Source of the DNA: Alphaproteobacteria bacterium
GTDB lineage: Bacteria; Pseudomonadota; Alphaproteobacteria; Caulobacterales; Parvularculaceae
Assembly (NCBI GenBank): GCA_030433215.1
Contig: JAUIMC010000012.1
Coordinates: 1-64,000, forward strand
Direction of reading: 5' to 3'
DNA: 64,000 nt
Part shown: one piece after another, positions 1 to 64,000 of the stretch
Layout of the letters: each line of letters starts with the position of its first letter
Position numbering within the stretch: position 1 is the stretch's first letter
Translations under genes and position numbers: made by a program
Notes under the pieces: generated by a model
The model's input: only the letters and a program-made list of their open reading frames with translations
What the model was told of the DNA's origin: nothing
Database searches by the model: none

Positions 1-255
1 CGCCACGAGCCGGTCCAGCGCCGCCAGATCTTCCTCGTCTTTGGTGTTCAACGTGATGCTGCGCTTGTTGCGGTTATAGGTCTGGAAATGGGGGCTGTAG
101 AGCTCGCCCTTGAAGGCGCGGAACGGATCGCCCGATCCCGGCTGCTCGATCTTAATGACATTGGCGCCGAGATCGGCGAGCAGCATGCCCGCCGCCGGAC
201 CGGTGATGAAGGTGCCCATTTCGAGCACGGTGATGTCGCTGAGCACTTTAGCCAT
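1..255 (-). CDS. CaiB/BaiF family (family III) CoA-transferase, N-terminal part, cut by window edge
   Basis: Reading the reverse strand from the ATG at 253-255 gives 85 open codons running off the left edge, so only the N-terminus is present and the ORF track missed it. The motifs TVLEMGTFITGPAAGMLLAD and GANVIKIEQPGSGDPFR, followed by NRNKRSI, are the N-terminal CoA-binding signature of family III CoA-transferases, which move CoA between organic acids without a ping-pong anhydride. The catalytic Asp lies beyond the edge. The gene diverges from the citryl-CoA-lyase-like gene across a 274-nt gap, suggesting it supplies that enzyme with a CoA ester. The specific acid is unknown. Confidence 0.88.
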   Translation of the reverse strand, partial: MAKVLSDITVLEMGTFITGPAAGMLLADLGANVIKIEQPGSGDPFRAFKGELYSPHFQTYNRNKRSITLNTKDEEDLAALDRLVA

Positions 256-276
256 CGTGCAACTCCCAGATTATTG

Positions 277-292
277 GAGGCGCCGGCGCCTC
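277..292. repeat. 16-bp perfect palindrome in divergent intergenic region
   Basis: GAGGCGCCGGCGCCTC is a perfect palindrome about 22 nt upstream of the CoA-transferase ATG, in the gap shared with the citryl-CoA-lyase-like gene. It could be an operator or a 5'-UTR hairpin. No regulator gene was seen inside the cluster, and such GC-rich palindromes can arise by chance in this genome. Confidence 0.35.
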
Positions 293-374
293 GCCCCAGC
301 CTTCTTGAACGGGCCTTCGCAACCGGACTTTGCGCGCTTGATCAAGGCCTAGCCTTCAAAACAGAGCGCTATCC

Positions 375-403
375 TTGACATCGCTATAGAAAATTCGAAT
401 AAC
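375..403 (+). promoter_or_regulatory. Candidate sigma70-type promoter for the citryl-CoA-lyase-like operon
   Basis: A consensus -35 box TTGACA (375-380) is separated by 17 nt from AATAAC (398-403), which is a weak -10 match. It lies about 125 nt upstream of the ATG at 530 and points into the operon. The -35 box is strong; the -10 box is the weak part of the call. Confidence 0.4.
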
Positions 404-529
404 GAAGACAAGTTCGGAATGCGAAATTTTTGCGTGAAGCGACCAGATCGCGCAATGGCAGGCCGACGCAAATATGCGATTTCACTGAGGGGCCCACCCG
501 CCCGGCTCAGATGAAAGGACGAAAAACCT

Positions 530-1309
530 ATGCGCATCGGAAAACAGGATAAGCCCTACAGCGCGATTTCCACCTCAACGGCGGAAAGCATAAGCGTCCG
601 CGGGCGCGATCTTTGCGAAGACATTATCGGCAAGCTCGATTTCACGAGTTACTTCTGGCTGCTGGTCACAGGCGAGGAGCCGAACGCCACCCAGAAGAAA
701 TTCGCCGACGCCGTTCTCGCCGCCATCGCCGAGCACGGCCTTGTGCCGAGCGTCGTCGCCACGCGCATGACCTACGCCGCCGCGCCGGAAGCCTTTCAGG
801 GCGCGGTCGCCGCCGGCCTTCTCGGCTGCGGCTCGGTGGTTCTCGGCAGCGCCGAAACCGCCGGACGCTTCCTCGCGGAAATCGTCGCCGACGGCGACGA
901 TGTGGACGCCGCCGCCGAACGCGCCGTGCGGCGCCTGCGCGAGACGAAATCGCCGGTCCCGGGTTTCGGCCACCCCTTGCATGCGGGCGGCGATCCGCGC
1001 GCCCACCGCCTTCTTGGCATGGCGCGCGACGACAACGCCGCGGGGGCGCATATCCGCGCGCTCGACGCTGTCGAAAAGGCGATCCCCGAGGTTATCGGCC
1101 GCACGCTGCCCATCAATGTCAACGGCGCGATACCCGCCGTCATGCTTGATGTCGGCTTTCCTCTCGGCGCGCTGAAAGGCATTTCGCTGCTCGCGCGCAC
1201 GGCGAGCCTCATCGGTCATCTACAGGAAGAAACAGAACGGCCCATCGGGTTTATCCTCTCAGGCAAGGCCGCAGAAGCCATCGCCTATGACGGGCCGGAA
1301 ATGAAATAA
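530..1309 (+). CDS. Citryl-CoA lyase-like protein (citrate synthase superfamily)
   Basis: This 259-residue protein matches the shortened citrate-synthase fold used by citryl-CoA-lyase-type enzymes, much shorter than a full citrate synthase of about 420-430 residues. The diagnostic stretch is PVPGFGHPLHAGGDPRAHRL, which carries the catalytic His of the superfamily, followed by a glycine-rich CoA-binding part (GFPLGALKGISLLARTASLI). Known members cleave citryl-CoA or related 3-hydroxy-acyl-CoA esters to acetyl-CoA plus a keto acid. An AAAGGA element precedes the ATG by about 10 nt. It is 20 nt from the next gene and probably leads the 530-5070 operon. With the divergent CoA-transferase it suggests activation then retro-aldol cleavage of a citrate-like acid. 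The true substrate cannot be read from sequence. Confidence 0.82.
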   Translation: MRIGKQDKPYSAISTSTAESISVRGRDLCEDIIGKLDFTSYFWLLVTGEEPNATQKKFADAVLAAIAEHGLVPSVVATRMTYAAAPEAFQGAVAAGLLGCGSVVLGSAETAGRFLAEIVADGDDVDAAAERAVRRLRETKSPVPGFGHPLHAGGDPRAHRLLGMARDDNAAGAHIRALDAVEKAIPEVIGRTLPINVNGAIPAVMLDVGFPLGALKGISLLARTASLIGHLQEETERPIGFILSGKAAEAIAYDGPEMK

Positions 1310-1329
1310 AAACCTAAAGGGAGACGCCC

Positions 1330-2352
1330 ATGATTTTACTGCCAACCTCGCTTGTCGGCTCCTATCCGCAGCCCGACTGGCTGATCGACAGAAAAAAACT
1401 GGCCGGGCGTTTTCCCCCGCGCGTGCGCGTCAACGAGCTTTGGCGCGTGGAGCCGGAATGGCTCGAACAGGCGCAGGACGATGCAACGCTCCTCGCCCTG
1501 CGCGACCAGGAGCGCGCCGGCCTCGACATCGTCACCGACGGCGAAATGCGCCGCGAAAGCTATTCCAACCGTTTCGCCACGGCGCTTGACGGCGTCGATC
1601 TCGACAATCACGGCGAGGCGCTCGACCGAAGCGGCCATCCCAATCCCGTGCCGCGCATCACCGGCAAGATCAAACGCCGCCATTCCGTTCAGGTGCGCGA
1701 CGTGAAGTTCATGCGCGCCAATACCGACCGGCCCATCAAGATCACCGTGCCCGGCCCCTTCACCATGTCGCAGCAGGCGCAGAACGATTTCTACGAGTCC
1801 GAAGCGGAAATGGCGCTCGACTACGCCGCCGCGGTCAAGGAAGAGATCAACGACCTCTTCGAGGCCGGCGCCGATTTCGTGCAGATCGACGAGCCTTACA
1901 TGCAGGCGCGCCCGGAAAAGGCGCGCGAATACGGTCTCGATGCGTTGAACGCCGCGCTTGACGGCGTCAAAGGCAAGACCGCGGTGCATATCTGTTTCGG
2001 CTACGCCGCGATCATTCACGAAAGACCGGAAGGTTATTCCTTCCTGCCGGAGCTTTCCGATTGTTGCGTTCAGCAGGTTTCCATCGAAACGGCGCAATCC
2101 AATCTCGATACGTCTGTTCTCGAAACCTTACGCGGCAAGACAGTCATTCTCGGGGTCATCGACCTTTCGACCAATGAAGTGGAAACGCCCGAGACGGTCG
2201 CGCAGAGAATCCGCCGCGCCCTGCCTCATGTGGACGCGGACAAGATCATCGTCGCGCCCGATTGCGGCATGAAATATCTGCCGCGCGAGGTCGCCTTCGG
2301 CAAAATGAAGGCAATGGCCGATGGCGCCGCGATCGTGAGAGCCGAACTGTAA
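1330..2352 (+). CDS. Core-MetE-like cobalamin-independent methyltransferase family protein (paralogue 1)
   Basis: This 340-residue protein corresponds only to the C-terminal, zinc-binding half of MetE (UROD/MetE-like barrel). The N-terminus has TSLVGSYPQPDWL, typical of this family. The zinc site seems intact: His220 and Cys222 in AVHICFG, a Glu near residue 253 (SIETAQS) and Cys312 in APDCGMKYL. Family members activate thiols for methyl or alkyl transfer; they include core methionine synthases and epoxyalkane:CoM transferase, and many have no known substrate. The start is supported by AAAGGGAG upstream of the ATG. It follows the citryl-CoA-lyase-like gene by 20 nt. A role in ordinary methionine synthesis is less likely than catabolic thiol chemistry given the neighbours, but this is inference. 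Confidence 0.85.
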   Translation: MILLPTSLVGSYPQPDWLIDRKKLAGRFPPRVRVNELWRVEPEWLEQAQDDATLLALRDQERAGLDIVTDGEMRRESYSNRFATALDGVDLDNHGEALDRSGHPNPVPRITGKIKRRHSVQVRDVKFMRANTDRPIKITVPGPFTMSQQAQNDFYESEAEMALDYAAAVKEEINDLFEAGADFVQIDEPYMQARPEKAREYGLDALNAALDGVKGKTAVHICFGYAAIIHERPEGYSFLPELSDCCVQQVSIETAQSNLDTSVLETLRGKTVILGVIDLSTNEVETPETVAQRIRRALPHVDADKIIVAPDCGMKYLPREVAFGKMKAMADGAAIVRAEL

Positions 2353-2397
2353 GCGGGAGAAGCCCCGCGGGGCGCGGGGCCAGCCAAAACATCCGTA

Positions 2398-2412
2398 TTG
2401 GGATCAATCCCA
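2398..2412. repeat. Short inverted repeat between two operon genes
   Basis: TGGGAT-CA-ATCCCA lies in the 138-nt gap between the first MetE-like gene and the methyltransferase-like gene, the largest gap in this otherwise tight operon. A GC-rich palindrome (GCCCCGCGGGGC) sits about 30 nt upstream. The gap may hold an internal promoter, operator or mRNA-processing structure. No T-run follows, so it is not a convincing terminator. Confidence 0.3.
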
Positions 2413-2490
2413 TAAAAACGGTCCGGGTTTTTGTAGTGCTGGTCCCACGGCTTCGCCGGTAGGTTGCTGTAAAAAGCAAAGGAAACGCTC

Positions 2491-3894
2491 ATGCAGCCAG
2501 TCTCGGAAAACGCCCAGACCTTGCTGGAAAGCATCTATGCTTTCTGCCGGCAGAACTCCATGGCCGAGTCGACCTTCGGCCGCCGCGCCGTCAATGACGG
2601 AAAATTCGTCTCGCGCCTGAAAGACGGCTCGCGCCTCAGGCCCGAAACCTGGGACCGCGTGGTGAAATTCATCTCAAGCCATGGCGGCGACGCGCCCGCC
2701 TCCCCCGATCCCGGCCTTTTGCATATTCTCCCGAGCGAAAAACTCGCCGCCGCTGCCAGCGACACCTCGTCGGAAAAAAATTTCAGGTTCTTCGACAATC
2801 GTCAGAAATATCTGATGTTCGTGAACACCTGCGGCGAAAAAGACATTGTCGCCGAACGCGCCGGCATGGAGCTCTCCTATATCCAGCCCGCCCCGCCGGC
2901 GATCCGGCTTTTCGACGGCGGCATCGGCGACGGCACGGTGCTCGCGAAACTCCTGCGCGAGATGCACGGGCGGTTTCCGACCATGCCGTTTTACGTCTCC
3001 GGCAAGGAAATCAGCCTCGAGGATATCCGCCTGACGCTCGGCAAGATGGCCGACCGTCTGTTCGAACATCCGGCGACGGTGCTCGTCTTCACCAACATGT
3101 TTTATTCCGAAGCGCCGTGGCTGACGCCGAAAAAGCAGGAAGCCAAAGACGCCATGGTCTGGAAGGAAGTCGCCCTCAAAGGCGGCACGGCCCATGATTT
3201 CGACCGCCAGATTTCAGAGCTCGACAGCTTCCTCACCGAAAACTGGCAGGCCCGCCACAGCCCGAAGACGGGCAACCCGATTTACGACCACCCGGCGGTG
3301 CTCGTGATCTATCGCGAGGATTACCAGTTCCTTCTGAACGACGTCATCCCGAAACAGGGCGAAGCGAAAGCCGATTTCGATCTGGTGCTCGCCTCGCAGC
3401 CTTACCGGTTGCGCGTGCCCGCCGCCTTCAAGGCGAAAAATGTCATCGCGCCGCTTGCCCGGGCCTTGCGCCCGAGCGGCCGGTTGCTCGGCATTCACTC
3501 CTATGGCCGCGATCCCGGCATGGAGATCATCAATAAAATCTGGCCGGAGGACAATCCGTTCGAGACGAGCCGGCACGACATCCTACGCGCGTTGAAAGAC
3601 GCGCTCGGCGACGAGGCGGAGGAATTTGATTTCAACGCCTTTTCCGACGACCGCTCGATCTTCAGCTACAAGATGCACACCCTGCCGACGGAAGTGGATA
3701 CGAGCATCGGCACCTCGACCCTCTTCGCCGCATGGAACGACGCCGTTTATGTGGCGCAGATCGAAGACGACCGCCTTGAAGACGGGCCGGAAGGCGCCGA
3801 CTATCTTCAGGCGACGCGCGAGGTCCTGAAAAAACATGGCGGGTTGTGGTTCAACGACGAGTCTTACGTTGTTTCCAGAACGCGCGGCGCGTAG
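2491..3894 (+). CDS. SAM-dependent methyltransferase-like protein with small N-terminal helical module
   Basis: The 467-residue protein has two visible parts. Residues 1-65 (containing STFGRRAVNDGKFVSRLKDG) resemble a short helical module that recurs at the N-terminus of unrelated alphaproteobacterial proteins. The rest looks like a Rossmann methyltransferase: FDGGIGDGTVLAKLL near residue 143 fits motif I, and ALRPSGRLLGIHSYG fits the post-IV region. The segment FVNTCGEKDIVAERAGMEL precedes motif I. I do not recognise a named family. It lies between two MetE-like genes (138 nt after the first, 33 nt before the second), so it may make or use a methylated intermediate of the same pathway. The SAM-binding assignment is moderately certain and the substrate is unknown. 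Confidence 0.65.
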   Translation: MQPVSENAQTLLESIYAFCRQNSMAESTFGRRAVNDGKFVSRLKDGSRLRPETWDRVVKFISSHGGDAPASPDPGLLHILPSEKLAAAASDTSSEKNFRFFDNRQKYLMFVNTCGEKDIVAERAGMELSYIQPAPPAIRLFDGGIGDGTVLAKLLREMHGRFPTMPFYVSGKEISLEDIRLTLGKMADRLFEHPATVLVFTNMFYSEAPWLTPKKQEAKDAMVWKEVALKGGTAHDFDRQISELDSFLTENWQARHSPKTGNPIYDHPAVLVIYREDYQFLLNDVIPKQGEAKADFDLVLASQPYRLRVPAAFKAKNVIAPLARALRPSGRLLGIHSYGRDPGMEIINKIWPEDNPFETSRHDILRALKDALGDEAEEFDFNAFSDDRSIFSYKMHTLPTEVDTSIGTSTLFAAWNDAVYVAQIEDDRLEDGPEGADYLQATREVLKKHGGLWFNDESYVVSRTRGA

Positions 3895-3927
3895 ACGCGA
3901 ATAGTTTAGAAGACGAAGGAGAAGATC

Positions 3928-5070
3928 ATGGCTTCAGCGGGACGGTTTCTGACAACCCATGTGGGCAGTCTGCCGCGGCCGGAAAAACTCATCGAAATCA
4001 TGTTCGCGCGCGAGGATGGCCTGCCCCTCGATCCGGCGGCGGTCGAAGAGCATATCGAGGCCGCCGTCCGCGAGATTGTCTCCAAACAGGCGAAAGCCGG
4101 GATCGACATCGTCAATGACGGCGAAATGTCGAAGCCGAGCTATGCGACCTATATCAAGGACCGCCTCGCCGGCTTTGGCGGCGCCGGCAATTCCTATGTC
4201 TTTCAGGACATCGAGGATTTTCCCTCGCTGAAAAAACGCATCTTCGACGATCCGGGCCGCAAACACCGCAAGACTCCGGCCTGCAACGGCCCGATCAGCG
4301 TCAAGGACATGGAGGCGCCGGCGAAAGATGCATCGCGCCTCAACGCCGCCGTCGCCGAAAATGACGACGTCAAGCCGTTCATGAGCGCCGCCTCACCGGG
4401 CGTCACCACGCTCTTCTTCGGCAATGAATATTACGACAGCCATGAGGATTATCTCTTCGCCGTCGCCGAAGGGCTGCGCCACGAATACGAGACCATCGCA
4501 TCGCAAGGGATCACGCTTCAGATCGACTGCCCCGACCTCGCCATGGGCCGGCACACCCAATACGCCCATCTCGATCTCAACGGTTTTCGCGACCGCATGG
4601 CGCTGCATATCGAGGCGCTGAACAGGGCCGTCGCCAACATCCCCGCCGAGCAGTTGCGCATGCATATGTGCTGGGGCAATTATCCGGGCCCGCATCATTG
4701 CGACGTGCCGTTCAAGGACATTATCGACCTGGTCTGGCAGGCGAAGCCCCACGCGATCCTCTTCGAAGCGGCGAACCCGCGCCACGCCCATGAATATGAG
4801 CTGTTCGAAAGCGTGAAGCTGCCTGAAGGCAAAGTGCTGATCCCCGGCGTCATCGAGTGCCAGTCGAATTATATCGAGCATCCCGACCTCGTCGCGCAGC
4901 GCATTGCGCGCTACGCCAATCTCGTGGGGCGCGACAACGTCATGGCCGGCGTCGATTGCGGCTTTTCCATTCACGCCGGCTCCGGCGGCGTCGATCCGAG
5001 CGTCGCCTTCGCCAAGCTCGCCGCGCTCGCCGAGGGCGCGAAAATCGCGTCGAAGCAGTTCTGGCCCTAA
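3928..5070 (+). CDS. Core-MetE-like cobalamin-independent methyltransferase family protein (paralogue 2)
   Basis: A second core-MetE-like barrel, 380 residues, clearly diverged from the first paralogue. It begins TTHVGSLPRPEKL, keeps a His-x-Cys pair (RMHMCWGNYPGPHHC), a Glu in AILFEAANPRHAHEYE and a late Cys in AGVDCGFS, so the zinc site appears functional. It belongs to the longer 370-390-residue MetE-like group that includes thiol:epoxide and demethylation-type enzymes as well as many uncharacterised proteins. Good SD (GAAGGAGAAG) precedes the ATG. It ends the operon and faces the SnoaL-like gene tail to tail. Having two such paralogues in one operon suggests sequential or two-subunit thiol/alkyl transfer. 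The acceptor thiol is unknown. Confidence 0.85.
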   Translation: MASAGRFLTTHVGSLPRPEKLIEIMFAREDGLPLDPAAVEEHIEAAVREIVSKQAKAGIDIVNDGEMSKPSYATYIKDRLAGFGGAGNSYVFQDIEDFPSLKKRIFDDPGRKHRKTPACNGPISVKDMEAPAKDASRLNAAVAENDDVKPFMSAASPGVTTLFFGNEYYDSHEDYLFAVAEGLRHEYETIASQGITLQIDCPDLAMGRHTQYAHLDLNGFRDRMALHIEALNRAVANIPAEQLRMHMCWGNYPGPHHCDVPFKDIIDLVWQAKPHAILFEAANPRHAHEYELFESVKLPEGKVLIPGVIECQSNYIEHPDLVAQRIARYANLVGRDNVMAGVDCGFSIHAGSGGVDPSVAFAKLAALAEGAKIASKQFWP

Positions 5071-5071
5071 G

Positions 5072-5099
5072 AAAAACGGGCCGCGTCGACGCGGCCCGT
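5072..5099 (-). terminator. Rho-independent terminator of the SnoaL-like gene
   Basis: A 24-bp perfect palindrome (ACGGGCCGCGTCGACGCGGCCCGT) is followed on the reverse strand by TTTTT, 31 nt beyond the stop of the reverse-strand SnoaL-like gene. On the forward strand no T-run follows, so it would end the forward operon less efficiently. Confidence 0.7.
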
Positions 5100-5130
5100 C
5101 CCTATAAAAATTGTAACTCTCGGGCGGATT

Positions 5131-5613
5131 TTATTCCGCCGCGTCCTGCGCGCCCCAGGCGCGTTTTTCGCCCTTCCACGGCACCTGTCCGTTGATCCAC
5201 AAGTCGACGGATACGCTTTTAAAGCGCCATTCGCCGTCCGCTTCCTTCACCGCCAGCGTGTCCCACGTGCCCATGCCAAAGACGCGGTTCTCGAAGGTGA
5301 CGACGTCGTGCTGCAGGATCGACCAGAAACATTTGATCCGCACCCCGTTGTCGCCTTCCGGGTTCATCAGCACCTGGCTCATGCGGTGCTGGCGGCCGAG
5401 ATAATGGTTCGGCTTTTCGTACCAGAGCGCATCGGTCGCGCGCTTCAAGCCTTCGCGCCCCACGCATTTTCCCTGCGGCCAGTGTTCGAGCCAGCCGTCT
5501 TCGGCAAAGCAGGCCGCGTAACCTTCGAAATCGCCGGTATCGAGCGCCCAAGCATAGCGCGCCATCAGTTCTTCGATCTCGACCCGGTCTTCCAGCGGAA
5601 CCTTCAGCGCCAT
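5131..5613 (-). CDS. SnoaL-like / nuclear transport factor 2 family protein
   Basis: The ORF-track start at 5697 is extended; the ATG at 5611-5613 has a near-perfect AGGAGG five nucleotides upstream and gives 160 residues, normal for a cone-fold SnoaL-like protein. The pattern VEIEELMARYAWALDTGDF then AACFAEDGWLEHWP is the characteristic helix-strand start, and WRFKSVSVDLWINGQVPW closes the fold. Members are small hydratases, isomerases, dehydratases or ligand binders in aromatic and polyketide metabolism. It is convergent with the MetE-like operon and divergent from the MFS gene, so it may serve the same pathway. The exact reaction is not deducible. Confidence 0.78.
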   Translation of the reverse strand: MALKVPLEDRVEIEELMARYAWALDTGDFEGYAACFAEDGWLEHWPQGKCVGREGLKRATDALWYEKPNHYLGRQHRMSQVLMNPEGDNGVRIKCFWSILQHDVVTFENRVFGMGTWDTLAVKEADGEWRFKSVSVDLWINGQVPWKGEKRAWGAQDAAE

Positions 5614-5813
5614 GACTTCCTCCTCTTGCAGGACCTTGCGCCGTCGCCGGGCCGGTCCCTTCGCCGTCATTGTGGCTGCGCCATGGGCCGGGGTCAATTT
5701 CCCCCCGCGAGGCGGCGGGAACCGTAAACCCCGCTACAGAGAACGCCTTGATTTTTCGGCCGGGCCGCGATCACCTGTCCGGCCCGAGACGGAAGGCGCA
5801 GCTGGCCGAGGAC

Positions 5814-7112
5814 ATGGAAGACACGACCCATAAGGCGCCTTTACCGGCCGATCAGAAACCGGCGCCGGGCGCGATGCCGGCCCTCATCACGCTGACGCTG
5901 ATCTACGGCGTCAGCCAGGTGGACCGTCAGGTGATCGGCCTCCTGCTGCCGGACATCAAACGCGATTTCAATCTCAGCGACACGGCGCTCGGCCTGCTGA
6001 CGGGTTTCGCCTTCGCGATTTTGTACACGATTTCGACGCTCATCCTTTCGCGCATGGCCGATAAGGGCAATCGCCGGCCGATCATCGCCATCGGCGTCGC
6101 TTTCTACAGCGTCATGACCGCCTTGTCGGGGCTGGCGCAGAATGTCTGGCAACTGACTTTTTTACGCTTTGGCGTCGCCGTCGGGGAAGGCTCGGGGCTA
6201 GCGCCGTCAACCGCGATGATTTCCGATTACTTCCCGCCGGCGCGGCGCGGGCGCGCGCTTGGCGTCTTCGTCGCGGGCGCCGCCATCGGCACCATCACCA
6301 TGTTTCCCCTGGTGGGCTTGGCTGCGGAACATTTCGGCTGGCGCGCGGGCTTTGCCGTCGCCGGCGCGCCCGGCCTTTTGCTCGGCGCGTTTCTTTATTT
6401 CCGGGTGAAAGACCCGCCGGTCGCAACAGGAACGCCGGCGCAAGCGCCGCCGCTCGGCAAAACGTTGCGCTTCATCGCCGGTCAGCGTTCGGTCTTGCTG
6501 CTTTATCTCGGCACTGTCGGCCATCTGATGGCGCTGCTTTCCTTCGCAATCTGGACGCCCAGCTTTCTGGCGCGCATTCATGACGCAACGCAGTCGAGCA
6601 TCGGCTTCTGGATCGGCCTGATGAGCGGCGCAGGCGGTCTTCTCGGGTCGGCCGTCGGCGGTTTTATCGTAGACGCCATGGGCGACCGCCGTCCGCGAAT
6701 GCGGCTCATCGTGCCGGCGCTCGTCACCATGCTCGGCTTTCCCTCCGCGGCGCTTTTGCTTTTCGCGCCGGCTTTCGGATGGTCCATCGCAGGCCTCGGC
6801 CTTTTGATGTTTTTTCTCAGCAGCGGACAGGCGGCCTTGTGGGCGACGCTGCACGCATCGGTTCATGTGCGCATGCGCGCGCTTGCCGGCGCGATCAGCG
6901 CCATGCTGGTCAATATTTTCGCGCTCGGCTTCGGCCCCTTGATCGTCGGCGCCCTCAATGACCGTCTCGCCGCAGAGTTCGGCGAAAACGCGATCCGCTA
7001 TTCCCTCCTCGCCCCGGCCGCCATCGCCTTCGCGGGTTCTGTGGTGTTAATCCTCGCGGCGATGCTCAACGAGCCCGACCGCCGGCGAGTACTAATGGAA
7101 GAGGCGGCGTGA
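5814..7112 (+). CDS. MFS transporter, spinster-type
   Basis: The ORF track starts at 5670, but that extension overlaps the divergent SnoaL promoter region and is not protein-like. The ATG at 5814, preceded by GGCCGAGGAC, gives 432 residues with about twelve hydrophobic segments. The stretch GVSQVDRQVIGLLLPDIKRD and the loop ADKGNRRPIIAIG are typical of spinster-related MFS proteins, which move sphingolipid-like or organic anionic substrates and are frequent in catabolic clusters of Sphingomonadales and related groups. It probably imports the substrate, or exports a product, of the adjacent CoA-transferase/MetE-like cluster. That link rests on position only. Confidence 0.85.
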   Translation: MEDTTHKAPLPADQKPAPGAMPALITLTLIYGVSQVDRQVIGLLLPDIKRDFNLSDTALGLLTGFAFAILYTISTLILSRMADKGNRRPIIAIGVAFYSVMTALSGLAQNVWQLTFLRFGVAVGEGSGLAPSTAMISDYFPPARRGRALGVFVAGAAIGTITMFPLVGLAAEHFGWRAGFAVAGAPGLLLGAFLYFRVKDPPVATGTPAQAPPLGKTLRFIAGQRSVLLLYLGTVGHLMALLSFAIWTPSFLARIHDATQSSIGFWIGLMSGAGGLLGSAVGGFIVDAMGDRRPRMRLIVPALVTMLGFPSAALLLFAPAFGWSIAGLGLLMFFLSSGQAALWATLHASVHVRMRALAGAISAMLVNIFALGFGPLIVGALNDRLAAEFGENAIRYSLLAPAAIAFAGSVVLILAAMLNEPDRRRVLMEEAA

Positions 7113-7155
7113 AGCAGACAAAACGAACACGCAAAAACATCCCGCTTCCGCCGTC

Positions 7156-8073
7156 TCACGCGACAAAATCCAGAACGCTCCTGGTGATCGACTGGCGCGC
7201 GCTGTCATAACCGTCCCAGGGATCAGACTTCAGGCGCGACAGCCGCGCATCAATCATATCGAGCGTAAACGCATCCGCCGCCTCAATCCTGGAAAGCTCG
7301 CGCCATGAGACCGGCGTCGCCACCGGCGCGCCGGGCCGCGCGCGCAAGGAATAAGGCGCAATCGCCGTCGCCCCGCGCTCATTTCTCAGCCAGTCGATAA
7401 AAATCCTGCCCTTGCGCGCCGCTTTCGAGGCCTTGGAGAGATATTTTTCCGGCGCGCTGGCGGCGAGTTTTTCCGCCAAGCCTTTGGCGAAAGCTTTGAC
7501 GTCCGGCCATTCGCGGCGGCGCTCCACGGGCGCAATCACATGAACGCCCTTGCCGCCCGTCAGGAGCGCAAAGGACTGAAGCCCCGCCGTCTCCAGAACG
7601 CCGCGCAGCTCGATCGCCGCCTCGCGCACATTCGCAAAGGAGACGCTTTCATCGGGATCGAGATCGAAAACTACCCGCTCCGGGCGTTCGATCCGGTCGG
7701 CCCGCGCGCCCCAGACATGAAACTCAAGCGCGCCGATCTGCGCCGCGGCGACAAGCCCGGCGACATTGTCGATCATCAGATAGCGCGCCGGCTTGCCGTT
7801 TTTCTCCGTGATCTCGACGGCTTTCACCTGATCGGGAATGGAAGCCCCGTGATGTTTCTGGAAAAAGCATTCGTCATCGCGCCCGGCGGGACAGCGCACA
7901 AGGCTCAAGGGGCGGCCCGCGAGATAAGGCAGAATTCTGTCCGCGTTTACGGCGTAATATTCCGCGATGGCGCGCTTGGTCGCGCCTTGTCCGGCAAACA
8001 TCACGCGGTCCGGATGCGTGACCCGAACGCCCTTGATCCTCACCGCTTCGCTGTTGTCCTTGCGCGCCGTCAT
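7156..8073 (-). CDS. Stand-alone LigD-type primase/polymerase domain protein (NHEJ polymerase)
   Basis: This 305-residue protein matches the polymerase (PolDom) part of DNA ligase D, an archaeo-eukaryotic primase-type fold that adds ribonucleotides at breaks in Ku/LigD end joining. Visible motifs are VTHPDRVMF near the start, the catalytic acidic pair in VVFDLDPDESV, TGGKGVHVIAP, and FIDWLRNERGATAIAPYSLR. There is no ligase or phosphoesterase domain, the length suits the polymerase domain alone, and neither ku nor ligD genes are adjacent. It is convergent with the MFS gene and 62 nt downstream of the membrane-protein gene. Stand-alone PolDom proteins may act with Ku and a ligase encoded elsewhere. 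Confidence 0.88.
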   Translation of the reverse strand: MTARKDNSEAVRIKGVRVTHPDRVMFAGQGATKRAIAEYYAVNADRILPYLAGRPLSLVRCPAGRDDECFFQKHHGASIPDQVKAVEITEKNGKPARYLMIDNVAGLVAAAQIGALEFHVWGARADRIERPERVVFDLDPDESVSFANVREAAIELRGVLETAGLQSFALLTGGKGVHVIAPVERRREWPDVKAFAKGLAEKLAASAPEKYLSKASKAARKGRIFIDWLRNERGATAIAPYSLRARPGAPVATPVSWRELSRIEAADAFTLDMIDARLSRLKSDPWDGYDSARQSITRSVLDFVA

Positions 8074-8135
8074 GGCTGCCTCTTGCGCCGGCCTGCCTTC
8101 CCGAAGCGCAACGCCTCAGATGACGCAGGCGTCCG

Positions 8136-8873
8136 CTAACCGGCGAATACACCATAGAGCGTTTTCGCTGCGATAAGCCAATGGGTCGTATCGTAGAGAG
8201 CGGCCTCAATGAGATGCGCGATGACGATGGCGCCGCCCATGCGGCTATAGACGGGGTGAACCGCTTTCAAGGCCACGCTATCCCGGATCATCGCCGCGAC
8301 GAGCACGAGGTCTGCAAGGAGCGGGACAAAGCGGAGCGCGCATCCGGCGTCCGGAAACAGCTCGAGCCGCAGACGCATCCAGAGCGGCCACAACAGCGCC
8401 GCCGTCGCCAGCACCATGAAGCGCGCATAAGCATCCGGCCGCTTCTGGCTGTAAACCGCAGCAAAGGCCAAGGCGAGAAACAGAAAGGTCGCCGCAACAA
8501 GGCTCAGCAAGAGCGAATAGGCCGCTTCTCCCGATCCAGCCGCAAGAGCCTCATCGACATGATGGAGCCCGATCTGCGGCAGGGCGTAGGCGATGACAAC
8601 CGCCAGCGCCATGGCGAGGAAAGCAACATCGCCGCGGCGTCGCACGCGCCTGGCGCGCGCCAGCCACAACACGGCCGCGCACCAGGAAAGCGCAAGCCCG
8701 CCATAGACAAAGAGGGAGATGCGCGCATCAGGGTTTTCAAGCGCAACAAACGCAGCTGACAAGCCGGCAGCCGCCGCAGCCAGCGCGATGAAAGCCAGCG
8801 CGACATAGAACAAACCGCGCTCTTCATGCGCGCCTGTTTCTAAAGACCTCGCCGGTACTGGCGCCGCCCCCAT
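8136..8873 (-). CDS. Multi-pass membrane protein of unknown function
   Basis: I do not recognise the family. The 245-residue protein has about six to seven hydrophobic segments separated by short Arg-rich loops (for example WLARARRVRRRGD and VYSQKRPDAYARF), as in a small inner-membrane protein with positive-inside topology. A polar stretch, GLHHVDEALAAGSGEA, lies between the third and fourth segments. It lies immediately upstream of the LigD-like polymerase on the same strand with a 62-nt gap, so the two may be cotranscribed, but nothing in the protein indicates a role in DNA repair. Confidence 0.7.
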   Translation of the reverse strand: MGAAPVPARSLETGAHEERGLFYVALAFIALAAAAAGLSAAFVALENPDARISLFVYGGLALSWCAAVLWLARARRVRRRGDVAFLAMALAVVIAYALPQIGLHHVDEALAAGSGEAAYSLLLSLVAATFLFLALAFAAVYSQKRPDAYARFMVLATAALLWPLWMRLRLELFPDAGCALRFVPLLADLVLVAAMIRDSVALKAVHPVYSRMGGAIVIAHLIEAALYDTTHWLIAAKTLYGVFAG

Positions 8874-9005
8874 GACAACCCCGCTTCGCCCTACTCAAAC
8901 CGCCGACCCCGCCGCTGTCAGGCGCAGCCGGGCTGAGCGCCCCACGCACGCAACGATGCGTCCGGGGGTTGGTTTTGTAAAGAGAAACGCCTTGGTCTTG
9001 CGCGC

Positions 9006-9560
9006 TCAGTCGTCGTGGATTTCGCTGATCTTCGAGCCTTCAAGGGAGAGGTTGTACATCAGGCCCTTGGAGTCGAAGACGAAAGCGACGATAGGCTGGT
9101 TGAGTTGCGTCGCGTCAATCGCGCCGCCAGCGCCCACCGTTATGACGGTGACCGAGGCGTCGACGCCCACTTCCCAGCCGTCGCTGTAGCGGAAATTCTC
9201 AAGCGCGTCCGGATCGAGAAAAACGATGATCTGGCGGCGCGACTGCGCGCCCAGTTGAAACCCGATCGACGCCGAGGCGGTCGAATAATAACCGGCCGTC
9301 GCGCCGCCGATGCGCAGCGCGCCTTCGCCATATTCACCGCCGATGCCGATGCCCGCCTTCTTGATCGACGGAAAGACGAGAACGCCCGCGGCTTTCGCCA
9401 ACACCTCATCGGCGCCTTTTACATCCTCGCGGAATTCGGCCAGCGCCTTGTCCGTGCGCCAGTCGATCTTTTCTTTCGATGCGGCGTTCGCGGCGCCGGT
9501 CGCAACCATCAGCACGGCCATGACGGCAAGCGCCGGTTTGAAGATGCGGACAATATTCAT
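9006..9560 (-). CDS. SYLF/YSC84-domain lipid-binding protein, secreted
   Basis: 184 residues starting with a signal peptide (FKPALAVMAVLMVATGAANA). The mature part contains AKAAGVLVFPSIKKAGIGIG, GGATAGYYSTASASIGFQLG, IIVFLDPDALENFRYSDGWE and VTVITVGAGGAIDAT, the conserved glycine-rich elements of the SYLF domain. Eukaryotic SYLF proteins bind phosphoinositides; the bacterial secreted forms are poorly characterised envelope proteins. The sequence SIGFQLGAQS is the classical family signature. It stands alone, with an SD-like GGAGGCCCC before the ATG. Function beyond lipid association is unknown. Confidence 0.85.
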   Translation of the reverse strand: MNIVRIFKPALAVMAVLMVATGAANAASKEKIDWRTDKALAEFREDVKGADEVLAKAAGVLVFPSIKKAGIGIGGEYGEGALRIGGATAGYYSTASASIGFQLGAQSRRQIIVFLDPDALENFRYSDGWEVGVDASVTVITVGAGGAIDATQLNQPIVAFVFDSKGLMYNLSLEGSKISEIHDD

Positions 9561-9643
9561 TGGGGCCTCCCAGCAAGGACTTTGTCGAAACGTATGATAG
9601 CGCCGATTGGGACCAGATTGCGGCGATTTTTGTTAAGCCACTA

Positions 9644-10315
9644 TTACGATTGTTTAAGGGCCTGATCCAGCGCCTTCCGGAAGGCCTCAACCCGGGGCGC
9701 GTACCGCGCCTGCTGGTTTTTCAGCGTCTCCGGCGCGGCCTTGCCGGGAACGCCCGCGTCGAAAGGCGGCGCGGGATCGTATTCCAGGCCGAGCTGGACC
9801 GCCCTCGCGTGGTCTTCGCCCGCAATTTCAGCCATTAAGGTAAAGGCGAAATCGATCCCCGCCGTGACGCCGCCGCCCGTAAACAGGTTTTCGTCGCGCA
9901 CCACCCGGGCTTTCACCGGCTCGGCGCCGACGCGCGTGAGCTCGTCATGATAGGCCCAGTGTGTGGTCGCTTTCTTGCCGCCAAGCAGCCCGGCGGTGCC
10001 GAGAATGAAAGCGCCGGTGCACACCGACGACACATATTTCGCGCCCAGCGCCTGACGGCGGACGAAATCTATCGTCGCTTCGTCGCGCATGGCGTCGTCG
10101 ATGCCGAAGCCGCCGGGAATGCAGAACACATCCGCCTGCGGACAAGTCTCGAAATCATGGGTGGGGTTGAGGGTCAGGACCGAATCCGTCGCAACCGCAT
10201 CCATGGTTTTCGCCGCCAGCGCGACATTCGCGTCCGGCAGGCGCGACAGAACCTGCAGGGGGCCGGTGAAATCGAGCTGCGTCAGATTGGGGAAGAGGAG
10301 GAAGACGATGTTCAT
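9644..10315 (-). CDS. DJ-1/PfpI family protein, isonitrile hydratase-like
   Basis: The track start (10324, TTG) is less likely than the ATG at 10313-10315, which overlaps the upstream stop codon as ATGA, a classic translational-coupling overlap. The 223-residue protein has Asp15 in LTQLDFTGP and the nucleophile elbow VSSVCTGAFIL with Cys99-Thr100. These correspond to the Asp-Cys-Thr set described for Pseudomonas isonitrile hydratase (InhA). IPGGFG and FTGGGVTAGID are further family elements. It probably hydrates isonitriles or a related small molecule; other DJ-1 relatives act on glyoxals. It is the second gene of a pair with the alkyltransferase-like gene. Confidence 0.85.
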   Translation of the reverse strand: MNIVFLLFPNLTQLDFTGPLQVLSRLPDANVALAAKTMDAVATDSVLTLNPTHDFETCPQADVFCIPGGFGIDDAMRDEATIDFVRRQALGAKYVSSVCTGAFILGTAGLLGGKKATTHWAYHDELTRVGAEPVKARVVRDENLFTGGGVTAGIDFAFTLMAEIAGEDHARAVQLGLEYDPAPPFDAGVPGKAAPETLKNQQARYAPRVEAFRKALDQALKQS

Positions 10316-10674
10316 TTTTTCCAACCCGCGATGATTTCCATCACTTCTTCGATCTCGAGGCGGGACTTTTCAACCCACTTTTGAGAAGGTCCTTTCCAGC
10401 GGTTTTCCGACCAGTCGACGGCGCCGTTCTTTTTTATGTTCACGCCCTCGGCTTTTAATCGCCGGCGCTGTTCTTCGGCGCCCGAATGACCCGCCGGCGC
10501 GCCGGACGCGGTGACGATGCGATACCAGGCGAGATCGTCAGGCGCGGAGCGCATGGCGCGGGCCACCATGCGCGGGCCGACGCCCGGAAGGAGGCTCGCG
10601 ATCATGCCGTAGCTCGCCGCCTCGCCCTCCGGCACTTCGCGAATGAGATCGTGGATGGGTTTGTTGTCCGTCAT
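10312..10674 (-). CDS. Alkyltransferase-like (ATL) / MGMT-family DNA-binding protein
   Basis: 120 residues matching the C-terminal DNA-binding domain of O6-alkylguanine-DNA alkyltransferase: VPEGEAASYGMIASLL and GPRMVARAMRSAP form the helix-turn-helix with its Arg finger. Where a true transferase has PCHR, this protein has AWYR, so the acceptor Cys is replaced by Trp50. ATL proteins bind O6-alkylguanine without repairing it and hand the lesion to nucleotide-excision repair. The C-terminal tail (DWSENRWKGPSQKWVEKS) extends beyond the usual core. Its stop overlaps the start of the InhA-like gene by four bases. SD and promoter are not obvious in the short upstream gap. Confidence 0.85.
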   Translation of the reverse strand: MTDNKPIHDLIREVPEGEAASYGMIASLLPGVGPRMVARAMRSAPDDLAWYRIVTASGAPAGHSGAEEQRRRLKAEGVNIKKNGAVDWSENRWKGPSQKWVEKSRLEIEEVMEIIAGWKK

Positions 10675-10784
10675 GGACGCTGTTTTTCTTCTATAAATCG
10701 CGCCTGCACAAGGGACGCGGTTTTTGCTCGCGCTTCGCAGCTCTCTTCGCCTATGCTGGCCAGGCGCTATGGGGGAGACGCGTC

Positions 10785-11651
10785 ATGTCATTTCTGAAGG
10801 TTCTTCTTTCGGGGTTCGCTTTCCTGTTCCTGGCGTCCTGCGCCGAAACCGGGCCTGCGCCCGTCGCCGACATGCCGGAAAGCACGGGCGCCGACATGGA
10901 CGAGACGGCGCCCGAAGCGCCGCCCGCTTCCGTCCCCTCGGCCCTGACCTTCGACCTGACGAGTTACGATGACGGACGATCCTGCCCCGGCGATTGCGAC
11001 GCCCATGTGGTTTTCCATTCCTCGCACAACGGCTCGGCGAACGCCTTCGCCCCGGCGGCGGGCGACGATCCGCTCGCTGACCGCGCCGATGCGGACGCGC
11101 GCAAAAAATGCGTGCGCGGCGAGGCCTGCGCGATCTGTTTCAATACAGAAAATGCAAGCTGTCTTGTCACGACCTATCGCGGCTCCGGCCCGCCGCGGAA
11201 GCGCTTCGACGTGACGCCCGCCTTTCTGAAGGAATGGTGCGGACGCGAGCCCCTGCCCGCGACGCTGGCCGCCAAATGCGAAAGCCACATGGCCGCGGCG
11301 GCGCGTCTCGCCGCGAAAACCAACTGCATCGCCACCCCGGAAGACCCCGCCTGCGTTGACGCCATGAGCGCGGCCATCGCCGCCAAGGAAGAAGACACGC
11401 CGCGTTACAACCAGTGCAAGGCCATGGGCCAGTCAGCCTATAACGCCGCGCAAGAAGACGATGCCTTGAAGCGCGAACATGGCTGCGCCTATTGGGCCAA
11501 CCGGCGCCATCCGAGCGACGAATGGATCCTCTTAACGCCGGGCGCGTGCAAAGAAGGCTATTATGTGGGCCGCGACGGCCTCGACTGCTGCTCCGCCGAT
11601 CCGGTGCAGGCCGCCATCGATCCCCTCGAATGCAGTCCTTATTATAAGTAA
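10785..11651 (+). CDS. Cysteine-rich lipoprotein of unknown function
   Basis: A 288-residue protein with a lipoprotein signal peptide ending in the lipobox FLASC (modified Cys near residue 19), followed by an acidic Pro/Ala-rich linker. The mature domain contains 16 further cysteines, an even number, in motifs such as RSCPGDCDAH, GEACAICFNTENASC and GLDCCSADP. This predicts an outer-membrane-anchored periplasmic or surface domain held by several disulfides. I do not recognise a family. It stands alone on the forward strand between two reverse-strand blocks, tail to tail with the thiolase gene. The ATG at 10785 follows GGGGGAGACGCGTC. Confidence 0.75.
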   Translation: MSFLKVLLSGFAFLFLASCAETGPAPVADMPESTGADMDETAPEAPPASVPSALTFDLTSYDDGRSCPGDCDAHVVFHSSHNGSANAFAPAAGDDPLADRADADARKKCVRGEACAICFNTENASCLVTTYRGSGPPRKRFDVTPAFLKEWCGREPLPATLAAKCESHMAAAARLAAKTNCIATPEDPACVDAMSAAIAAKEEDTPRYNQCKAMGQSAYNAAQEDDALKREHGCAYWANRRHPSDEWILLTPGACKEGYYVGRDGLDCCSADPVQAAIDPLECSPYYK

Positions 11652-11667
11652 CCGGACGCAAGACCGC

Positions 11668-12864
11668 CTAAGCGACCTCGAACAGCCCCGCAGCGCCCAT
11701 GCCGCCGCCGACGCACATGGTGCAGACGACATATTTCGCGCCGCGACGCTTGCCTTCGATGAGGGCGTGGCCGACCATGCGCGCGCCGGACATGCCGTAA
11801 GGGTGGCCGACGGAGATGGCGCCGCCATTGACGTTCAATAGCTCATCGGGAATGCCGAGCTTGTCGCGGCAGTAAAGCACCTGCACCGCGAAGGCCTCGT
11901 TCAGCTCCCACAGGCCGATATCGTCCATCTTGAGGTTGAATTTTTCAAGGAGCTTCGGCACGGCGAAAACGGGACCGATGCCCATCTCATCCGGATTGGT
12001 GCCGGCGACCGCCATGCCGCGATAAATCCCGAGCGGCGACAGGCCCCGCTTTTCGGCCTCTTTGGCTTCCATGACGACCGCCGCAGAGGCGCCGTCAGAC
12101 AATTGCGACGCGTTGCCGGCGGTGATGAACTTGCCTTCCGGCACTTTCTGGCCGCCCTTGAAGACAGGCTTCAGCCCGGAAAGGCCTTCGAGCGTCGTTT
12201 CGGGGCGGTTGCCCTCGTCCTTGTCGAGCGTCACCTCGACATCAGAAACTTCGCCGGTTTCCTTGTTCGTGAATTTCATGACGGACGCCAGCGGCACGAT
12301 CTCGTCGTCGAACTTGCCCGCCTGTTGCGCCGCGTGGGTTCGCTGCTGCGATTGCAGCGCATATTCGTCCTGCGCCTCGCGGGAGATGTCATAGCGCTCT
12401 GCGACGATCTCCGCCGTTTCAATCATCTGCATATAGGTCGCGGGCAGGTTTTCGATCAGCCAGGGATCGGGATGAACGAACATGTTCTTGGTCTGGTTCA
12501 TGGAGATCGACTCGACGCCGACGCCCATGGCGACCTGCATGTTGTCGGAGATCACCTGCTTGGCCGCCGTCGCAATCGCCATCATGCCCGACGCGCATTG
12601 CCGGTCGAGGGACTGGCCCGGAACCTCATGCGGGAAGCCGGCGCGCAGGAGCGCAAGGCGCGCGACATTTGGCGTTGCTGTTCCCATCTGCAGCGCCGCC
12701 CCGGCCACCACGTCCTCGACCTCGCCGGGTTCGATTTTGGCGCGCGACGCGGCGTTGGTCATGGCGTGCGCGGCCATCGCCGGCGACGTCGTGTTGTTGA
12801 AAGCGCCGCGATAGGCCTTGCCGATAGGCGTCCGAGCAGTTGAAACGATAACGGCTTCTCTCAT
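11668..12864 (-). CDS. Thiolase (acetyl-CoA C-acyltransferase)
   Basis: The ATG at 12862-12864, with AGGAG seven nucleotides upstream, is preferred over the TTG six bases earlier and gives 398 residues, normal for a biosynthetic/degradative thiolase. The nucleophile is in [12 protein letters not shown], the second catalytic region is [16 protein letters not shown], and the C-terminal Cys is in [13 protein letters not shown]. It catalyses the last step of beta-oxidation: thiolytic cleavage of a 3-ketoacyl-CoA. It is the 3'-most gene of the reverse-strand acyl-CoA cluster and begins two bases after the upstream lipoprotein gene ends, so it is likely translationally coupled. Confidence 0.93.
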
Positions 12865-12866
12865 GA

Positions 12867-13400
12867 TCAATCTCCTGATGGAAAGTCGGGGCGGAATGCG
12901 GATTTATCTTCCGGCAGCAATTCGTCGCAGGCCGATGGCTCCGCAGTGTAGGCGAGCGCATCGATCTTCCACTGATCACCATGGCGCGACAGATTAAAGA
13001 CATCGATGCCGCAGTGAATGAGGCTTCCGTTTGCACTGACCTGATAGGGCGTCCAGACAACCGCGAGCGTCTTGCGCTGAAGCACGATCGGATCCCAGTA
13101 GGGCTCAACGACAGCAATCCCGTTTCCCGATTTATAGGCTGCAATGAGCGCAGCGCCGGTACTGTAGGATGGGGGCGCGTCGGTTTCCGGCGCAGCGCGA
13201 ACAGTGGTCACATCATCTGAGAACATCCGCTCAAGCGCGTCGCCGTCGCCCGCTGCAAGAGCCAGAAAAAATTCGTCGATGACCTCAAGGATCGCTTCTT
13301 CGTCCGGCGCTTTCGGCATTGCGGCGGTTTGCGTTTCCGGTGCGCAGGCGCCGAGCGTCAAGACGCAAACCAGCCCGGCTATTGACGCCATCCGCTGCAT
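12867..13400 (-). CDS. SnoaL/NTF2-like lipoprotein
   Basis: 177 residues with a short lipoprotein signal peptide ([14 protein letters not shown]), then a cone-fold domain: [30 protein letters not shown] and [13 protein letters not shown] fit the NTF2-like pattern of small ligand-binding or enzymatic domains. The ATG overlaps the SDR stop as TAATG, and the gene ends two bases before the thiolase ATG, so it is firmly inside the acyl-CoA operon although the product is predicted to be exported. It might bind a hydrophobic substrate at the envelope; that is inference. Other NTF2-like lipoproteins have no assigned function. Confidence 0.72.
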
Positions 13401-14317
13401 TATGCCTTCTCCCCGTAGGCTTGGGCCTTGGTCATGAAATTCATATTCGGCCCCGAAGACGTCTCGTAATAATGAACGGTCTCGGTGGATGAAATCCCGT
13501 CCCAGCCTTTCGCAATCTCTTCAGGCGTTTGTTTATCCGGCGGCAGATAGACCCCGTCGGTCTCGACCACATAGGCGCGCGAATACCCGCCGGCGGCGCA
13601 GGAGACGATGGCGCGCGACGGCGCGTCTTCGCTGACAAGATAAAGCATCGCCGCAGTGATCGCTTCGGGCGTCATCTGGTCGAGGATCGCCTCGGGAATG
13701 CCGAGATCCACAGTCATGCGCGTCTTGGCGGAGGGCGAGAGAATATTGGTCTTGATGTCGTATTTCGCGCCTTCCAGATGCAGCGCATTCATGAGCCCGA
13801 TCATGCCTGCTTTCGCGGCGCCGTAATTCACCTGTCCGAAAATGCCGTGAAGCCCCGAAGGCGACGAGGTGAAGATGACGCGGCCATAAGTCTGCTCGCG
13901 CATGATCGGCCAGACCGCATGGGTGCAGATCGCCGAACCCACGAGATGCACGTCGATCACCGCACGGAAATCGTCCAGCGTCATCTTGTGAAACGACTTG
14001 TCGCGCAGGATGCCGGCGTTGTTCACGAGAATGTCGATGCGGCCCCATTTATCCATGGCGGCTTTCACCATGGCGGCGACTTCCGTCTCGCTGGTCACAT
14101 TGGCGCCGTCGGCGATCGCCTCGCCGCCCGAGGCGTTGATGTGGTTGACCACTTCTTCCGCCGCGGAGAGCGAGCCGCCCGTCCCGTCGCGCGCGCCGCC
14201 AAGATCGTTGACGACGACTTTCGCGCCGCGTTCGGCGAGCCCCAGCGCGTGGCTGCGCCCGAGGCCGTTGCCGGCGCCGGTGACAATGGCGACTTTTCCG
14301 TCAAATCTGATCGACAA
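13400..14317 (-). CDS. SDR oxidoreductase resembling the (3R)-hydroxyacyl-CoA dehydrogenase unit of MFE-2
   Basis: 305 residues. The NAD-binding motif TGAGNGLGRSHALGLAERGA followed by VNDLGGARDGTG closely matches the dehydrogenase domain of peroxisomal multifunctional enzyme 2 (HSD17B4 type). The catalytic residues appear as Ser in IFTSSPSG and YxxxK in NYGAAKAG, and NNAGILRDKSF is also typical. The family oxidises (3R)-hydroxyacyl-CoA to 3-ketoacyl-CoA with NAD. The extended C-terminus (about 60 residues after the Rossmann core) is usual for this group. It lies in the operon with a MaoC hydratase, acyl-CoA dehydrogenases and thiolase, and overlaps the downstream lipoprotein gene by one base. 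Confidence 0.9.
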   Translation of the reverse strand: MSIRFDGKVAIVTGAGNGLGRSHALGLAERGAKVVVNDLGGARDGTGGSLSAAEEVVNHINASGGEAIADGANVTSETEVAAMVKAAMDKWGRIDILVNNAGILRDKSFHKMTLDDFRAVIDVHLVGSAICTHAVWPIMREQTYGRVIFTSSPSGLHGIFGQVNYGAAKAGMIGLMNALHLEGAKYDIKTNILSPSAKTRMTVDLGIPEAILDQMTPEAITAAMLYLVSEDAPSRAIVSCAAGGYSRAYVVETDGVYLPPDKQTPEEIAKGWDGISSTETVHYYETSSGPNMNFMTKAQAYGEKA

Positions 14318-14329
14318 GGGAGCTCTCCT

Positions 14330-14776
14330 TTAGGTGTTGACGATAATCTCTGTCTTCACCGAGTTGGCGATGAAGCATTGTTCGTGCGCCGTGTGATGCA
14401 TTTTATCGAGCGCTTCCACATTCACGTCGACGCCGTCGGCGAATCTGATCCTGGGATGCAGATCGACGCGGGTGATGGCGAGACGCCCGTCTTCGTTCTT
14501 TTCCAGATGACCGACCGCATGATCTTCATACGCATCGACCGTCAGGCGTTTACGCGCAGCGATGGCCAGAAAGGTCAGCATGTGGCAGCTTGAAACGGAG
14601 GCGACGAAAGCCTCTTCCGGGTCGAGGCAGGAAGGGTCGCCGAGAAAAGCCGGCGCGGCGGCGGCGGCAATTTCGAGCCCGTTGTCGAAACGCCAGACAT
14701 GGGTGCGGTTATAGTCGTCATAAGCGAAACTTTCCGTTTCGCGCTCCCAGGCGATGTCCGCGACATGCTCAGACAT
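14330..14776 (-). CDS. OsmC family protein (peroxiredoxin-like)
   Basis: The ATG at 14774-14776 (148 residues) is preferred over the upstream TTG used by the ORF track. The peroxidatic Cys is seen in GDPSCLDPEEAFVASVSSCH, giving the two conserved cysteines of the OsmC/Ohr fold, and ARKRLTVDAYEDHAVG follows as usual. Family members reduce organic hydroperoxides with thiols; a subgroup accompanies fatty acid or sterol degradation genes. It lies between the MaoC and SDR genes of the acyl-CoA cluster with gaps of 10-12 nt, suggesting that it protects against lipid peroxides formed or ingested with the substrate. Confidence 0.87.
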   Translation of the reverse strand: MSEHVADIAWERETESFAYDDYNRTHVWRFDNGLEIAAAAAPAFLGDPSCLDPEEAFVASVSSCHMLTFLAIAARKRLTVDAYEDHAVGHLEKNEDGRLAITRVDLHPRIRFADGVDVNVEALDKMHHTAHEQCFIANSVKTEIIVNT

Positions 14777-14786
14777 AAAACTCTCT

Positions 14787-15242
14787 CTAGACAAACTGCA
14801 TGGTCAGCCATTCGGCCACAAGCGCGGGCTTCGTCTCGCCCTCGATTTCGACCTTGACCGCGTATTTCAACGTCCATTGCCCGGGAACCTTCGAGTCCGC
14901 GGACATCAGCGTGTAGCGCCCGCGAATTTTCTGGCCCGACTTCACCGGATTGACGAAGCGGACTTTCTCGAAACCGTAATTGACGCCCATCTTGACGCCC
15001 TCAAGCACCACGACGCTGCCGCGCGCGAGGCGCGACAGCATGGAAAGGCTCAAAAACCCATGCGCGATAGTGGTGCCGAACGGCGTTTTCGCCGCGGCCT
15101 CCGGGTCAATGTGAATGAACTGGTGATCTTCGGTGACGTCGGCGAACTGGTCGATCCGGTCCTGATCGATCGTGACCCAGTCGGACACGCCGGTTTCCTT
15201 GCCGACGAAATCAGAAATGGTATCCGGCGTTGCAGACTGCAT
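14787..15242 (-). CDS. MaoC-family (R)-specific enoyl-CoA hydratase
   Basis: 151 residues with a single hot-dog domain. The hydratase-2 catalytic motif is visible as DVTEDHQFIHIDPEAA followed by GTTIAHGFLSLSML; the Asp and His pair (D..H of DHQFIH) form the active site. MaoC-type hydratases add water to trans-2-enoyl-CoA to give (3R)-hydroxyacyl-CoA. Its neighbour, the MFE-2-like SDR, would oxidise that stereoisomer. Sequence near NYGFEKVRFVNPVKSGQKIRG is the NodN-like subgroup. The gene is 35 nt downstream of the first acyl-CoA dehydrogenase gene (15278-16417) on the same strand. Confidence 0.9.
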   Translation of the reverse strand: MQSATPDTISDFVGKETGVSDWVTIDQDRIDQFADVTEDHQFIHIDPEAAAKTPFGTTIAHGFLSLSMLSRLARGSVVVLEGVKMGVNYGFEKVRFVNPVKSGQKIRGRYTLMSADSKVPGQWTLKYAVKVEIEGETKPALVAEWLTMQFV

Positions 15243-15277
15243 GGGCGCGCTCCTCGGAAAATGCCGCCGAAGACTTA

Positions 15278-16417
15278 TCAGTAACCGCGCATTTGCGCGA
15301 GGCGGTCAGCATGAAAAGACCCGTCGCCGAACATTTCCTGCGCGACTCGGATGCGTTTCATGAAAAATCCGATGTCATATTCGTCGGTCATGCCGATGCC
15401 GCCATGCATTTGCACCGCCTCCTGGCTCGCAAGTTTGGCGACTTCCCCGGCCTTGGCCTTGGCCAGCGAACAGATCGGGCCCGCCATGCCGTAATTCGCA
15501 TCGAGCTCCTGAAGGGCCTTCAGGACCGCGGATTTCACAAGTTCGATTTCCGAATAGAGATGCGCGGCCCTGTGTTGCAGCGCCTGGAAAGTTCCGATCT
15601 CGGTTCCGAACTGCTTGCGTTCTTTCAGGTAAGTCACCGTCATCGCAAAAGCCTGCTGCGCAGAGCCGGACATTTCCGCGGACAGTCCGGCGCGTCCGGC
15701 GTTCAACACGCCCTCAAGCGCCATATAGCCGCCGTCGACTTCGCCGATGACATCCTCGCCGGTCGCCTCGACGCCGTCGAACCGGATGCGCGCGGCATTG
15801 CGACTGTCGACCATCTGCGTGCGCTCAACCGAAACGCCCTTGGCTTTCGCGTCCACGAGGAAGAGCGTCAGCCCGTCCTGTTCGCCGGCCGACCCGGCCG
15901 AGCGCGCCGCGACGATGATCTTGTCGGCCACATGACCGTCGGCGACGAAAGTCTTATCGCCGGACAATTTGAAGCCGTTGCCGTGTTTTTCCGCCTGCAT
16001 GGCGGTTTTCGCGGGGCCGTGCTTGCGCGCCTCATCGACCGCCAGCGCATAGAGCGCCTCGCCGCCCGCAATCTTCGGCAGGTTTTCCTGTTTCTGAGCG
16101 TCATTAGCGACTTTGTTGAACGCGGTCGCCGCGAGAATGGACGTCGAGAGGAAAGGCGACGCCGTCAGGGTACGGCCCATTTCCTCAGCGAGGACGCCGG
16201 CGCCCACGAAACCGAAATCGGCGCCGCCATGGGTCTCGCCGACAAGGATCCCGGCCCAACCCATTTCCGCCATCTCTTTCCAGAGATCGCGGGAGAACCC
16301 GTCCGGATTGTTTTCATCGCGCAGCTTGCGCAGGGCCGAAACCGGCGCATTGCGCTCCAGAAATCCATGCGCCGCATCGCGCAGCATTTCCTGTTCTTCT
16401 GTAAGGACTAACGACAT
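15278..16417 (-). CDS. Acyl-CoA dehydrogenase (FAD-dependent), shorter paralogue
   Basis: The track start (16585) adds 56 residues of low-complexity antisense; the ATG at 16415-16417 gives 379 residues and the family-typical start MSLVLTEEQEMLRDAAHGFL. Visible elements are WAGILVGETHGGADFGFVG, the FAD/CoA region SGDKTFVADGHVADKIIVAA and the C-terminal QEAVQMHGGIGMTDEYDIGF. It catalyses alpha,beta-dehydrogenation of an acyl-CoA, passing electrons to ETF. It lies 25 nt after a second, longer acyl-CoA dehydrogenase gene. In steroid side-chain degradation such adjacent pairs form heterotetramers; that is possible here but not shown. Confidence 0.92.
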   Translation of the reverse strand: MSLVLTEEQEMLRDAAHGFLERNAPVSALRKLRDENNPDGFSRDLWKEMAEMGWAGILVGETHGGADFGFVGAGVLAEEMGRTLTASPFLSTSILAATAFNKVANDAQKQENLPKIAGGEALYALAVDEARKHGPAKTAMQAEKHGNGFKLSGDKTFVADGHVADKIIVAARSAGSAGEQDGLTLFLVDAKAKGVSVERTQMVDSRNAARIRFDGVEATGEDVIGEVDGGYMALEGVLNAGRAGLSAEMSGSAQQAFAMTVTYLKERKQFGTEIGTFQALQHRAAHLYSEIELVKSAVLKALQELDANYGMAGPICSLAKAKAGEVAKLASQEAVQMHGGIGMTDEYDIGFFMKRIRVAQEMFGDGSFHADRLAQMRGY

Positions 16418-16442
16418 CAGATATTCCTTTATGCGCCAGGGT

Positions 16443-17657
16443 CTAAGCGCCGGGCAATTCGAGAATGCGTTTGGCGATGATATTGAGCTGCACTTCGGAC
16501 GTGCCCCCCTCGATGGAATTGGCCTTCGTCCTGAGCCAGTTACGCGCGCGTTTGCCGTCAGCCGTGCGCTCGCCTTCCCACTCAAGCTCCTCGGAGCCGC
16601 CCATATCCATCAGAATTTCAAAACGGCGTTTATTATATTCCGTGCCGTAATATTTCAGCATCGATGAATTGGCGCCGACGCCTTGTCCGGCCTTGGCTTC
16701 GTCCTTCATGCGTTCGAGCGTTAACAAAAACGCCCAGCCGTCGACTTCGGCCTGGGCGATTTTTGCGCGCAGCAACGGATCGGCGAGACGGCCACCCTCT
16801 TCGCGGCCGACTTCGTCCGCCGCGACCTGCCCCATGCCGCGCGAGGACATGGCGTTGCCGACGCTGCCGGCGCCGCCGGAGATCATTTCGCGCTCATGGG
16901 TGAGAAGATATTTTGCAACGTCCCAGCCGCGATTGACCTCACCCACAATCGCCGACACGCCAGGCGCATGTTCTTTCGGCGCAGTCGCGTCATCGAAGAA
17001 GGTCTCGCAGAAAGGCGAATTGCCGGAGATCAGCTTGATCGGCTTTGTGGAGACGCCTTTCTGATCCATGTCGATCAGAATGAAGCTGATGCCGTTATGC
17101 TTTGTCGCTTTCGGGTCGGTGCGGACCAGGACGAAAATCCAGTCGGACTTGTCGGCGTAGGAGGTCCAAACCTTCTGGCCGTTGACCAGCCAGTGATCAT
17201 CTTTGTCTTCGCATTTGCATTGCAGCGAGGCGAGGTCGGAGCCGGCGTTGGGCTCGGAATAGCCCTGGCACCAGCGGATTTCACCGCGCGCAATGGGCGG
17301 CAAAAAATGCAGCTTCTGTTCGTGCGTGCCGTATTTCAAAAGCGCGGGGCCGAGCATCCAGATGCCGAAGCTTTCCAGGGGCGAGCGGCATTTCAGCTTG
17401 CGCATCTCTTCCTTGAGAACTTTGACTTCCTCTTTCGAAAGCCCGCCGCCCCCATATTCCTTGGGCCAGGCCGGCACGGTCCAGCCCTTTTGCGCCATGC
17501 GCTCGAGCCAGACCTTCTGGGCGTCCGACTGGAAGCGCCACTGCCTGCCGCCCCAGCAGATGTTTTCTTCTCCGGCGGCGCCGTCGCGCATTTCCTCAGG
17601 GCAGTTTTCTTCAAGCCATTGGCGCGCTTCGGCGCGGAATGTTTCAAGCTCGCTCAT
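16443..17657 (-). CDS. Acyl-CoA dehydrogenase (FAD-dependent), longer paralogue
   Basis: The ATG at 17655-17657, nine nucleotides after AAAGG, is preferred to the ATG three codons earlier; it gives 404 residues. Signature stretches are GWTVPAWPKEYGGGGLSKEE, GYSEPNAGSDLASLQCK, NGQKVWTSYADKSDWIFVLV and the C-terminal IEGGTSEVQLNIIAKRILELP. These are typical of acyl-CoA dehydrogenases that act on bulky or branched acyl-CoAs as well as fatty acids. It lies directly upstream of the shorter paralogue and about 20 nt downstream of the DUF1272 gene. Electrons would pass through ETF to the ETF-QO encoded at 55295-56977. Confidence 0.92.
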   Translation of the reverse strand: MSELETFRAEARQWLEENCPEEMRDGAAGEENICWGGRQWRFQSDAQKVWLERMAQKGWTVPAWPKEYGGGGLSKEEVKVLKEEMRKLKCRSPLESFGIWMLGPALLKYGTHEQKLHFLPPIARGEIRWCQGYSEPNAGSDLASLQCKCEDKDDHWLVNGQKVWTSYADKSDWIFVLVRTDPKATKHNGISFILIDMDQKGVSTKPIKLISGNSPFCETFFDDATAPKEHAPGVSAIVGEVNRGWDVAKYLLTHEREMISGGAGSVGNAMSSRGMGQVAADEVGREEGGRLADPLLRAKIAQAEVDGWAFLLTLERMKDEAKAGQGVGANSSMLKYYGTEYNKRRFEILMDMGGSEELEWEGERTADGKRARNWLRTKANSIEGGTSEVQLNIIAKRILELPGA

Positions 17658-17678
17658 CTCGCGCATCCTTTCTTTCCA

Positions 17679-17987
17679 TCATCGTTTTTCAGGCGGCGTA
17701 TCTTTCAGGGCCGAACAGAATTCATCGATCTCCGCGCGCGTGAATTTCGAATGCACGCGCCGGTCGGAGGGCGGCTGGTTCACGAGACATACCCCGGCGC
17801 GGCGCGGCGTCTTTGGCCGAACCGGGCGCGGCGCAAAACCGCCGCCGCAATTCGGACAGACATTGTGAAGGACGCCATCCACGCAGTCCGCGCAGAAGGT
17901 GCATTCATAGGTGCAGATGCGCGCGTCGCCCGCGTCAGGCGGCAGATCCCTGTCGCACCATTCGCAATTGGGCCGGATTTCCAGCAC
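17679..17987 (-). CDS. DUF1272 zinc-ribbon-like protein, GTG start
   Basis: The ORF-track entry is too long; the coding part begins with the GTG at 17985-17987, preceded by AGGAG at a good distance, and gives 102 residues. The DUF1272 core LEIRPNCEWCDRDLPPDAGD then CTYECTFCADCVDG and CPNCGGGF contains four CxxC-type pairs, as for a small metal-binding protein. After residue 60 an unusual extension (to TPPEKR) carries HSKFTRAEIDEFCSAL. DUF1272 has no assigned function. It lies inside the acyl-CoA cluster between the CoA ligase and the acyl-CoA dehydrogenase genes. Confidence 0.85.
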   Translation of the reverse strand: MLEIRPNCEWCDRDLPPDAGDARICTYECTFCADCVDGVLHNVCPNCGGGFAPRPVRPKTPRRAGVCLVNQPPSDRRVHSKFTRAEIDEFCSALKDTPPEKR

Positions 17988-18066
17988 GCCCCGTCTCCTC
18001 ACATGACGGGAAGGTTTTCCCCGCCTTTTCGGGTTCGCGCAAGCGTTTGATGCAGTGCGGCAGGGC

Positions 18067-19776
18067 TCAGGCGGAGAGCGCGGGCGGGTGCTGGAGCGCG
18101 ATCTTCCTGACCGTGATCTTGTCGAATTTCGCCGTGCCGAGCCGCGGCAGCTTGGCCGGGGAAATCCAGATGCGCTCGGGCACTTTGAACTCGGCGAGAT
18201 CCTCGGCGATGAAACGCCGCAAATCCTCAACGTCGATGCTCATGCCCTCCTTGGGATAAACCACAAGGCCGACGCGCTCGCCCAGCACCTCGTCAGGCAC
18301 GGAGAACACCACCGCCTCGGCGACGTCGCCATGCTCATAGACCCGGTTTTCCACTTCAAGGCAGGAGATGTTTTCACCGCCGCGGATAATGAGGTCCTTC
18401 ATGCGGTCGACGATGTAAAGATAATCCCCCTCGTCCATCTTGCCCAGATCGCCGGTGCGGAACCAGCCGTCGGGCGTGATGGACTTCGCCGTTTCGTCGG
18501 GCAGGTTGTGATAGCCGCGGAAATTGGCGGGGCTTCTGATCCAGATTTCGCCGACTTCGCCGCGCGGCATGTCGGCGCCGTCTTTGACGATCTTGATGTC
18601 GGTCAAAGGCGGCACGGGCCGACCCGTGGAATCGGGCCTTAGGAGATAATCCCCTTGCGAAATCACGCAGCCGAGCGCGTTCGTTTCCGATAGTCCGTAT
18701 CCGGATGATGGCTTGCCGTTCTCGAACTTGTCCGCAAGCTTTCTGACGTGGTCGGCGGGACGCTTGGCGCCGCCGGAACCGATATCGATAAGGCTCGGCA
18801 GGCCTTCCGGCCCCACCGCCTGCATCAGCTCGAACGACTGGCTCGGCACGCCGACAAAATTAGTGAGCTTTTCGCGATTGATGAGATCGGCCGCCTCTTT
18901 CGGATCCCAGCGATACATCATCGCCATGCGCCGCCCGATCAAATAGGAAAGAAGAAAGATCGAATGCGATCCGGTGACATGGAAAAGCGGAATCGCGAGC
19001 AGGATGCCCGGGTTCTCGCCGAAGGGACTGACCCCGCCGCGCAGCTCTTTCAGGATCGACGCGGTGAAAGTCCAGGAAAACAGCGTCGATACCGCCCCGC
19101 GATGGGTCAGAACGACGCCTTTGGGATGCCCCGTTGAGCCCGACGTGTAGACGATGCAGAAATCGTCGTCGGGATGGATATCCACCTCGGGCGCGGCGTC
19201 GCTTTTGGCGCCTGCAATCAGCGTATCCAGTTGATAATCGGCGCCCTCGCCCTCCTCGCGGGCGAGCACCAGGGTGAGGCCGAGCTCGCCCTTCAGGGGC
19301 GCGATATATTTAAGCCGCCTGCCGTCGGCGATGACGGTCTTCGCGCCGCAATCCTTCAGGCCGTAATGGAGTTCTTCTTCCTTCCACCAGGCGTTCAAGG
19401 GCACGACCACTCCGCCAAGCGCGATCACGGCCATATAGCTGACGCACCATTCGGGATAGTTGCGCATGGCGAGCGCCACTGCATCACCCTGTTTGACGCC
19501 CAGCTCGTCGTGCAGCGCATGGGCGAGACGGCAGGCGCGCCGCCACAGCTCCGCGAAACTGATCCGCTCATCCTCGTAGAGGAGGAATTCCTTCTCCCCA
19601 TGCGTCGCGGCAGCGTTCGCAAACAGTCCGGCGAGGCTCGCCGGCGCGTTCTCGAACACCCGGTAGGTGTTGCCGCGAATCTCCGCTTCGCCCACCTTGA
19701 ACATGGGATTTTCCGCCAGCAGCTTGAAAGCGGCGGCGGCGGCTTTCGCCGGATCGAGCGGCGCGGGATCGGCCAT
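18067..19776 (-). CDS. AMP-forming acyl-CoA synthetase (long-chain or branched fatty acid-CoA ligase)
   Basis: 569 residues of the ANL superfamily. The P-loop motif is IVYTSGSTGHPKGVVLTH, the adenylate-binding motif SSGYGLSETNALG, and the hinge and C-terminal motifs are GWFRTGDLGKMDEGDYLYIV and DLIIRGGENISCLEVE. It converts a carboxylic acid, ATP and CoA to the acyl-CoA, AMP and PPi. It is the 5'-most gene of the reverse-strand acyl-CoA cluster and would activate its substrate. The usual C-terminal lysine is probably in LPRLGTAKFDK, where the glycine-threonine before the Lys is partly conserved. Chain length cannot be told. Confidence 0.92.
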   Translation of the reverse strand: MADPAPLDPAKAAAAAFKLLAENPMFKVGEAEIRGNTYRVFENAPASLAGLFANAAATHGEKEFLLYEDERISFAELWRRACRLAHALHDELGVKQGDAVALAMRNYPEWCVSYMAVIALGGVVVPLNAWWKEEELHYGLKDCGAKTVIADGRRLKYIAPLKGELGLTLVLAREEGEGADYQLDTLIAGAKSDAAPEVDIHPDDDFCIVYTSGSTGHPKGVVLTHRGAVSTLFSWTFTASILKELRGGVSPFGENPGILLAIPLFHVTGSHSIFLLSYLIGRRMAMMYRWDPKEAADLINREKLTNFVGVPSQSFELMQAVGPEGLPSLIDIGSGGAKRPADHVRKLADKFENGKPSSGYGLSETNALGCVISQGDYLLRPDSTGRPVPPLTDIKIVKDGADMPRGEVGEIWIRSPANFRGYHNLPDETAKSITPDGWFRTGDLGKMDEGDYLYIVDRMKDLIIRGGENISCLEVENRVYEHGDVAEAVVFSVPDEVLGERVGLVVYPKEGMSIDVEDLRRFIAEDLAEFKVPERIWISPAKLPRLGTAKFDKITVRKIALQHPPALSA

Positions 19777-19863
19777 AAGCGGAACTGTCCTCAGATTGCT
19801 GCGCGGACGATTGTTTTAGCCGAGGCCGCGCGGGCAAGAAACTCTTGCTTGCAGTGGACGCGG

Positions 19864-21402
19864 TTAATTGCCGGAAAGAGGTTTCGCGACAGCCCGCCCC
19901 GCCATGCTTTTGAGAACGGCGAGCCCCCGCGCCTCGACCCCGTCGGGACGGTCTTCGAGACGCCAGAGCGCCAGGAGCGCGGCGACATAGACCCCGGCGC
20001 CGCAAAGGACATCGGCGCCAAGCCGCCAGGCAGGGGCCAGCCCCTCCATAGGCAGGGCGGCGGGACGCAGGATCAGAAACCAGACAGCCATCACGGCGAC
20101 TGCCGCGATGGGGCGGCGCGCGCTCCACAGCGGCGCCCAGAAGGCTCCGCCGCCGGCCCGCGCGAACAGGGCGAGATTGAGCGCGACATGAAAGAGGCCC
20201 ATCCCCGCCGCCGCCAGGACGGCGCCTTGAAGGCCGTGCGCCATGGCGGCCCAAATGAAGACCGGCATGCGGATGAGGAAAAAGATCAGCTCCCGGAAGA
20301 AAACGAGACGCGTCAGCCCGAGCGCCACCGCATAGGCTTGCGTCGCGAAGAACAGCGATTGAAGCCCGACCACCGGCGCCAGAAGCGCAATCGCCGGCGC
20401 CGCTTCGGCCCATTTCTCGCCCAGCACCACGGCCGTGAAATCATCGGCGACGAACGCAAGACCGAACGCAGCGGGCATCGCGAAGGCGCCGAGCGCTTCG
20501 ACCCCTCTCAGGAACGCCGCGCGCATGCGGGCCGGCTCGCCTTGCATTTCCGACAGGCCCGGATAGAGCGCGCGCGTCACCGGCCCCGCGATCTGGCCCG
20601 CGGCGAGTTCCGACAGATGCAGTCCCATAAAATAAACGCCCGCACCCGCGCCGCCCGCGAGCCGCGTCAGGATCGGCACGTCGAGCTTGTTGTTGAGCGC
20701 CGCCATGAAACTGACGCCCGCGAGCCAGCCGGAAAAGCCGAAAATGGTGGAAAAGGATTTGAGGCTGAACCGCGGCAGGTGCGGCCGCAGCGCATAAGAC
20801 AGGACAAGCTGCACGAACCCGCCCGCGACAAGCCCGCAGATGATCGCCCAATAGGTCCGGAAGATGATCGCGACAGTCAGCGAGACGGCGACGCCCGCCA
20901 GCCGGTTCATGATCGTGGCGATGAACTCCCGCGAAAATTTGAGCTCGCGTTCGAATTCGTAAAAGCGCGGATTGACGAGCCCCATCATCACCGGAAAAGC
21001 CGCGACGCCGGCGAAGGTCCAGAAGATACGAGGATCGTCATAGAAGCGCGCCGCAAGCGGGGCGGCGGCGAGGAGCGCCGCGCCGATGATGAGGCCGCGC
21101 AGCGCCGACAGCGTGAACAGCGTGTCGAGCTCTCTGCGGCCGGCCTCGCGGAAACGCACCACCGCCTGGGAGACGCCGATATCGGAGACCCCTTGCAAGA
21201 GCTGCATGATGATGGTCGCCGTCGCGACGACCCCGATGGCGTCCGGGGCGAGGAGCCGGGCGACGACGATAGTGTTGACCGCCCCGAGGGCCCTCGCGAT
21301 CAGCCCCGCCCCGAAGATCCAGGCCGCGCCGCGGGCGACGCGCGCCGTCAGGGACGGCGGCGCCTCCAGGGCTGGCGAAAGGCTGGTCGCGGTTTCGGAC
21401 AT
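19864..21402 (-). CDS. Lipopolysaccharide/polysaccharide flippase (MOP superfamily, Wzx-like)
   Basis: 512 residues with about twelve to fourteen hydrophobic segments, starting RVARGAAWIFGAGLIARALG, the usual N-terminus of the polysaccharide transporter branch of the MOP superfamily. LLAPDAIGVVATATIIMQLL and VSDIGVSQAVVRFRE fit TM2 and its loop. Such proteins flip undecaprenyl-linked oligosaccharide repeat units across the inner membrane. The neighbours are not an exopolysaccharide cluster, although a GT4 glycosyltransferase (27946-29130) and a WecA-like initiating transferase (51567-52661) are in the window. The gap to the CoA ligase gene is 87 nt and holds nothing evident. Confidence 0.85.
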   Translation of the reverse strand: MSETATSLSPALEAPPSLTARVARGAAWIFGAGLIARALGAVNTIVVARLLAPDAIGVVATATIIMQLLQGVSDIGVSQAVVRFREAGRRELDTLFTLSALRGLIIGAALLAAAPLAARFYDDPRIFWTFAGVAAFPVMMGLVNPRFYEFERELKFSREFIATIMNRLAGVAVSLTVAIIFRTYWAIICGLVAGGFVQLVLSYALRPHLPRFSLKSFSTIFGFSGWLAGVSFMAALNNKLDVPILTRLAGGAGAGVYFMGLHLSELAAGQIAGPVTRALYPGLSEMQGEPARMRAAFLRGVEALGAFAMPAAFGLAFVADDFTAVVLGEKWAEAAPAIALLAPVVGLQSLFFATQAYAVALGLTRLVFFRELIFFLIRMPVFIWAAMAHGLQGAVLAAAGMGLFHVALNLALFARAGGGAFWAPLWSARRPIAAVAVMAVWFLILRPAALPMEGLAPAWRLGADVLCGAGVYVAALLALWRLEDRPDGVEARGLAVLKSMAGRAVAKPLSGN

Positions 21403-21577
21403 GGGCGTCCCGGAACTGGACGGCCGGGCCGGGCCCGGCGCGAGAGGTTAACGGCGAAAGGCGCGAACGCCGGAAAACCGGCCGCGCCGCCGCGAAAGGC
21501 TTGCACAAGCGGCGCCGCGGCGTATGGTGCGCGCCCTATCCTCAATGATCCTTTAAGCCTGTTAGAAGGCCCCCTTC

Positions 21578-22372
21578 ATGCCCCACGCTTCCGCCCTGAT
21601 GACCGTGATGATCAACGCCGCGCGCAAAGCCGCCCGGGGGCTGGTGCGCGATTTCGGCGAAACCCAGGCGTTGCAGGTCTCGCGCAAGGGCGCGGCGGAT
21701 TTCGTCAGCCGCGCAGACCACAAGGCCGAACAGGATATTTTCGAGGAGCTTTCCCGGGCGCGCCCGAAATACGGCTTCATCATGGAAGAGCGCGGCGAGA
21801 TCGAAGGGTCCGACAATTCCAACCGCTGGATCGTCGATCCCCTCGACGGCACCACGAATTTCCTGCACGGCCTGCCGCAATTCGCGATTTCCATCGCGCT
21901 TGAGCGCGACCGCCAGCCTTATGCGGGCGTCGTCTTCAACCCGGCGACGGACGAGCTTTTCTGGGCCGAGAAAGGCGAAGGCGCCTATATGAACGACCGG
22001 CGCATCCGCGTGTCGGGCCGCGACGATCTGAGCGCATGCCTCTTTGCTTGCGGGCTTCCCTTCGCCGGCCGGCCGGGCCGCAAGGAAGCCCTCGCCGAAG
22101 CCAAACGGGTCTTGAAGGAAACCGCCGGCGTCCGGCGTTTCGGCGCCGCGGCGCTCGACCTCGCTTTCGTGGCGGCGGGACGGTTCGACGGGTTCTGGGA
22201 ACGCCATCTCAATAGCTGGGACGTCGCCGCCGGATCGGTTCTTGTGCGCGAGGCCGGCGGGCATGTCACCGAGATCGAAGGCGGCAAGGATTTCCTCAAC
22301 GCCGGATCGATCCTTGCGAGCAATGCGGAAATTTACGAAGAGCTGAAGGCGCTCCTCCTCGATCAGGACTGA
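21578..22372 (+). CDS. suhB: Inositol monophosphatase family protein, SuhB-like
   Basis: 264 residues. Metal-binding motifs are FIMEERGEIEG, WIVDPLDGTTNFLHG (the D-P-(L/I)-D-G-T signature) and SWDVAAGSVLVREAGGH. This is the SuhB type that hydrolyses inositol monophosphates and similar sugar phosphates and, in enterobacteria, also binds transcription complexes. Start ATG at 21578. Its TGA overlaps the ATG of the next gene by one base (TGATG), so the phosphoglycerate-mutase-like gene is translationally coupled. The 175-nt gap to the divergent flippase gene shows only GC-rich sequence. It differs from the HisN-type paralogue at 26421. Confidence 0.9.
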   Translation: MPHASALMTVMINAARKAARGLVRDFGETQALQVSRKGAADFVSRADHKAEQDIFEELSRARPKYGFIMEERGEIEGSDNSNRWIVDPLDGTTNFLHGLPQFAISIALERDRQPYAGVVFNPATDELFWAEKGEGAYMNDRRIRVSGRDDLSACLFACGLPFAGRPGRKEALAEAKRVLKETAGVRRFGAAALDLAFVAAGRFDGFWERHLNSWDVAAGSVLVREAGGHVTEIEGGKDFLNAGSILASNAEIYEELKALLLDQD

Positions 22373-23010
22373 TGGCCGAAACGCTCTATTTCATCCGGCA
22401 CGGACAGACCGAGTGGAACGCCGAACGGCGGATGCAGGGTCAGTGGGACTCCGACCTTACCGCACTCGGCCGCGCCCAGGCCCGGCAGACAGCGGCGGCC
22501 GTCAGCGCGCTTGGCGTCGACAGCATTTACGCGTCGCCCCTGCGCCGGACGCGCGACACTGCGCAAGCCCTTGCCGACGCAACGGGACGGCCGGTCGCTT
22601 TCGACGACCGCCTGAAGGAATGGCGCGCCGGCGACTGGTCCGGCGTCCTCTATGACGACATTCCTGCGCGCTGGCCGCAAGCGTGGGAGGCCTGGAACAG
22701 GGACCGCTGGAACTACCGCCCGCCCAACGCGGAAAACTTCGCCGACCTGACCGAACGCGGCGGCGCTTTTCTGGAAGAGATCCTCGCAAGCCCCGAGCCG
22801 CGGGTCGCCATTGTCAGCCACGGCTTCATCACCCGCGCCATGATCGCTTTTTTGCTGAAGCTCGCCCCGGCCGAAGCGCTCTACATGCAAACGCCGAACG
22901 ACGCCTTCTTCCGCCTGCAACGCGAAATCGATGGCTGGCGCGCGGAACGCTTTGATCCCGGCGCCGCTGAGGGCCCTGCCCTCGACCCGGCGCCGGCCGG
23001 CCTTTCCTGA
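22372..23010 (+). CDS. Histidine phosphatase (phosphoglycerate mutase) family protein
   Basis: 212 residues. The catalytic motif is LYFIRHGQTEWNAERRMQGQ near residue 5, with SDLTALGRAQA after it; the second catalytic His is in VAIVSHGFITRAM, and the acid residue is in LKEWRAGDWSG. This is the GpmB/CobC-like branch that may act on phosphoglycerate, alpha-ribazole phosphate or nucleotide substrates, so the specific reaction is not assigned. It overlaps the SuhB gene by one base and ends in the alanine- and proline-rich tail PALDPAPAGLS. Confidence 0.85.
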   Translation: MAETLYFIRHGQTEWNAERRMQGQWDSDLTALGRAQARQTAAAVSALGVDSIYASPLRRTRDTAQALADATGRPVAFDDRLKEWRAGDWSGVLYDDIPARWPQAWEAWNRDRWNYRPPNAENFADLTERGGAFLEEILASPEPRVAIVSHGFITRAMIAFLLKLAPAEALYMQTPNDAFFRLQREIDGWRAERFDPGAAEGPALDPAPAGLS

Positions 23011-23152
23011 TCCGTTCATCCGGCTTTGCACCGGCGGCGTGGAGCGCTTCCACCACTCGGGGCGGCGCCAGCGTCACGCGCAGGACGTCGTCGCGCAGCA
23101 GGCTGTAAACGGAAAGCGGCGAGTTCTTGTGCTGAGACGGTGGCCGGCGCGC

Positions 23153-23401
23153 TTAAACGCAGCGGAAATGGCGGTAGCGCCAGCGCACCGAATGGGGATC
23201 GACGGTTTCCCCGTCATAGACGGCCCTCAGCCCGTAAGCCTCGCAATGGGCGTCGGCCTCGGCCTGGAGATCGTCGGGATCGAAATCGTAAGGATCATAG
23301 GGGATTGAAATTGACTCGTTGGAGACGGGCCCCGGATCGCTAGCGCACGCCCCCAGCATCGCCGCCGCCAGTCCCGCTAACGCAATACGCAACATTTTCA
23401 T
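23153..23401 (-). CDS. Small lipoprotein of unknown function
   Basis: The ATG at 23399-23401 is preferred since GAGGG lies nine nucleotides upstream; the track start at 23410 is too close to it. The protein has 82 residues with a lipobox (AGLAAAMLGAC) and a short acidic mature part, PYDFDPDDLQAEADAHCEAYG, ending RHFRCV. Two cysteines (HCEAYG and the penultimate C) could form a disulfide. Small lipoproteins of this kind are common in alphaproteobacteria and remain uncharacterised. Its stop codon is read into further open sequence in the same frame (see findings). Confidence 0.7.
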   Translation of the reverse strand: MKMLRIALAGLAAAMLGACASDPGPVSNESISIPYDPYDFDPDDLQAEADAHCEAYGLRAVYDGETVDPHSVRWRYRHFRCV

Positions 23402-23466
23402 GGATCCCATCCCTCAAGCCACGCCCCCGGCTGGTCCGGCGCAGCGTAACAAGCCTTGAGACAATT

Positions 23467-23495
23467 AAAAAGGGCGCGGGAGAGTACCCGCGCCC
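23467..23495 (-). terminator. Rho-independent terminator of the small heat-shock gene
   Basis: On the reverse strand GGGCGCGGG-TACTCT-CCCGCGCCC (9-bp perfect stem) is followed by TTTTT. It sits about 55 nt beyond the stop of the Hsp20 gene. Confidence 0.85.
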
Positions 23496-23549
23496 AAGTC
23501 AGAGGGGACTACACTCAAAAGGGGTGCTGGGACCCCGATGCTCGCTTGT

Positions 23550-24011
23550 TTAAGCGGCGTCGGCGTCTTTCAGGACCTTCACATTACCGGCCTTGCCGCC
23601 CGCGATGGAAATCTTGCGCGGCTTTGCGGACTCGGGGATTTCCCGGCGCAGTTCAACATTCAAAAGGCCATTGACGAGTGAGGCGCCCGCGACTTTCACA
23701 TGCTCGGCGAGCTGGAAGCGGCGCTGGAAAGAGCGCCCGGCAATGCCCTGATAGAGGAAGGTGCGGTCTTCGCCTTCTTCCTTCTGGGAGCCGGTGACGG
23801 TCAGGGTGTTCTCATGCAGCTCAACGTCAAGCTCGTCTTCGGAGAAGCCGGCGACGGCGAGCGTGATGCGGTAATCATTTTCATCGAGGCGCTCGATATT
23901 ATAGGGCGGATAGCCGCCGGTTTCGGCTTTGCCCATGGAGTCGAGCAAATCGAAAACGCGGTCGAAACCGACCGTCGAGCGATAAAGGGGGGCAAGATCG
24001 AAAGTACGCAT
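23550..24011 (-). CDS. Small heat-shock protein (Hsp20/alpha-crystallin family)
   Basis: 153 residues. The N-terminal arm FDLAPLYRSTVGFDRVFDLL is that of IbpA-type proteins, the alpha-crystallin domain contains YPPYNIERLDENDYRITLAVAG and SFQRRFQLAEHVKV, and the C-terminal part LVNGLLNVELRREIPESAKP contains the conserved G-L-L segment. The C-terminal I-x-I anchor is seen as KISIAG. It holds unfolded proteins as an ATP-independent chaperone. Upstream lie a RpoH-like promoter and a candidate ROSE RNA thermometer that buries the AAGGAGG ribosome binding site; downstream is a strong terminator. It appears monocistronic. Confidence 0.93.
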   Translation of the reverse strand: MRTFDLAPLYRSTVGFDRVFDLLDSMGKAETGGYPPYNIERLDENDYRITLAVAGFSEDELDVELHENTLTVTGSQKEEGEDRTFLYQGIAGRSFQRRFQLAEHVKVAGASLVNGLLNVELRREIPESAKPRKISIAGGKAGNVKVLKDADAA

Positions 24012-24108
24012 TTCAAAGTCCTCCTTGCTTCAAGCGAGGGTTGATGTCGCGCCCGCATTCCGCCGTCAGGCCGGAAAGGCGCGGACGGAGCCGGTATGGC
24101 CTCCGTCA
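24012..24108 (-). promoter_or_regulatory. Candidate ROSE-type RNA thermometer in the hsp20 5'-UTR
   Basis: The reverse-strand leader is about 97 nt if transcription starts near 24108. Its 3' end (24020-24039) folds as CCTCGCTTG-AAG-CAAGGAGG, an eight-pair stem with one bulged G that covers the whole SD. The upper strand contains TCGCT, matching the ROSE U(U/C)GCU motif that pairs with AGGA around a bulged G. Further upstream, GTCCGCGCC and GGGCGCGAC can pair around an inner CCGGCCTGACGGCGG hairpin. ROSE elements are known in small heat-shock genes of alphaproteobacteria. At high temperature the hairpin would melt and open the RBS. Confidence 0.7.
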
Positions 24109-24114
24109 TGATCG

Positions 24115-24142
24115 AGATAGGCGCCCGGCGCCGGATTTCAAT
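24115..24142 (-). promoter_or_regulatory. RpoH (sigma32)-type promoter of hsp20
   Basis: On the reverse strand ATTG, a 17-nt spacer, then CCTATCT. The alphaproteobacterial RpoH consensus is CTTG-N17/18-CYTATNT, so only the first base of the -35 box departs. The predicted start is near 24108, giving the leader annotated as the RNA thermometer. Confidence 0.6.
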
Positions 24143-24231
24143 AGGCGGCGATCAAGAAGCGGAGAGCCCGCTTCGCGCCCGGCCGGAAAGCATGGTAAAG
24201 AGCCGGCGACACCGAATGGGAGCGAGACAAA

Positions 24232-25134
24232 ATGATCACCAGGACAACCCTCTGGGCGGGACTCATCATGGCTTCGGCGGGGCTGGCGGCCTGCGGCGGC
24301 GAGCCTGAGACCGACAATCCGGCGGAAGAAGAAGCCGCCCCCATGGACGACGCGGCGCGGCTCGACGCCATCCTCGCCGGCGATCACCGCACGGACGAGG
24401 AGCGCGCCCGCGACCAGTATCGCCACCCTAAGGAAACGCTGCTCTTTTTCGGGCTCGAGCCGGACATGAGCGTGGTCGAGGTCTATCCCGGCGGCGGCTG
24501 GTACACCCAGGTGATCGCGCCCTATCTCGCCAAGGGCGACGGCAAGCTCTACGCCGCGAGCTTTAATCCGGGCGGCGCCAGCGAACGCGCCCTCGCCGCG
24601 CTCGATTCCTATCGCGAGACCTATGTGGAAAATCCCGAGCTTTACGGCGACATCGAAATGACCGCGCTCGGCGAGGGCGAGCATATCGCGCCCGAGGGCT
24701 CGGCGGACCTCGTGCTTACCTTCCGCAATATTCACAGCTTCATGGGCGCCGGCATGGCCGACTTCGCCTTCGAGGAATTCTATCGCGCGCTGAAGCCCGG
24801 CGGCGTTCTCGGCATTGTCGGACACCGCGCCGACGGCGCCGATCTGCCCGATGACGGCTCCACGGGCTATCTTTATACGGACGATGTCGTCGCCATGGCT
24901 GAAGCCGCCGGCTTCGACTTCGACGCGGCCTCGGAGATCAACGCCAACGCCAAGGATACGAAAGACCATCCTTTCGGCGTGTGGACCCTGCCGCCGGTGC
25001 GCCGTTCCTCCGCCGTGCGCGGCCAGGACAATCCGGGCTTCGACCGCGCCCACTACGATTCGATCGGCGAAAGCGACCGCTTCACCCTGAAATTCCGCAA
25101 GCCGATCGCCGCCGACGGGGCGCTTCTCGAATAA
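24232..25134 (+). CDS. Methyltransferase-like lipoprotein
   Basis: 300 residues. A lipoprotein signal peptide ends in MASAGLAACGG, so the product should be exported and membrane-anchored. The mature protein has a Rossmann methyltransferase-like layout: ETLLFFGLEPDMSVVEVYPG with GGGWYTQVIAPYLAKGDGKL (motif I), ADLVLTFRNIHSFMG, and ALKPGGVLGIVGHRADG. Export is odd for a SAM-dependent enzyme because SAM is cytoplasmic; the same fold-with-signal-peptide family occurs in other proteobacteria and has no settled function. It begins an operon, its TAA overlapping the ATG of the SCP2-like gene (TAATG). SD GGGAGCGAGA precedes the ATG. Confidence 0.8.
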   Translation: MITRTTLWAGLIMASAGLAACGGEPETDNPAEEEAAPMDDAARLDAILAGDHRTDEERARDQYRHPKETLLFFGLEPDMSVVEVYPGGGWYTQVIAPYLAKGDGKLYAASFNPGGASERALAALDSYRETYVENPELYGDIEMTALGEGEHIAPEGSADLVLTFRNIHSFMGAGMADFAFEEFYRALKPGGVLGIVGHRADGADLPDDGSTGYLYTDDVVAMAEAAGFDFDAASEINANAKDTKDHPFGVWTLPPVRRSSAVRGQDNPGFDRAHYDSIGESDRFTLKFRKPIAADGALLE

Positions 25135-25463
25135 TGGCGGACGGCAAGAAAAGCGAAGCCGCAAAGGACCCCCTTTACGCGGCGGCGGAGAAAGCCTTCG
25201 CCGCCCCGTTCGGCGCGATTGTGGAGCTGCGCGCCGAAGACGGCGACAGCCTTTGGGTTGACGGAAGGCAGGACCCGCCGCAGCTTCTCGCCGCCGCGCC
25301 CGAGAACGGCGGCCCGGCCTGCTGCTGGCGCGGCCCGAAGGAAACCCTGCAACGGGCGCTGGCGACGGCGCGCGCCTTTGACAGCGCCTTTCTTTCCGGG
25401 CGGCTCGCTGTCGCCGGCGATATGAGCGTCATGGCGCGGCTTCAACTCCATGAAGGACGATGA
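25134..25463 (+). CDS. Small SCP2-like sterol/lipid-binding domain protein
   Basis: The true start is the ATG at 25134, which overlaps the upstream TAA by one base; the ORF track shows a longer in-frame entry. The 109-residue product fits a truncated SCP2 domain: FGAIVELRAEDGDSLWVDG, then CCWRGPKETLQRALATAR, then FLSGRLAVAGDMSVMARLQ, the usual end of the fold where the hydrophobic tunnel is closed. SCP2 domains bind lipids or ubiquinone intermediates (as in UbiJ and UbiT). No signal peptide is seen. It is coupled at both ends, and its stop overlaps the hydrolase ATG (ATGA). Confidence 0.72.
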   Translation: MADGKKSEAAKDPLYAAAEKAFAAPFGAIVELRAEDGDSLWVDGRQDPPQLLAAAPENGGPACCWRGPKETLQRALATARAFDSAFLSGRLAVAGDMSVMARLQLHEGR

Positions 25464-26407
25464 GCCGTTTCATCGACATTGCTGACAACCCGGCGCCGCA
25501 AGGCGCCAGCGTCGAAACCATCGCAGCCCCGGACGGCGCGCCCCTCAGAGCCGCGTTCTTTCCGGCGCCAAACGCAAAAGGAACGGTCCTTCTCGTTACC
25601 GGTTGGGCAGAGTTCATCGAAAAATATTTCGAGACCGTGCGCGATCTTCAGGCGCGGGGTCTGAATGTCGCGATGATCGACTGGCGCGGCCAGGGGCTTT
25701 CGGATCGCGAAAGCGCGCGGGCCGCGAAATGGCGCGGCTTCTTCGACATTCTGAAAGACGATCTGAAGTACTTTCAGGAAAGCTATGTGAAGCCGCGTTT
25801 TTCGGGGCCTTACGTCCTCATGACCCATTCCATGGGCGGGACGCCGGCGCTGAAACTGCTCGCTGAAGGCTATAAGGGCTTTGCCCGCGCCGTTTTATGC
25901 GCGCCCATGACGCGGCTTTTTCCCGAACCCAAGAACAAGGTGCTTGGCTTCGCCGCGTCGACCGCCTGCACGCTCGGCTTCGCCTGCAACGATACCGCGC
26001 CGGCCAAAGACCTTTCCCAAGGGTTCGAGGGCAACATCCTGACCAGCGACAAGCCGCGCTATGACCGCTTTCGCGACTTGAAGGTCGCCGACCCGGAAGC
26101 CGCGCCGGCGGCGCCGACATTCGGCTGGGTCCATGCGGCGATGACGGCGAGCGCGGAACTGCACGCTGACGGTGCTCTCGAGGGGATCAATATCCCCGTG
26201 CTGATTATCTCCGCCGGAAACGAACAACTGATTGATGGCGCCGACCATGAAACCATCGCAGCGGCGAGCGAGATGATTTCCCTCGAGCTCATCCCCGGCG
26301 CACTGCATGAAATCATGATGGAGCGCGACGCCATTCGCGCGCTTTATTTCAAGGCGTTCGACGATTTCACCGCGCCGGTCTGGAAAAACAGCCCCGCCGG
26401 CGCCTAA
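25460..26407 (+). CDS. Alpha/beta hydrolase, lysophospholipase-like
   Basis: 315 residues. AKGTVLLVTGWAEFIEKYFE is the oxyanion-side strand-loop, VAMIDWRGQGLSDR follows, and the nucleophile elbow is VLMTHSMGGTPALK. The acid/base residues likely lie in LIISAGNEQLIDGADHET and IPGALHEIMMERD (catalytic His). This arrangement is typical of monoacylglycerol lipase/PldB-type lysophospholipases. It overlaps the SCP2-like gene by four bases (ATGA), so lipid binding and lipid hydrolysis are linked in one operon. It has no signal peptide. Substrate specificity is not readable. Confidence 0.88.
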   Translation: MSRFIDIADNPAPQGASVETIAAPDGAPLRAAFFPAPNAKGTVLLVTGWAEFIEKYFETVRDLQARGLNVAMIDWRGQGLSDRESARAAKWRGFFDILKDDLKYFQESYVKPRFSGPYVLMTHSMGGTPALKLLAEGYKGFARAVLCAPMTRLFPEPKNKVLGFAASTACTLGFACNDTAPAKDLSQGFEGNILTSDKPRYDRFRDLKVADPEAAPAAPTFGWVHAAMTASAELHADGALEGINIPVLIISAGNEQLIDGADHETIAAASEMISLELIPGALHEIMMERDAIRALYFKAFDDFTAPVWKNSPAGA

Positions 26408-26420
26408 GGCACGACACGCT

Positions 26421-27230
26421 TTATCCCGCCAACAGCGCCAGCGCCGCCGCATGAAGCTCCGGCGTCGCCGCGGCGATCAGTTCGCCTTTTTCATCCGTTC
26501 CCGGCGGATCGCCCTGCCAGTTGGTGACGACGCCGCCCGCGCCCTCCACCACCGGGAGCAGCGCGGCGTAATCATGGCGCTGCAAGGCGCTTTCGATGAC
26601 AATGTCGATTTCGCCATGCGCCAGAAGGCTGTAGGCGTAAGCGTCGAGGGAAAAGCGCGCCACCCGCGCGGCCTTGGCGACGCGCGCGAAGGCCGCAGCT
26701 TCCGCATCGGAAAAATAGCCTGTAGGCAAGGGATCGGTGGTGGAAAGGCGCGCCTTCGCGATGTCTTTCAGGCCGCTGGTTTTGACCTCAAGGGTTTCGC
26801 TGGCGCGCGCATAGCGCGTCTTTCCAGCCCATCCCGTCCAGCGTTCCTCCGTGAACGGCTGATCGATGAGACCGAAAACCGGCGCGCCCTCATATTCGAG
26901 CGCAATGAGCGTCGTCCAGCTTGTGGTTCCGCACATGAAGGCGCGCGTGCCGTCGACAGGGTCGAGCACCCAGCGCCAGGGACTGTCGCCCTGCTTTTCG
27001 CCGAACTCCTCCCCGAGAATTGCGTGCTTTGGATAAACGCTTTCGATCATCCGCCGGAGCGCGCGCTCGGCCTCGCGGTCGGCGTCGGTCACCGGGTCGA
27101 ACCAGGGGCCGGCCTTGTTGAAAATCATCGCGCCTTTACGAAAGCGCGTAAGGCTTTCGGCGCGCGCCGCATCGGCGAGACGGTCTGCGAACGCGGCGAA
27201 TTCTGAAAGATCGTTTTGGGAAAAGGACAT
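26421..27230 (-). CDS. hisN: Histidinol-phosphatase, HisN type (inositol monophosphatase family)
   Basis: 269 residues. Metal motifs ILGEEFGEKQGDS, WRWVLDPVDGTRAFMCG and LDAYAYSLLAHGEIDIVIES identify the HisN branch, which dephosphorylates histidinol phosphate in the histidine pathway of many alphaproteobacteria. The TRAFMCG variant of the DGT signature distinguishes it from the SuhB-like gene at 21578. It is convergent with the hydrolase gene (13 nt gap) and has no his genes beside it other than hisS far downstream. AAAAGGACATG gives a plausible start. Confidence 0.88.
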   Translation of the reverse strand: MSFSQNDLSEFAAFADRLADAARAESLTRFRKGAMIFNKAGPWFDPVTDADREAERALRRMIESVYPKHAILGEEFGEKQGDSPWRWVLDPVDGTRAFMCGTTSWTTLIALEYEGAPVFGLIDQPFTEERWTGWAGKTRYARASETLEVKTSGLKDIAKARLSTTDPLPTGYFSDAEAAAFARVAKAARVARFSLDAYAYSLLAHGEIDIVIESALQRHDYAALLPVVEGAGGVVTNWQGDPPGTDEKGELIAAATPELHAAALALLAG

Positions 27231-27328
27231 GGCGCGGCGATCATGATGACCGCCGCGCCCAAGTTCAAGTCATTCGGTGCAAAGGAAGAGAGACGCCGCC
27301 GCTTTTTCGGCGGTCGGTCTCAGGGTTT

Positions 27329-27727
27329 TCAGATACCCGACAGGGCGCGGGCCAGATCGAGCAGGCGCCGGCGCGGCTCCTCATCGAGCTGGTAGTAATA
27401 GCGCACCAGATCCATGGTTTCCTTTTCGTCGAGCAGCCCCTCAGCGGGCGCTTCGGCGAAACCCGCCTCGGCCTTGAGGTCGAAATCAAGCTTCGGTTCG
27501 GCGCCGTTGATGCCTTCGAAGAAGTAGGAGATCGAGACATCGAGCGCCTTCGCCAGCGACCATAGCCGCGAAGCGGAAATGCGGTTCGAGCCGCTCTCAT
27601 ATTTCTGGATCTGCTGGAAGCGGATATCCACCGCCTGCGCCAGCTTTTCCTGCGTCAGCCCCAGAAGGCGGCGGCGCTGCCGCAGCCGCCGGCCAACATG
27701 AACATCGATCGGATGCGCCGTAGCCAT
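27329..27727 (-). CDS. XRE-family transcriptional regulator
   Basis: 132 residues. The N-terminal helix-turn-helix is VGRRLRQRRRLLGLTQEKLA then AVDIRFQQIQKYESGSNRIS and LWSLAKALDVSISYFFEGI, a complete Cro/C1-type domain. The C-terminal half (EETMDLVRYYYQLDEEPRRRLLDLARAL-like) is a short helical region seen in many alphaproteobacterial XRE regulators. The gene stands alone between hisN and the glycosyltransferase with a 218-nt upstream gap that shows no other gene. Its targets are unknown. Confidence 0.88.
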   Translation of the reverse strand: MATAHPIDVHVGRRLRQRRRLLGLTQEKLAQAVDIRFQQIQKYESGSNRISASRLWSLAKALDVSISYFFEGINGAEPKLDFDLKAEAGFAEAPAEGLLDEKETMDLVRYYYQLDEEPRRRLLDLARALSGI

Positions 27728-27945
27728 AATACTCCACCTGTCCCTTTCAAAGGAGCGGCGCAGACGGGTATCGCGCGCGCCGTTCCGGTTTTCGGGTGGA
27801 GAGAACGCAAACCCCGTGCCGCAGGCGTGAAACAGGGGAATTTCGCTCGCCTAAAAGACGATTTCATCCCGCAGAGGATGTGCGCGCGCGCCTGCGCCTA
27901 TCGGAAAAGAGGGTCCGTTGTGCCGTTTCGGAACAGGCGGACGGC

Positions 27946-29130
27946 CTAATCAATCATCTTGGCCGAGCGCAGCCAGAAATTCTCGTCAAAGCCCGGGGTT
28001 TCGAGATTAACCACGAACTGACGCGACGCCGCCTCCCAGGAAAAGCGCTCCGCCCATTCCCGGCAGGCTTTCGGATCGCGGTTTTCATAGGCGGTCAGGC
28101 ACGCCTTGGTTAAATCCTCGTCCATGGCGCCGCAGCCGGCGGGCGCGCCGTCGAGAATTTCCAAGGGGCCGCGCACGGGATAGGCCGCCACGGGCGCCCC
28201 GCAGGCGAGCGCTTCGACATTGACGAGACCAAACGTATCGGTGCGCGAGGGAAAGACGAAAACATCCGAACCCTGATAATAGCGGGTCAGCTCGTCGCCA
28301 TATTTCGGCCCGGTGAAAACCGCGTCCTTGTATCTTTCTTCGAGTTCTTCGCGCTGGGGGCCGTCGCCGACGATCAGCTTGGTCCCCGGCAGCTTCGCCT
28401 CGAGAAAATCCTCGATGCTTTTTTCGACGGCGAGACGGCCGACATACAAAAAGATCGGCCGTTCATACTTGTCGAGCCACGACCGGTCGCCGGGCGTGAA
28501 CTGGTCGAGATCGACACCGCGCGCCCAGAGCTTCATGCGCGTGAACCCGCGCTCGCCGAGTTCTTCCATGAGGCCAGGCGTCGCCACCATCATGGTTTCG
28601 CCGTCCTTGTGAAAATCCTTCAGGATGCCGTAGCCCCAGCTCGTGGGGACTTTCCAGCGCTCATTCGCGTATTCGGCGAAGCGCGTGTGAAAGCTCGTGG
28701 TGAAGGGATAACCGCGGCGCTTGCAGAAGCGGCGCGTGGCGCGCCCGATCGGACCTTCGGTCGCAATGTGAATGGCGTCCGGCTGAAAGTCGTTGATCAT
28801 CTTCGCGACTTTCCGGTTCGGCATCAGGGAGAGCCGGATTTCCGGATAGGACGGCAAGGGAATGGAGCGGAATTCATTCGGCGTGATGTAAAGCACTTCA
28901 TTGCCGAAATCGGTGAGGATCTTGCCCAGCGTGTCTAGCGTCCGGACGACGCCATTCAGCTGCGGTTTCCAGGCGTCGGTGGCGATGACGATCTTCAGCC
29001 CCTCCTGGCCTTTGGGCATGTCGAACATCTTTTTCGGCCGCGTGAACCGGCCCACTCCGGAGCCGAAGCGGCGCAGCGCGCTTTTCTTCTTTTCCGTCGT
29101 TCTCGCCGGCAGCGGATTTGGATCAGTCAT
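27946..29130 (-). CDS. Glycosyltransferase family 4, alpha-mannosyltransferase-like
   Basis: 394 residues. The acceptor domain starts GLKIVIATDAWKPQLNGVVR and the donor domain has FLYVGRLAVEKSIEDFL, LIVGDGPQREELEERY and the EX7E region SDVFVFPSRTDTFGLVNVEA. This looks like the MgtA/PimB-like subgroup that transfers hexoses (often mannose) to lipids such as diacylglycerol. It has a basic N-terminal extension (EKKKSALRRFGSGVGRFTRP) that could bind the membrane. The gene is isolated; its substrate is uncertain. Confidence 0.87.
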   Translation of the reverse strand: MTDPNPLPARTTEKKKSALRRFGSGVGRFTRPKKMFDMPKGQEGLKIVIATDAWKPQLNGVVRTLDTLGKILTDFGNEVLYITPNEFRSIPLPSYPEIRLSLMPNRKVAKMINDFQPDAIHIATEGPIGRATRRFCKRRGYPFTTSFHTRFAEYANERWKVPTSWGYGILKDFHKDGETMMVATPGLMEELGERGFTRMKLWARGVDLDQFTPGDRSWLDKYERPIFLYVGRLAVEKSIEDFLEAKLPGTKLIVGDGPQREELEERYKDAVFTGPKYGDELTRYYQGSDVFVFPSRTDTFGLVNVEALACGAPVAAYPVRGPLEILDGAPAGCGAMDEDLTKACLTAYENRDPKACREWAERFSWEAASRQFVVNLETPGFDENFWLRSAKMID

Positions 29131-29586
29131 GAGGCGGGGCCTGTGTTTTCTTGGGCGTTCTTATCAGGGCGCTCGGGGTCCGGAGCCAAGGCCTTAAGCA
29201 TCATAGCGGAATGCGGACCGGCTGGCCTTAGAGCCACCGTCATCGCTCCGCAACCCCTTCTCCGCCGGGTCCATGGGAACCCAGGGAAACCCCGGGCGTC
29301 CCAGGAGAGACCGGAGCGGCGCCCGTCGCGGGCCTTTTTCCGGCTCAAAGGAAAAAAACCGGGCCCGCCGCCAAACAGGCCGCATCGCTTCTTTCTGGGT
29401 GGGCTTTAAGGCGCCTTTTCGCGCAGCGGCCCCAAAAGCCGGGCGCGCGGCCGCAAGATACGTCTTTTTTTATGCTCTGAGCTCCCTCAAAAAGCATAAA
29501 CGGCCAAAATAGATATATTAATAAGAATAATATGCTGAATTTTGGCGCTTTCTCTTAAAGTTCACCTAATTTTCCCTAAAAGAATG
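29131..29586. other. Long non-coding intergenic stretch upstream of the sRNA
   Basis: No convincing protein gene lies between the glycosyltransferase and the sRNA promoter. The first 330 nt are GC-rich. From about 29505 to 29586 the sequence turns strongly AT-rich (for example AGATATATTAATAAGAATAA), unlike the rest of the window. Inside, TTTATGCT and AGCATAAA (29468-29475 and 29492-29499) are inverted about a 16-nt loop. The AT-rich part may be a curved upstream promoter element of the sRNA. Confidence 0.5.
29321..29339 (+). terminator. Possible orphan Rho-independent terminator
   Basis: GCCCG-TCG-CGGGC is followed by CTTTTT on the forward strand, although no forward gene is annotated upstream. 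It may end an unannotated forward transcript starting upstream near the divergent glycosyltransferase promoter, or be coincidental; the stem has only five pairs. Confidence 0.3.
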
Positions 29587-29616
29587 TTGCGTCGCAAAAA
29601 ATTTGTTGCGACGCAA
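29587..29616. repeat. Double palindromic operator-like repeat at the sRNA promoter
   Basis: TTGCGTCGCAA (29587-29597) and TTGCGACGCAA (29606-29616) are perfect inverted copies of each other around an 8-nt AAAATTTG spacer, and each is itself nearly palindromic. The second arm contains the -35 box of the sRNA promoter, so a bound dimer or tetramer would control that promoter. Confidence 0.65.
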
Positions 29617-29634
29617 AATCCTATTTGCTATGTT
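29606..29634 (+). promoter_or_regulatory. Sigma70-type promoter of the sRNA
   Basis: TTGCGA (29606-29611), a 17-nt spacer and TATGTT (29629-29634). Transcription would start at about 29641, with the RNA running about 84 nt to the terminator. The operator-like repeat overlaps the -35 box. Confidence 0.6.
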
Positions 29635-29640
29635 GTGAAT

Positions 29641-29724
29641 GTAGCGCGATGGCGCTGCTGCCCAGTTCTTGGGCGTTTCCTCCCTAACGACTTCAGGCCG
29701 CGGTTCGTCCGCGGCCTTTTTTTT
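29641..29724 (+). ncRNA. Small regulatory RNA resembling the suhB/MmgR (alpha-r8) family
   Basis: An 80-odd-nt transcript is predicted from the promoter at 29606-29634 to the terminator at 29696-29724. It would fold as hairpin AGCGC-GATG-GCGCT, hairpin GCCCA-GTTCT-TGGGC, an unpaired GTTTCCTCCCTAACGACTTC, and a GC-rich terminator hairpin. The CCTCCC stretch could pair with ribosome binding sites. The length (MmgR of Sinorhizobium is about 77 nt) and the TTTCCTCCCT motif upstream of the terminator match my recollection of the suhB/MmgR family (Rfam suhB), which limits polyhydroxybutyrate granules in rhizobia. The family assignment is from memory of its pattern; the sRNA structure itself is well supported. 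Confidence 0.6.
29696..29724 (+). terminator. Rho-independent terminator of the sRNA
   Basis: GGCCGCGG-TTCGT-CCGCGGCC, an eight-pair perfect stem, followed by eight T residues. Confidence 0.88.
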
Positions 29725-29845
29725 CGCCGACAGGGAGGCTCAGTATAATTCATGGATTCTGGGCGCGCCACTGTTTTGGGTTGGGTCCAAGCAGACTTCT
29801 TAGCCTCGCCAGCAACGGTGCGGCTTTTCCCGTCTATTCGGCGGC

Positions 29846-30751
29846 CTATTCAGCGGCCTGGGCCGAACGCAGATCCTCCGCGTCGAAGGCGGTGAGCTTT
29901 TCCATCAGGGTGATCATGTTCCGGCGCAGGAGGTCGAAACCTTCGGTGCGCGCGATGCGGCGTTCGTCGAGGTAAAGCGCCCGGTTGATCTCGATCTGGA
30001 GGGCGTGGACGCCGCTGCGCGGCCGGCCATAGGAAGAGGCCACATAGCCGCCGGCGTAAGGCGCGTTGCGGGCCACCTGATAGCCGAAGCCGGTGAGGAT
30101 ATCCTCCACATAGCGCACGATGGACGGCGCGCAGGAAGAGCCGAAACGGTCGCCGAGGACGAAATCGATGCGCGGCTCGCCGGGACGGAAAGGCGCGCCC
30201 CCGGCCGAGGGCATGGAATGGCAGTCGATCAGGATGGCGCAGCCGAAGCGCGCCCGCGCCTCGTCGATAAGCCCGCGCAATGTCTTGTGATAGGGGTCGT
30301 AGCACGAGGCCAGGCGGCGGCGGGCGTCGAAATAATAGAGCTTGCGCCCGTAAATATCCTGCCCGTCGGCAACGATGCGGGGAATGACGCCAAGCCCGGC
30401 GATCACCCGGCTCGACCGGCTGTCGGCCGATTTCGGCAAGCCGTCCGCGAACATGCGCGGATCGAGCTCGTCGCGCGAGCGGTTAACGTCCACAAAGGCG
30501 CGCGGGAACAGCGCCCGCAACAAAGGCGCGCCGAAATGCGGCGCCTCGTCAAACAGAAGATCCACATAGCTGTCTTCGGACTGGCGCAATCCGTGCCGGT
30601 CGAGCCGGGAGTTGCGCAACAGCTCGCCCGGATAGTCGCGCCCCGAATGCGGCGAGGCGAAGACCAGCGGGGTCGACGCCTCGCGCGGCGCCAGCACCTC
30701 GACGGCGCGGCGCGGCGGAAAGCTCCCTTTGTGATCAGTCTCTTGCGGCAT
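29846..30751 (-). CDS. N-formylglutamate amidohydrolase
   Basis: 301 residues. LVFASPHSGRDYPGELL and FVDVNRSRDELDPRMF contain the conserved His and Asp/Arg residues, CAILIDCHSMPS the metal/catalytic His, and VHALQIEINRALYLDE the C-terminal Glu motif. It hydrolyses N-formyl-L-glutamate to glutamate and formate in histidine catabolism, though in this context the substrate could be another N-formyl amino acid. The gene is divergent from cpdR, an arrangement I recall from Caulobacter and its relatives. The 216-nt gap between them holds both promoters. Confidence 0.88.
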   Translation of the reverse strand: MPQETDHKGSFPPRRAVEVLAPREASTPLVFASPHSGRDYPGELLRNSRLDRHGLRQSEDSYVDLLFDEAPHFGAPLLRALFPRAFVDVNRSRDELDPRMFADGLPKSADSRSSRVIAGLGVIPRIVADGQDIYGRKLYYFDARRRLASCYDPYHKTLRGLIDEARARFGCAILIDCHSMPSAGGAPFRPGEPRIDFVLGDRFGSSCAPSIVRYVEDILTGFGYQVARNAPYAGGYVASSYGRPRSGVHALQIEINRALYLDERRIARTEGFDLLRRNMITLMEKLTAFDAEDLRSAQAAE

Positions 30752-30967
30752 GGCGGATCGATGGCTCTGCGAGGCTTGAAATCAGAATGACTTGCTGCAT
30801 GTTAGCTGCAACTTGCAGGATTCGTTAAGGCCAAACCGTTAATGGCGCCCCCGCCGGAGCGTTTTTTGCATTGGGTGGGGGAAACCATTGGGGGCGGCCC
30901 TCGTCGCAATCCCCATATAGGACAGTCACCTCGTTCGGTTTAACGAGAGAAAACAAGGGTCAGCGTA

Positions 30968-31327
30968 ATGGCGGCTATTCTTTTGGCGGAAGACGACGAT
31001 TCCATGCGGCGGTTCCTGAAAAAGGCGCTTGAGCGGGCCGGCCATTCGGTCATCGACGCCTCGCAAGGCGACGAGGCCCTGACCGAACTCCAGCTCCGGG
31101 AATTTGACCTCCTCCTGACCGACATCGTGATGCCGGTCATGGACGGGATCGAGCTCGCCCGCCGGGCCACCGAAATCGACCCGGAAATGAAGATCATGTT
31201 CATCACCGGCTTTGCGGCCGTGGCGCTGAACGCCGCCAATCAGGCGCCGGAGGACGCGAAAGTCCTGTCGAAACCGTTTCACCTGAAAGACCTTGTCTAT
31301 GAGGTCGAGCGCGTGGTCGCGGCGTAA
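30968..31327 (+). CDS. cpdR: Single-domain response regulator CpdR
   Basis: 119 residues, a receiver domain alone. The acidic pocket is LLAEDDDSM, the phosphoacceptor Asp lies in LLLTDIVMPVMDG, the switch Thr in MFITGFAAVAL, and the Lys in VLSKPFHLKDL. The size, the FITGFAAVALNA stretch and the C-terminal RVVAA (a ClpX-recognised AA end) match CpdR of Caulobacter, which in its unphosphorylated form delivers PdeA and other substrates to ClpXP and so controls CtrA proteolysis. Its upstream region contains a GATTC methylation site (GANTC). It is close to tRNA-Val downstream. Confidence 0.9.
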   Translation: MAAILLAEDDDSMRRFLKKALERAGHSVIDASQGDEALTELQLREFDLLLTDIVMPVMDGIELARRATEIDPEMKIMFITGFAAVALNAANQAPEDAKVLSKPFHLKDLVYEVERVVAA

Positions 31328-31363
31328 GCCCGCCCCGGGATTTCCTCATCGGCTTCTAAAGGC

Positions 31364-31392
31364 TTGCGCCCCTCAGATTTTCCCGTTAGGTA
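31364..31392 (+). promoter_or_regulatory. Candidate promoter of tRNA-Val
   Basis: TTGCGC (31364-31369), 17-nt spacer, TAGGTA (31387-31392), which would give a leader of about 39 nt before the mature tRNA. The boxes are imperfect. Confidence 0.4.
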
Positions 31393-31437
31393 GCCTGCCT
31401 TCCTGCAGGAGCGGTTCTGCCGCTTCACACCTGAAAA

Positions 31438-31512
31438 GGGCGCGTAGCTCAGCGGGAGAGCACTACGTTGACATCGTAGGGGTCACTGGTTCAATCCCAG
31501 TCGCGCCCACCA
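31438..31512 (+). tRNA. tRNA-Val (anticodon GAC)
   Basis: A complete 75-nt cloverleaf. The acceptor stem is GGGCGCG/CGCGCCC, the D arm is AGCTCAGCGGGAGAGC, the anticodon arm is CTACG-TTGACAT-CGTAG with anticodon GAC, and the T arm contains GGTTCAATCCC. CCA is encoded at the 3' end. Anticodon GAC reads the valine codons GUC and GUU. Confidence 0.97.
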
Positions 31513-31523
31513 TTCGCAGCTAG

Positions 31524-31544
31524 TTCGCCGAAGGCGAAATTTTT
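31524..31544 (+). terminator. Terminator of tRNA-Val
   Basis: TTCGCC-GAA-GGCGAA, then ATTTTT, 12 nt after the CCA end. A second hairpin, TTTTTAATCC-GGT-GGATTAAAAA (31540-31562), overlaps its T-run and may extend it. Confidence 0.65.
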
Positions 31545-31723
31545 AATCCGGTGGATTAAAAATAAGCGGAGAATGCCCCGGCAGGGGCCTTCGGCTTGGC
31601 AAGCCAGGTTATTACCAGACAATGTATAAACTAACGCGCGCGAAAGAAGCGAAGGCTGTCACGCCGAAGCTCTAGCGAAGGCGGACCCGAAAATCCGGCG
31701 ACTTCCAGCGCTCATCGCAAATA

Positions 31724-31751
31724 AAAAAGGCGTCCCGGAGGACGCCTTTTT
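31724..31751. terminator. Bidirectional Rho-independent terminator
   Basis: AAAAAGGCGTCC-CGGA-GGACGCCTTTTT has T-runs on both strands. On the reverse strand it ends the YbjN-like gene (31774-32505); on the forward strand it would stop read-through from the tRNA region. Confidence 0.88.
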
Positions 31752-31773
31752 CGAAAACGCATGTTCAGCGCAA

Positions 31774-32505
31774 TCAGTCTTTCAGATTGGAGATCTTGTT
31801 GCGCGGCGCGGTCTCGTCTTCGAGGAAGAAGCGGATCAGCTCCGCGCCCTGCTCGAAACCGTCCGCATGCTGATCGGACTGGTTGGAATAGCCGGTCTCT
31901 GCGCCGGTGATGTGGCCGAGCTGCTGACGGTTCAGATGCGAGGAGGACAGATCGCCTGCATAGCCTTCAAGGCTCACCGTCTGATGAGAGTTCGCAAGCT
32001 CCTTCGCATACATCTCGCTCAATAGGAGAAAGTTCACCAGCGACGAGGCGATATTGCCGCGCGGAATGCCGTAATCGGCGATGTCGTAGCGGCTGATATA
32101 GGCCGATCCCGCCTGGTCGACGCCGGCGGTCGCGAACGGATAGCGCGCGTTGAACGCCTGCACGGTCTGCGGATTGGCGGTCGTGTCCGAGAACAGCATC
32201 AGGGTCTGCATGCCGGCGCATTCCGCGCCCTGGCAAGCGGTGAAGAACATCACGAACTGCATGCTACCCGCGGCCGCATGGATATATTGCGCGCCGTTGG
32301 AAAGCTGGCCCACCTGCCACGGCATGCCGAGTTCGTTGAGCACCGGCCCCACGGTCTGGACGCTGAATTTGCGCACCACGCTCTCCGGATTGGAAAGCCC
32401 GCCGGAATTTTCGCCGGAGCCCATGCTGTTTTGCGCGCTCGCGCCGGAAATGCTGGATGCAAGCGCCATCGCTGCGGCGCCGATAAAGGCGGTAATCGGT
32501 TTCAT
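31774..32505 (-). CDS. YbjN-domain-like secreted protein
   Basis: The ATG at 32503-32505, preceded by GAGAGGGG, gives 243 residues with a signal peptide (ITAFIGAAAMALASSISGASA). The mature part has VVRKFSVQTVGPVLNELGMP, MQFVMFFTACQGAECAGMQ and ANPQTVQAFNARYPFATAGV, a pattern like the YbjN/bacterial sensory transduction regulator fold with its Cys-containing loop. YbjN-type proteins are poorly characterised; exported forms are common in alphaproteobacteria. Two cysteines lie four residues apart. It is monocistronic with a strong terminator at 31724-31751. Confidence 0.7.
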   Translation of the reverse strand: MKPITAFIGAAAMALASSISGASAQNSMGSGENSGGLSNPESVVRKFSVQTVGPVLNELGMPWQVGQLSNGAQYIHAAAGSMQFVMFFTACQGAECAGMQTLMLFSDTTANPQTVQAFNARYPFATAGVDQAGSAYISRYDIADYGIPRGNIASSLVNFLLLSEMYAKELANSHQTVSLEGYAGDLSSSHLNRQQLGHITGAETGYSNQSDQHADGFEQGAELIRFFLEDETAPRNKISNLKD

Positions 32506-32687
32506 GACCCCTCTCAATTTCCCCTAAGATACCCTAAGTCTGACAGACGGGGCCTCCCCCCGCCGGAAGAAGTGTAGGCGAAAAGCGCCGTGACGGCCAG
32601 AGCGGGACCAGCCCCGCCCTTGCGCTGGCGGTTTCGCCCATGTTTTCAGGTGACTTTCGGCCTAAGCCGTGGTTTAGCCGGGCGCTT

Positions 32688-34190
32688 ATGGACAAGAGAC
32701 CCACCAGAAACGATCGCCGCCCCAATTTCGCGAAATCAGACCGCGCGAAACCCGACCGCCCGAAATCCGGACGCCCCCAATTCGAGCGCCAGAAGGGACC
32801 GCGGGATGCGGAGGCAAGACCGCCGCGCGAGCGCGGAAAAGACGAAGACGGCGCTCCCAAGCGCGCTCGTCCGCTTTCGACCATGGCGGGCGTCGAGGCG
32901 CGCCGCGCCGTTCTGGAAATTCTCGACCGGGTGTGGGAGGGCGCGCCGCTTGACGAGGCGATCGCCAAGACCCGGCCCTTCGAACATCTCGAGGGCCCGG
33001 ACCGGGGCTTCGCCCGTCTTCTCGCAACGGAAACTCTGCGGCGCCGGGGCGCGCTCGATCATTTGCTCGGCGAATTTCTCGACCGGCCCCTGCCGAAAAA
33101 ATCGGCCCGGGTCATGGATATCCTGCGCATCGCCGCCGCGCAGCTCCTCATCCTCGGAACGCCGGCGCACGCCGCGGTTTCCACTTCCGTCGAACTCGCC
33201 AATGAGCGCGGCGAAACCCAGGGCTATGCGAAGCTCATCAACGCCATTGCCCGCAAAATCGCGGACGCCGGCAAGGAAGCGCTAGAAAAGATCCCCGCAC
33301 GGACGGATACGCCCTCCTGGATGTGGCGCGCCTGGGAGCGCCAGTTCGGCCCCGTCGCCGCCAAGGCCATCGCCGAGGCCCACCGCGAAATCCCGCCCCT
33401 CGATCTCACCTTCAAGCCCGGCGAAGACATCGACGCATGGCTCGCGCGGTTTAAAGAAGCCGGGCTTGACGCCAAACCGCTCGCCATGGGCGGCGCGCGC
33501 CTGTCCCATGCCGGCGACGTCACCGCCCTTCCCGGTTTCGAGGACGGCGCCTGGTGGGTGCAGGACGCGGCGGCGAGCCTGCCCGCAAAACTCCTCGGAG
33601 ACCTTGACGGCAAGACCGTGTTCGATCTGTGCGCCGCCCCCGGCGGCAAGACGCTGCAGCTTGCAGCGGCGGGCGCGAAAGTCACCGCTGTCGACAAATC
33701 CGGCGCGCGCATGGAGCGCGTCAGCGAAAACCTCGTCCGGACGAAACTGACGGCGGACATCATCGAGGACGACGCCCTGCGCTTCAGACCGGCGGAGAAA
33801 GCCGACGCCATCCTGCTCGACGCGCCCTGCACGGCGACGGGCACGATCCGGCGCCATCCCGACATTCCCTGGTCGAAAGGCGAAACCGCGCTCACGGCGC
33901 TTGCAGAGCTTCAGTCAAAGATGATCGACCATGCCCTGGCGCTCCTCAAACCCGGCGGGCTTCTCGTCTATTGCGTCTGCTCGCTCCAGCGCGAGGAAGG
34001 CGAGCGCCAGATCAAGGCGGCGCTCGCCCGCCATGCGGAAGTCGAGCGGGTTCCCGTCACGGCGGCGGAGATCGGCGGCCTCGACAAGGCCGTCACCCGC
34101 GACGGCGACATGCGCACCCTGCCCTCCATGCTGGCCGGCGAAGGCGGCATGGACGGCTTCTTCGCCGCCCGGCTGCGCCTCAAGCGTTAA
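32688..34190 (+). CDS. rsmB: 16S rRNA (cytosine-967-C5)-methyltransferase, RsmB/Sun family
   Basis: The ATG at 32688 gives 500 residues; the track adds 16 more. An N-terminal basic, disordered extension (about 60 residues of RPK/RPQ-type repeats) precedes the NusB-like RNA-binding domain. The methyltransferase domain has FDLCAAPGGKTLQLAAAG as motif I, AILLDAPCTATGTIRRHPD and LLVYCVCSLQREEGERQ with the two catalytic cysteines. It methylates C967 of 16S rRNA. The N-terminal extension is longer than in E. coli RsmB and may bind RNA. Confidence 0.9.
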   Translation: MDKRPTRNDRRPNFAKSDRAKPDRPKSGRPQFERQKGPRDAEARPPRERGKDEDGAPKRARPLSTMAGVEARRAVLEILDRVWEGAPLDEAIAKTRPFEHLEGPDRGFARLLATETLRRRGALDHLLGEFLDRPLPKKSARVMDILRIAAAQLLILGTPAHAAVSTSVELANERGETQGYAKLINAIARKIADAGKEALEKIPARTDTPSWMWRAWERQFGPVAAKAIAEAHREIPPLDLTFKPGEDIDAWLARFKEAGLDAKPLAMGGARLSHAGDVTALPGFEDGAWWVQDAAASLPAKLLGDLDGKTVFDLCAAPGGKTLQLAAAGAKVTAVDKSGARMERVSENLVRTKLTADIIEDDALRFRPAEKADAILLDAPCTATGTIRRHPDIPWSKGETALTALAELQSKMIDHALALLKPGGLLVYCVCSLQREEGERQIKAALARHAEVERVPVTAAEIGGLDKAVTRDGDMRTLPSMLAGEGGMDGFFAARLRLKR

Positions 34191-34270
34191 CGGTTGGAAA
34201 ACCTTTCAATATAAACCATTTAGCGGCTCCGCCGGGGCGCCGATTTTCGCCGATTCCGGTCCGAATCCCC

Positions 34271-34299
34271 TTGATTGCGGGCCCAGCGGCCCCGATATT
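34271..34299 (+). promoter_or_regulatory. Candidate sigma70 promoter for the BI-1 family gene
   Basis: TTGATT (34271-34276), 17-nt spacer, GATATT (34294-34299). The resulting leader contains a strong hairpin, GAAGGCGGCC-TTCCG-GGCCGCCCTTC (34312-34337), with one bulge. Confidence 0.4.
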
Positions 34300-34389
34300 G
34301 TCACTTGCAGCGAAGGCGGCCTTCCGGGCCGCCCTTCTCAGTTTGGCCAATTTCGCTTTGGCATAGGGAACCGAAAGGACAGGCGGCAC

Positions 34390-35118
34390 ATGAACGAACC
34401 TCGCAGACAATTTGGCGGCGCCATTCCGCGCGCCGGCGGCGTCGAAATCGATGAGGGTCTGCGCCAATACATGCTGGGCGTTTACAACTATATGGCGCTC
34501 GGCGTGGCGGCCACGGGCCTTTTCTCGATGTTTATCGCGAGCAATCCGTCCCTGATGATGGCGATCATGACGACGCCGCTGAAATGGGTCGGCTTTATCG
34601 GCATTCTCGGCCTTGGCTGGTTTGCCCCCCGCGTCATCATGAACGGCTCCAAGGTCGCGGCGCACGCCATGTTCTGGGTCTACGCCGCGCTCTGGGGCGT
34701 GATGATCGCGCCGATGCTGTTTGTTTTCCAGCAGCAGGGCGCCGCGGTCGAGATCTACAAGGCGTTCTTCATCACGGCCTCGGTCTTCGGCGCCGTGAGC
34801 CTTTACGGCTATACGACAAAGCGTAATCTTTCCGCCTTCGCCCAGTTCTTCTTCATGGCGACGGTCGGGCTTCTGATCGCCATTGTCGTCAACGTGATCT
34901 TCTTCCAGAGCGAGCTGATGAGCCTCATCACCTCGTGCCTGGTTGTTCTCGTCTTCTCCGGCATCACCGCCTGGGAAACGCAGGCCATCAAGTCGTTTTA
35001 CCAACAAGGCAGCGCCATGAACGAGCGCACGGCGATCATGGGCGCTTTCATGCTCTATGGCTCCTTCGTGACGCTGTTCATTCACATCCTCAACATTCTC
35101 GGCATCATGCGCGACTAG
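34390..35118 (+). CDS. Bax inhibitor-1 / YccA family membrane protein
   Basis: 242 residues with seven hydrophobic segments. RQYMLGVYNYMALGVAATGL and the terminal ERTAIMGAFMLYGSFVTLFI, with TAWETQAIKSFYQQ between TM segments 6 and 7, are hallmarks of the TMBIM/YccA family. Some members leak Ca2+ in a pH-dependent manner and, in E. coli, YccA modulates FtsH. The N-terminal tail (NEPRRQFGGAIPRAGGVEID) is cytoplasmic. It is monocistronic, with a terminator 25 nt after the stop. Confidence 0.9.
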   Translation: MNEPRRQFGGAIPRAGGVEIDEGLRQYMLGVYNYMALGVAATGLFSMFIASNPSLMMAIMTTPLKWVGFIGILGLGWFAPRVIMNGSKVAAHAMFWVYAALWGVMIAPMLFVFQQQGAAVEIYKAFFITASVFGAVSLYGYTTKRNLSAFAQFFFMATVGLLIAIVVNVIFFQSELMSLITSCLVVLVFSGITAWETQAIKSFYQQGSAMNERTAIMGAFMLYGSFVTLFIHILNILGIMRD

Positions 35119-35142
35119 GCTGAGGAAAAATCAGGACAGGAG

Positions 35143-35169
35143 AAAGCCCCGCTCCGGCGGGGCTTTTTC
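35143..35169 (+). terminator. Rho-independent terminator of the BI-1 family gene
   Basis: AAAGCCCCGC-TCC-GGCGGGGCTTTTT, a GC-rich stem followed by T residues. Confidence 0.8.
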
Positions 35170-35223
35170 TTTACAGCGCCTTCCTCGGGCGGGATGATCG
35201 CATCAAAAGAGGAGACGCATCCC

Positions 35224-36087
35224 ATGACCGATCTGCCGACGCCGCTCGTTTCCACCGACTGGCTCGCCGACCATCTCGGCGCGCCCGATCTCGTCATTCT
35301 CGATTGCACCACGGTTCAGGAAGAAACGCCCGACGGCTCCTACGCCTTTGTCGCGGGCCGCACATCCTATGACGACGCGCATATCCCCGGCTCCGTCTTC
35401 TGCGACGTTCTGGGGACCCTCGGCGACAAGGACGATCCGCGGCCCCTGATGATGCCGAAGCCGAACGCCTTCAAGGCGGCGATAGAGGCGCTCGGCGTCG
35501 GGGACGACAGCGCCGTCGTTCTTTATGACCGCGGCATCGGAAGCTGGGCGGCGCGCGTCTGGTGGAGCCTGAAAAGCTACGGCTTCGACAGGGCCGCGGT
35601 GCTCGACGGCGGCTTCAAGAAATGGACGGCCGAGGCCCGGCCTGTTTCCGACGCCGCCCCGGAGATCAGCCCCGCGACCTTCACGCCCCATTACCGGCCC
35701 GACAGGATCGTCTCAAAGGAAGACGTCCTGAACGCCATCGAGAGCGGCGGCGCAACGCTGGTTCATTCCCTCTCGCATAAAGAATTCACCGGCGAGGCGG
35801 CGCCCATGCCGCGCGCAGGCCGCATCAAGGGCTCGATCAACGCGCCGGCCTCGTCGCTCGTCGATCCCGACACCGGGGCCTATCTGCCGCAGGAGAAGCT
35901 CGCAGCGCATTTCGACGCGGCAGGCGCCCGCAAAAGCCAGCGCGTCATCACCTATTGCGGCGGCGGCGTCGCAGCCTGCAACAACGCGCTGGCGCTGACC
36001 GCGCTCGGCTTTGACGACGTCGCCGTTTACGACGGCTCCCTCGCGGAATGGACCGCCGATCCGGACGCGCCCATGGAAACCGGCTGA
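35224..36087 (+). CDS. Sulfurtransferase with tandem rhodanese domains (3-mercaptopyruvate sulfurtransferase-like)
   Basis: The ATG at 35224, after GAGGAGACGCATCCC, gives 287 residues with two rhodanese domains. The first, inactive domain has HIPGSVFCDVLGTLGDKDDP, and the second carries the active-site loop RVITYCGGGVAACNNAL, where the Cys accepts the persulfide. The CGGGVA loop differs from both CGSGVTA (mercaptopyruvate type) and CRKGVT (thiosulfate type), so the donor is uncertain. No signal peptide is seen. Its neighbours are unrelated, and the 89-nt gap after it has no clear terminator. Confidence 0.9.
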   Translation: MTDLPTPLVSTDWLADHLGAPDLVILDCTTVQEETPDGSYAFVAGRTSYDDAHIPGSVFCDVLGTLGDKDDPRPLMMPKPNAFKAAIEALGVGDDSAVVLYDRGIGSWAARVWWSLKSYGFDRAAVLDGGFKKWTAEARPVSDAAPEISPATFTPHYRPDRIVSKEDVLNAIESGGATLVHSLSHKEFTGEAAPMPRAGRIKGSINAPASSLVDPDTGAYLPQEKLAAHFDAAGARKSQRVITYCGGGVAACNNALALTALGFDDVAVYDGSLAEWTADPDAPMETG

Positions 36088-36176
36088 TCGTCGCCAATGC
36101 GACAATCGCATATGTGACAGGGCGTCATGAAATTGAGATTTGCGGCGCGCCGTGACGGTCTCTATTTTCGCTTTCC

Positions 36177-37406
36177 ATGTCAGTCAGAGATTGTTTCGAC
36201 TTGCCCATTACAGGCGCCTGCGCCGAGGCGGCCCGCGCCTATGACGCGTATGTGCGCGAATTCCTCAGCTACGGGCCGGACCTGCGCGCGATCTTCGACG
36301 TGGCCGGCGCCAACCCGCAAGCCCCCCTCCTCAACGCGCACGCCGCGAGCCTTCACATGGCCTTCGAAGGCGCCGAAGGCTGGACCACCGCCGCGCCCTA
36401 TCTCGAAAACATGCGCGCCGCGCGCGCGGCCGGAACCGAACGCGAGCGGCTTTTCTGCGACGCCGTTGAAGCACAGGCGAACCACGATTTCGCGCGCGCC
36501 ATGCGCGCTCTCGACGAGCTTACGGTGCGCTGGCCGGCGGATTTATGCGCCCTGAAATGGGGCCAGTATCACGCCTTCAATCTCGGTCATGCGCCTGCGC
36601 TTCTGCGCTTCGGCGAACGCGCGCGCATCGTTCATGAAGGAACGCCCTACGCCCACGGCATGACCGCCTTCGCGCTCGAACAGAACCACCGCCTCGGCGA
36701 GGCGGAGGAGGAGGGCCTTAAAGCCAGCGAGATCGCCCTTGACGACGCCTGGGCCCATCACGCCGTCGCCCATGTCATGGAGACGCAAGGGCGCGCCCGC
36801 GAAGGCGCGCGCTGGCTCGATCATTGCGCCCATACATGGGACGCCAAGGGCGTCTTCATCCGCGATCATAATTACTGGCATGCCGCGCTCTTCCGCCTTT
36901 CACTGGGGCGCGAGGACGACGCGCTTGCGATCTATGACGAAAAGCTGTGGGGCGCATGGCCGGAATTTCCGCAGGAGCAGATCGGCGCCGTTTCCATGCT
37001 GTGGCGGCTCGAACTGCGCGGCGCCGATGTGGGGCCGCGCTGGGCGCCGGTCGTCGAGCAAGTACGCGCGCGCGCCGAAGACCATATCTTCCCGTTTCAC
37101 GATCTCCATTATCTTTATGCGCTCGCCCGCGCCGGCGAACCGGGCGAGGCCGAGCGCTTCATCGCGTCCCTGAAACGAAAAACGGAGATCGCGCTCAATC
37201 CCGTCTGGGCGGAAACCTGCGTTCCGGCGGCCGAGGCCCTCGCGGCTTTCGCGCGCGGCAAGCACGAACAGGCGGCGCAAGCCTTAGGCCCGCTCCTCAA
37301 CGATCTTCACCGCATCGGCGGCAGCCATGCCCAACGGCATGTGTTCGTGGAGACTTATGAAGCGTGTCTGGCGGAAGACAATCAACAGACGCGCGACGCC
37401 CTTTAA
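36177..37406 (+). CDS. TPR protein of the tetratricopeptide repeat 38 (TTC38) family
   Basis: 409 residues composed of helical pairs. TERERLFCDAVEAQANHDFA, HAPALLRFGERARIVHEGTP, FALEQNHRLGEAEEEGLKAS, AHHAVAHVMETQGRAREGAR and DHNYWHAALFRLSLGREDDA are TPR-like units in the order found in TTC38-family proteins. The HVMETQGR and HNYWHAA elements are the conserved core. No enzyme function is known for this family; it is expected to act as a scaffold in the cytoplasm. The gene stands apart, with a palindromic intergenic element after it. Confidence 0.8.
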   Translation: MSVRDCFDLPITGACAEAARAYDAYVREFLSYGPDLRAIFDVAGANPQAPLLNAHAASLHMAFEGAEGWTTAAPYLENMRAARAAGTERERLFCDAVEAQANHDFARAMRALDELTVRWPADLCALKWGQYHAFNLGHAPALLRFGERARIVHEGTPYAHGMTAFALEQNHRLGEAEEEGLKASEIALDDAWAHHAVAHVMETQGRAREGARWLDHCAHTWDAKGVFIRDHNYWHAALFRLSLGREDDALAIYDEKLWGAWPEFPQEQIGAVSMLWRLELRGADVGPRWAPVVEQVRARAEDHIFPFHDLHYLYALARAGEPGEAERFIASLKRKTEIALNPVWAETCVPAAEALAAFARGKHEQAAQALGPLLNDLHRIGGSHAQRHVFVETYEACLAEDNQQTRDAL

Positions 37407-37424
37407 TCTTCAAAACCCTCAACA

Positions 37425-37510
37425 CCGCTCATTCCCGCGAAAGCGGGAATCCAGAAAAAAGCGCCACCGCCTGAGGCAAAATGGATCCCCGCTTTCGCGG
37501 GGATGAGCGG
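37425..37510. repeat. Paired palindromic intergenic element, BIME-like (copy A)
   Basis: 86 bp bounded by CCGCTCAT and ATGAGCGG. It contains two hairpins, ATTCCCGCGAAAGCGGGAAT and ATCCCCGCTTTCGCGGGGAT, facing each other around a 27-nt middle. It lies between two convergent genes, and the same outer ends recur at 39100-39186. Repetitive elements of the form ATTCCCGCGAAAGCGGGAAT are widespread in proteobacteria. Confidence 0.85.
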
Positions 37511-37520
37511 ATAACAACGC

Positions 37521-37865
37521 TTACGTCGCGAGTTTCAGCTTCTGGCGGTCGAAGATTTTCAGGACCTGCGCCAGATCGTGCCCGCGCTTCAAAATCGCGC
37601 CGGACATGGAAACGACCACCCAGGCGCCCTGCTTCTTCGACAGCGCCGGACGCTTTTCGATCCGGTAGATCGGCAGCTCCGAGGCGCGCCGGAAGATCGA
37701 GAACACCGCCGCGTCCTTCAAATGGTCGATGGCGTAGTCGCGCCATTCCCCGGCGGCGACGAAATAGCCATAGACGGAAAGGATGCGGGTCAGTTCACTG
37801 CGCGTGAACGCCACCGGTTCGGGGCGCGGCTTTGCGGGCTGGGGCGCTGGGCTGAGGCTTCGCAT
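37521..37865 (-). CDS. DUF2794 domain protein
   Basis: The ATG at 37863-37865 gives 114 residues. The conserved core is VAFTRSELTRILSVYGYFVA, AGEWRDYAIDHLKDAAVFSI, ASELPIYRIEKRPALSKKQG and AWVVVSMSGAILKRGHDLAQ. DUF2794 is a single-domain family specific to alphaproteobacteria with no known function. A TTAA-N7-TTAA box lies 82 nt upstream of this start, suggesting CtrA control. It is convergent with the TTC38-like gene. Confidence 0.85.
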   Translation of the reverse strand: MRSLSPAPQPAKPRPEPVAFTRSELTRILSVYGYFVAAGEWRDYAIDHLKDAAVFSIFRRASELPIYRIEKRPALSKKQGAWVVVSMSGAILKRGHDLAQVLKIFDRQKLKLAT

Positions 37866-37946
37866 TGGGGCAAGCATCGCGCGCGCGGGGCGCGCCCGCA
37901 AGCGTAAAATCCCTTCTGCGGCGCGGAATCGCGGGGAAAATCATCC

Positions 37947-37961
37947 TTAAAATCGCCTTAA
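37947..37961 (-). promoter_or_regulatory. Candidate CtrA-binding box upstream of the DUF2794 gene
   Basis: TTAA-N7-TTAA exactly (37947-37961) in the 294-nt gap upstream of DUF2794. CtrA recognises TTAA-N7-TTAA in Caulobacter. The rest of this gap shows no gene or clear promoter. Confidence 0.45.
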
Positions 37962-38159
37962 TTGGTCCCTCTCCACGCCCCAATCCGGCGTCAGTTTCAA
38001 TCGGCCGGGCGGGCGGCTCGGCCGGAATTTCCGGTTTTAACCATCGCCCCCAGCCCCCGGGAGATTTGGCCTCCGCCCGTCCGGCATATTCTTCTTCCCC
38101 CTCCTGAGTGACGCCCCCTTACTTGACGGCCCAGGCGAGCCTTGTGAAAGGCTCAGGCC

Positions 38160-39092
38160 ATGAGCCCCGTCATCACCATCGCCCTGCCCGTCTTCGCGGT
38201 CATCGCCGCCGGCTTTCTCGCCGGCCGCACGAAAATGCTGAGCGCCGCCGATTCGGACGTCCTCAACAAATTCGTTTTCCGCTTCACCATGCCCGCCGCC
38301 CTGTTCGGGCTGACGGCGGGCGCGACGCCGCCCGGCGAAAAAGAGCTCGCCGTCGCGCTCTCCTATCTCGCCGGCGCCTTTGCCGCGCTTCTCACGGGCT
38401 ATTTTCTTTCCCAACGGCTTTTCAAGCTGTCGAAACAGGAAGCGGGCGCCCATGCGCTGACATCGACATTAGGCAATGCGGTGTTTCTCGGCCTGCCCAT
38501 TGCGCTCAACATCGAAGGCTGGGCGAAGCCATTCGTCTCCTCCATGCTGCTCGAAGGCACGATCGTCATCGCTATCGCCACCGCGCTGATCTCGCCGCGC
38601 AAGGAAGAGGGCCACGCCCTGGCGCGCGCCGCGGCCTTCGTCACCGGACCGCTGAAAAACCCGCTGATCCTCGGCCTCCTTCTCGGCTTTCTCTATTCGG
38701 CGCTCGGCGTCCCCTTCGAGCCGCCGGTCGAAACCTTCTTCGACATTCTGGGGCGCGCGGCGGGACCGACGGCGCTGTTCTCCCTCGGCGTCTTTCTGGC
38801 GACGCATCAATTTCCGGCGGTCAACGCCGTCGCCGGGCGGGTGAGCCTCATCGCCGCGACGAAAATGGTGTTGCTGCCTACAGTGGCGCTGACAACCGCC
38901 GCGCTCCTCGGCGTCAGCGATCCCGATTACTGGGGCGCGCTGGCGCTGTTCGTGCTGGTGCCGTCGGGCGTCGGCTGCTTCGTCATCGTCAGCCAATATG
39001 GTGTTTATAAGAGCGAGACCGCAGCGGCCATCGCCACCACGATGATGCTGTCAGTGCTGACGGTTTCGGGCGTGCTGGTGGTGTTTGGGTAA
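38160..39092 (+). CDS. AEC family transporter
   Basis: 310 residues with about ten hydrophobic segments in two halves separated by a loop, as in the auxin efflux carrier (AEC) family. Start: ITIALPVFAVIAAGFLAGRT. The region ALTSTLGNAVFLGLPIALNI carries the conserved N-x-x-F-(L/I)-G-(L/I)-P motif of AEC proteins, and the second half has KNPLILGLLLGFLYSALGVP and LVPSGVGCFVIVSQYGVYKS. Bacterial members move organic acids such as malate or malonate. It is monocistronic and followed directly by a BIME-like element. Confidence 0.88.
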   Translation: MSPVITIALPVFAVIAAGFLAGRTKMLSAADSDVLNKFVFRFTMPAALFGLTAGATPPGEKELAVALSYLAGAFAALLTGYFLSQRLFKLSKQEAGAHALTSTLGNAVFLGLPIALNIEGWAKPFVSSMLLEGTIVIAIATALISPRKEEGHALARAAAFVTGPLKNPLILGLLLGFLYSALGVPFEPPVETFFDILGRAAGPTALFSLGVFLATHQFPAVNAVAGRVSLIAATKMVLLPTVALTTAALLGVSDPDYWGALALFVLVPSGVGCFVIVSQYGVYKSETAAAIATTMMLSVLTVSGVLVVFG

Positions 39093-39099
39093 AGAAACA

Positions 39100-39186
39100 C
39101 CGCTCATTCCGGCGAAAGCCGGAATCTCGTACCGCAGATTGCCAACCCAAATTGGAAAAGATCCCGGCTTTCGCCGGGATGAGCGG
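39100..39186. repeat. Paired palindromic intergenic element, BIME-like (copy B)
   Basis: 87 bp with the same outer ends as copy A (CCGCTCAT and ATGAGCGG) and hairpins ATTCCGGCGAAAGCCGGAAT and ATCCCGGCTTTCGCCGGGAT. It sits in the gap between the AEC transporter and the convergent hisS gene. Stems in A and B differ by compensating changes, as expected if structure is conserved. Confidence 0.85.
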
Positions 39187-39198
39187 AGAGGATGCTTA

Positions 39199-40680
39199 TC
39201 AGCGCTCGCGCGCCAGCACCTTCTTCACCGCGTCCACAAGCTCATCGCGCTTCACCGAGAACTGCGCGGGCTGGGCTTCGCGCCATTCGGCGTTGTCCTC
39301 GATCTCTTTTGAAAGCTCGGCGCCGAGGACAAGGTCCTTGATCTGCACCTCGCCATTCTCGCGTTCTTCGGAGCCCTGGATGATCGCGACGGGCGCGGCG
39401 CGCTTGTCGGCGTATTTCAATTGCTTGCCGAAATTCGAGCCGCCGAGATAGACTTCCGCCCGGACGCCAGCGGCGCGAAGGTCGGCGGCCATTTTCTGAT
39501 ATTCCGACATCTGATCTTTTTCGAGGGCGAGCACCACCACGGGGCCGTTCGCGCTGTCTTCAGCGGCTTTCTTCAACTCCAGCGCGGCCAGAAGCCGCGA
39601 CACGCCCACGGAAACGCCGACCGCCGGCACCTCGACGCCCTTGAAGCGCTTGACGAGCCCGTCATAACGCCCGCCGCCGCCGATGGAGCCCATCTGCACC
39701 GGGCGGCCCTTGGCGTCGGTGAGACCGCTCGCAAATTCCGCCTCAAACACCGGCCCCGTATAATAGTCGAGGCCGCGAATGACCGAGCAGTCGAACATGA
39801 TCGGGCGGTTCGCGAAATCCGGGATCGAGGCCTTGATGCCCTGCAGCTCCGCGACGCCCTCGGCGCCGCTTTGCGTTTCGCCGAGCAGGCTTTCGATGAC
39901 GCCGAGCGGGTCGCCCTTGGAATTTTCCGGGCCCGATTTCAGGAACGCCAGCACCGTTTCGATCTTGGCGTCGTCGAGCTTCGCGCCGTCGGTGAAGTCG
40001 CCGCTCTCGTCCTTGCGGCCGGGCCCGAGCAGGAGCGCCACGCCCTCCGCGCCGAACTTGTCGAACTTGTCCATGGACCGCATGACGGTGAGGCGCGTTT
40101 CCACGTCCGCTTCATCCGCAAGGCCGATCTTTTCAAAGAGCCCGTCGACGACCTTGCGGTTCGAAACGCGAATGAAAAAGTCGGAACGCGCAATCCCCGC
40201 CGCTTCGATGACGTCGGCGAAGAGCGCGCAGATTTCCGCATCCGCATAAGGCGCGGGCGCGCCCACCGTGTCGACATCGCATTGCGTGAACTGGCGGAAG
40301 CGCCCCGGCCCCGGCTTTTCATTGCGCCAGACGGGACCCATCTGATAGCGCCGGAAGGGCTTCGGGAGCGCGTCGTAATTCTCAGCCACATAGCGCGCGA
40401 GCGGCGCCGTCAGGTCATAGCGCAGGCTCATCCACTGCTCGTCGTCGTCCTGGAGCGAAAAGACGCCCTGGTTCGGCCGGTCCGTGTCCGGCAGGAACTT
40501 GCCGAGCGCATCGGTATATTCGAAGGCAGGCGTCTCGAGCGCGTCGAAGCCCCAGGCCTCGTAAACCGCGCCGATGCGCGCCAGCATCTCGCGCTCGGCG
40601 GCGATCTCCGCGCCGAGCCGGTCGCGGAACCCGCGCGGAATGCGCGCCTTGGGACGGAAGGTTTTTTCTTTCTTGGCCAT
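39199..40680 (-). CDS. hisS: Histidyl-tRNA synthetase
   Basis: The ATG at 40678-40680 gives 493 residues, longer than E. coli HisRS (424). The class II motifs are visible: motif 2 as KPFRRYQMGPVWRNEKPG and RFRQFTQCDVDTVG, the HisA loop as GLDYYTGPVFEAEF, and motif 3 as SVGVSRLLAALEL, followed by an anticodon-binding domain (VRAEVYLGGSNFGKQLKYAD). The extra length is a roughly 50-residue insertion in the central part (around GPGRKDESGDFTDGAKL). It charges tRNA-His in the cytoplasm. Confidence 0.95.
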   Translation of the reverse strand: MAKKEKTFRPKARIPRGFRDRLGAEIAAEREMLARIGAVYEAWGFDALETPAFEYTDALGKFLPDTDRPNQGVFSLQDDDEQWMSLRYDLTAPLARYVAENYDALPKPFRRYQMGPVWRNEKPGPGRFRQFTQCDVDTVGAPAPYADAEICALFADVIEAAGIARSDFFIRVSNRKVVDGLFEKIGLADEADVETRLTVMRSMDKFDKFGAEGVALLLGPGRKDESGDFTDGAKLDDAKIETVLAFLKSGPENSKGDPLGVIESLLGETQSGAEGVAELQGIKASIPDFANRPIMFDCSVIRGLDYYTGPVFEAEFASGLTDAKGRPVQMGSIGGGGRYDGLVKRFKGVEVPAVGVSVGVSRLLAALELKKAAEDSANGPVVVLALEKDQMSEYQKMAADLRAAGVRAEVYLGGSNFGKQLKYADKRAAPVAIIQGSEERENGEVQIKDLVLGAELSKEIEDNAEWREAQPAQFSVKRDELVDAVKKVLARER

Positions 40681-40726
40681 AACCCGCGCGGGATAGCCGA
40701 TCACGGGGCCCCGGGCAATGCTGCGG

Positions 40727-41332
40727 CTAAAGCCTTGTGAGGCTGTAAAGCCCGGCGGCAGCCATCATCACCGCAAAGACGGCCCGTATGCCCTTGCCCC
40801 ATGAGGGATCATTCGTGAGGCGTTTGAAAAATCCGCCAGCCGCCAGCCAAATCGCGTCAATCAAACAGAGCAGAAGAAACGTCACCCCCGCCGTCATCAT
40901 CGCCGAAACAGCCGGATCGTTATGGCGAATGCCGAAGGATGCGAAGATCGCGGCAAACGCCGCATAGGCTTTTGGATTGATCAGGTTGAGAATGAACCCA
41001 TCGAAAAAACCGGGAACCTTGGAAGCCGCCGCCCCTTCCGGCCCACCCGCGCCACGATAAACACGCAAGGCCAAAAACAGAATGTAGCCTGCGGCGATAA
41101 TTTGAAGGAAGACCCGCACAGACGCCGAGGCGGATAGCAAGGCTGCAACGCCAAGACTTGAGAGCAACATCACAATGCCCGCCGCCACGATCAACCCGAT
41201 CAGGAAAGGCAAGCCCCGGCGCGGTCCATAGGCAGCGCCGACGCCCGCCAGCGCCATCGGCGCCGGCCCTGGCGAACCAAGCAGGATGAGAACTGCAATA
41301 CCAAGTGTCAGAAGATCGGCGATCACGTGCAA
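40727..41332 (-). CDS. LysE family translocator
   Basis: 201 residues with six hydrophobic segments. The conserved start is ILLGSPGPAPMALAGVGAAY, and NLINPKAYAAFAAIFASFG is the LysE core motif (NPK). LysE-type proteins export amino acids such as lysine, arginine or homoserine lactone derivatives. The start is TTG at 41330-41332, immediately next to the upstream cyclophilin stop (TAG at 41333), with a GTG six bases further in; the TTG is weakly supported. It is coupled to the cyclophilin gene. Confidence 0.87.
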   Translation of the reverse strand: MHVIADLLTLGIAVLILLGSPGPAPMALAGVGAAYGPRRGLPFLIGLIVAAGIVMLLSSLGVAALLSASASVRVFLQIIAAGYILFLALRVYRGAGGPEGAAASKVPGFFDGFILNLINPKAYAAFAAIFASFGIRHNDPAVSAMMTAGVTFLLLCLIDAIWLAAGGFFKRLTNDPSWGKGIRAVFAVMMAAAGLYSLTRL

Positions 41333-41950
41333 CTATTCCGCCGCCGGCCGGTCCACGGGGTCGACCCGTTCGATGAAAATCGTCTCCGTCGGGACCTCGG
41401 CGTCGAATATCCCTTCCGGGCCGGTCTCGACCGCCCCGATGGCGTCGGCTGCCTCCATGCCTTCCACGACGCGCCCGAAGACCGTGTAGCCGTAGATCGG
41501 GCCGAGATCGGTGACGTCATGGTCGAGCTTCGGATTGTCGCGCAGATTGATGAACCATTGCGCCTGGGCGCTGTCCGGTTTGTCGCTGCGCGCCATGGCG
41601 ATGGTCCCGCGCTCGTTCTTCAGCCCGTTGTCGCCCTCATAAGGAATCGGATCGTACTTGCCGCGCTCGGTCAGAAGCCGCGAATAGCCGCCGCCCTGAA
41701 TGACGAAGCCCTTCACCACGCGATGAAAGATGGTGCGGTCATATTTGCCTTCGGTCGCGTAGCGCAGGAAGTTCTCGACCGTCTTCGGCGCCTTTTCCGG
41801 GTAAAGCTCGACGGTGATGTCGCCCTTGGAGGTCTGGATTTTTGCGTGGGTTGGGGTTTCAGCTGGCGCTTCCTGGACGGCGCTCGCGATTGTCGCAGAC
41901 GCAATCCATAAGAACGAAGCCAAGACAAAACGCATCATTTGACGAACCAT
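41333..41950 (-). CDS. Peptidyl-prolyl cis-trans isomerase, cyclophilin type, exported
   Basis: 205 residues with an N-terminal signal peptide (MMRFVLASFLWIASATIASA), so the enzyme is periplasmic. The cyclophilin domain shows IQTSKGDITVELYPEKAPKT, FHRVVKGFVIQGGGYS with the catalytic Arg, and AMARSDKPDSAQAQWFIN. Residues from YGYTVFGRVVEGMEAADAIG complete the fold. It helps outer-membrane and periplasmic proteins fold. The stop codon abuts the LysE-family gene. Start ATG at 41948-41950; an internal ATG four codons later is possible. Confidence 0.92.
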   Translation of the reverse strand: MVRQMMRFVLASFLWIASATIASAVQEAPAETPTHAKIQTSKGDITVELYPEKAPKTVENFLRYATEGKYDRTIFHRVVKGFVIQGGGYSRLLTERGKYDPIPYEGDNGLKNERGTIAMARSDKPDSAQAQWFINLRDNPKLDHDVTDLGPIYGYTVFGRVVEGMEAADAIGAVETGPEGIFDAEVPTETIFIERVDPVDRPAAE

Positions 41951-41963
41951 ATCACAAATCCTG

Positions 41964-42086
41964 TGTCATTGCCGGGCTCGTCCCGGCAATCCAGAGAAAC
42001 CGCGCCGACCATACAAATCTGGATCACCGGGACAAGGGTTATCCTCGGGCCGCGCTGCGCGCAAACCCGGGGGCCCGGTGATGACA
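41964..42086. repeat. Palindromic intergenic element, second type (copy C)
   Basis: The element starts TGTCATTGCCGGGCTCGTCC and ends CCCGGTGATGACA. It contains a GCCGGGCTCGTCCCGGC hairpin and a second, CACCGGGACAAG...CCCGGTG structure with a long loop, bounded by TGTCAT and ATGACA. It differs in sequence from copies A and B but has the same layout of two facing palindromes. It lies between the cyclophilin and pgi genes. Confidence 0.7.
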
Positions 42087-42095
42087 CGTCTAAAA

Positions 42096-43760
42096 TCACT
42101 TCATCTCGCCGCGGATTTTGTTGACCCGGTCGATCAGCCCATTGGTCGAGGCGTCATGGCCTTGCGCCGCCGGCTTTTCCTCGCCCGGCTTTGCAAGTTC
42201 CGGCAGGATCGTTTTCGCCAGCGCCTTGCCAAGCTCGACGCCCCACTGGTCGAAGGAATTGATCCCCCAGACAACGCCCTGACAGAAAATCTTGTGCTCA
42301 TAAAGCGCAATCAAGGCGCCGAGGTTTTCCGGCGTCAGCTTTTCCATGAGGATCGAGTTGGTCGGGCGGTCGCCCGGAAACACCTTGTGCGGCGCCAGCC
42401 GGTCGATCTCAGGCGGCGCATAGCCGTCCGCTTTTAATTCCTCGCGGGCTTCCTTCTCGGTCTTGCCGCGCATCAAGGCTTCGGTCTGGGCGAGGAAATT
42501 CGAGAGCAGCTTTTCATGATGGTCGCCGGTGTCTTCCTGACTGATCGCGGGCGCGATAAAATCCGCCGAGACAAGGTCCGTCCCCTGATGAAGAAGCTGA
42601 TAGAAAGCGTGCTGGCCGTTGGTGCCGGGCTCGCCGAATATCACGGGGCCGGTCTCACACGGAACCGGCGCGCCGTCTTTCGTGACGCGCTTGCCGTTCG
42701 ATTCCATATCCGCCTGCTGGAGATAGGCCGCAAGGCGATGAAGATGCTGATCATAGGGCAGCACCGCGTGCGAGCCCATGCCGAGAAAGTTACGGTTCCA
42801 CACGCCCGCGAGCGCCAGCATGACCGGCATGTTCTCGCGCAGGGGCGCCGAGCGGAAATGCTCGTCCATGGCGTGGGCGCCCTTCAGGAGCTTTTCGAAA
42901 TTGTCGTAGCCGACCTGCAGCGCGATCGACATGCCGATGGCCGACCACAGGGAATAGCGCCCACCGACCCAGTCCCAGAATTCGAACATGTTCTCCTCGG
43001 CGATGCCGAAGGCCTTCACGGCATAGGCGTTGGTCGAAAGCGCGATGAAATGTTTTGCGATGTCGTCTTCGCTCGCCCCATGGGAAAGGAACCAGTCTTT
43101 CGCCGTGCCGGCGTTGGTCATGGTCTCCTGGGTGGTGAAGGTTTTCGAGGCGACGATGAAGAGCGTCGTTTCCGGATCGCGGCCATGAAGCGTGTCGGCG
43201 ATATGCTGGCCGTCCACATTGGAGACGAAATGCGCCTCGCGCCCCTCGATCCAGTAAGGCCTTAGCGCCTCGGTCGCCATCAGGGGCCCGAGATCGGAGC
43301 CGCCAATGCCGATATTGACGACGCTCGTTAACGGCTTGCCGGTGTAGCCCGTGCGCTCGCCCGCATGAACGCCGTCGGCGAAGCTTTTCATCTTGGCGAG
43401 CTCGGCGCGCACTTTGCGCGACACGTTCTCGCCCTCCACATGATAGTCCCGCTGGGAAAAATCACGCAGGGCCGGGTGGAGTACCGCCCGCTCCTCGGTT
43501 ACATTGATCGCCTCGCCCGTCAGCATGGCCTCGCGCGCGCCCTCAATATCCGCGGCCATGGCCAGCGCGATCAGATGGTCTTCAACGTCCTCGGTGATCT
43601 TGTTCTTGGAATAATCGAGAAACAGCCCCGCCGCCTCGATGGAATAACGGGCGAACCGGCCCGGGTCCGTCTCGAAAAGAGACCGCATGGACACGTCCTT
43701 GAGCGCCGCCGCGTCGGTCTCCAGCGCCTGCCATTCCGGCGTTGCGGTGATGTCGGTCAT
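42096..43760 (-). CDS. pgi: Glucose-6-phosphate isomerase
   Basis: The ATG at 43758-43760, after GAGGATCTTTCC, gives 554 residues. The phosphosugar isomerase signatures are [40 protein letters not shown] and the C-terminal [19 protein letters not shown]. It interconverts glucose-6-phosphate and fructose-6-phosphate. The length is normal for the long bacterial form. No other glycolytic gene is adjacent. It is convergent with nothing; the 45-residue C-terminal tail after GVELGK ends at 42096. Confidence 0.95.
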
Positions 43761-43885
43761 GGAAAGATCCTCTGGAAAGCCGCCGGGAGACAGGAGAGCG
43801 AAACGGCGATTTTTTTCAAAACTGATACGGATTTTAAGCGTCCGCCTCAACGCGTTTTAAACGAAAAGGCCGTAAGCCTGCTCTC

Positions 43886-44065
43886 ATGCAAGTTTCCAAC
43901 ACCGCCCCCTCCGCCTTGTTCAAACGCGCGCTTTTAAATCTCGCCGCCATCGCCGCGGTGACCGCGATTTTCGCGCTGAAAGAGGCGGAATGGGAAAAAC
44001 GGGCGGCCATGGAACAGGCGGACGCCCCGAAACTCGCCGAGGCGAACGCCCGTCTAGGGTCCTGA
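43886..44065 (+). CDS. Possible small single-pass membrane protein (59 residues)
   Basis: Too short for the ORF track. From the ATG at 43886 the forward strand encodes 59 residues to TGA at 44065. It has a predicted transmembrane segment (FKRALLNLAAIAAVTAIFAL) and a charged, helical C-terminus (KEAEWEKRAAMEQADAPKL), a plausible single-pass layout. It lies in a 293-nt space between the divergent pgi gene and the convergent dsbD-like gene, overlapping the latter's 3' end by 12 bases. No good SD is seen, so it is uncertain whether it is translated. Confidence 0.42.
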   Translation: MQVSNTAPSALFKRALLNLAAIAAVTAIFALKEAEWEKRAAMEQADAPKLAEANARLGS

Positions 44066-46174
44066 GACGGCCCTGATGACGGCCTTTTTGCCCAGCGGCA
44101 GCGGCAGCACCGCCGGGGCGCCGTCCGCTCCGTAAAAGACGTAAAGCGGCACCCCGCTCGCCCCGAAGCTTTCCAGCGCCGCCGTGATCGCCGGGTCGCG
44201 CACGGTCCAGTCCGCCACCATGAAGACCGCCCCCGCCTCCTCAAAGGCGCGCGCCACGGCCGGGTCTGAAAAGACCGTCAGCTTGTTGAACTGGCAGGTG
44301 ACGCACCAGGCGGCGGTGAAATCGACGAAAACCGGCCGCCCCGCCGCACGATAGTCCTCGATGGCTTCCGCGCTGTAGGGAACCGCATTCATCGCTCCAT
44401 AGGCGCCTGCCTCGTCCTGAACGGCCGGCGCCGCTTCGAGACGCATCAGGGGCGCGAGCGCGGCGAGCACCGCGATGGCGGAAACGATCCGCAGCACGAG
44501 CGCGCCCGTTCCGTCCGCCTTGCTCTTTTCATAGCTCCAGGCGGCGAAGGCGAGGAGCACCGCCCCGGCGAGCACGATGGCGAGGCCGCCGCCGGGGGCC
44601 TGCTGGGCCAGCACCCAGAGGAAATAGGCGGCGGCGGCGAAAACCGGGAAGGCGAGAAGCTGTTTGAAGGTCGCCATCCAGGAGCCGGGCCTCGGCAAGC
44701 GTCTCCCGAGGCCAGGCGCAAAGGAAAGCACGAGATACGGCGCGGCAAGGCCAAGCCCCAGCGCCGCAAAGATCGCAAGACCGGCGAGCGGCGGCAGCAG
44801 CAGCGCAGCCCCCATGGGGGCGCTCAGAAGCGGGCCGATGCAGGGCGCGGCGACCACCACCGCGAGAACGCCGGTGAAGAACGCGCCCGCCGCGCCGTGT
44901 TTCGAGGCCAGCCCTTCGCCCGCCCCGGCGAGACTTTCGCCGGCGGAAAAGAGCCCCGCCAAATTGAGCCCCACCGCCAGGAGCACATAGGCCGACAGCG
45001 CCGTGACCACGGGCGACTGGAGATGAAAGCCCCAGCCGAGTTCCTCGCCGCCGGCGCGCAAGGCCAGAAGGACGCCGCCGATGAGAAGGAAGCTGGCGAG
45101 AACGCCGGCCGCGTAAAGCGCGCCATGGGCGCGGACGATGGAAGGCCGCTCGCGCGCGCTTTCCATGAAGGCCGCCGCCTTGATGAACACCACCGGAAAG
45201 ACGCAAGGCATGATGTTGAGGAGAACGCCGCCGAAAAAGGCGAGCGCCAGGAGCGCCGGCACGCCGAGCCCCCCGGCGAGCGTCGTCGGCGGGCCTGACC
45301 GCGCCGGCGTTTGCGCCTGCGGCTGAATGATGGCCTCTGACAGCGGCGCGCGCAGCCAGACGCCGCGGCGCCCGCCCGCGCCCTCATAAGCAAGCACGCC
45401 GGTAAGCGAAGGGGCGTCATAGGACTCAAGCCAGCCGGGCGTCATTTCGATGCGCGCCTCGCCGCCCTCAACGCCGATCGCCTGCGGCGCGGCGGCCTCC
45501 ACAAGCCCCTCCGGAGCCGGGAAGAAAAACGCGCCTTCGGGACTGAAATCTTTCGGCGCCGCGGCGGTCAGCACATAAGCGCCATCGCTGACGGAAAAGC
45601 GGGCCTCATCGTCGCCGTCTTCGGGCAGCTTCGCCCGCGCCCTTGCAAAGAGATCTGCATGAGCGGCGTCAGGGGCCGCGCTTTCCACCACCGGCAGCGA
45701 GAAAGAAAAGCGACCGTCCTCGGGCACGCAGATGTCCTCGCAGGTCTGCCATGACGCCTCGATGCTGATATCGACCCTGTCGCCGGGCGCAGCGTCCGCC
45801 GGCGCCGTCACGGGAACAAGAAAGACGGGCTCGCCCTCATGGGCGTAGCTGGCGAGCGGGCCTACCGGAATATAGTCCGGGACCGGATGAAGCGGCGCGC
45901 CCGCCTTGAAGCCTTCCGGCATGGTCCAGGTCAGCCGCAAAGGCAGGCCGGCGGCGCCGGGGTTGATCCAGAAGACGTGCCAGCCGGGCCTTAATTCCTG
46001 GCGCACGGCGAACCAGAGCGTCTCGCCGGCCACAAAGCCTTCCTGTTCGGCGATGATTTCGGTTTTCGCCGTGTACTCGTTTTCAATCACCGTCTGGGCC
46101 CGCGCGGCGGCGCCCGCGCAAAAGACGGCGGCGAGAAGACTGACAAACAAGGCGAAAGGGCGAAGTCCGGTCAT
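44054..46174 (-). CDS. dsbD: Protein-disulfide reductase, DsbD/ScsB-like
   Basis: The ATG at 46172-46174 gives 706 residues with a signal peptide (FALFVSLLAAVFCAGAAARA). An N-terminal periplasmic domain (ETLWFAVRQELRPGWHVFW) has a Cys pair in SWQTCEDICVPEDG. Next come eight or so transmembrane segments with conserved cysteines (GVLLNIMPCVFPVVFI and VAAPCIGPLLSAP). A C-terminal thioredoxin-like domain has the active site AAWCVTCQFNKL. The protein carries electrons from cytoplasmic thioredoxin to periplasmic targets. The N-terminal domain is of the ScsB/cDsbD-like type rather than the E. coli DsbD alpha domain. Confidence 0.9.
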   Translation of the reverse strand: MTGLRPFALFVSLLAAVFCAGAAARAQTVIENEYTAKTEIIAEQEGFVAGETLWFAVRQELRPGWHVFWINPGAAGLPLRLTWTMPEGFKAGAPLHPVPDYIPVGPLASYAHEGEPVFLVPVTAPADAAPGDRVDISIEASWQTCEDICVPEDGRFSFSLPVVESAAPDAAHADLFARARAKLPEDGDDEARFSVSDGAYVLTAAAPKDFSPEGAFFFPAPEGLVEAAAPQAIGVEGGEARIEMTPGWLESYDAPSLTGVLAYEGAGGRRGVWLRAPLSEAIIQPQAQTPARSGPPTTLAGGLGVPALLALAFFGGVLLNIMPCVFPVVFIKAAAFMESARERPSIVRAHGALYAAGVLASFLLIGGVLLALRAGGEELGWGFHLQSPVVTALSAYVLLAVGLNLAGLFSAGESLAGAGEGLASKHGAAGAFFTGVLAVVVAAPCIGPLLSAPMGAALLLPPLAGLAIFAALGLGLAAPYLVLSFAPGLGRRLPRPGSWMATFKQLLAFPVFAAAAYFLWVLAQQAPGGGLAIVLAGAVLLAFAAWSYEKSKADGTGALVLRIVSAIAVLAALAPLMRLEAAPAVQDEAGAYGAMNAVPYSAEAIEDYRAAGRPVFVDFTAAWCVTCQFNKLTVFSDPAVARAFEEAGAVFMVADWTVRDPAITAALESFGASGVPLYVFYGADGAPAVLPLPLGKKAVIRAVSGP

Positions 46175-46254
46175 GAGCCCTTGGTAGCGGGGCCCGGCCG
46201 CCGCGCCAATATCTGACGGACGCTGCAAAACGCCGCTCGCCCGAAGGTGAACAC

Positions 46255-46281
46255 AAAAAAACCGGGCCCCAAAGGGCCCGG
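46255..46281 (-). terminator. Rho-independent terminator of the SapC gene
   Basis: On the reverse strand CCGGGCCC-TTTG-GGGCCCGG is followed by TTTTTTT, 28 nt after the SapC stop. Confidence 0.88.
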
Positions 46282-46308
46282 CTATGCCGGCTGGACGCCG
46301 GAAATGTC

Positions 46309-47100
46309 CTAGTTCACGACCGGCTTGAAGATGTCTTCTTCGCTCAGGTTGAAACGTTTGGCGCGGCGCTGGAGAAGCAGGCGCCAGTTGCCCATGGACA
46401 TCAGCATCGCATAGGCGAGCGGCAGGATGCCCCGGCTATGGAAATCGGCGACCTTTTCCTTGTCGAGCGTATTGAGGCGCTGTTCCTCGACATTCAGATA
46501 CTGAGCGAAATTGACAGGCTCGGTCGCGCCCATGGGCGTATATTGCGCCGTCTGCGGCTGGACCAGGTCCGCTTCGATCAGCGCTTTTGAAAATTGGTCC
46601 GTCATCTGACGGTCGCGCTCATAGTTCTTGCAGAAATCGATGGCCGCCTGGGTCTGTTCCGTCGGCTCGCCATTATTGAAAAGCGGCTGGTCGCCAGCGT
46701 CGGTCAGGCCCTCAAAGCCTCTGTCGATGACGATCGCCATGCGCTCGCCATTGTTTTCCGCGGCAAGGCCGAACGGATAGCGGCGCACATAAGCCGGGAT
46801 ATAGCAGTTCTCTTCCCAGTTGCCGTTGTCGTCGACGAAGAGATTGATGTCGTCGTAAAGGCCGGTGATGGCGAGCAATTGCGGCTGCTCTTTCGACATG
46901 AAGATGATCGGATAGTTCTTCATGGCCGTGGGAATTTCGCCCAGCGTCAGCGGGACAGCGCGCGCCTTCGCCGCAAAACCGAACGGCTTGGCCGCCGGCT
47001 TGAGCGACAGCGCGCCGTGTTTTTCCTTCATCAACAGTTCCGGCTTTTCGTAGAGGAACATCTTGCCGGTCACTTCAGGAACCGCTTGCGCCTCGCTCAT
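46309..47100 (-). CDS. SapC family protein
   Basis: 263 residues. The family signature runs from SLKPAAKPFGFAAKARAVPL through EIPTAMKNYPIIFMSKE, ENCYIPAYVRRYPFGLAAEN and ERDRQMTDQFSKALIEADLV. SapC was first described as part of a Campylobacter surface-layer locus; the alphaproteobacterial members are often linked to TonB receptor or S-layer-associated genes, and their function is undefined. There is no signal peptide. It is monocistronic with a strong terminator downstream. About 163 nt upstream contains only GC-rich sequence without a gene. Confidence 0.88.
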   Translation of the reverse strand: MSEAQAVPEVTGKMFLYEKPELLMKEKHGALSLKPAAKPFGFAAKARAVPLTLGEIPTAMKNYPIIFMSKEQPQLLAITGLYDDINLFVDDNGNWEENCYIPAYVRRYPFGLAAENNGERMAIVIDRGFEGLTDAGDQPLFNNGEPTEQTQAAIDFCKNYERDRQMTDQFSKALIEADLVQPQTAQYTPMGATEPVNFAQYLNVEEQRLNTLDKEKVADFHSRGILPLAYAMLMSMGNWRLLLQRRAKRFNLSEEDIFKPVVN

Positions 47101-47263
47101 TGTGAACCCTTCCTAAAAAAATCATTTTCGCCCGTCCGCGCCGGGCCCGAGTCGGGATCGGGCGCGCCCGCACGCCGCCATCCGAGAGCAGGGCTCTTAG
47201 CAAAAAGGCCGCCCCGCTCCAACCCTTTCCCGTAGGCGCTGTTTTTCGCACAGCGCGCTCCCC

Positions 47264-48142
47264 TCAGGCGGCGACAAAGGCGGCCAAATCCGCGGGTTTT
47301 TCCATGGGCGCGAGGTGGCTGACGCCAGCCATGACGGCGACATTCGCGCCGAACCGGCGAAATCGCGCTCTGGCGGTCTCGGAAACCGTGGAGGACGGAT
47401 GATCCGCCGCAATGACCGAAATCGGCGCCGGCGCGGCCGCGACCGCCTTCCACAAATCGTTCGCCTGGGCCGCAAAGGTCGCCGCCTCCCATTTCGGCGC
47501 GCAGGAGAGCCGGACGCCGCCGGCCTCCCCGGGCTCTTCGATGAGGCCGTCCCGGAGATAGTCTTCGAGGACGCCCGGCGCCCAGGGCTTGAACAGCCCC
47601 TTTTGGGCGTAGGAAACGAGAACGCTTTCCCGGTCGGGCCAGCGGTTACGCCGGCGCGCCGCCTGACCCACCAGCGGGATGCGGCCCGACATCAGCGTCC
47701 AGAGCGGCGTTTTCGCGGCGAAACTCATCCAGCGGGGCATCGCCACGGGCTCGATCAGCTTCAGCGCCGCGACATCCGCGCGCCCCTCGGCGGCCAGCAC
47801 CGACGTCGCCGCGCCCATGGAATGCCCGGCGAGGGTCCACCCCTTCCGGCCCACCCGGTCGAGATAAGCGCGCGCATCGGCCACAAACGGCGCCCATGAG
47901 CGCAAGCCGGAAGGATCGGCCGGCCGCGTGTTCAACCCGTGGCCGCGCAGATCGAGCGCATGGATGTCGAAACGGTCTGTAAGACCGCCAAGCAGTTGCA
48001 GATAAGCGGAGGCGCAAAACCCCGTGGCGTGGAGGAACAGAAGCGGCGGCTTGTCCGGCGACGGCCAGCGAAAGCCGGCGACGGCGCCACCGTCAAAATC
48101 CATCCTGATGCGCTGCGGCGCCGGGCCGGGTCTGTCGCTCAT
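47264..48142 (-). CDS. Alpha/beta hydrolase
   Basis: The ATG at 48140-48142 gives 292 residues; the track entry adds antisense sequence. The fold elements are LLFLHATGFCASAYLQLL (oxyanion strand), ALDLRGHGLNTRP, and the nucleophile elbow TLAGHSMGAATSVLAA. The catalytic His is in GVSHLAPMEKPADL, and an Asp in VIAADHPSS is the probable acid. Specific function not assigned; such enzymes include esterases and epoxide hydrolases. It lies 31 nt downstream of the exonuclease gene and may be cotranscribed. Confidence 0.87.
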   Translation of the reverse strand: MSDRPGPAPQRIRMDFDGGAVAGFRWPSPDKPPLLFLHATGFCASAYLQLLGGLTDRFDIHALDLRGHGLNTRPADPSGLRSWAPFVADARAYLDRVGRKGWTLAGHSMGAATSVLAAEGRADVAALKLIEPVAMPRWMSFAAKTPLWTLMSGRIPLVGQAARRRNRWPDRESVLVSYAQKGLFKPWAPGVLEDYLRDGLIEEPGEAGGVRLSCAPKWEAATFAAQANDLWKAVAAAPAPISVIAADHPSSTVSETARARFRRFGANVAVMAGVSHLAPMEKPADLAAFVAA

Positions 48143-48173
48143 GAAAGCACTTGTGTGTGAGGCGGCGCCGAAA

Positions 48174-48665
48174 TCAATAATCGGAAGCAGCGAGTTCATA
48201 GAGCATGCGCATATGCATGACGTCCGGCGCGGCGCGATGGCGGCGGGGCGCGCGCAGCTCCGCCGCGGCGACGAGCGGGCCGATTTTGTCTTCCGGCACG
48301 GAGCGCAACAGGCTCGCCAGATCGCTGACAATGAAGCGCTGGCGTCTTCTGCCCGCCTGGAACAGACGATAGAGCCAGAAGCCGTCCCAGTCCGGCGCGT
48401 CGGAATAGATGATCTTGCCGGCCAGCGCCGCGTTCAATTTCTCGCAGGCCTCGTTCGGCTCGACGCCGTCCCTTTCGAGCATCTCCGGGGTGACGCCGTG
48501 CAGAACCTGCGCCTCGGCGCTCCAGTCGTCGAAGGACCATTCCGGCGCAGGCTTGATGAGCATCGCCTGGACCGCGCCATTAGCGAAACACCAGCCCACC
48601 TCGATCGGCCAGGAGCGCGCCGACAGGCCCGACGCTTCAAGATCAATGAACGCAATATCTTTCAA
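48174..48665 (-). CDS. DEDDh-type 3'-5' exonuclease
   Basis: 163 residues. The exonuclease motifs are visible as Exo I IAFIDLEASGLSARSWPIEVG, Exo II in YSDAPDWDGFWLYRL and Exo III in RRHRAAPDVMHM, the last with the His and Asp of DEDDh enzymes. It belongs to the RNase T/DnaQ superfamily and would trim 3' ends of RNA or single-stranded DNA. The size is that of a free-standing exonuclease domain. Start at 48665 is supported by AAAGATATTGCG only weakly. It lies upstream of the hydrolase gene on the same strand. Confidence 0.82.
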   Translation of the reverse strand: MKDIAFIDLEASGLSARSWPIEVGWCFANGAVQAMLIKPAPEWSFDDWSAEAQVLHGVTPEMLERDGVEPNEACEKLNAALAGKIIYSDAPDWDGFWLYRLFQAGRRRQRFIVSDLASLLRSVPEDKIGPLVAAAELRAPRRHRAAPDVMHMRMLYELAASDY

Positions 48666-48780
48666 AACAGAAACGGCGGTTACAGCGGGTGGCGAACCCG
48701 GGCAAGTATGACGTGTACCCCATCGGACGGCAAAGTAATTAATCGATAAAATTTTCCCCGTAAATTCATAAGGTTAACTC

Positions 48781-49191
48781 ATGAGCGCTATTCTCCAAAT
48801 TGATACGCCCGGGCGCGCCGCCATCGATGTGACGGCGAGAATCGCCGATATCGTCGCCGCCTCGGACGCCGCCGGCGGACTTGTTCACCTTTTCATTCAG
48901 CATACTTCGGCCTCACTGACGGTGCAGGAAAACGCCGATCCGGACGTGATGGCGGACCTGCTCGACTGGCTGGACCGGACGGCGCCGGAGACCGGGCCCT
49001 ATCGTCATCGCGCGGAGGGGCCGGACGACATGCCGGCGCATCTGAAATCGGCGATGACCGCAACCTCGCTCACCGTGCCGTTCGAAAACGGACGGCTGTT
49101 GCTCGGAACCTGGCAGGGAATTTATCTCCTGGAACACCGGCGCGCGAAGCACCGGCGGCGCATCGTCGTCACGCTGGTTCCGGAACTGTGA
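48781..49191 (+). CDS. yjbQ: UPF0047 (YjbQ) family protein
   Basis: 136 residues with the complete UPF0047/YjbQ core: GLVHLFIQHTSASLTVQENA, DVMADLLDWLDRTAPETGPY, RAEGPDDMPAHLKSAMTATS and LGTWQGIYLLEHR. YjbQ of E. coli has weak thiamine-phosphate synthase activity; the true role is debated. The ATG at 48781 has AAGG a few nucleotides upstream and an AT-rich promoter region (48725-48780). It is monocistronic and tail to tail with a small membrane-protein gene. Confidence 0.9.
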   Translation: MSAILQIDTPGRAAIDVTARIADIVAASDAAGGLVHLFIQHTSASLTVQENADPDVMADLLDWLDRTAPETGPYRHRAEGPDDMPAHLKSAMTATSLTVPFENGRLLLGTWQGIYLLEHRRAKHRRRIVVTLVPEL

Positions 49192-49200
49192 ATCGGCAGC

Positions 49201-49413
49201 TTATGACCGCGCCGCGCTTTTCGGTTTGAAGACGCCGCTTTCGGGATCTTGTTCGTAATCGAGAACGGCGCTGCTGCTCTTGGCGCGCGCGGATTTGCGG
49301 ATTTCGTCGATCGCGGCGCGCAAAGGGCGCGTGCGTTTTTCGGCGTAACGGCAGAGCGCGACAGCGCCCGCGGCGGCGGCGACCGTAACGGCCAGCGTAG
49401 TGACGGCGCTCAT
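49201..49413 (-). CDS. Small membrane-anchored protein of unknown function
   Basis: 70 residues. One hydrophobic N-terminal segment (TTLAVTVAAAAGAVALCRYA) is followed by a charged helix (RTRPLRAAIDEIRKSARAKS) and an acidic tail (LDYEQDPESGVFKPK). This is the layout of a single-pass inner-membrane protein with a cytoplasmic tail. The tail DPESGVFKPKS resembles others found on small alphaproteobacterial hypothetical proteins. It lies 44 nt downstream of the S49 peptidase gene on the same strand. I do not recognise a function. Confidence 0.65.
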   Translation of the reverse strand: MSAVTTLAVTVAAAAGAVALCRYAEKRTRPLRAAIDEIRKSARAKSSSAVLDYEQDPESGVFKPKSAARS

Positions 49414-49457
49414 AGTCTGTCTCCCGTTCTGCGCATCCAGTTTCCGCGTTGCGGCGT

Positions 49458-50333
49458 TTAGAGCCCGATCCGCGCCCAGTGGGCCCGGCGCTCGCCCGCC
49501 GCCATCAGTTCATCCGCGTCGATCAGCGCGGCGGCCTTGAAACCGTCCGCCGCGCCGCCTGAAAAGAACATTTTCAAGAGCGAGCCCTTCTCCAGCGGAA
49601 TGCGTTTGATCTTAACATCTTTTCCGAAGCGGTCGCGCAAAAAATCGCCGAACTGAGCCGTTCCGTCGACCAATCCCTTTTCCACCGCCGAGGCGCCGCT
49701 CCAGATCCGGCCTGAAAAAAGCGTCTCATCCTTGGACAGTCTGTCCCCGCGCCGCTCTTTGACCAAGGCGATGAACTGGTCATGGATCTCGTTCAGCAAA
49801 TCCTTGAGGCGCGCCACCTCTTCCGGGTCTTCCGGTTTGAACGGATCGAGCTGGGACTTGTTCTCGCCGGCCGTGTAGATGCGGCGCTCGACGCCGAGCC
49901 TGGCGATCGCCTCCTGAAAGCCGAATCCGCCGGAAATCACCCCGATGGAGCCGACAATCGAACTCTCATCGGCGTAGATTTCATCGCCCGCAATGGCGAG
50001 AATATAGCCGCCGGAAGCGCCCGCATCCTCGATGAAGGCGAGCACGGGCACGTCTTTTTCCTTCGCCTCGCGGCGCACGGCGTTGAAGATGAGGCGCGAC
50101 TGCACCGGCGAGCCGCCCGGCGAATTGATCGCCAGCGCCACCGCTTTCACGCCCTTCGGCTTGAACGCGTCGCGGATCGGTTTTTCGAGCTTTTTAAGGG
50201 TCATTCCCTTTCGTCCGGCGCCGACTTCGCCAATCACCCCCGTCATTTCAATCACGGTTACGAGAGGCTTTTCGGGCCCTGTAAATGGCAGGGCGCGCCA
50301 GAGGGATGTCAAAGGATTGCTGCGGTCTGTCAT
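49458..50333 (-). CDS. S49 family serine peptidase, SohB/SppA-like
   Basis: 291 residues. The Ser-Lys dyad is expected in AFIEDAGASGGYILA (nucleophile Ser) and IYTAGENKSQLDPF (general base Lys). IVGSIGVISGGFGFQEA is the strong family motif between them. There is no signal peptide but a hydrophobic start (TGPEKPLVTVIEMTGVIGEV). Family members cleave signal peptides or other membrane-associated peptides. The gene is divergent from ispB across 186 nt, where no other gene was found. The single-domain length is that of the SohB/short SppA type. Confidence 0.88.
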   Translation of the reverse strand: MTDRSNPLTSLWRALPFTGPEKPLVTVIEMTGVIGEVGAGRKGMTLKKLEKPIRDAFKPKGVKAVALAINSPGGSPVQSRLIFNAVRREAKEKDVPVLAFIEDAGASGGYILAIAGDEIYADESSIVGSIGVISGGFGFQEAIARLGVERRIYTAGENKSQLDPFKPEDPEEVARLKDLLNEIHDQFIALVKERRGDRLSKDETLFSGRIWSGASAVEKGLVDGTAQFGDFLRDRFGKDVKIKRIPLEKGSLLKMFFSGGAADGFKAAALIDADELMAAGERRAHWARIGL

Positions 50334-50519
50334 CGCTCGCTGTTAGGTTAAAATCCAAGCCTTTTCAATGATCAGCACATCAGCGCCCAAACGTCCCGCG
50401 GCGCCTGAATAGCGCTGATTCGCCGCTGAGGCGGGCGCGCCGCTTTCGCTTGACCGGGAGCGGCCCAGCGACCAATCTGCGAGGCGATTGCAATAAGAAG
50501 TTGAGCGAAAGGCGTTATT

Positions 50520-51554
50520 TTGGGTTTGGCCGCGACAGCCAGCGAGACACTCGCCGCAAGGCGCGCGCCTGAATTTCCAGCCGCCGTCGCCTATCTGCGT
50601 TCGCTTACCGAGCGCGATCTTGAAGCCGTTAATCGCGAGATCCTGGACCGGCTCGATTCGCCGGTAAAGATGATCCCGGAGCTCGCGGGACACCTCATCC
50701 ATGCAGGCGGCAAGCGCCTGAGGCCGATGCTGACGCTCGCCTCGGCGCGGCTGTTCGATTATGCGGGCGAGGACCATGTGAAACTCGCCGCCGCCGTGGA
50801 GCTCATTCACGGCGCGACGTTGCTCCATGACGACGTCGTGGACGCCTCGTCCCTGCGCCGCGGCGCCTCCACCGCCAACACCATCTGGGGCAACAAGGAG
50901 AGCGTCCTCGTCGGCGACTTCATCTTCTCGCGCTCTTTCGAGCTGATGGTGGAAGCAAAAAATCTCGACGTTCTGCGCTCGCTCTCCCACGCTTCCAGCG
51001 TCATCGCCCAGGGCGAAGTCCTGCAGCTGACGACGCAGAAGAACATCGCGGCCACCTTCGAGACCTATCTTGAAGTGGTGCGCGCCAAGACCGCCGCCCT
51101 GTTCGCGGCGGCGACCGAAGTCGGCGCGCAGATTTCCGGGCGTCCGGCCGAAGACCAGAAATCCATGCGCCAGTTCGGCGAGGATTTCGGCGTCGCCTAT
51201 CAGCTCGTGGACGACGCGCTCGATTACGCCGGCTTCGAATACGCGCTCGGCAAGACCGTCGGCGACGATTTCCGGGAAGGCAAGATGACCGCGCCGGTGG
51301 TCTTCGCCGTGGAACGCGCGCGCGAGGAGGAGAAACCCTTCTGGCGGCGCGTCATCGCCGAAGGCCGGCAGGAGCCGGGCGATTTCGAAAAAGCGCAAAG
51401 CCTGATGCAGCGCGACGGCGCCATCGAAGACACCTTCGAATGCGCCCGCGACTATACGCAAAAGGCGCTCGATGCGCTGGCGAAAGCGCCGGAAAACGAC
51501 TATCGCGACGCCCTCGGCGATCTTGCCCTGACCTCGACGGCGCGCGGCTCTTAA
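50520..51554 (+). CDS. ispB: Polyprenyl diphosphate synthase (octaprenyl diphosphate synthase)
   Basis: 344 residues with both aspartate-rich motifs of trans-prenyltransferases: GATLLHDDVVDASSLRR (FARM) and YQLVDDALDYAGFEYALGK (SARM). The first 50 residues show RDLEAVNREILDRLDSPVKM. It makes the side chain of ubiquinone by adding isopentenyl units. The start is TTG at 50520-50522, eight bases after AAAGGCG; no ATG upstream in frame is better placed. It is divergent from the S49 peptidase gene and convergent with the WecA-like gene. Confidence 0.93.
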   Translation: MGLAATASETLAARRAPEFPAAVAYLRSLTERDLEAVNREILDRLDSPVKMIPELAGHLIHAGGKRLRPMLTLASARLFDYAGEDHVKLAAAVELIHGATLLHDDVVDASSLRRGASTANTIWGNKESVLVGDFIFSRSFELMVEAKNLDVLRSLSHASSVIAQGEVLQLTTQKNIAATFETYLEVVRAKTAALFAAATEVGAQISGRPAEDQKSMRQFGEDFGVAYQLVDDALDYAGFEYALGKTVGDDFREGKMTAPVVFAVERAREEEKPFWRRVIAEGRQEPGDFEKAQSLMQRDGAIEDTFECARDYTQKALDALAKAPENDYRDALGDLALTSTARGS

Positions 51555-51566
51555 TTTTCAAAGAGA

Positions 51567-52661
51567 TTATTCCGCCGCAGCCTGAATCGCGTCGTCGCCG
51601 GCGCCGCCGGACCGCGTTCTCAATAAGCCGTTCTTGTAAGCGCGCGCCGTGAGGCGCGACGCGCCAGTGACGAAAGCGAGGCAAAGCGCCAGCGGCCCCA
51701 GCCATTGCAGCGACGGCGGCAAGGCGAGCATCAAAGCCGCCGTGGCGGCGCAGACGCTGACAAGGCCCATATAGATGACGGCGACCCCGGCATGGGAAAC
51801 GCCGCCGCGCATCATCAGCTGATAAAGATGCTCGCGATGCGCCACCAGGACGTTCTGGCCGCGCAGGGTGCGTGACGCCAGCGTCCAGGCGACATCGAAA
51901 ATGAAGGGCAGGAAGATCACCGGCATGACGAGCGCGCTGAGGCGGGCGCCGGTCCAGTCAGCGCCGAGCACGGCGAAAGCGGCGATCAGAAAGCCGAGCA
52001 TCTGGCTGCCATTATCGCCCATGAAGATTTTCCCGCGAATGAGATTTTCCGGCAGGAAGCCGGCGGCGGCGCAGGACAGAAGGAGCGCCGCGACCGCCAG
52101 CGCCGGCGCGCCGCTAAGCCCGGAGAAAACCGCGAACCAGGCAAGTCCCACCGCCGCGGCGCCGGCGGCAAGCCCGTTCGCGCCGTCCATGAAATTGAAC
52201 GCATTCATGAAGCCGACGATCCAGAAGACCGTCAGCACCGAGCCCCAGACGGGCCCGAGCGAAACCTCGCCCAGCGACGGCAGCGGCGCCGATTGCAGCG
52301 GGCCGAAAAGCACGATGAAGAGCGCGGCGACGAGAATCTGTCCGACGAATTTCCAGACCGGCGAGAGATTCAGCTTGTCGTCGGCGAGCCCCACGAAGAA
52401 AGCCGCGACGCCAAGCCCCCCGATCAGCGACAACGTCTTCGCCGCGCCCGCATCGCCGGCGAAGGCCGCCATGATGAAAAGCCCCGCCGCCCAGCCGCCG
52501 GTGATCGCCGCGCCGCCGATGCGCGGGGTCGCATGATCATGGCTCGAGCGTTCATTAGGCTCGTCGAGAAAGGCGCGCGCGCGCGCCGCCAGCATGCTGA
52601 CGCAATAAACGACAGCCACCGTCATTGCGGCCGCAACCGCCATGATGAAGGGTTCGATCAT
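51567..52661 (-). CDS. WecA-like polyprenyl-phosphate HexNAc-1-phosphate transferase
   Basis: 364 residues, ten to eleven hydrophobic segments. The MraY/WecA family motifs are present: DEPNERSSHDHATPRIGGAA, FFVGLADDKLNLSP (DDxxD-like), FNFMDGANGLAAGAA, KIFMGDNGSQMLGFLI and the C-terminal VAHREHLYQLMMRGG (HIP-like HREH). This family loads a sugar-1-phosphate onto undecaprenyl phosphate, starting O-antigen, teichoic acid or exopolysaccharide synthesis. It would fit with the Wzx-like flippase at 19864-21402, though the two are far apart. It lies 36 nt downstream of ispE on the same strand. Confidence 0.88.
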   Translation of the reverse strand: MIEPFIMAVAAAMTVAVVYCVSMLAARARAFLDEPNERSSHDHATPRIGGAAITGGWAAGLFIMAAFAGDAGAAKTLSLIGGLGVAAFFVGLADDKLNLSPVWKFVGQILVAALFIVLFGPLQSAPLPSLGEVSLGPVWGSVLTVFWIVGFMNAFNFMDGANGLAAGAAAVGLAWFAVFSGLSGAPALAVAALLLSCAAAGFLPENLIRGKIFMGDNGSQMLGFLIAAFAVLGADWTGARLSALVMPVIFLPFIFDVAWTLASRTLRGQNVLVAHREHLYQLMMRGGVSHAGVAVIYMGLVSVCAATAALMLALPPSLQWLGPLALCLAFVTGASRLTARAYKNGLLRTRSGGAGDDAIQAAAE

Positions 52662-52697
52662 GCGCTCTTTCGCCCCTGGTTTCTCCCGATTGCGAAT

Positions 52698-53564
52698 CTA
52701 TCGCACATGGAGCGCCGACGCCATGGCCCAGGCCCCGCGCGCGCGCGCGGCGGCGGCGGCGCGGACCGCGCCCTGGCGTGACGGAAACAGCGCAAAGCAG
52801 GTCGCGCCCGATCCAGACATGCGCGCCGCCAGCGCGCCGGGCGCGGCGGCTAGCCTGTCGATCACCGCGCGGATCGCCGACGCCCGATCGATGGCGAAGG
52901 GTTCGAGGTCGTTGCGGGTGCGCGCCATCGCCTCTTGCATTTGCGCATGGTTCACGGCGCGAAACGGATCGCAGACAGGCCGGGCGGGCGCTGGATTTTG
53001 CGCATCGAAAGCGCGGAAGATAGGCCCCGTGGGCATCTCGACGCCCGGATTGACGAGGCAGATCCACAAGGGCGGCAAGGCCGGCCCCTTTTCTAGAATT
53101 TCGCCGGCGCCCGAGACATGGACCGGCGCGCGCGCAAGACACGCCGGCACGTCGGCGCCGAGGGAAAAGGCGATCCGCGCCAGCGCCGCCTCGCCAATAT
53201 CCACGTTCCACAGCTTCACAAGCGCGCGCAAAGCCGCCGCCGCATCCGCCGAACCGCCGCCGACGCCCGCCGCGACGGGCAGATTCTTTTCAAGCGTTAT
53301 CGCCGCGCCTTTATCGACGCCGCAGGCGTGCGCCAGCTTTTGCGCCGCGCGAAAAACCAGATTGCGCTCAGGCGGCAGGTCTTTCAGCGCGCCGCCAAAC
53401 GGGCCTTTCACAGCGAGCGATAAATCCTTCGCGGGATCGACGCGAATGACATCGCCCTCTTCTGCGAAAACGAAAAGACTCGCAAGATCGTGCAGCCCGT
53501 CAGGACGGACGGGCCCGATATGGAGATAAAGATTGACCTTGGCGGGAGCGGTCTCGGCGATCAT
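52698..53564 (-). CDS. ispE: 4-(cytidine 5'-diphospho)-2-C-methyl-D-erythritol kinase
   Basis: 288 residues of the GHMP kinase superfamily. APAKVNLYLHIGPVRPDGLH is the IspE start, LPVAAGVGGGSADAAAALRA is the ATP-binding motif 2, and LAARMSGSGATCFALF the C-terminal GHMP motif 3. It phosphorylates CDP-methylerythritol in the non-mevalonate isoprenoid pathway, which feeds ispB. Its ATG overlaps the stop of the upstream TPR lipoprotein as ATGA, indicating translational coupling. The enzyme seems complete. Confidence 0.93.
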   Translation of the reverse strand: MIAETAPAKVNLYLHIGPVRPDGLHDLASLFVFAEEGDVIRVDPAKDLSLAVKGPFGGALKDLPPERNLVFRAAQKLAHACGVDKGAAITLEKNLPVAAGVGGGSADAAAALRALVKLWNVDIGEAALARIAFSLGADVPACLARAPVHVSGAGEILEKGPALPPLWICLVNPGVEMPTGPIFRAFDAQNPAPARPVCDPFRAVNHAQMQEAMARTRNDLEPFAIDRASAIRAVIDRLAAAPGALAARMSGSGATCFALFPSRQGAVRAAAAARARGAWAMASALHVR

Positions 53565-55276
53565 GCGCGCTCTTCCGGCAAACCTTCCTTGAGCTTTTTC
53601 TCGACGCTTTCACGCAACTTGTCGGAAGGCTCCAGCTCGAGCACGCGCTTCCATTCATAGCGCGCTTCGACCTTGCGGCCGAGACGCCAGTAAACATCGC
53701 CAAGATGGTCGGTGATGGTCGGATCGGCAGGCTCGAGCGAGGCGGCGTGTTCGAGATGACCGACGGCCTCTGGATAATCGCCGCGCTGATAATGGGCCCA
53801 GCCGAGACTGTCGATAAAGGCGCCGGAATTGGGTTCGATCGCCACCGCCTGTTCGATGAGCTCGAAAGCCCGGTCGAGATTCTCGCCGCGCTCCGCCCAG
53901 GAATAACCGAGATAGTTGAGCGCGGTCGCCTCTTTCGGGGCGATTTCCACGGCGCGTTCGAGATCCTTCTCCGCCGCCGGCCATTGATCGAGCTCGATCA
54001 GCGAAGCGGCGCGGCCGACCAAAAACCGCCAGGCGTCTTCCGGGGGATCGTCGGAAAGGTCGTCGATCAACTGGCCGTAAACGGCGACGGCTTCGCGATG
54101 ACGACCCTGTCCTGCGAGGAGACTGGCGTAATTGAGCCGCGCTTCCTGGGACTTGCCGGCGCGCGCCGTGGCGCGCAGCACTTTTTCCGCTTCGTCCTCG
54201 CGGCCAAGCCCGATCAGCCCGCCGGCGATGTCGATTTGCGCCTGCTCGTAAAAGGCCGAAGATTTCGGAATGCGCTTCAGCATCGCAATGGCGCTCTCAT
54301 TGTCGCCATAGATGTTGAGGATGGCGCCTGCGAGCCGCTGCGCGTGATCGAAATCAGGCCAGAGATAAAGCGCGATCCGGGTGAAGGCGAGCGGCATGTC
54401 GTAATTGGCGTCGCCGACGCGAAAACCTGCCTTCTCCGCGGCTTCGCGCTGATCGGCCATCTGTTGCAGGATCGCCGAGCCGAAAGAATAGAGCGCAACC
54501 GCCGCGCCCTTTTGCGGCGTGACGCCAACCCAGGTCTTGTCGGTTCTGCCTTTCTCGAGCCTTTCGAGACCGCGCTTGGCGACCTGCCGGTCGAGACCCG
54601 GATACTGCGCGAGCAATTCGTAATGAGCGCGCGCCTCTTCGGTATTGCCGGTGCGATGGAGGAAAGAGCCATAGGCGTCACGGCCGACGACCCCGCCATA
54701 GCTCATCAAGGCGAGCTGATAAGCGGTGCGGGCCTCGTCCTCGAGGCCGGCGTTCTCAAACAGGAACGCCTGGTGCAGCGGATGAAAGCCGCGAAAGGTC
54801 TCGCCGTCCTTTTTGGCGAGCGCCTTCAGCGCGGCCTCCGGGCCCTGTTCGCCGGCAAGCGCCCAGGCGTTGAGGATGACCATGGCGGCGGAGAAATATT
54901 CGACCTCGGCTTTGGCGGCGAGATCCTCCCGCGCCGACGCATAGTCGCCATGCTTTAAATCGCGCGCCGCCAGAGTGAGCCGCGCGAGATCGTCATCTTC
55001 CTTGTCGTCATTGGCGAGGATCTTTTCCGCGAGCGCCGCCGCGCCGTCGATGTCGCCGGAAGCAACCTTGAAGAAAAACGCGCCGCGCAACACCTCTTCG
55101 GCTTCGACGCCCTCGTCGCGCGCATCCTCAAACGAGGCCGCGGCGACGCCAATGTCATTGGCGCTGGCGGCGATGCGTCCCGACAGATAATCGCCCACCA
55201 TGCTGCTCTCGCGCGGCGCGCCGACGCAACCGGCCGTCAGGGAAAAGGCGGCGATGCATGCCGTAAGAGATTTCAT
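53561..55276 (-). CDS. TPR-repeat lipoprotein
   Basis: The ATG at 55274-55276 gives 571 residues with a lipoprotein signal peptide (SLTACIAAFSLTAGCVG). Most of the protein is tetratricopeptide-like helical repeat; the best units are near the C-terminus: NYLGYSWAERGENLDRAFEL, FIDSLGWAHYQRGDYPEAVG and ITDHLGDVYWRLGRKVEARY. Such lipoproteins anchor periplasmic scaffolds or help outer-membrane assembly. Its stop overlaps the ispE start (ATGA). Upstream is the ETF-QO gene with an 18-nt gap, so the three genes probably share an operon. Confidence 0.88.
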   Translation of the reverse strand: MKSLTACIAAFSLTAGCVGAPRESSMVGDYLSGRIAASANDIGVAAASFEDARDEGVEAEEVLRGAFFFKVASGDIDGAAALAEKILANDDKEDDDLARLTLAARDLKHGDYASAREDLAAKAEVEYFSAAMVILNAWALAGEQGPEAALKALAKKDGETFRGFHPLHQAFLFENAGLEDEARTAYQLALMSYGGVVGRDAYGSFLHRTGNTEEARAHYELLAQYPGLDRQVAKRGLERLEKGRTDKTWVGVTPQKGAAVALYSFGSAILQQMADQREAAEKAGFRVGDANYDMPLAFTRIALYLWPDFDHAQRLAGAILNIYGDNESAIAMLKRIPKSSAFYEQAQIDIAGGLIGLGREDEAEKVLRATARAGKSQEARLNYASLLAGQGRHREAVAVYGQLIDDLSDDPPEDAWRFLVGRAASLIELDQWPAAEKDLERAVEIAPKEATALNYLGYSWAERGENLDRAFELIEQAVAIEPNSGAFIDSLGWAHYQRGDYPEAVGHLEHAASLEPADPTITDHLGDVYWRLGRKVEARYEWKRVLELEPSDKLRESVEKKLKEGLPEERA

Positions 55277-55294
55277 GCGCAACTGATGCGTTCC

Positions 55295-56977
55295 TTACAT
55301 ATTCGGATAGTTCGGACCGCCGCCCCCCTCGGGCGTCGTCCAGACAATGTTCTGCGAGGGATCCTTGATATCGCAGGTTTTGCAGTGAACGCAGTTTTGC
55401 GCATTGATCTGAAAGCGCGGATCCGCGCCGCCCTCTTCTGTCACCACCTCATAAACCCCCGCCGGACAATAACGCTGCGCGGGCTCTGCATATTCAGGCA
55501 GATTAACGCTGATCGGGATTGAGGGATCTTTAAGTTTGAGGTGGGAAGGCTGGTCTTCTTCGTGATTAGTCGCGGAAAAAGACACATTGGTGAGCCGGTC
55601 GAACGTCGTCTCGCCATCGGGGCGCGGATAGTCGATCGGTTTGTGCTTGGCCGCCGGCTCCGTCGCCGCCGCATCCGTCTTGCCGTGCCCCAATGTCCCG
55701 AAAAAGGACAGGCCCGGCAGGATCGAATTCATCCACAGCTCGACGCCGCCAAGCGCAATCGCGCCAAGGCGGGTGCCGAATTTCGACCAGAGCGGCTTTA
55801 CGTTGCGCGCCTTGAAAAGTTCGGCCCGCACGGCTGATTTCTCATAGGCCTCTTCATAGGCTTCCAGCGTATCGCCTTCGCGGCCTGCCGTGACGGCGTC
55901 GTAGGCGGCTTCCGCCGCCATGATGCCGGTCAGCATGGCGTTGTGATTGCCCTTGATGCGCGGCACGTTGACGAAACCCGCCGAGCAGCCGATCAGCGCG
56001 CCGCCCGGGAAAGCGAGTTTCGGCACCGACTGATAGCCGCCTTCGGTGATGGCGCGCGAGCCGTAGGCGATGCGTTTGCCGCCCTCGAGAAGCTCCGCGA
56101 TCTCCGGATGGGTCTTGAATTTCTGAAACTCCCCATACGGATAAAGATAGGGGTTTTTATAGTTGAGGTGCACCACGAAGCCGAGGGCGATGGTGTTGTC
56201 GCTGTAGTGATAGAGGAATGAGCCGCCGCCGGTGTCGTCGTTCAACGGCCAGCCGAAGGAATGCTGCACATGACCGGGCCGCGATTTTTCCGGCGCGATC
56301 TCCCAGAGTTCCTTGAGGCCAATGCCGTATTTCTGCGGCTCTTTGCCTTCGTCGAGATTGTATTGCGCAATGAGCTGTTTGCCGAGCGAGCCGCGCACGC
56401 CTTCGGCGATCAGCACATATTTGCCGACCAGCTCCATGCCCGGCTCATAAGAGTCCTTCTTCTCGCCGTCCTTGCCGATTCCCATTTCGCCGACGACGAC
56501 GCCGCGTAAGGAACCGTCTTCGCGGAAGAGCGCCTGCGACGCCGCCATGCCGGGATAGATCTCGACGCCCATGCCTTCGGCCTGTTCGGCGAGCCAGCGG
56601 CAGACATTGCCCATGGAGACGATGTAGCAGCCATGGTTCTTGACCATGCCCGGCATGCCCCAGACGGGGAGCGAGACCGAACCGCTGGAGCCGAGAATCT
56701 TGAAGGCTTCCGAGGCGACGGGCGTGTCCACCGGCGCGCCCGGCAGGTCGCGCCAGTCCGGCAGCAGCGCATCGAGCCCCGACGGATCGAGCACCGCCCC
56801 GGAGAGAATATGCGCGCCCACTTCCGAGCCCTTTTCGACCACCACCACATTGATGTCGCCGCCGGTTTCCGCAGCGCGCTGTTTCAGCCGGATCGCCGCC
56901 GAAAGCCCCGCAGGCCCCGCGCCGACGATCACGACATCGAATTCCATGGATTCCCGTTCGGGCGCGTCACTGGTCAT
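55295..56977 (-). CDS. Electron transfer flavoprotein-ubiquinone oxidoreductase
   Basis: The ATG at 56975-56977 gives 560 residues, the start MTSDAPERESMEFDVVIVGA being typical. The FAD-binding motif is VVIVGAGPAGLSAAIRLKQ, the ubiquinone/membrane region includes YNLDEGKEPQKYGIGLKELW, and the 4Fe-4S ligands are in INAQNCVHCKTCDIKDPSQN near the C-terminus. It oxidises reduced ETF from acyl-CoA dehydrogenases and reduces ubiquinone at the inner membrane. It links the beta-oxidation cluster of this window to respiration. Confidence 0.96.
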   Translation of the reverse strand: MTSDAPERESMEFDVVIVGAGPAGLSAAIRLKQRAAETGGDINVVVVEKGSEVGAHILSGAVLDPSGLDALLPDWRDLPGAPVDTPVASEAFKILGSSGSVSLPVWGMPGMVKNHGCYIVSMGNVCRWLAEQAEGMGVEIYPGMAASQALFREDGSLRGVVVGEMGIGKDGEKKDSYEPGMELVGKYVLIAEGVRGSLGKQLIAQYNLDEGKEPQKYGIGLKELWEIAPEKSRPGHVQHSFGWPLNDDTGGGSFLYHYSDNTIALGFVVHLNYKNPYLYPYGEFQKFKTHPEIAELLEGGKRIAYGSRAITEGGYQSVPKLAFPGGALIGCSAGFVNVPRIKGNHNAMLTGIMAAEAAYDAVTAGREGDTLEAYEEAYEKSAVRAELFKARNVKPLWSKFGTRLGAIALGGVELWMNSILPGLSFFGTLGHGKTDAAATEPAAKHKPIDYPRPDGETTFDRLTNVSFSATNHEEDQPSHLKLKDPSIPISVNLPEYAEPAQRYCPAGVYEVVTEEGGADPRFQINAQNCVHCKTCDIKDPSQNIVWTTPEGGGGPNYPNM

Positions 56978-57111
56978 TTGCAGTCTTCTTCTCTTATGGC
57001 CTTTGCACTGATGCGGCCCCGTTTCTGGCAAAAATCACCCGGAAAAGCCATGATCGGCGCAATTGTTTTGCAGGAAGGCCCGGCGCGAAGACCGGGCGGG
57101 GAGCAAACGCC

Positions 57112-57750
57112 ATGATGACTGCCCTATTCGCCGCCCTTTGCGGGCTTTGCGTCGCATTGCTCTTATGGGCGGAAAACCGGGACCATCGCGCCCTCAAATG
57201 GGCCGCAAAGCCGGCCGCCTCCCTGTTTTTCGTCCTGACAGCCGTCAGCGCCGGCGCGTTCGACAGCGCCTACGGCCTGTGGGTGCTGGCCGCGCTGATC
57301 CTGTGCATGGCGGGGGACATCCTCCTGATCCCGGCTGGGGAAAAAACTTTTCTGGCGGGGATGGGCGCCTTCGGGGCGGGCCACGCCGCCTATATCGGCG
57401 CTTTTCTGAGCGGCGCTGCGGCGCCGGGAGTGCTGTTTTTCGCCGGGGCCGCCGGAATGACGGTGTTCGCTCTTCTTTCCATTCGCTGGTTGTGGCCGCA
57501 TCTCGGCGCGTTTCGCGGCCCCGTCGCCGCCTATACGGCGATTATCGCGGTCATGGTCGCGGCGAGCTTCCTCGCCCAACCGCCTTTGCAGACAGCGCCC
57601 GCCGCACTCGTGATCATCGGGGCCGCCGGCTTCGCCGTCTCCGATCTCGCCGTCGCCCGGGATCAGTTCGTCTCGGCGGGCTTTTTCAACAGGCTCTGGG
57701 GCTTGCCGCTCTATTACAGCGCGCAATTGCTGCTCGCGTCCTCGGTTTAG
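57112..57750 (+). CDS. Lysoplasmalogenase-like YhhN (TMEM86) family membrane protein
   Basis: 212 residues with eight hydrophobic segments. The YhhN family motifs are AAKPAASLFFVLTAV, ALILCMAGDILLI, FGAGHAAYIGAFL and a C-terminal SDLAVARDQFVSAGFFNRLW. Bacterial and vertebrate relatives hydrolyse the vinyl-ether bond of lysoplasmalogen. The conserved Asp of CMAGDIL is present, as is SDLAVAR. Whether this organism makes plasmalogens is unknown. It is divergent from ETF-QO and 22 nt upstream of the UDG gene. Confidence 0.87.
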   Translation: MMTALFAALCGLCVALLLWAENRDHRALKWAAKPAASLFFVLTAVSAGAFDSAYGLWVLAALILCMAGDILLIPAGEKTFLAGMGAFGAGHAAYIGAFLSGAAAPGVLFFAGAAGMTVFALLSIRWLWPHLGAFRGPVAAYTAIIAVMVAASFLAQPPLQTAPAALVIIGAAGFAVSDLAVARDQFVSAGFFNRLWGLPLYYSAQLLLASSV

Positions 57751-57772
57751 AACCTGCTAGACTGGCCTTCCC

Positions 57773-58615
57773 ATGAGCGAAGTCTCCGAAACAGACGCAG
57801 CCCGCGCGCTTTTGCGCTGGCATCTCGAAATGGGCGTCGACGAGATGGTCGCGCCCTCCCCCGCCGATTTTTACGCCTGGGCGCCGCCCCAGGCGGGCGA
57901 GCCAAGCGTTGACGGGCCCGCCAGACGCGGCCCGGCGCCGCGCCTCGGCGACGTGAAGGCCGAGGTTGAGGCCGCACCGCCCCCGCCGGACAACCAGGCG
58001 ATCTCCACGGATGAGGCGATCCGCGCGGCCGAGGCCGCCGCAGCTGCTTGCGACAGCTTCGAAGCGCTGGAAGCCGCGGTCAAAGCCTTCGAGGGCTGCC
58101 CCCTAAAGGCGGGCGCGAAGAACACGGTATTCACCGACGGGACCGTGGGCGCGGATTTGCTGGTCATTGGCGAAGCGCCGGGCCGCGACGAGGACCTGCA
58201 GGGCAAGCCTTTTGTGGGCCGGGCCGGCCAGCTCCTCGACCGGATGCTCGCCGCCATCGGCCGGTCTCGGACGGAGAACACTTTGATTTCAAACGTGATT
58301 TTCTGGCGCCCTCCGGCCAACCGGACGCCGACGGCGCTCGAAACGGCGGTCTGCCGGCCCTTCGTCGACCGGCTGATCGAGCTTACCGAGCCGAAAGCCG
58401 TCTTGATCGCCGGCGGCGCCCCCCTGCAGGCTCTTCTGGGCGTCACCGGCATCATGCGGGCAAGGGGCGTCTGGCGGGAGATCGAGACGGCCTCAGGGGC
58501 GCGTTTTCCGGCCCTGCCGACCTATCACCCGGCGTTTCTCCTGCGCCAGCCAGGGGGCAAGCGCCTTGCCTGGGCCGATCTTCAATCCCTCGAGCAGAAG
58601 TTAAAGGGGCGTTAA
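57773..58615 (+). CDS. Uracil-DNA glycosylase, type 4 (family 4)
   Basis: 280 residues. The first 100 form an alanine-rich linker, then a family 4 UDG core: FVGRAGQLLDRMLAAIG preceded by LLVIGEAPGRDEDLQGKP (motif A) and followed by ISNVIFWRPPANRTPT, and YHPAFLLRQPGGKRLAW (motif B). The usual iron-sulfur Cys-x-x-Cys near the start is seen only as one Cys (FEGCPLKAGAK), a variant common in alphaproteobacteria; a second conserved Cys lies in TAVCRPFVDR. It removes uracil from DNA in base-excision repair. Confidence 0.9.
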   Translation: MSEVSETDAARALLRWHLEMGVDEMVAPSPADFYAWAPPQAGEPSVDGPARRGPAPRLGDVKAEVEAAPPPPDNQAISTDEAIRAAEAAAAACDSFEALEAAVKAFEGCPLKAGAKNTVFTDGTVGADLLVIGEAPGRDEDLQGKPFVGRAGQLLDRMLAAIGRSRTENTLISNVIFWRPPANRTPTALETAVCRPFVDRLIELTEPKAVLIAGGAPLQALLGVTGIMRARGVWREIETASGARFPALPTYHPAFLLRQPGGKRLAWADLQSLEQKLKGR

Positions 58616-58681
58616 CCGACATTACGATATTCTTAGGTGTAAAGTTCGGGGCGTTGGGATCATTTCCCATTTTTAAGATTT

Positions 58682-58702
58682 TCGCGGCGACAATCGCCGC
58701 GA
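58682..58702 (+). repeat. Perfect inverted repeat upstream of the lytic transglycosylase gene
   Basis: TCGCGGCGA-CAA-TCGCCGCGA, nine-base arms and a 3-nt loop, 40 nt upstream of the ATG. It may be a 5'-UTR hairpin or an operator. No T-run follows, so it is not a terminator of the UDG gene. Confidence 0.55.
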
Positions 58703-58742
58703 GAGAGCCCGTGCAGACAACGCGCGGGGAAAGGGTCGAGTG

Positions 58743-60536
58743 ATGAGGGTCGTGCGCTGGATTGCGGGGATTTCCTTCCTGACGGCTATGGCTGCGCCGG
58801 TTCTCGCGGCGACGCCTGAAGCCGAGCCGGATGCGCCGCCGCCTGCCGCAGCATCCGAAGCCGTGATCGCGGAAGCCCCCGCACCCCCTTCCCTCCGTGT
58901 GCTGAACACCGCCGACGCCGCGCTTTACAAGGAAATTTTCGCGCTTCAGGAAGACGGCCGCTGGAACGAGGCGGACGCGAAGATCGCAGCCGTCGAGAAC
59001 GACATCCTGATGGGCTATGTCCAGTATCAGCGCTATATGCACCCCACGGATTATCGCTCGACCTTCAGCGAACTGAAGCGCTGGATGGCTTTTTACGCCG
59101 ATCATCCGGAAGCGGATAAAATCTATTCCCTCGCCCGCCGCCGCCAGCCCCGGGACCAGTCCGCGCCGGTGCGCCCGATCACGCGCAAATGGCGCTCCGA
59201 GCCAAGCAAGGATCTTCATCCCGAATTGCTCGAAGACTACGACAAGACAGGCGAGGCGCGCACCCGCCGCATCGAGGGTCGCGTGCGCTATCTGGCCAAC
59301 AAAGAACAGGCCCTCGTCGCGCAAAAGGAAATCGACGGCCATTTGCGCCGCGGGACCATCACGACGCGCCAATATGACCGCATGCGCTCCTGGATCGCCG
59401 CGAGCCTTTACTACCAGGGCTATGTGGATGCGGCGCAGGAAATCGCCCAAAGCGCCGCGGAGCGCAATGGCGACACCGCCGTGCTCGCCTACTGGATCGC
59501 CGGGTTGATCGAGTTCCGCGAGGGGGACCTTGCGACCGCCCATCGCCATTTCACCGCCATGGCGGCGGTTCCCTATCAGGAAGACTCGCTTCGCGCCGCC
59601 GCCGGCTTCTGGGCCGCGCGCACCGCGCTCGCCGCCGGCGCGCCCGCCGACGTGACGCCCAATCTCGAGATCGCGGCCGGCTATCCCTTCACCTTTTACG
59701 GACAGCTCGCCCTCGCCCAGCTTGGCCGCGCCTATGATTTCAACTGGGCGGCGCCGGAGCTGACGCAGGAAGAGTTCGAAAACCTGACGGAAGAGCAGCC
59801 GCGCATCCTCCGCGCAGTTGCGCTGGCCGAAGCCGGCCGTACGAGCGAGGCGGACATCGAACTGCGCTGGGCCAACGGCGCGATCGAAGACGAGATGACG
59901 AAACCGCTGCTCGCCATCGCCGTCGCGCTCGACCTCCCCGCCGCGCAAATCGACATCGCCCTTTCCCATGACGATCCCGCGCTGCAGGCCGGGCTCTTCC
60001 CGATCCCGCATTACACGCCCGATAGCGGCTTCCGGGTGGACCGCGCGCTTCTCTATGCGCTGATGCGCCAGGAATCGAAGTTCAAGACCGACGCCACGAG
60101 CCGCGTCGGCGCGCGCGGGCTCATGCAGCTGATGCCGCGCACGGCGAGCTATATCTCCGGCGACCGCTCCTTGCGCTACCGCTCGGGCCGCGACCGGCTT
60201 TACGACCCCTCCTACAATATGGAGCTCGGTCAGACTTATGTGGATCATTTGATGACCCGCTCGGTCGACGGCGACCTCTTCAATCTCGCCGCCGCCTATA
60301 ATGGCGGGCCGGGCAATTTGCGCCGCTGGCAGCGCGCGGTGGAGGTCGAGGACCCCTTGCTCTTTATCGAGAGCATTCCGAACCGCGAAAGCCGCGACTT
60401 TGTGGAAAAAGTGCTGACCAATTTCTGGGTCTACCGCGCCCGGCTGGGCCAGCCGGCGCCCTCGCGCGACAAGGTCGCCGCCGGCGAATTGCCGCTCTAC
60501 GAAGCCCTCGACCAGATCGCCGAGCAGGCGGAGTAA
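58743..60536 (+). CDS. slt: Soluble lytic murein transglycosylase (Slt-type)
   Basis: The ATG at 58743 (after AAAGGGTCGAGTG) gives 597 residues, with a signal peptide (MRVVRWIAGISFLTAMAAPV). The long superhelical U-domain is followed by the C-terminal lysozyme-like domain: LLYALMRQESKFKTDATSRV with the catalytic Glu, GARGLMQLMPRTA and FNLAAAYNGGPGNLRRW. Slt enzymes cleave the MurNAc-GlcNAc bond by transglycosylation with 1,6-anhydro product formation in the periplasm. The C-terminus ends AEQAE after a proline-rich segment. Confidence 0.92.
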   Translation: MRVVRWIAGISFLTAMAAPVLAATPEAEPDAPPPAAASEAVIAEAPAPPSLRVLNTADAALYKEIFALQEDGRWNEADAKIAAVENDILMGYVQYQRYMHPTDYRSTFSELKRWMAFYADHPEADKIYSLARRRQPRDQSAPVRPITRKWRSEPSKDLHPELLEDYDKTGEARTRRIEGRVRYLANKEQALVAQKEIDGHLRRGTITTRQYDRMRSWIAASLYYQGYVDAAQEIAQSAAERNGDTAVLAYWIAGLIEFREGDLATAHRHFTAMAAVPYQEDSLRAAAGFWAARTALAAGAPADVTPNLEIAAGYPFTFYGQLALAQLGRAYDFNWAAPELTQEEFENLTEEQPRILRAVALAEAGRTSEADIELRWANGAIEDEMTKPLLAIAVALDLPAAQIDIALSHDDPALQAGLFPIPHYTPDSGFRVDRALLYALMRQESKFKTDATSRVGARGLMQLMPRTASYISGDRSLRYRSGRDRLYDPSYNMELGQTYVDHLMTRSVDGDLFNLAAAYNGGPGNLRRWQRAVEVEDPLLFIESIPNRESRDFVEKVLTNFWVYRARLGQPAPSRDKVAAGELPLYEALDQIAEQAE

Positions 60537-60555
60537 CGTCTCCGCGCGCCTCGCC

Positions 60556-61272
60556 TCAGCCGGCCACGAACAGGTGTCCGGCCATGCCCACCATGAAGCC
60601 GAGCACCGCGCCCAGCGAGGGATACCAGCTGCGCTCCAGCTTCGCCTGAGGGGCCACGTCACGGAACACCAGAAACACGATGCCCCCGGCGCAGAAGGTC
60701 ATGATCGTCCCGAGTAGCGGATGCTCCGGCGTGAACGCCGCATAGCCGAGAAAACCCCAGCCGATCCCGCTCAGCGCCGCCAGGGAGATCACCATCAGCG
60801 CATGCCGGCCAATGCCCGCCCGGTCGGACTGGTGCTTGATCTCGCGATAAGCGTTGAAGGCTTCGGGAATATTCTGCGCGGCGATGATCAGCGTCAGGAA
60901 CAGCGCTTCCTCATAGCTGCGGGTGATAATGGCGCCGACGACGATGGCCTCAGGCACGAAGTCAAGCAGCATGGCGAGAAGCTGTGACAGGGGCGTGCCG
61001 TGATTGGTGAAATAACGGTCGCAGGCCATGAACACGACCGCGCCGCCCGTAAAACTCGCAAGTGAGGCCCAGGCCGGCTGCAACGCCATGCCTTTCGGCA
61101 CCAAGACCAGCGACACCGCCGCAAGCAAGGCGCCGCCGCCAAAGGCGATCACGGCGTGACGGGTTTCGGAGCGCATCCAGGCCGGATGCACGCGCTCCCA
61201 ATGGCCGAGCGCGCCGCCGGCGATCGCCGACAGGGACGCAATCAGGAGCAGGATGAAAAGATCGAGAGCCAT
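60556..61272 (-). CDS. ZIP family metal transporter-like protein
   Basis: 238 residues with eight predicted hydrophobic segments. The ZIP fingerprint HNxPEG appears in degraded form as MLLDFVPEAIVVGAIIT in one segment and AAQNIPEAFNAYREI in the next. The first has Asp in place of the usual His, which could alter metal binding or specificity. The other helices fit the ZIP layout (GGALLAAVSLVLVPKGM and GTIMTFCAGGIVFLVFRDVA). ZIP proteins move Zn, Fe, Mn or Co into the cytoplasm. No metal-regulatory gene is adjacent. Confidence 0.78.
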   Translation of the reverse strand: MALDLFILLLIASLSAIAGGALGHWERVHPAWMRSETRHAVIAFGGGALLAAVSLVLVPKGMALQPAWASLASFTGGAVVFMACDRYFTNHGTPLSQLLAMLLDFVPEAIVVGAIITRSYEEALFLTLIIAAQNIPEAFNAYREIKHQSDRAGIGRHALMVISLAALSGIGWGFLGYAAFTPEHPLLGTIMTFCAGGIVFLVFRDVAPQAKLERSWYPSLGAVLGFMVGMAGHLFVAG

Positions 61273-61408
61273 GCGTTTCGGTCCTGACCCTTAAACGCCG
61301 AACCGCAGAGCTCGCAATAGCCAGGGGACATAAACCGGCAATAATGCTAGGGATTGGCGGGTATTGGCTCTGGCCGGCGCCGTCGGCCTTCACGCTCACG
61401 AGACTCTC

Positions 61409-61825
61409 ATGACCTCTTCTTCCAGTATCGATGCGGAAGGCGGCTGCCTGTGCGGGCGCATCCGCTATCGCGTCTCCGGCGCAATCGCGGAAAGCGGTTA
61501 TTGCCATTGCCGCACCTGCCAGCGCCAGTCCGGCGCGCCCGCCGTCGCCTGGTTTGCGCTCGCGCCCTCCGGCTTTTCCTATCTGAAGGGCGAGCCCGGC
61601 GTCTATCGCGCCTCGGATCATGCAAGCCGCGAGTTCTGCCGCGATTGCGGCGGCTATCTCGTATTCAGGGAAGACGATCCGAAGGAAACGCTGAGCGTCA
61701 ATACGGCGAGCCTGGACGATCCCGCCTTGGCGCCGCCGGAATGTCATATCTATTGCGAGAGCCGTATCCCGTGGTTCGACACCGCGGACGATCTGCCGAG
61801 ATTTGAGCGCGGGCCGCTGCCGTAG
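61409..61825 (+). CDS. GFA (glutathione-dependent formaldehyde-activating) family protein
   Basis: The ATG at 61409 gives 138 residues. Zinc-ligand motifs are visible as GGCLCGRIRYRV, SGYCHCRTCQRQSGAP and SREFCRDCGGYLVF, the standard GFA/CENP-V domain. The founding enzyme joins formaldehyde to glutathione; most members are uncharacterised and may bind other thiol or aldehyde substrates. It is convergent with the tadC gene, nine bases apart, and has no shared operon. Confidence 0.85.
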   Translation: MTSSSSIDAEGGCLCGRIRYRVSGAIAESGYCHCRTCQRQSGAPAVAWFALAPSGFSYLKGEPGVYRASDHASREFCRDCGGYLVFREDDPKETLSVNTASLDDPALAPPECHIYCESRIPWFDTADDLPRFERGPLP

Positions 61826-61834
61826 CAGGCCCGC

Positions 61835-62806
61835 TTACTCCATTCCCATGACGCCCATGATCGCCGGTCCGAGAATGACGGCGAAGAGAACCGGCAGGAA
61901 GAAGCCGATCATCGGCACGGTGAGTTTCGGCGGCAGCGCGGCGGCTTTCTTTTCCGCTTCCTGCATGCGCATGTCGCGGCTTTCCTTGGCCATGACGCGC
62001 AGGGACTGGCCGAGGGGCGTGCCGTATTTTTCCGACTGCACCAGCGCCGTAACGACGCCCCTGACGGCGTCGAGCCCGGTGCGCTCAGCGAGGTTGATAT
62101 AGGCCTGTTTGCGTTCCTGGAGATAAGAGAGTTCCGCCGTCGTCAGCCCCAGCTCTTCCGCGAGCTCGGGACAGTTCGGCCCGACCTCGTCGCCGACTTT
62201 CTGGAAGGCGGCTTCGATGGACATGCCCGATTCAACGCAGATCAGCAGCAGGTCGAGCGCGTCCGGCCAGAATTCCTGAATTTTCTGCTGTCGCTTGGAG
62301 ACCGCATTCGAGATGTAGATGTTCGGCAGATAAAAGCCGAGGAAAAAGCCGCCCATGGTGGCGAGCAGACGGCCGAAGCTGTCCAGTTCGAAACCGTCAA
62401 GCAGGTAAACATAAACGCCGGTGATGATCGCCACCACGAAAGGTAGGCCGAGACGCGCGGCCATGAAGGTGAAGACCGGGCCCTGACCGCGATAGCCGGC
62501 CATCATCAGTTTCTTGCGCGCCGAGTCCGCATCGAACACTTCGAGCAGCTTCAGGCTTTCCACGACTTCCTTGATCGCGCCCTGCGGGCTCGTATTGCGA
62601 AGGCCCTTGGTCTTTTTCGCCAGCGATTCGCGCTGCTGCTTGCGCAGGTTCTCGCGATAACTGCCGACAGACTTCATCCGCTCCTTGAGCTTGTCTTTCA
62701 CCAGCAGCGGCTCGAGCACTGTGTACAGCGTCGCAATCGCCGCCAGGGAAACCAGCGCAGCGATCTGGAAAGAGCGGTCGGTTATGGCGTTAACGAGCGC
62801 TTCCAT
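61835..62806 (-). CDS. tadC: Tad pilus assembly inner-membrane protein TadC
   Basis: 323 residues of the GspF family. Hydrophobic segments are placed as in TadC/CpaH, near residues 17-33, 110-145 and 290-315. AARLGLPFVVAIITGVYVYL, FWPDALDLLLICVESGMSIE and GTPLGQSLRVMAKESRDMRM are typical. It pairs with TadB to form the platform for the Tad/Flp pilus. Start ATG at 62804-62806, four bases after the tadB stop. The whole cluster reads leftward on the reverse strand. Confidence 0.92.
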   Translation of the reverse strand: MEALVNAITDRSFQIAALVSLAAIATLYTVLEPLLVKDKLKERMKSVGSYRENLRKQQRESLAKKTKGLRNTSPQGAIKEVVESLKLLEVFDADSARKKLMMAGYRGQGPVFTFMAARLGLPFVVAIITGVYVYLLDGFELDSFGRLLATMGGFFLGFYLPNIYISNAVSKRQQKIQEFWPDALDLLLICVESGMSIEAAFQKVGDEVGPNCPELAEELGLTTAELSYLQERKQAYINLAERTGLDAVRGVVTALVQSEKYGTPLGQSLRVMAKESRDMRMQEAEKKAAALPPKLTVPMIGFFLPVLFAVILGPAIMGVMGME

Positions 62807-62810
62807 GGAT

Positions 62811-63803
62811 CTAAACCTTGATCTGCGTCATCTTCTTCATCACGAAAATGCCGGTGCTCATCCAAAGCCCCGCGCCGATCAGAATGAAGTTGCCGACTTT
62901 CGTCGCAAACAGGGGCACCAGATAATCCGGCGATGAAAGGTGCACGGCGCCCGCCACCAGGAAGGGCAGCGAGCCGATAATCCAGGCGGAAGCCTTCGCT
63001 TCAGATGACAGCGCCTTGATCTTGCCCTCCATCAGCTTGCGCGAACGCAGGACGGCGCCAAGGTTGCCGAGCGCTTCTGCAAGGTTGCCGCCCGTCTTTT
63101 GCTGGATCATCAGAACGATGCCGAAGAAGTTGACCTCCTGCAGCGGCATGCGTTCATACATGCGCTCGAGCGCCTGCTCCAGGGAAAGGCCGACGCGAAT
63201 GCCTTCGACCAACATGTGAAATTCGTCGCAGACAGGGCGCGGCGCCTCGCGCGCAATGATTTTCAGACATTCATTGACCGGCAGGCCGGTCTTCACGCCG
63301 CGGACAATAACGTCGATGGCGTTTGAAAATTCGTCGACGAATTTTTTCTGGCGACGGGCCCGCAGGAAGTTCAGGACCCAGCGCGGAAAACCGAAACCGC
63401 CGACCAGCAGCAAAAGCCCGCTGATCCAGGGCTGCTGCCCGGAAACGACGCCGATCAGCCCGAAAACAGCCGCGAGAATGACGCTGGCGATATAGAAATG
63501 CTTTCGTTTGATCGGCAGGCCCGCCTGTTCGAGCATCTGGTCCATCGACAGGCGGCGCTTTTTCTTGAGATTCTTGGTCTTATTATCGATCGCAGCGAGC
63601 GATTCAGCGAGCTTCTTGCGGCGCTCCTTGTTCTGCGCTTCGGCATTGGGGCCGCCGGCGCGTTTCACCGCCTTGGCCGCATTCATTTCCTCAACGCGGC
63701 GCTTGGTCTTGTCTTTCTGGTTGGGCGCAAGCAACACGAAAGCGAGCGCGCCAAAACAGACGAGCCCCAGAACCAGAACAAGAATGATCTGCTGCTGATC
63801 CAT
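62811..63803 (-). CDS. tadB: Tad pilus assembly inner-membrane protein TadB
   Basis: 330 residues of the GspF/TadB family. N-terminal transmembrane helix (IILVLVLGLVCFGALAFVLL), then a basic cytoplasmic region, then the conserved core AIDVIVRGVKTGLPVNECL and MIQQKTGGNLAEALGNLGAV. It forms the inner-membrane platform together with TadC. The ATG is at 63801-63803, twelve bases after the stop of the cpaF-like gene, so the cluster order is cpaF-tadB-tadC. The basic segment RKKLAESLAAIDNKTKNLKK is a long, charged linker. Confidence 0.93.
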   Translation of the reverse strand: MDQQQIILVLVLGLVCFGALAFVLLAPNQKDKTKRRVEEMNAAKAVKRAGGPNAEAQNKERRKKLAESLAAIDNKTKNLKKKRRLSMDQMLEQAGLPIKRKHFYIASVILAAVFGLIGVVSGQQPWISGLLLLVGGFGFPRWVLNFLRARRQKKFVDEFSNAIDVIVRGVKTGLPVNECLKIIAREAPRPVCDEFHMLVEGIRVGLSLEQALERMYERMPLQEVNFFGIVLMIQQKTGGNLAEALGNLGAVLRSRKLMEGKIKALSSEAKASAWIIGSLPFLVAGAVHLSSPDYLVPLFATKVGNFILIGAGLWMSTGIFVMKKMTQIKV

Positions 63804-63815
63804 GCGCCGCCTCTC

Positions 63816-64000
63816 TTAGTCCGCCGCCGCGTCGAGCGCGCCGGCCAGCTCGGCTTCCTTGCCGTAATACCGGGCGCGATCCCAGAACGCCGGTCGCGCG
63901 ATCCCGGTGGATTTATGCTTGCCGACGATTTTGCCGTCGGCGTCCTCGCCATCCATGTCGTAGATGAAGAGATCCTGGGTGATGATGGTGTCGCCTTCGG
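63816..64000 (-). CDS. cpaF: CpaF/TadA-type ATPase, C-terminal part, cut by window edge
   Basis: The reverse strand carries 61 codons ending with TAA at 63816-63818 and beginning in mid-codon at the window edge. ITQDLFIYDMDGEDADGKIV and GIARPAFWDRARYYGKEAEL are the C-terminal signature of the Tad/Flp secretion ATPase CpaF (TadA). It powers pilus assembly and sits 12 bases before tadB. The Walker motifs lie beyond the window. Confidence 0.9.
   Translation of the reverse strand, partial: EGDTIITQDLFIYDMDGEDADGKIVGKHKSTGIARPAFWDRARYYGKEAELAGALDAAAD

What the first reader, a model, noticed from the sequence alone, without database searches (positions are those of the whole stretch)
24012..24142. 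Candidate ROSE RNA thermometer and RpoH promoter upstream of a small heat-shock gene
The leader hairpin CCTCGCTTG-AAG-CAAGGAGG covers the SD with the bulged-G U(U/C)GCU motif of ROSE elements, and the promoter is ATTG-N17-CCTATCT. Two control layers would be combined: sigma32 transcription and RNA-based translation control. The sequence matches ROSE in form, although the rest of the leader is only partly like known members.
Basis: partly seen in the sequence, partly recalled or inferred. Interest (0 to 1): 0.7.

Follow-up and report, generated by a model that had tools for sequence, protein, structure and literature searches.

The report
ROSE-type RNA thermometer, new lineage
The messenger RNA of this bacterium's only small heat-shock gene starts with a conserved three-hairpin leader that hides its ribosome-binding site and very probably works as a ROSE-type RNA thermometer; it is a sound new example of a well-known kind, behind an ordinary heat-shock promoter.

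Summary
On the minus strand, the genome's only Hsp20/IbpA gene (23550-24011) has a leader of about 95-100 nt that folds into three hairpins. The motif stands in 56/56 sHsp leaders of the family (9.5% of background windows). The three hairpins covary. A covariance model from 19 genus leaders recovers held-out leaders, has one significant site in this genome, and in 200 order-wide genomes hits only sHsp leaders (28/28). The RpoH-type promoter TTGAA-N15-CCTATCT is conserved in 47/56 relatives (reversed control 1). The SD-hairpin core CUCGCU/AGGAG equals that of E. coli ibpA, which scores as ROSE_2. Melting was not shown; predicted stability lies in the range of accepted ROSE hairpins. Verdict: a lineage-specific member of the broad ROSE class, predicted not proven; low to moderate interest.

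The parts
23550..24011 (-). small heat-shock protein gene, IbpA/Hsp20 family (153 aa)
   Evidence: PF00011 E=1.2e-21; NCBIfam IbpA model 194 bits, below its cut-off 212; 57% identity to E. coli IbpA over 136 aa; the only Hsp20 match in the genome
24115..24141 (-). RpoH-type promoter, TTGAA-N15-CCTATCT (-35 at 24141-24136, -10 at 24121-24115)
   Evidence: pattern in 47/56 family leaders, spacing 15 (39) or 16 (8), reversed control 1/56; RpoH1 consensus CTTGAA-N15-16-CCTATAT quoted in PMC4843759; rpoH gene in the genome (380 bits, cut-off 323)
24106..24110 (-). inferred transcription start (about 24106-24110)
   Evidence: inference from the -10 position; not mapped
24084..24107 (-). leader hairpin 1, GACGGAGGCC-AUACC-GGCUCCGUC
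   Evidence: conserved, compensatory pair changes
24048..24083 (-). leader hairpin 2 (outer CGCGCCU/GGGCGCG, inner UUCCG.CC/GGCGGAA)
24020..24039 (-). leader hairpin 3, the inferred thermosensor: CCUC-G-CUUG AAG CAAGGAGG, covers the SD
24033..24037 (-). ROSE core motif UCGCU with bulged G at 24035
   Evidence: U(U/C)GCU in 56/56 family leaders; alignments
24020..24026 (-). Shine-Dalgarno sequence AAGGAGG
23472..23495 (-). intrinsic terminator of the sHsp transcript
   Evidence: present in relatives

Best explanation
This is a ROSE-type RNA thermometer in the 5' leader of the only small heat-shock gene of a Parvularculaceae (Marinicaulis-like) alphaproteobacterium. Shown: an RpoH-type promoter followed by three conserved, covarying hairpins, the last of which pairs U(U/C)GCU with the SD and leaves a G bulged. 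Inferred: RpoH makes the mRNA on heat stress; at growth temperature hairpin 3 keeps ribosomes off; on heating hairpin 3 loosens while the GC-rich hairpins 1 and 2 stay folded, and IbpA is translated.
For: SD hairpin with the ROSE core. Motif in 56/56 family sHsp leaders and in 57/58 other sHsp leaders, against 9.5% background. Model R1, built from 19 genus leaders, finds leaders outside its training set that end at the sHsp start, e.g. L029 54.1, L112 49.4, L133 45.6 bits, and more weakly most distant alphaproteobacterial sHsp leaders, including Rfam-ROSE-positive L073 and L104. One significant site in the own genome (95.5 bits; next 14.2 bits, E about 5). In 200 order-wide genomes all 28 significant hits lie directly before an sHsp gene, four of them in another family. 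Covariation: on the MAFFT alignment 91% of cells pair (slid controls 43-50%) and 11 pairs change on both sides; on the model-fitted alignment of 52 leaders 93% and 27 of 30 pairs. In hairpin 3 the Y position runs C-G 24, U-G 18, U-A 10, and a lower-stem pair C-G 40, A-U 8. E. coli ibpA has the same core CUCGCU/AGGAG and scores ROSE_2 at 100 bits. Promoter conservation.
Against: No Rfam ROSE model reaches its cut-off in the window. The thermal response was not measured. Nearest-neighbour folding predicts little SD opening by 42 C (1.6% unpaired), but RF00435-positive leaders and E. coli ibpA show equally little predicted change, so this does not discriminate. The hairpin is the most stable of its family (-8.5 kcal/mol at 37 C; family median -5.0). 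Covariation inside hairpin 3 is limited because the SD arm is nearly invariant.
Confidence: 0.88

Rival explanations
1. The leader is mainly a binding site for the IbpA protein itself: free IbpA binds its own 5'UTR and represses translation, and aggregates titrate it away (aggregation sensor), with temperature sensing by the RNA secondary or in addition.
For: E. coli IbpA self-represses through its 5'UTR and needs R93, positive charges at 97/98 and an aromatic residue at 34 (PMC10474464); the window protein aligns without gaps and has Y34, R93, R97 and R98 (K98R keeps activity in E. coli). The same paper notes R93 and Y34 conserved in alphaproteobacterial IbpAs.
Against: Not exclusive of a thermometer; no binding shown for an alphaproteobacterial IbpA in what I read; the residues may be kept for other reasons.
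Confidence: 0.08
2. The SD hairpin is a fixed damper of translation or a by-product of mRNA-stabilising structure, and heat control is entirely by RpoH transcription.
For: RpoH promoter conservation is strong; predicted melting between 30 and 42 C is small; the single hairpin is only in the 5% tail of shuffles.
Against: The exact ROSE core is kept in 56/56 family leaders and 57/58 others, beyond what a damper needs; the five Pseudomonas leaders with this core that were tested all responded to temperature (PMC3669281).
Confidence: 0.03
3. The hairpin is a chance inverted repeat with no function.
For: Poor Rfam score; shuffle test of hairpin 3 alone marginal.
Against: Conservation, covariation and exclusive genomic placement.
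Confidence: 0.01

Closest known systems
ROSE element, rhizobial type (Rfam RF00435; B. japonicum hspA ROSE1)
   Same: Leader of an sHsp gene; several 5' hairpins followed by an SD hairpin with U(U/C)GCU, bulged G and AGGA
   Different: The window scores 14.6 of 45 bits, in the wrong register. Its SD hairpin has CC/GG lower pairs and a CUUG/CAAG upper stem; rhizobial ones read CAUAUUGCUC/GGAGGAUGUG.
ROSE_2 (RF01832), E. coli ibpA thermometer
   Same: Core CUCGCU/AGGAG identical in letters; 57% identical protein
   Different: Upstream hairpins differ in sequence and the ROSE_2 model does not report the window even at E 10.
Short ROSE-like thermometers of Pseudomonas ibpA (PMC3669281)
   Same: sigma32-dependent transcription plus a translational ROSE hairpin with flanking G-C pairs; hairpin energies -4.1 to -7.6 kcal/mol against -8.5 here
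   Different: Two hairpins in Pseudomonas, three here; relation of the 5' hairpins not tested.

Membership tests
ROSE-type RNA thermometers (broad class) | Lies in the 5' leader of a small heat-shock gene | tested here: met
   PF00011/IbpA gene starts 8 nt after the SD
ROSE-type RNA thermometers (broad class) | 3'-proximal hairpin sequesters the SD | tested here: met
   (prediction); conserved in relatives
ROSE-type RNA thermometers (broad class) | U(U/C)GCU opposite AGGA with a bulged G | tested here: met
   UCGCU 24037-24033, bulged G 24035; 56/56 family leaders have the motif
ROSE-type RNA thermometers (broad class) | Two to four hairpins in all | tested here: met
   three hairpins, covarying
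ROSE-type RNA thermometers (broad class) | SD hairpin opens on heating and translation rises | not testable with these tools
   folding at several temperatures does not discriminate even known ROSE leaders
Rfam RF00435 / RF01832 / RF02523 (curated ROSE models) | Score at or above the curated cut-off | tested here: not met
   RF00435 14.6 of 45 bits, the other two not reported at E 10; so it is not filed under these three models
RpoH (sigma32) promoter, alphaproteobacterial RpoH1 type | CTTGAA-N15-16-CCTATAT | tested here: met
   ATTGAA-N15-CCTATCT, one base off in each box; 47/56 relatives match the pattern searched
RpoH (sigma32) promoter, alphaproteobacterial RpoH1 type | Transcription depends on RpoH in vivo | not testable with these tools
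   an rpoH gene is present, nothing more

The most novel reading that the evidence does not exclude
Parvularculaceae and neighbouring families carry their own three-hairpin ROSE subclass, missed by all three Rfam ROSE models, with a distinct and strongly conserved first hairpin (GGAGGCC...GGCUCC) that may be the docking site for IbpA self-repression, so that RpoH, RNA melting and protein feedback all act on one leader.
Probability: 0.25. Interest if true: 0.4.

Novelty: new member of a known kind. Interest (0 to 1): 0.25.

Why it matters
It extends a well-studied heat-control device to a bacterial family where I found no report of it, shows that the curated Rfam models miss a whole lineage of ROSE elements, and supplies an alignment that could fill that gap. 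It does not change the understanding of RNA thermometers.

Tried and rejected
Rfam scans of the window and locus: only sub-threshold or unrelated hits (snoU83B, BcKCsr2; an RhlA thermometer hit at E 0.91 lies at 24359-24469 inside the neighbouring gene, chance). Predicted melting curves as a test of function: rejected as uninformative because accepted ROSE leaders look the same. An extra outer stem UCAA/UUGA around hairpin 3 in the window's own fold: not kept in the closest relatives, dropped. A 102-codon frame starting at 24109 near the inferred transcription start: its ATG is absent from the closest aligned relatives, taken as chance. Genome-wide promoter pattern as proof of an RpoH regulon: 17 matches against 6 for the backward pattern, and I did not recognise other heat-shock genes behind them, so it supports the promoter only weakly; cross-species conservation is the better test.

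Full report
What is there. On the minus strand the window holds an Hsp20/IbpA gene (23550-24011; PF00011 E 1.2e-21; 57% identical to E. coli IbpA), the only Hsp20 match in the genome. The nearest named relative is Marinicaulis flavus (95% amino acid identity), so the genome is a Parvularculaceae alphaproteobacterium. Upstream, read directly, are TTGAA-N15-CCTATCT (24141-24115) and then a leader of about 95-100 nt. The leader folds into three hairpins at -46.0 kcal/mol, z = -3.7, none of 200 dinucleotide shuffles as stable. Hairpin 3, CCUC-G-CUUG AAG CAAGGAGG (24039-24020), buries the SD AAGGAGG and presents UCGCU opposite AGGA with a bulged G: the U(U/C)GCU motif paired with the SD is what characterises ROSE elements (PMC3669281).

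The Rfam test. The whole-window scan at gathering thresholds gave no thermometer. A scan of only 181 bases gave RF00435 ROSE at 14.6 bits against a cut-off of 45, fitted to hairpins 1-2 and not to the SD hairpin. Family relatives L051, L121, L122 and L118 reach 28.6, 36.3, 30.0 and 28.3 bits on RF00435 at the sHsp start. So the window's leader belongs to a lineage that the models reach only weakly or not at all.

Comparative test. I collected sHsp leaders from the 62 genomes held for the family (56 usable leaders, including one second copy) and 80 named loci. U(U/C)GCU occurs in the last 45 nt of 56/56 family leaders and of 57/58 other loci (one of these, L056, is a family member); 9.5% of background 45-nt windows have it. 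Alignment A1 (33 leaders) keeps CCU-Y-GCU and AAGGAGG almost unchanged while much else varies. A covariance model, R1, from 19 leaders finds leaders not used to build it, ending at the start codon, with E-values from 1.8e-10 upward, and more weakly most sHsp leaders of Reyranella, Methylobacterium and others. In the own genome it has one significant site (95.5 bits; the next 14.2 bits). In 200 genomes of the order 28 have a significant hit; 24 lie at the sHsp genes already known, and the other four, in another family, also stand directly before an Hsp20 gene with CCUUGCU.

Covariation. On the MAFFT alignment (not fitted to structure) 91% of cells pair, against 43-50% when partners are slid, and 11 pairs change on both sides; RNAalifold on its own finds hairpins 1 and 3. 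On the model-fitted alignment of 52 sequences 27 of 30 pairs change on both sides; that alignment leans towards the structure by construction, but hairpin 3 has few gaps and still shows C-G/U-G/U-A at the ROSE Y position and C-G/A-U at a lower-stem pair. Hairpin 3 within the genus alone is almost invariant and says little by itself. Hairpin 3 of the window, tested alone with the SD held fixed, is only in the 5% tail of shuffles.

Promoter. A TTGAA/-10 pattern occurs in 47/56 family leaders, in 1 of 56 reversed leaders and in 0.8 of 56 on average after shuffling; 39 have spacing 15 and 8 have 16. The RpoH1 consensus CTTGAA-N15-16-CCTATAT is quoted in PMC4843759. The genome encodes RpoH. That RpoH uses this promoter is inference.

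Mechanism. Most likely RpoH supplies mRNA on heat stress and hairpin 3 holds translation down until it warms, as shown for Pseudomonas ibpA (PMC3669281). Opening with temperature is not shown here. Folding calculations predict little change between 30 and 42 C, but they predict equally little for accepted ROSE leaders, so they neither support nor refute. Hairpin 3 at 42 C (-7.5 kcal/mol) lies among the RF00435-positive ones (-6.9 to -8.8). A third layer is possible: the residues that E. coli IbpA needs to repress its own 5'UTR (Y34, R93, R97, K98 or R; PMC10474464) are all present; no test of binding was possible.

Novelty. ROSE elements upstream of sHsp genes are reported from more than 40 alpha- and gammaproteobacterial cases (PMC4166951), and the combination with sigma32 is known (PMC3669281). 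A search of the held papers for the genus or family names together with thermometer terms brought up only general thermometer papers with no mention of them among those listed. So this is a new member of a known kind.

Verdict. The finding is correct: a lineage-specific member of the ROSE class in the broad sense, not a member of the curated Rfam models as they stand. It is well supported, ordinary biology of modest interest.

Noticed in passing
23549-23472 (-), and the same place in many of L002-L026: The sHsp 3' UTR carries a recurrent pyrimidine-rich stretch (UCCCUCU ... CUUG) just before the terminator; Rfam suhB/mmgR gives sub-threshold hits (22-31 bits) there in L049, L039, L037, L082 and L032. 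Possibly a 3'-UTR-derived small RNA, or only a resemblance of terminators.
   Followed up: partly
29653-29732 (+): suhB/mmgR small RNA (RF00519), 63.6 bits, over the gathering cut-off of 41.
   Followed up: no
31438-31509 (+): tRNA gene (RF00005, 67.1 bits).
   Followed up: no
23801-24109 (-): A 102-codon frame overlaps the sHsp gene out of frame and starts next to the inferred transcription start; its ATG is absent from the closest aligned relatives, so probably chance.
   Followed up: partly
L136 (G039:C5:955500-956460): A second, divergent sHsp copy in one genome of the genus (G039) has an AUAUUGCU...AAGGAUAU leader that looks closer to the rhizobial ROSE form than the main copy does.
   Followed up: no
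24232-25134 (+): Divergent neighbour: a 300-aa protein with a lipoprotein-like start that matches no Pfam or NCBIfam model at E 0.001.
   Followed up: no

What the first reader, a model, noticed from the sequence alone, without database searches (positions are those of the whole stretch)
24232..26407. Operon of methyltransferase-like lipoprotein, SCP2-like protein and hydrolase with overlapping genes
All three genes overlap (TAATG, ATGA). An exported methyltransferase-fold protein with SAM-binding-type motifs is paradoxical, since SAM is cytoplasmic. With a lipid-binding SCP2 domain and a lysophospholipase-like enzyme the operon may act in lipid handling at the membrane.
Basis: partly seen in the sequence, partly recalled or inferred. 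Interest (0 to 1): 0.55.

Follow-up and report, generated by a model that had tools for sequence, protein, structure and literature searches.

The report
Exported methyltransferase-fold protein, lipid-linked operon
A three-gene bacterial operon makes an exported protein with the fold of a methyltransferase but without the conserved adenosine-binding part of the cofactor site, next to two cytoplasmic lipid-handling proteins; every genome sampled from its order has the exported protein, and nobody knows what it does.

Summary
Three overlapping genes (TAATG, ATGA) encode a 300-aa lipoprotein with a class I methyltransferase fold (P1), a 109-aa SCP2-domain protein (P2) and a PldB/monoglyceride-lipase-type hydrolase (P3). 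Export is a trait of the whole P1 family: 85 of 89 homologues pass a strict signal-peptide test against 4 of 68 control genes. In 22 of 80 no alternative start exists behind the signal, and the anchor type has switched about ten times on the tree. P1 occurs in 120 of 120 sampled genomes of the order. P1-SCP2-P3 is held in 25 of 25 genomes of the window's family and, more loosely, in three or four other families.

The paradox partly dissolves. The fold is clear (AlphaFold pLDDT 95), but the acidic residue that binds the SAM ribose is present in only 4 of 72 homologues (UbiE control 28 of 28), and the adenosine side (beta2, beta3) is the least conserved part of the cleft, while the other strand ends carry invariant polar residues. 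P1 is most likely a periplasmic enzyme or binding protein that no longer uses SAM classically. P2 and P3 have no signal peptides, so they are cytoplasmic.

The parts
24232..25134 (+). P1: exported lipoprotein with class I methyltransferase fold, 300 aa
24232..24294 (+). signal peptide and lipobox LAAC (Cys21) of P1
   Evidence: only 2 amino-acid changes against 5 synonymous ones versus Marinicaulis flavus, while the 60 bp upstream are 32% identical without gaps
24472..24507 (+). P1 beta1 and glycine loop VVEVYPGGGWYT (residues 81-92): Glu83 kept, first Gly of GxGxG replaced
24559..24561 (+). P1 Ser110, end of beta2, place of the ribose-binding Asp/Glu of SAM methyltransferases; acidic in 4 of 72 homologues
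24718..24741 (+). P1 signature at end of beta4, TFRNIHSF (residues 163-170); Arg165 and His168 invariant
24931..24996 (+). P1 family signature SEINANAKDTKDHPFGVWTLPP (residues 234-255)
25066..25101 (+). P1 C-terminal signature GESDRFTLKFRK (residues 279-290)
25134..25463 (+). P2: SCP2-domain protein, 109 aa, no signal peptide
25460..26407 (+). P3: alpha/beta hydrolase of PldB / monoglyceride-lipase type, 315 aa, no signal peptide
25823..25840 (+). P3 nucleophile elbow THSMGG with Ser124 (69 of 69 homologues); His283 further on (64 of 64)

Best explanation
P1 is a member of a large, uncharacterised family of exported class I methyltransferase-fold proteins. Shown: the family is conserved in sequence, is consistently preceded by an export signal, and in this order is genetically linked to an SCP2 carrier and a lipase-like hydrolase. 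Inferred: P1 works outside the inner membrane (here as a lipoprotein), without SAM as a classical co-substrate. The adenosine half of the old SAM cleft is free to vary, while the invariant residues Glu83, Arg165-Asn166-x-His168, His198-Arg199, Ser234-Glu235-x-Asn237-x-Asn239-x-x-Asp242 and the C-terminal GESDR form a new polar active site or ligand pocket. Inferred, weaker: P1 handles an envelope molecule, probably lipid-derived; on the cytoplasmic side the SCP2 protein carries the acyl product and the PldB-type hydrolase cleaves it, so the operon is one envelope-lipid turnover unit split across the membrane.
For: Export: 51 SPI plus 34 lipoprotein signals in 89 homologues, controls 4 of 68; 22 of 80 have no start codon between signal and core; about 10 switches of anchor type (at least 4 forced by starred branches) with export kept. 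Fold: pLDDT 95, TM 0.73 to 3dh0 (normalised by target). Cofactor side lost: acidic beta2 residue 4 of 72, UbiE 28 of 28 and most other class I methyltransferases of this genome; information 3.5, 3.9 and 3.3 bits at the ends of beta1, beta4 and beta6 against 1.4 and 1.2 at beta2 and beta3 (mean 2.4). Linkage: 68 of 105 P3 genes have P1 upstream within 1.6 kb on the same strand, 25 of 25 in the own family, with SCP2 in the gap wherever a locus with room for it was read. SCP2-P3 pairs also exist without P1.
Against: Loss of the beta2 acid does not exclude SAM: one cytoplasmic methyltransferase of this genome, with a cyclopropane-synthase-like motif, also lacks it. The glycine loop is kept. Outside the order P1 has other neighbours, and in family f3 it is usually unlinked from P3, so the lipid link is not universal. 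No structure with ligand, no activity and no localisation experiment exists. Signal peptides were called with a home-made rule, not SignalP.
Confidence: 0.45

Rival explanations
1. P1 is a true SAM-dependent methyltransferase that works in the periplasm, with SAM from outside or carried along in a Tat-exported folded protein, and methylates an envelope lipid or protein.
For: Glycine loop and Glu83 kept; nearest folds are SAM enzymes; about nine homologues, mostly Caulobacteraceae-type, have convincing twin-arginine signals that would allow export of the folded, loaded protein.
Against: Most homologues have plain Sec-type signals with no twin arginine; ribose-binding acid lost in 68 of 72 and beta3 not conserved; no source of periplasmic SAM is known to me.
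Confidence: 0.2
2. P1 is a non-enzymatic binding or scaffold lipoprotein of the envelope built on a dead methyltransferase fold.
For: Cofactor side degenerate; anchoring mode varies freely.
Against: The many invariant charged and polar residues at the ends of beta1, beta4, beta5 and beta6 look catalytic rather than structural.
Confidence: 0.2
3. P1 is cytoplasmic, from an internal start, as happened with Bordetella FmtB (PDB 3OCJ), which was annotated as exported.
For: FmtB precedent (PMC5426589); P1 has an in-frame ATG at codon 38.
Against: Signals in 85 of 89 homologues, 22 of 80 without any internal start codon, synonymous-biased change across the signal codons, anchor switching with export kept.
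Confidence: 0.04
4. The three genes share a promoter but not a pathway: P1 is an independent envelope protein, and SCP2-P3 is its own cytoplasmic module.
For: SCP2-P3 pair without P1 in several lineages and P1 without the pair elsewhere; different compartments.
Against: Overlapping genes and 25 of 25 conservation in the family; linkage in several families of the order. P1 next to a different alpha/beta hydrolase in Shewanella, Ferrimonas and Neiella.
Confidence: 0.3

Closest known systems
Class I SAM-dependent methyltransferase superfamily (3dh0, RebM, SpnF, UbiE)
   Same: Seven-strand Rossmann-like fold, glycine loop after beta1, LKPGG motif
   Different: Exported; beta2 acid and beta3 motif not conserved; long family-specific C-terminal half with SEINAN...VWTLPP...GESDRMTL
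COG4798 'predicted methyltransferase' (recalled, not tested); homologues named 'class I SAM-dependent methyltransferase' in plasmid records
   Same: Probably the same family by annotation
   Different: No function, localisation or cofactor work found in the open-access papers searched here
FmtB of Bordetella, fatty acid methyltransferase (PDB 3OCJ, PMC5426589)
   Same: Methyltransferase fold, once annotated as exported, lipid substrate, membrane-associated
   Different: Start codon lies behind the hydrophobic segment so it is cytoplasmic; described as SAM-dependent
UbiJ/UbiT-type SCP2 proteins (for P2)
   Same: SCP2 fold; UbiJ is the best structural match
   Different: Stand-alone 109-aa protein with a CxWR insertion typical of this family of genomes, not in a ubi cluster
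PldB lysophospholipase L2 / monoglyceride lipase (for P3)
   Same: Hydrolase_4 domain, Ser124-His283, cytoplasmic
   Different: Below the PldB equivalog cut-off (102.7 vs 362 bits)

Membership tests
Class I SAM-dependent methyltransferase | Rossmann-like methyltransferase fold | tested here: met
   AlphaFold pLDDT 95; over 1000 PDB matches with E<=0.001, the top 50 nearly all SAM methyltransferases
Class I SAM-dependent methyltransferase | Motif I, acid-x-G-x-G-x-G | tested here: inconclusive
   E-x-x-P-G-G-G: acid and last two Gly kept, first Gly replaced by W/S/T/Y and others
Class I SAM-dependent methyltransferase | Asp/Glu at end of beta2 (ribose) | tested here: not met
   4 of 72; UbiE control 28 of 28
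Class I SAM-dependent methyltransferase | SAM binding and methyl transfer | not testable with these tools
   needs biochemistry
Bacterial lipoprotein | Signal peptide with lipobox | tested here: met
   MITRTTLWAGLIMASAGLAAC, and 34 of 89 homologues
SCP2 domain (P2) | PF02036 above gathering score; SCP2 fold | tested here: met
   24.4 vs 21.3 bits; best PDB matches UbiJ-SCP2 and SCP2
Lysophospholipase L2 PldB (P3) | NCBIfam PRK10749 equivalog cut-off | tested here: not met
   102.7 vs 362 bits; Hydrolase_4 superfamily is met

The most novel reading that the evidence does not exclude
A whole family of exported methyltransferase-fold proteins, conserved across an order of Alphaproteobacteria and present in other Proteobacteria and on cyanobacterial plasmids, has given up the adenosine half of the SAM site and evolved a new periplasmic enzymatic activity on envelope lipids.
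Probability: 0.3. Interest if true: 0.75.

Novelty: new variant of a known kind. Interest (0 to 1): 0.5.

Why it matters
Where homologues in the records searched carry a name, it is methyltransferase or class I SAM-dependent methyltransferase, yet the protein sits where SAM is not thought to be and lacks the usual ribose anchor. If the reading holds, these annotations name the wrong chemistry, and a protein found in all 120 sampled genomes of one order (which includes Caulobacter relatives) is an untested envelope factor. Caulobacter mutants can be made easily, so the question is directly testable.

Tried and rejected
Internal-start (FmtB-type) misannotation: rejected. My first loose signal classifier: dropped, because it called signals in 153 of 325 control ORFs. 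Ole (olefin) cluster next to P1 in Shewanella: rejected, the genes are FadD and RNase D. RNA families in 23400-27300: none. Sigma-70 promoter scan: nothing found. Papers on COG4798 or exported/periplasmic methyltransferases: none about this family. Direct inspection of the pocket in the model: not possible, no coordinates are returned.

Full report
What is there. Three genes on the + strand overlap as described: P1 24232-25134, P2 25134-25463 (TAATG), P3 25460-26407 (ATGA). P1 starts with MITRTTLWAGLIMASAGLAAC, a lipoprotein signal. P2 passes the Pfam SCP2 cut-off, and an AlphaFold model on 32 homologues (pLDDT 86.5) matches UbiJ-SCP2 and other SCP2 structures best. P3 is an alpha/beta hydrolase whose nearest curated model is lysophospholipase L2 and whose nearest solved relatives are monoglyceride lipases. 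Its Ser124 and His283 are invariant in aligned homologues. An Hsp20 gene runs the other way upstream, and an inositol-monophosphatase-family gene runs the other way downstream.

Is P1 really exported? The warning case is Bordetella FmtB (3OCJ), also a methyltransferase-fold protein annotated as exported, whose real start lies behind the hydrophobic stretch. P1 was therefore tested as a family. Of 89 homologues, 51 have a signal-peptidase-I type signal and 34 a lipobox under a strict rule. Of 68 control genes from the same loci, allowed any start in their first 150 bases, 4 do. In 22 of 80 homologues no ATG, GTG or TTG lies between the signal and the conserved core, so the signal must be translated. 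On a tree of 72 sequences the anchor type changes about ten times (at least four times on well-supported branches) while export stays. In the window's gene, the signal codons differ from Marinicaulis flavus by 5 synonymous and 2 amino-acid changes, while the upstream 60 bp show only 32% identity (ungapped). A sister subfamily without the C-terminal extension also carries signals in the members read. About nine homologues have convincing twin-arginine signals (ten pattern hits, one of them doubtful). These results support export strongly. They rest on my own rule, not on SignalP or an experiment.

Does it keep a SAM site? The model from 72 homologues is confident (pLDDT 95, pTM 0.92) and matches class I methyltransferases only as a fold: TM-score about 0.5-0.6 by query, 0.73 by target for 3dh0, 12-19% identity. 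Motif I reads E-x-x-P-G-G-G; the acid and last glycines are kept, the first glycine is not. At the end of beta2, where SAM enzymes bind the ribose with Asp or Glu (aligned with 3dh0), only 4 of 72 are acidic. UbiE from 28 alphaproteobacterial genomes has Asp in 28, and 15 of the 16 other class I methyltransferases that I could read in this genome have Asp or Glu there (counted by eye). Mean information in bits at the strand ends is 3.5 (beta1), 3.9 (beta4), 2.6 (beta5), 3.3 (beta6) and 2.7 (beta7), but 1.4 (beta2) and 1.2 (beta3), with an overall mean of 2.4. The methionine and substrate sides of the cleft are thus under strong constraint while the adenosine side is not. I infer that P1 no longer uses SAM in the classical way.

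Is the operon meaningful? P1 relatives were found in 120 of 120 sampled genomes of the order and about 14% of genomes sampled across the class (26 of 190). P3 was found in 105 of the 120, and 68 of these have P1 upstream on the same strand within 1.6 kb. In the window's own family it is 25 of 25, with a gap of 304-428 bp; every such locus that was read in full holds an SCP2 gene in the gap. Other families show the same order, sometimes with tandem P1 copies, sometimes with P1 directly next to P3 without SCP2; in family f3 the genes are mostly apart. SCP2-P3 pairs also occur without P1 nearby, so I infer that this pair is the older core. Outside the order P1 has varied neighbours: an unrelated alpha/beta hydrolase upstream of fadD in Shewanella, Ferrimonas and Neiella, a sulfite-dehydrogenase-like pair in Oxalobacteraceae, GARS in Alteromonadales.

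What it probably does. Shown: export signals, fold, order-wide conservation, linkage. Inferred: P1 acts in the envelope on a molecule bound in the remodelled cleft; P2 and P3 act in the cytoplasm on a lipid or acyl compound; together they form a lipid turnover or salvage unit across the inner membrane. One independent hint: insertion in Caulobacter CC_2253, 'lysophospholipase L2', lowers biofilm formation (PMC13001252, Table 3). That CC_2253 is the P3 orthologue is my inference (P3 has a single match in nearly every Caulobacteraceae-type genome sampled) and was not tested.

Limits. No ligand, no localisation and no enzymology. Genome sampling was even but not exhaustive. The COG4798 name is from memory. 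The linkage table was made from coordinates copied out, in which a few lower-ranked P1 matches were not listed, so unlinked counts are upper bounds.

Noticed in passing
L013, L015, L018, L028, L054 (Caulobacter/Phenylobacterium): P1 is present as tandem copies, one a Sec-type periplasmic form and one with a twin-arginine lipoprotein signal.
   Followed up: partly
L071, L075, L081, L083, L084: P1 plus an unrelated alpha/beta hydrolase is inserted between tsaB and fadD-rnd in several Alteromonadales genomes.
   Followed up: partly
L021 6774-8646 (also L027, L037, L050): P1 stands directly upstream of a molybdopterin sulfite-dehydrogenase-like gene and a cytochrome c gene in Oxalobacteraceae.
   Followed up: no
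L055 5815-7917: A P1 homologue with a C-terminal low-complexity Lys/Thr-rich tail of about 350 residues; long open frames also in f148 genomes (G195, G200, G205 and others).
   Followed up: no
L106-L110, L113, L114, L003: A sister subfamily of exported methyltransferase-fold proteins lacks the C-terminal extension and has Asn, Gln or Tyr near the end of beta2.
   Followed up: partly
window 21578-22372 (+) and 26421-27230 (-): Two inositol-monophosphatase-family genes lie within 5 kb of each other, on either side of the operon.
   Followed up: no
L002, L003, L004 (own genome): Three further, divergent exported paralogues of P1 in the same genome.
   Followed up: partly
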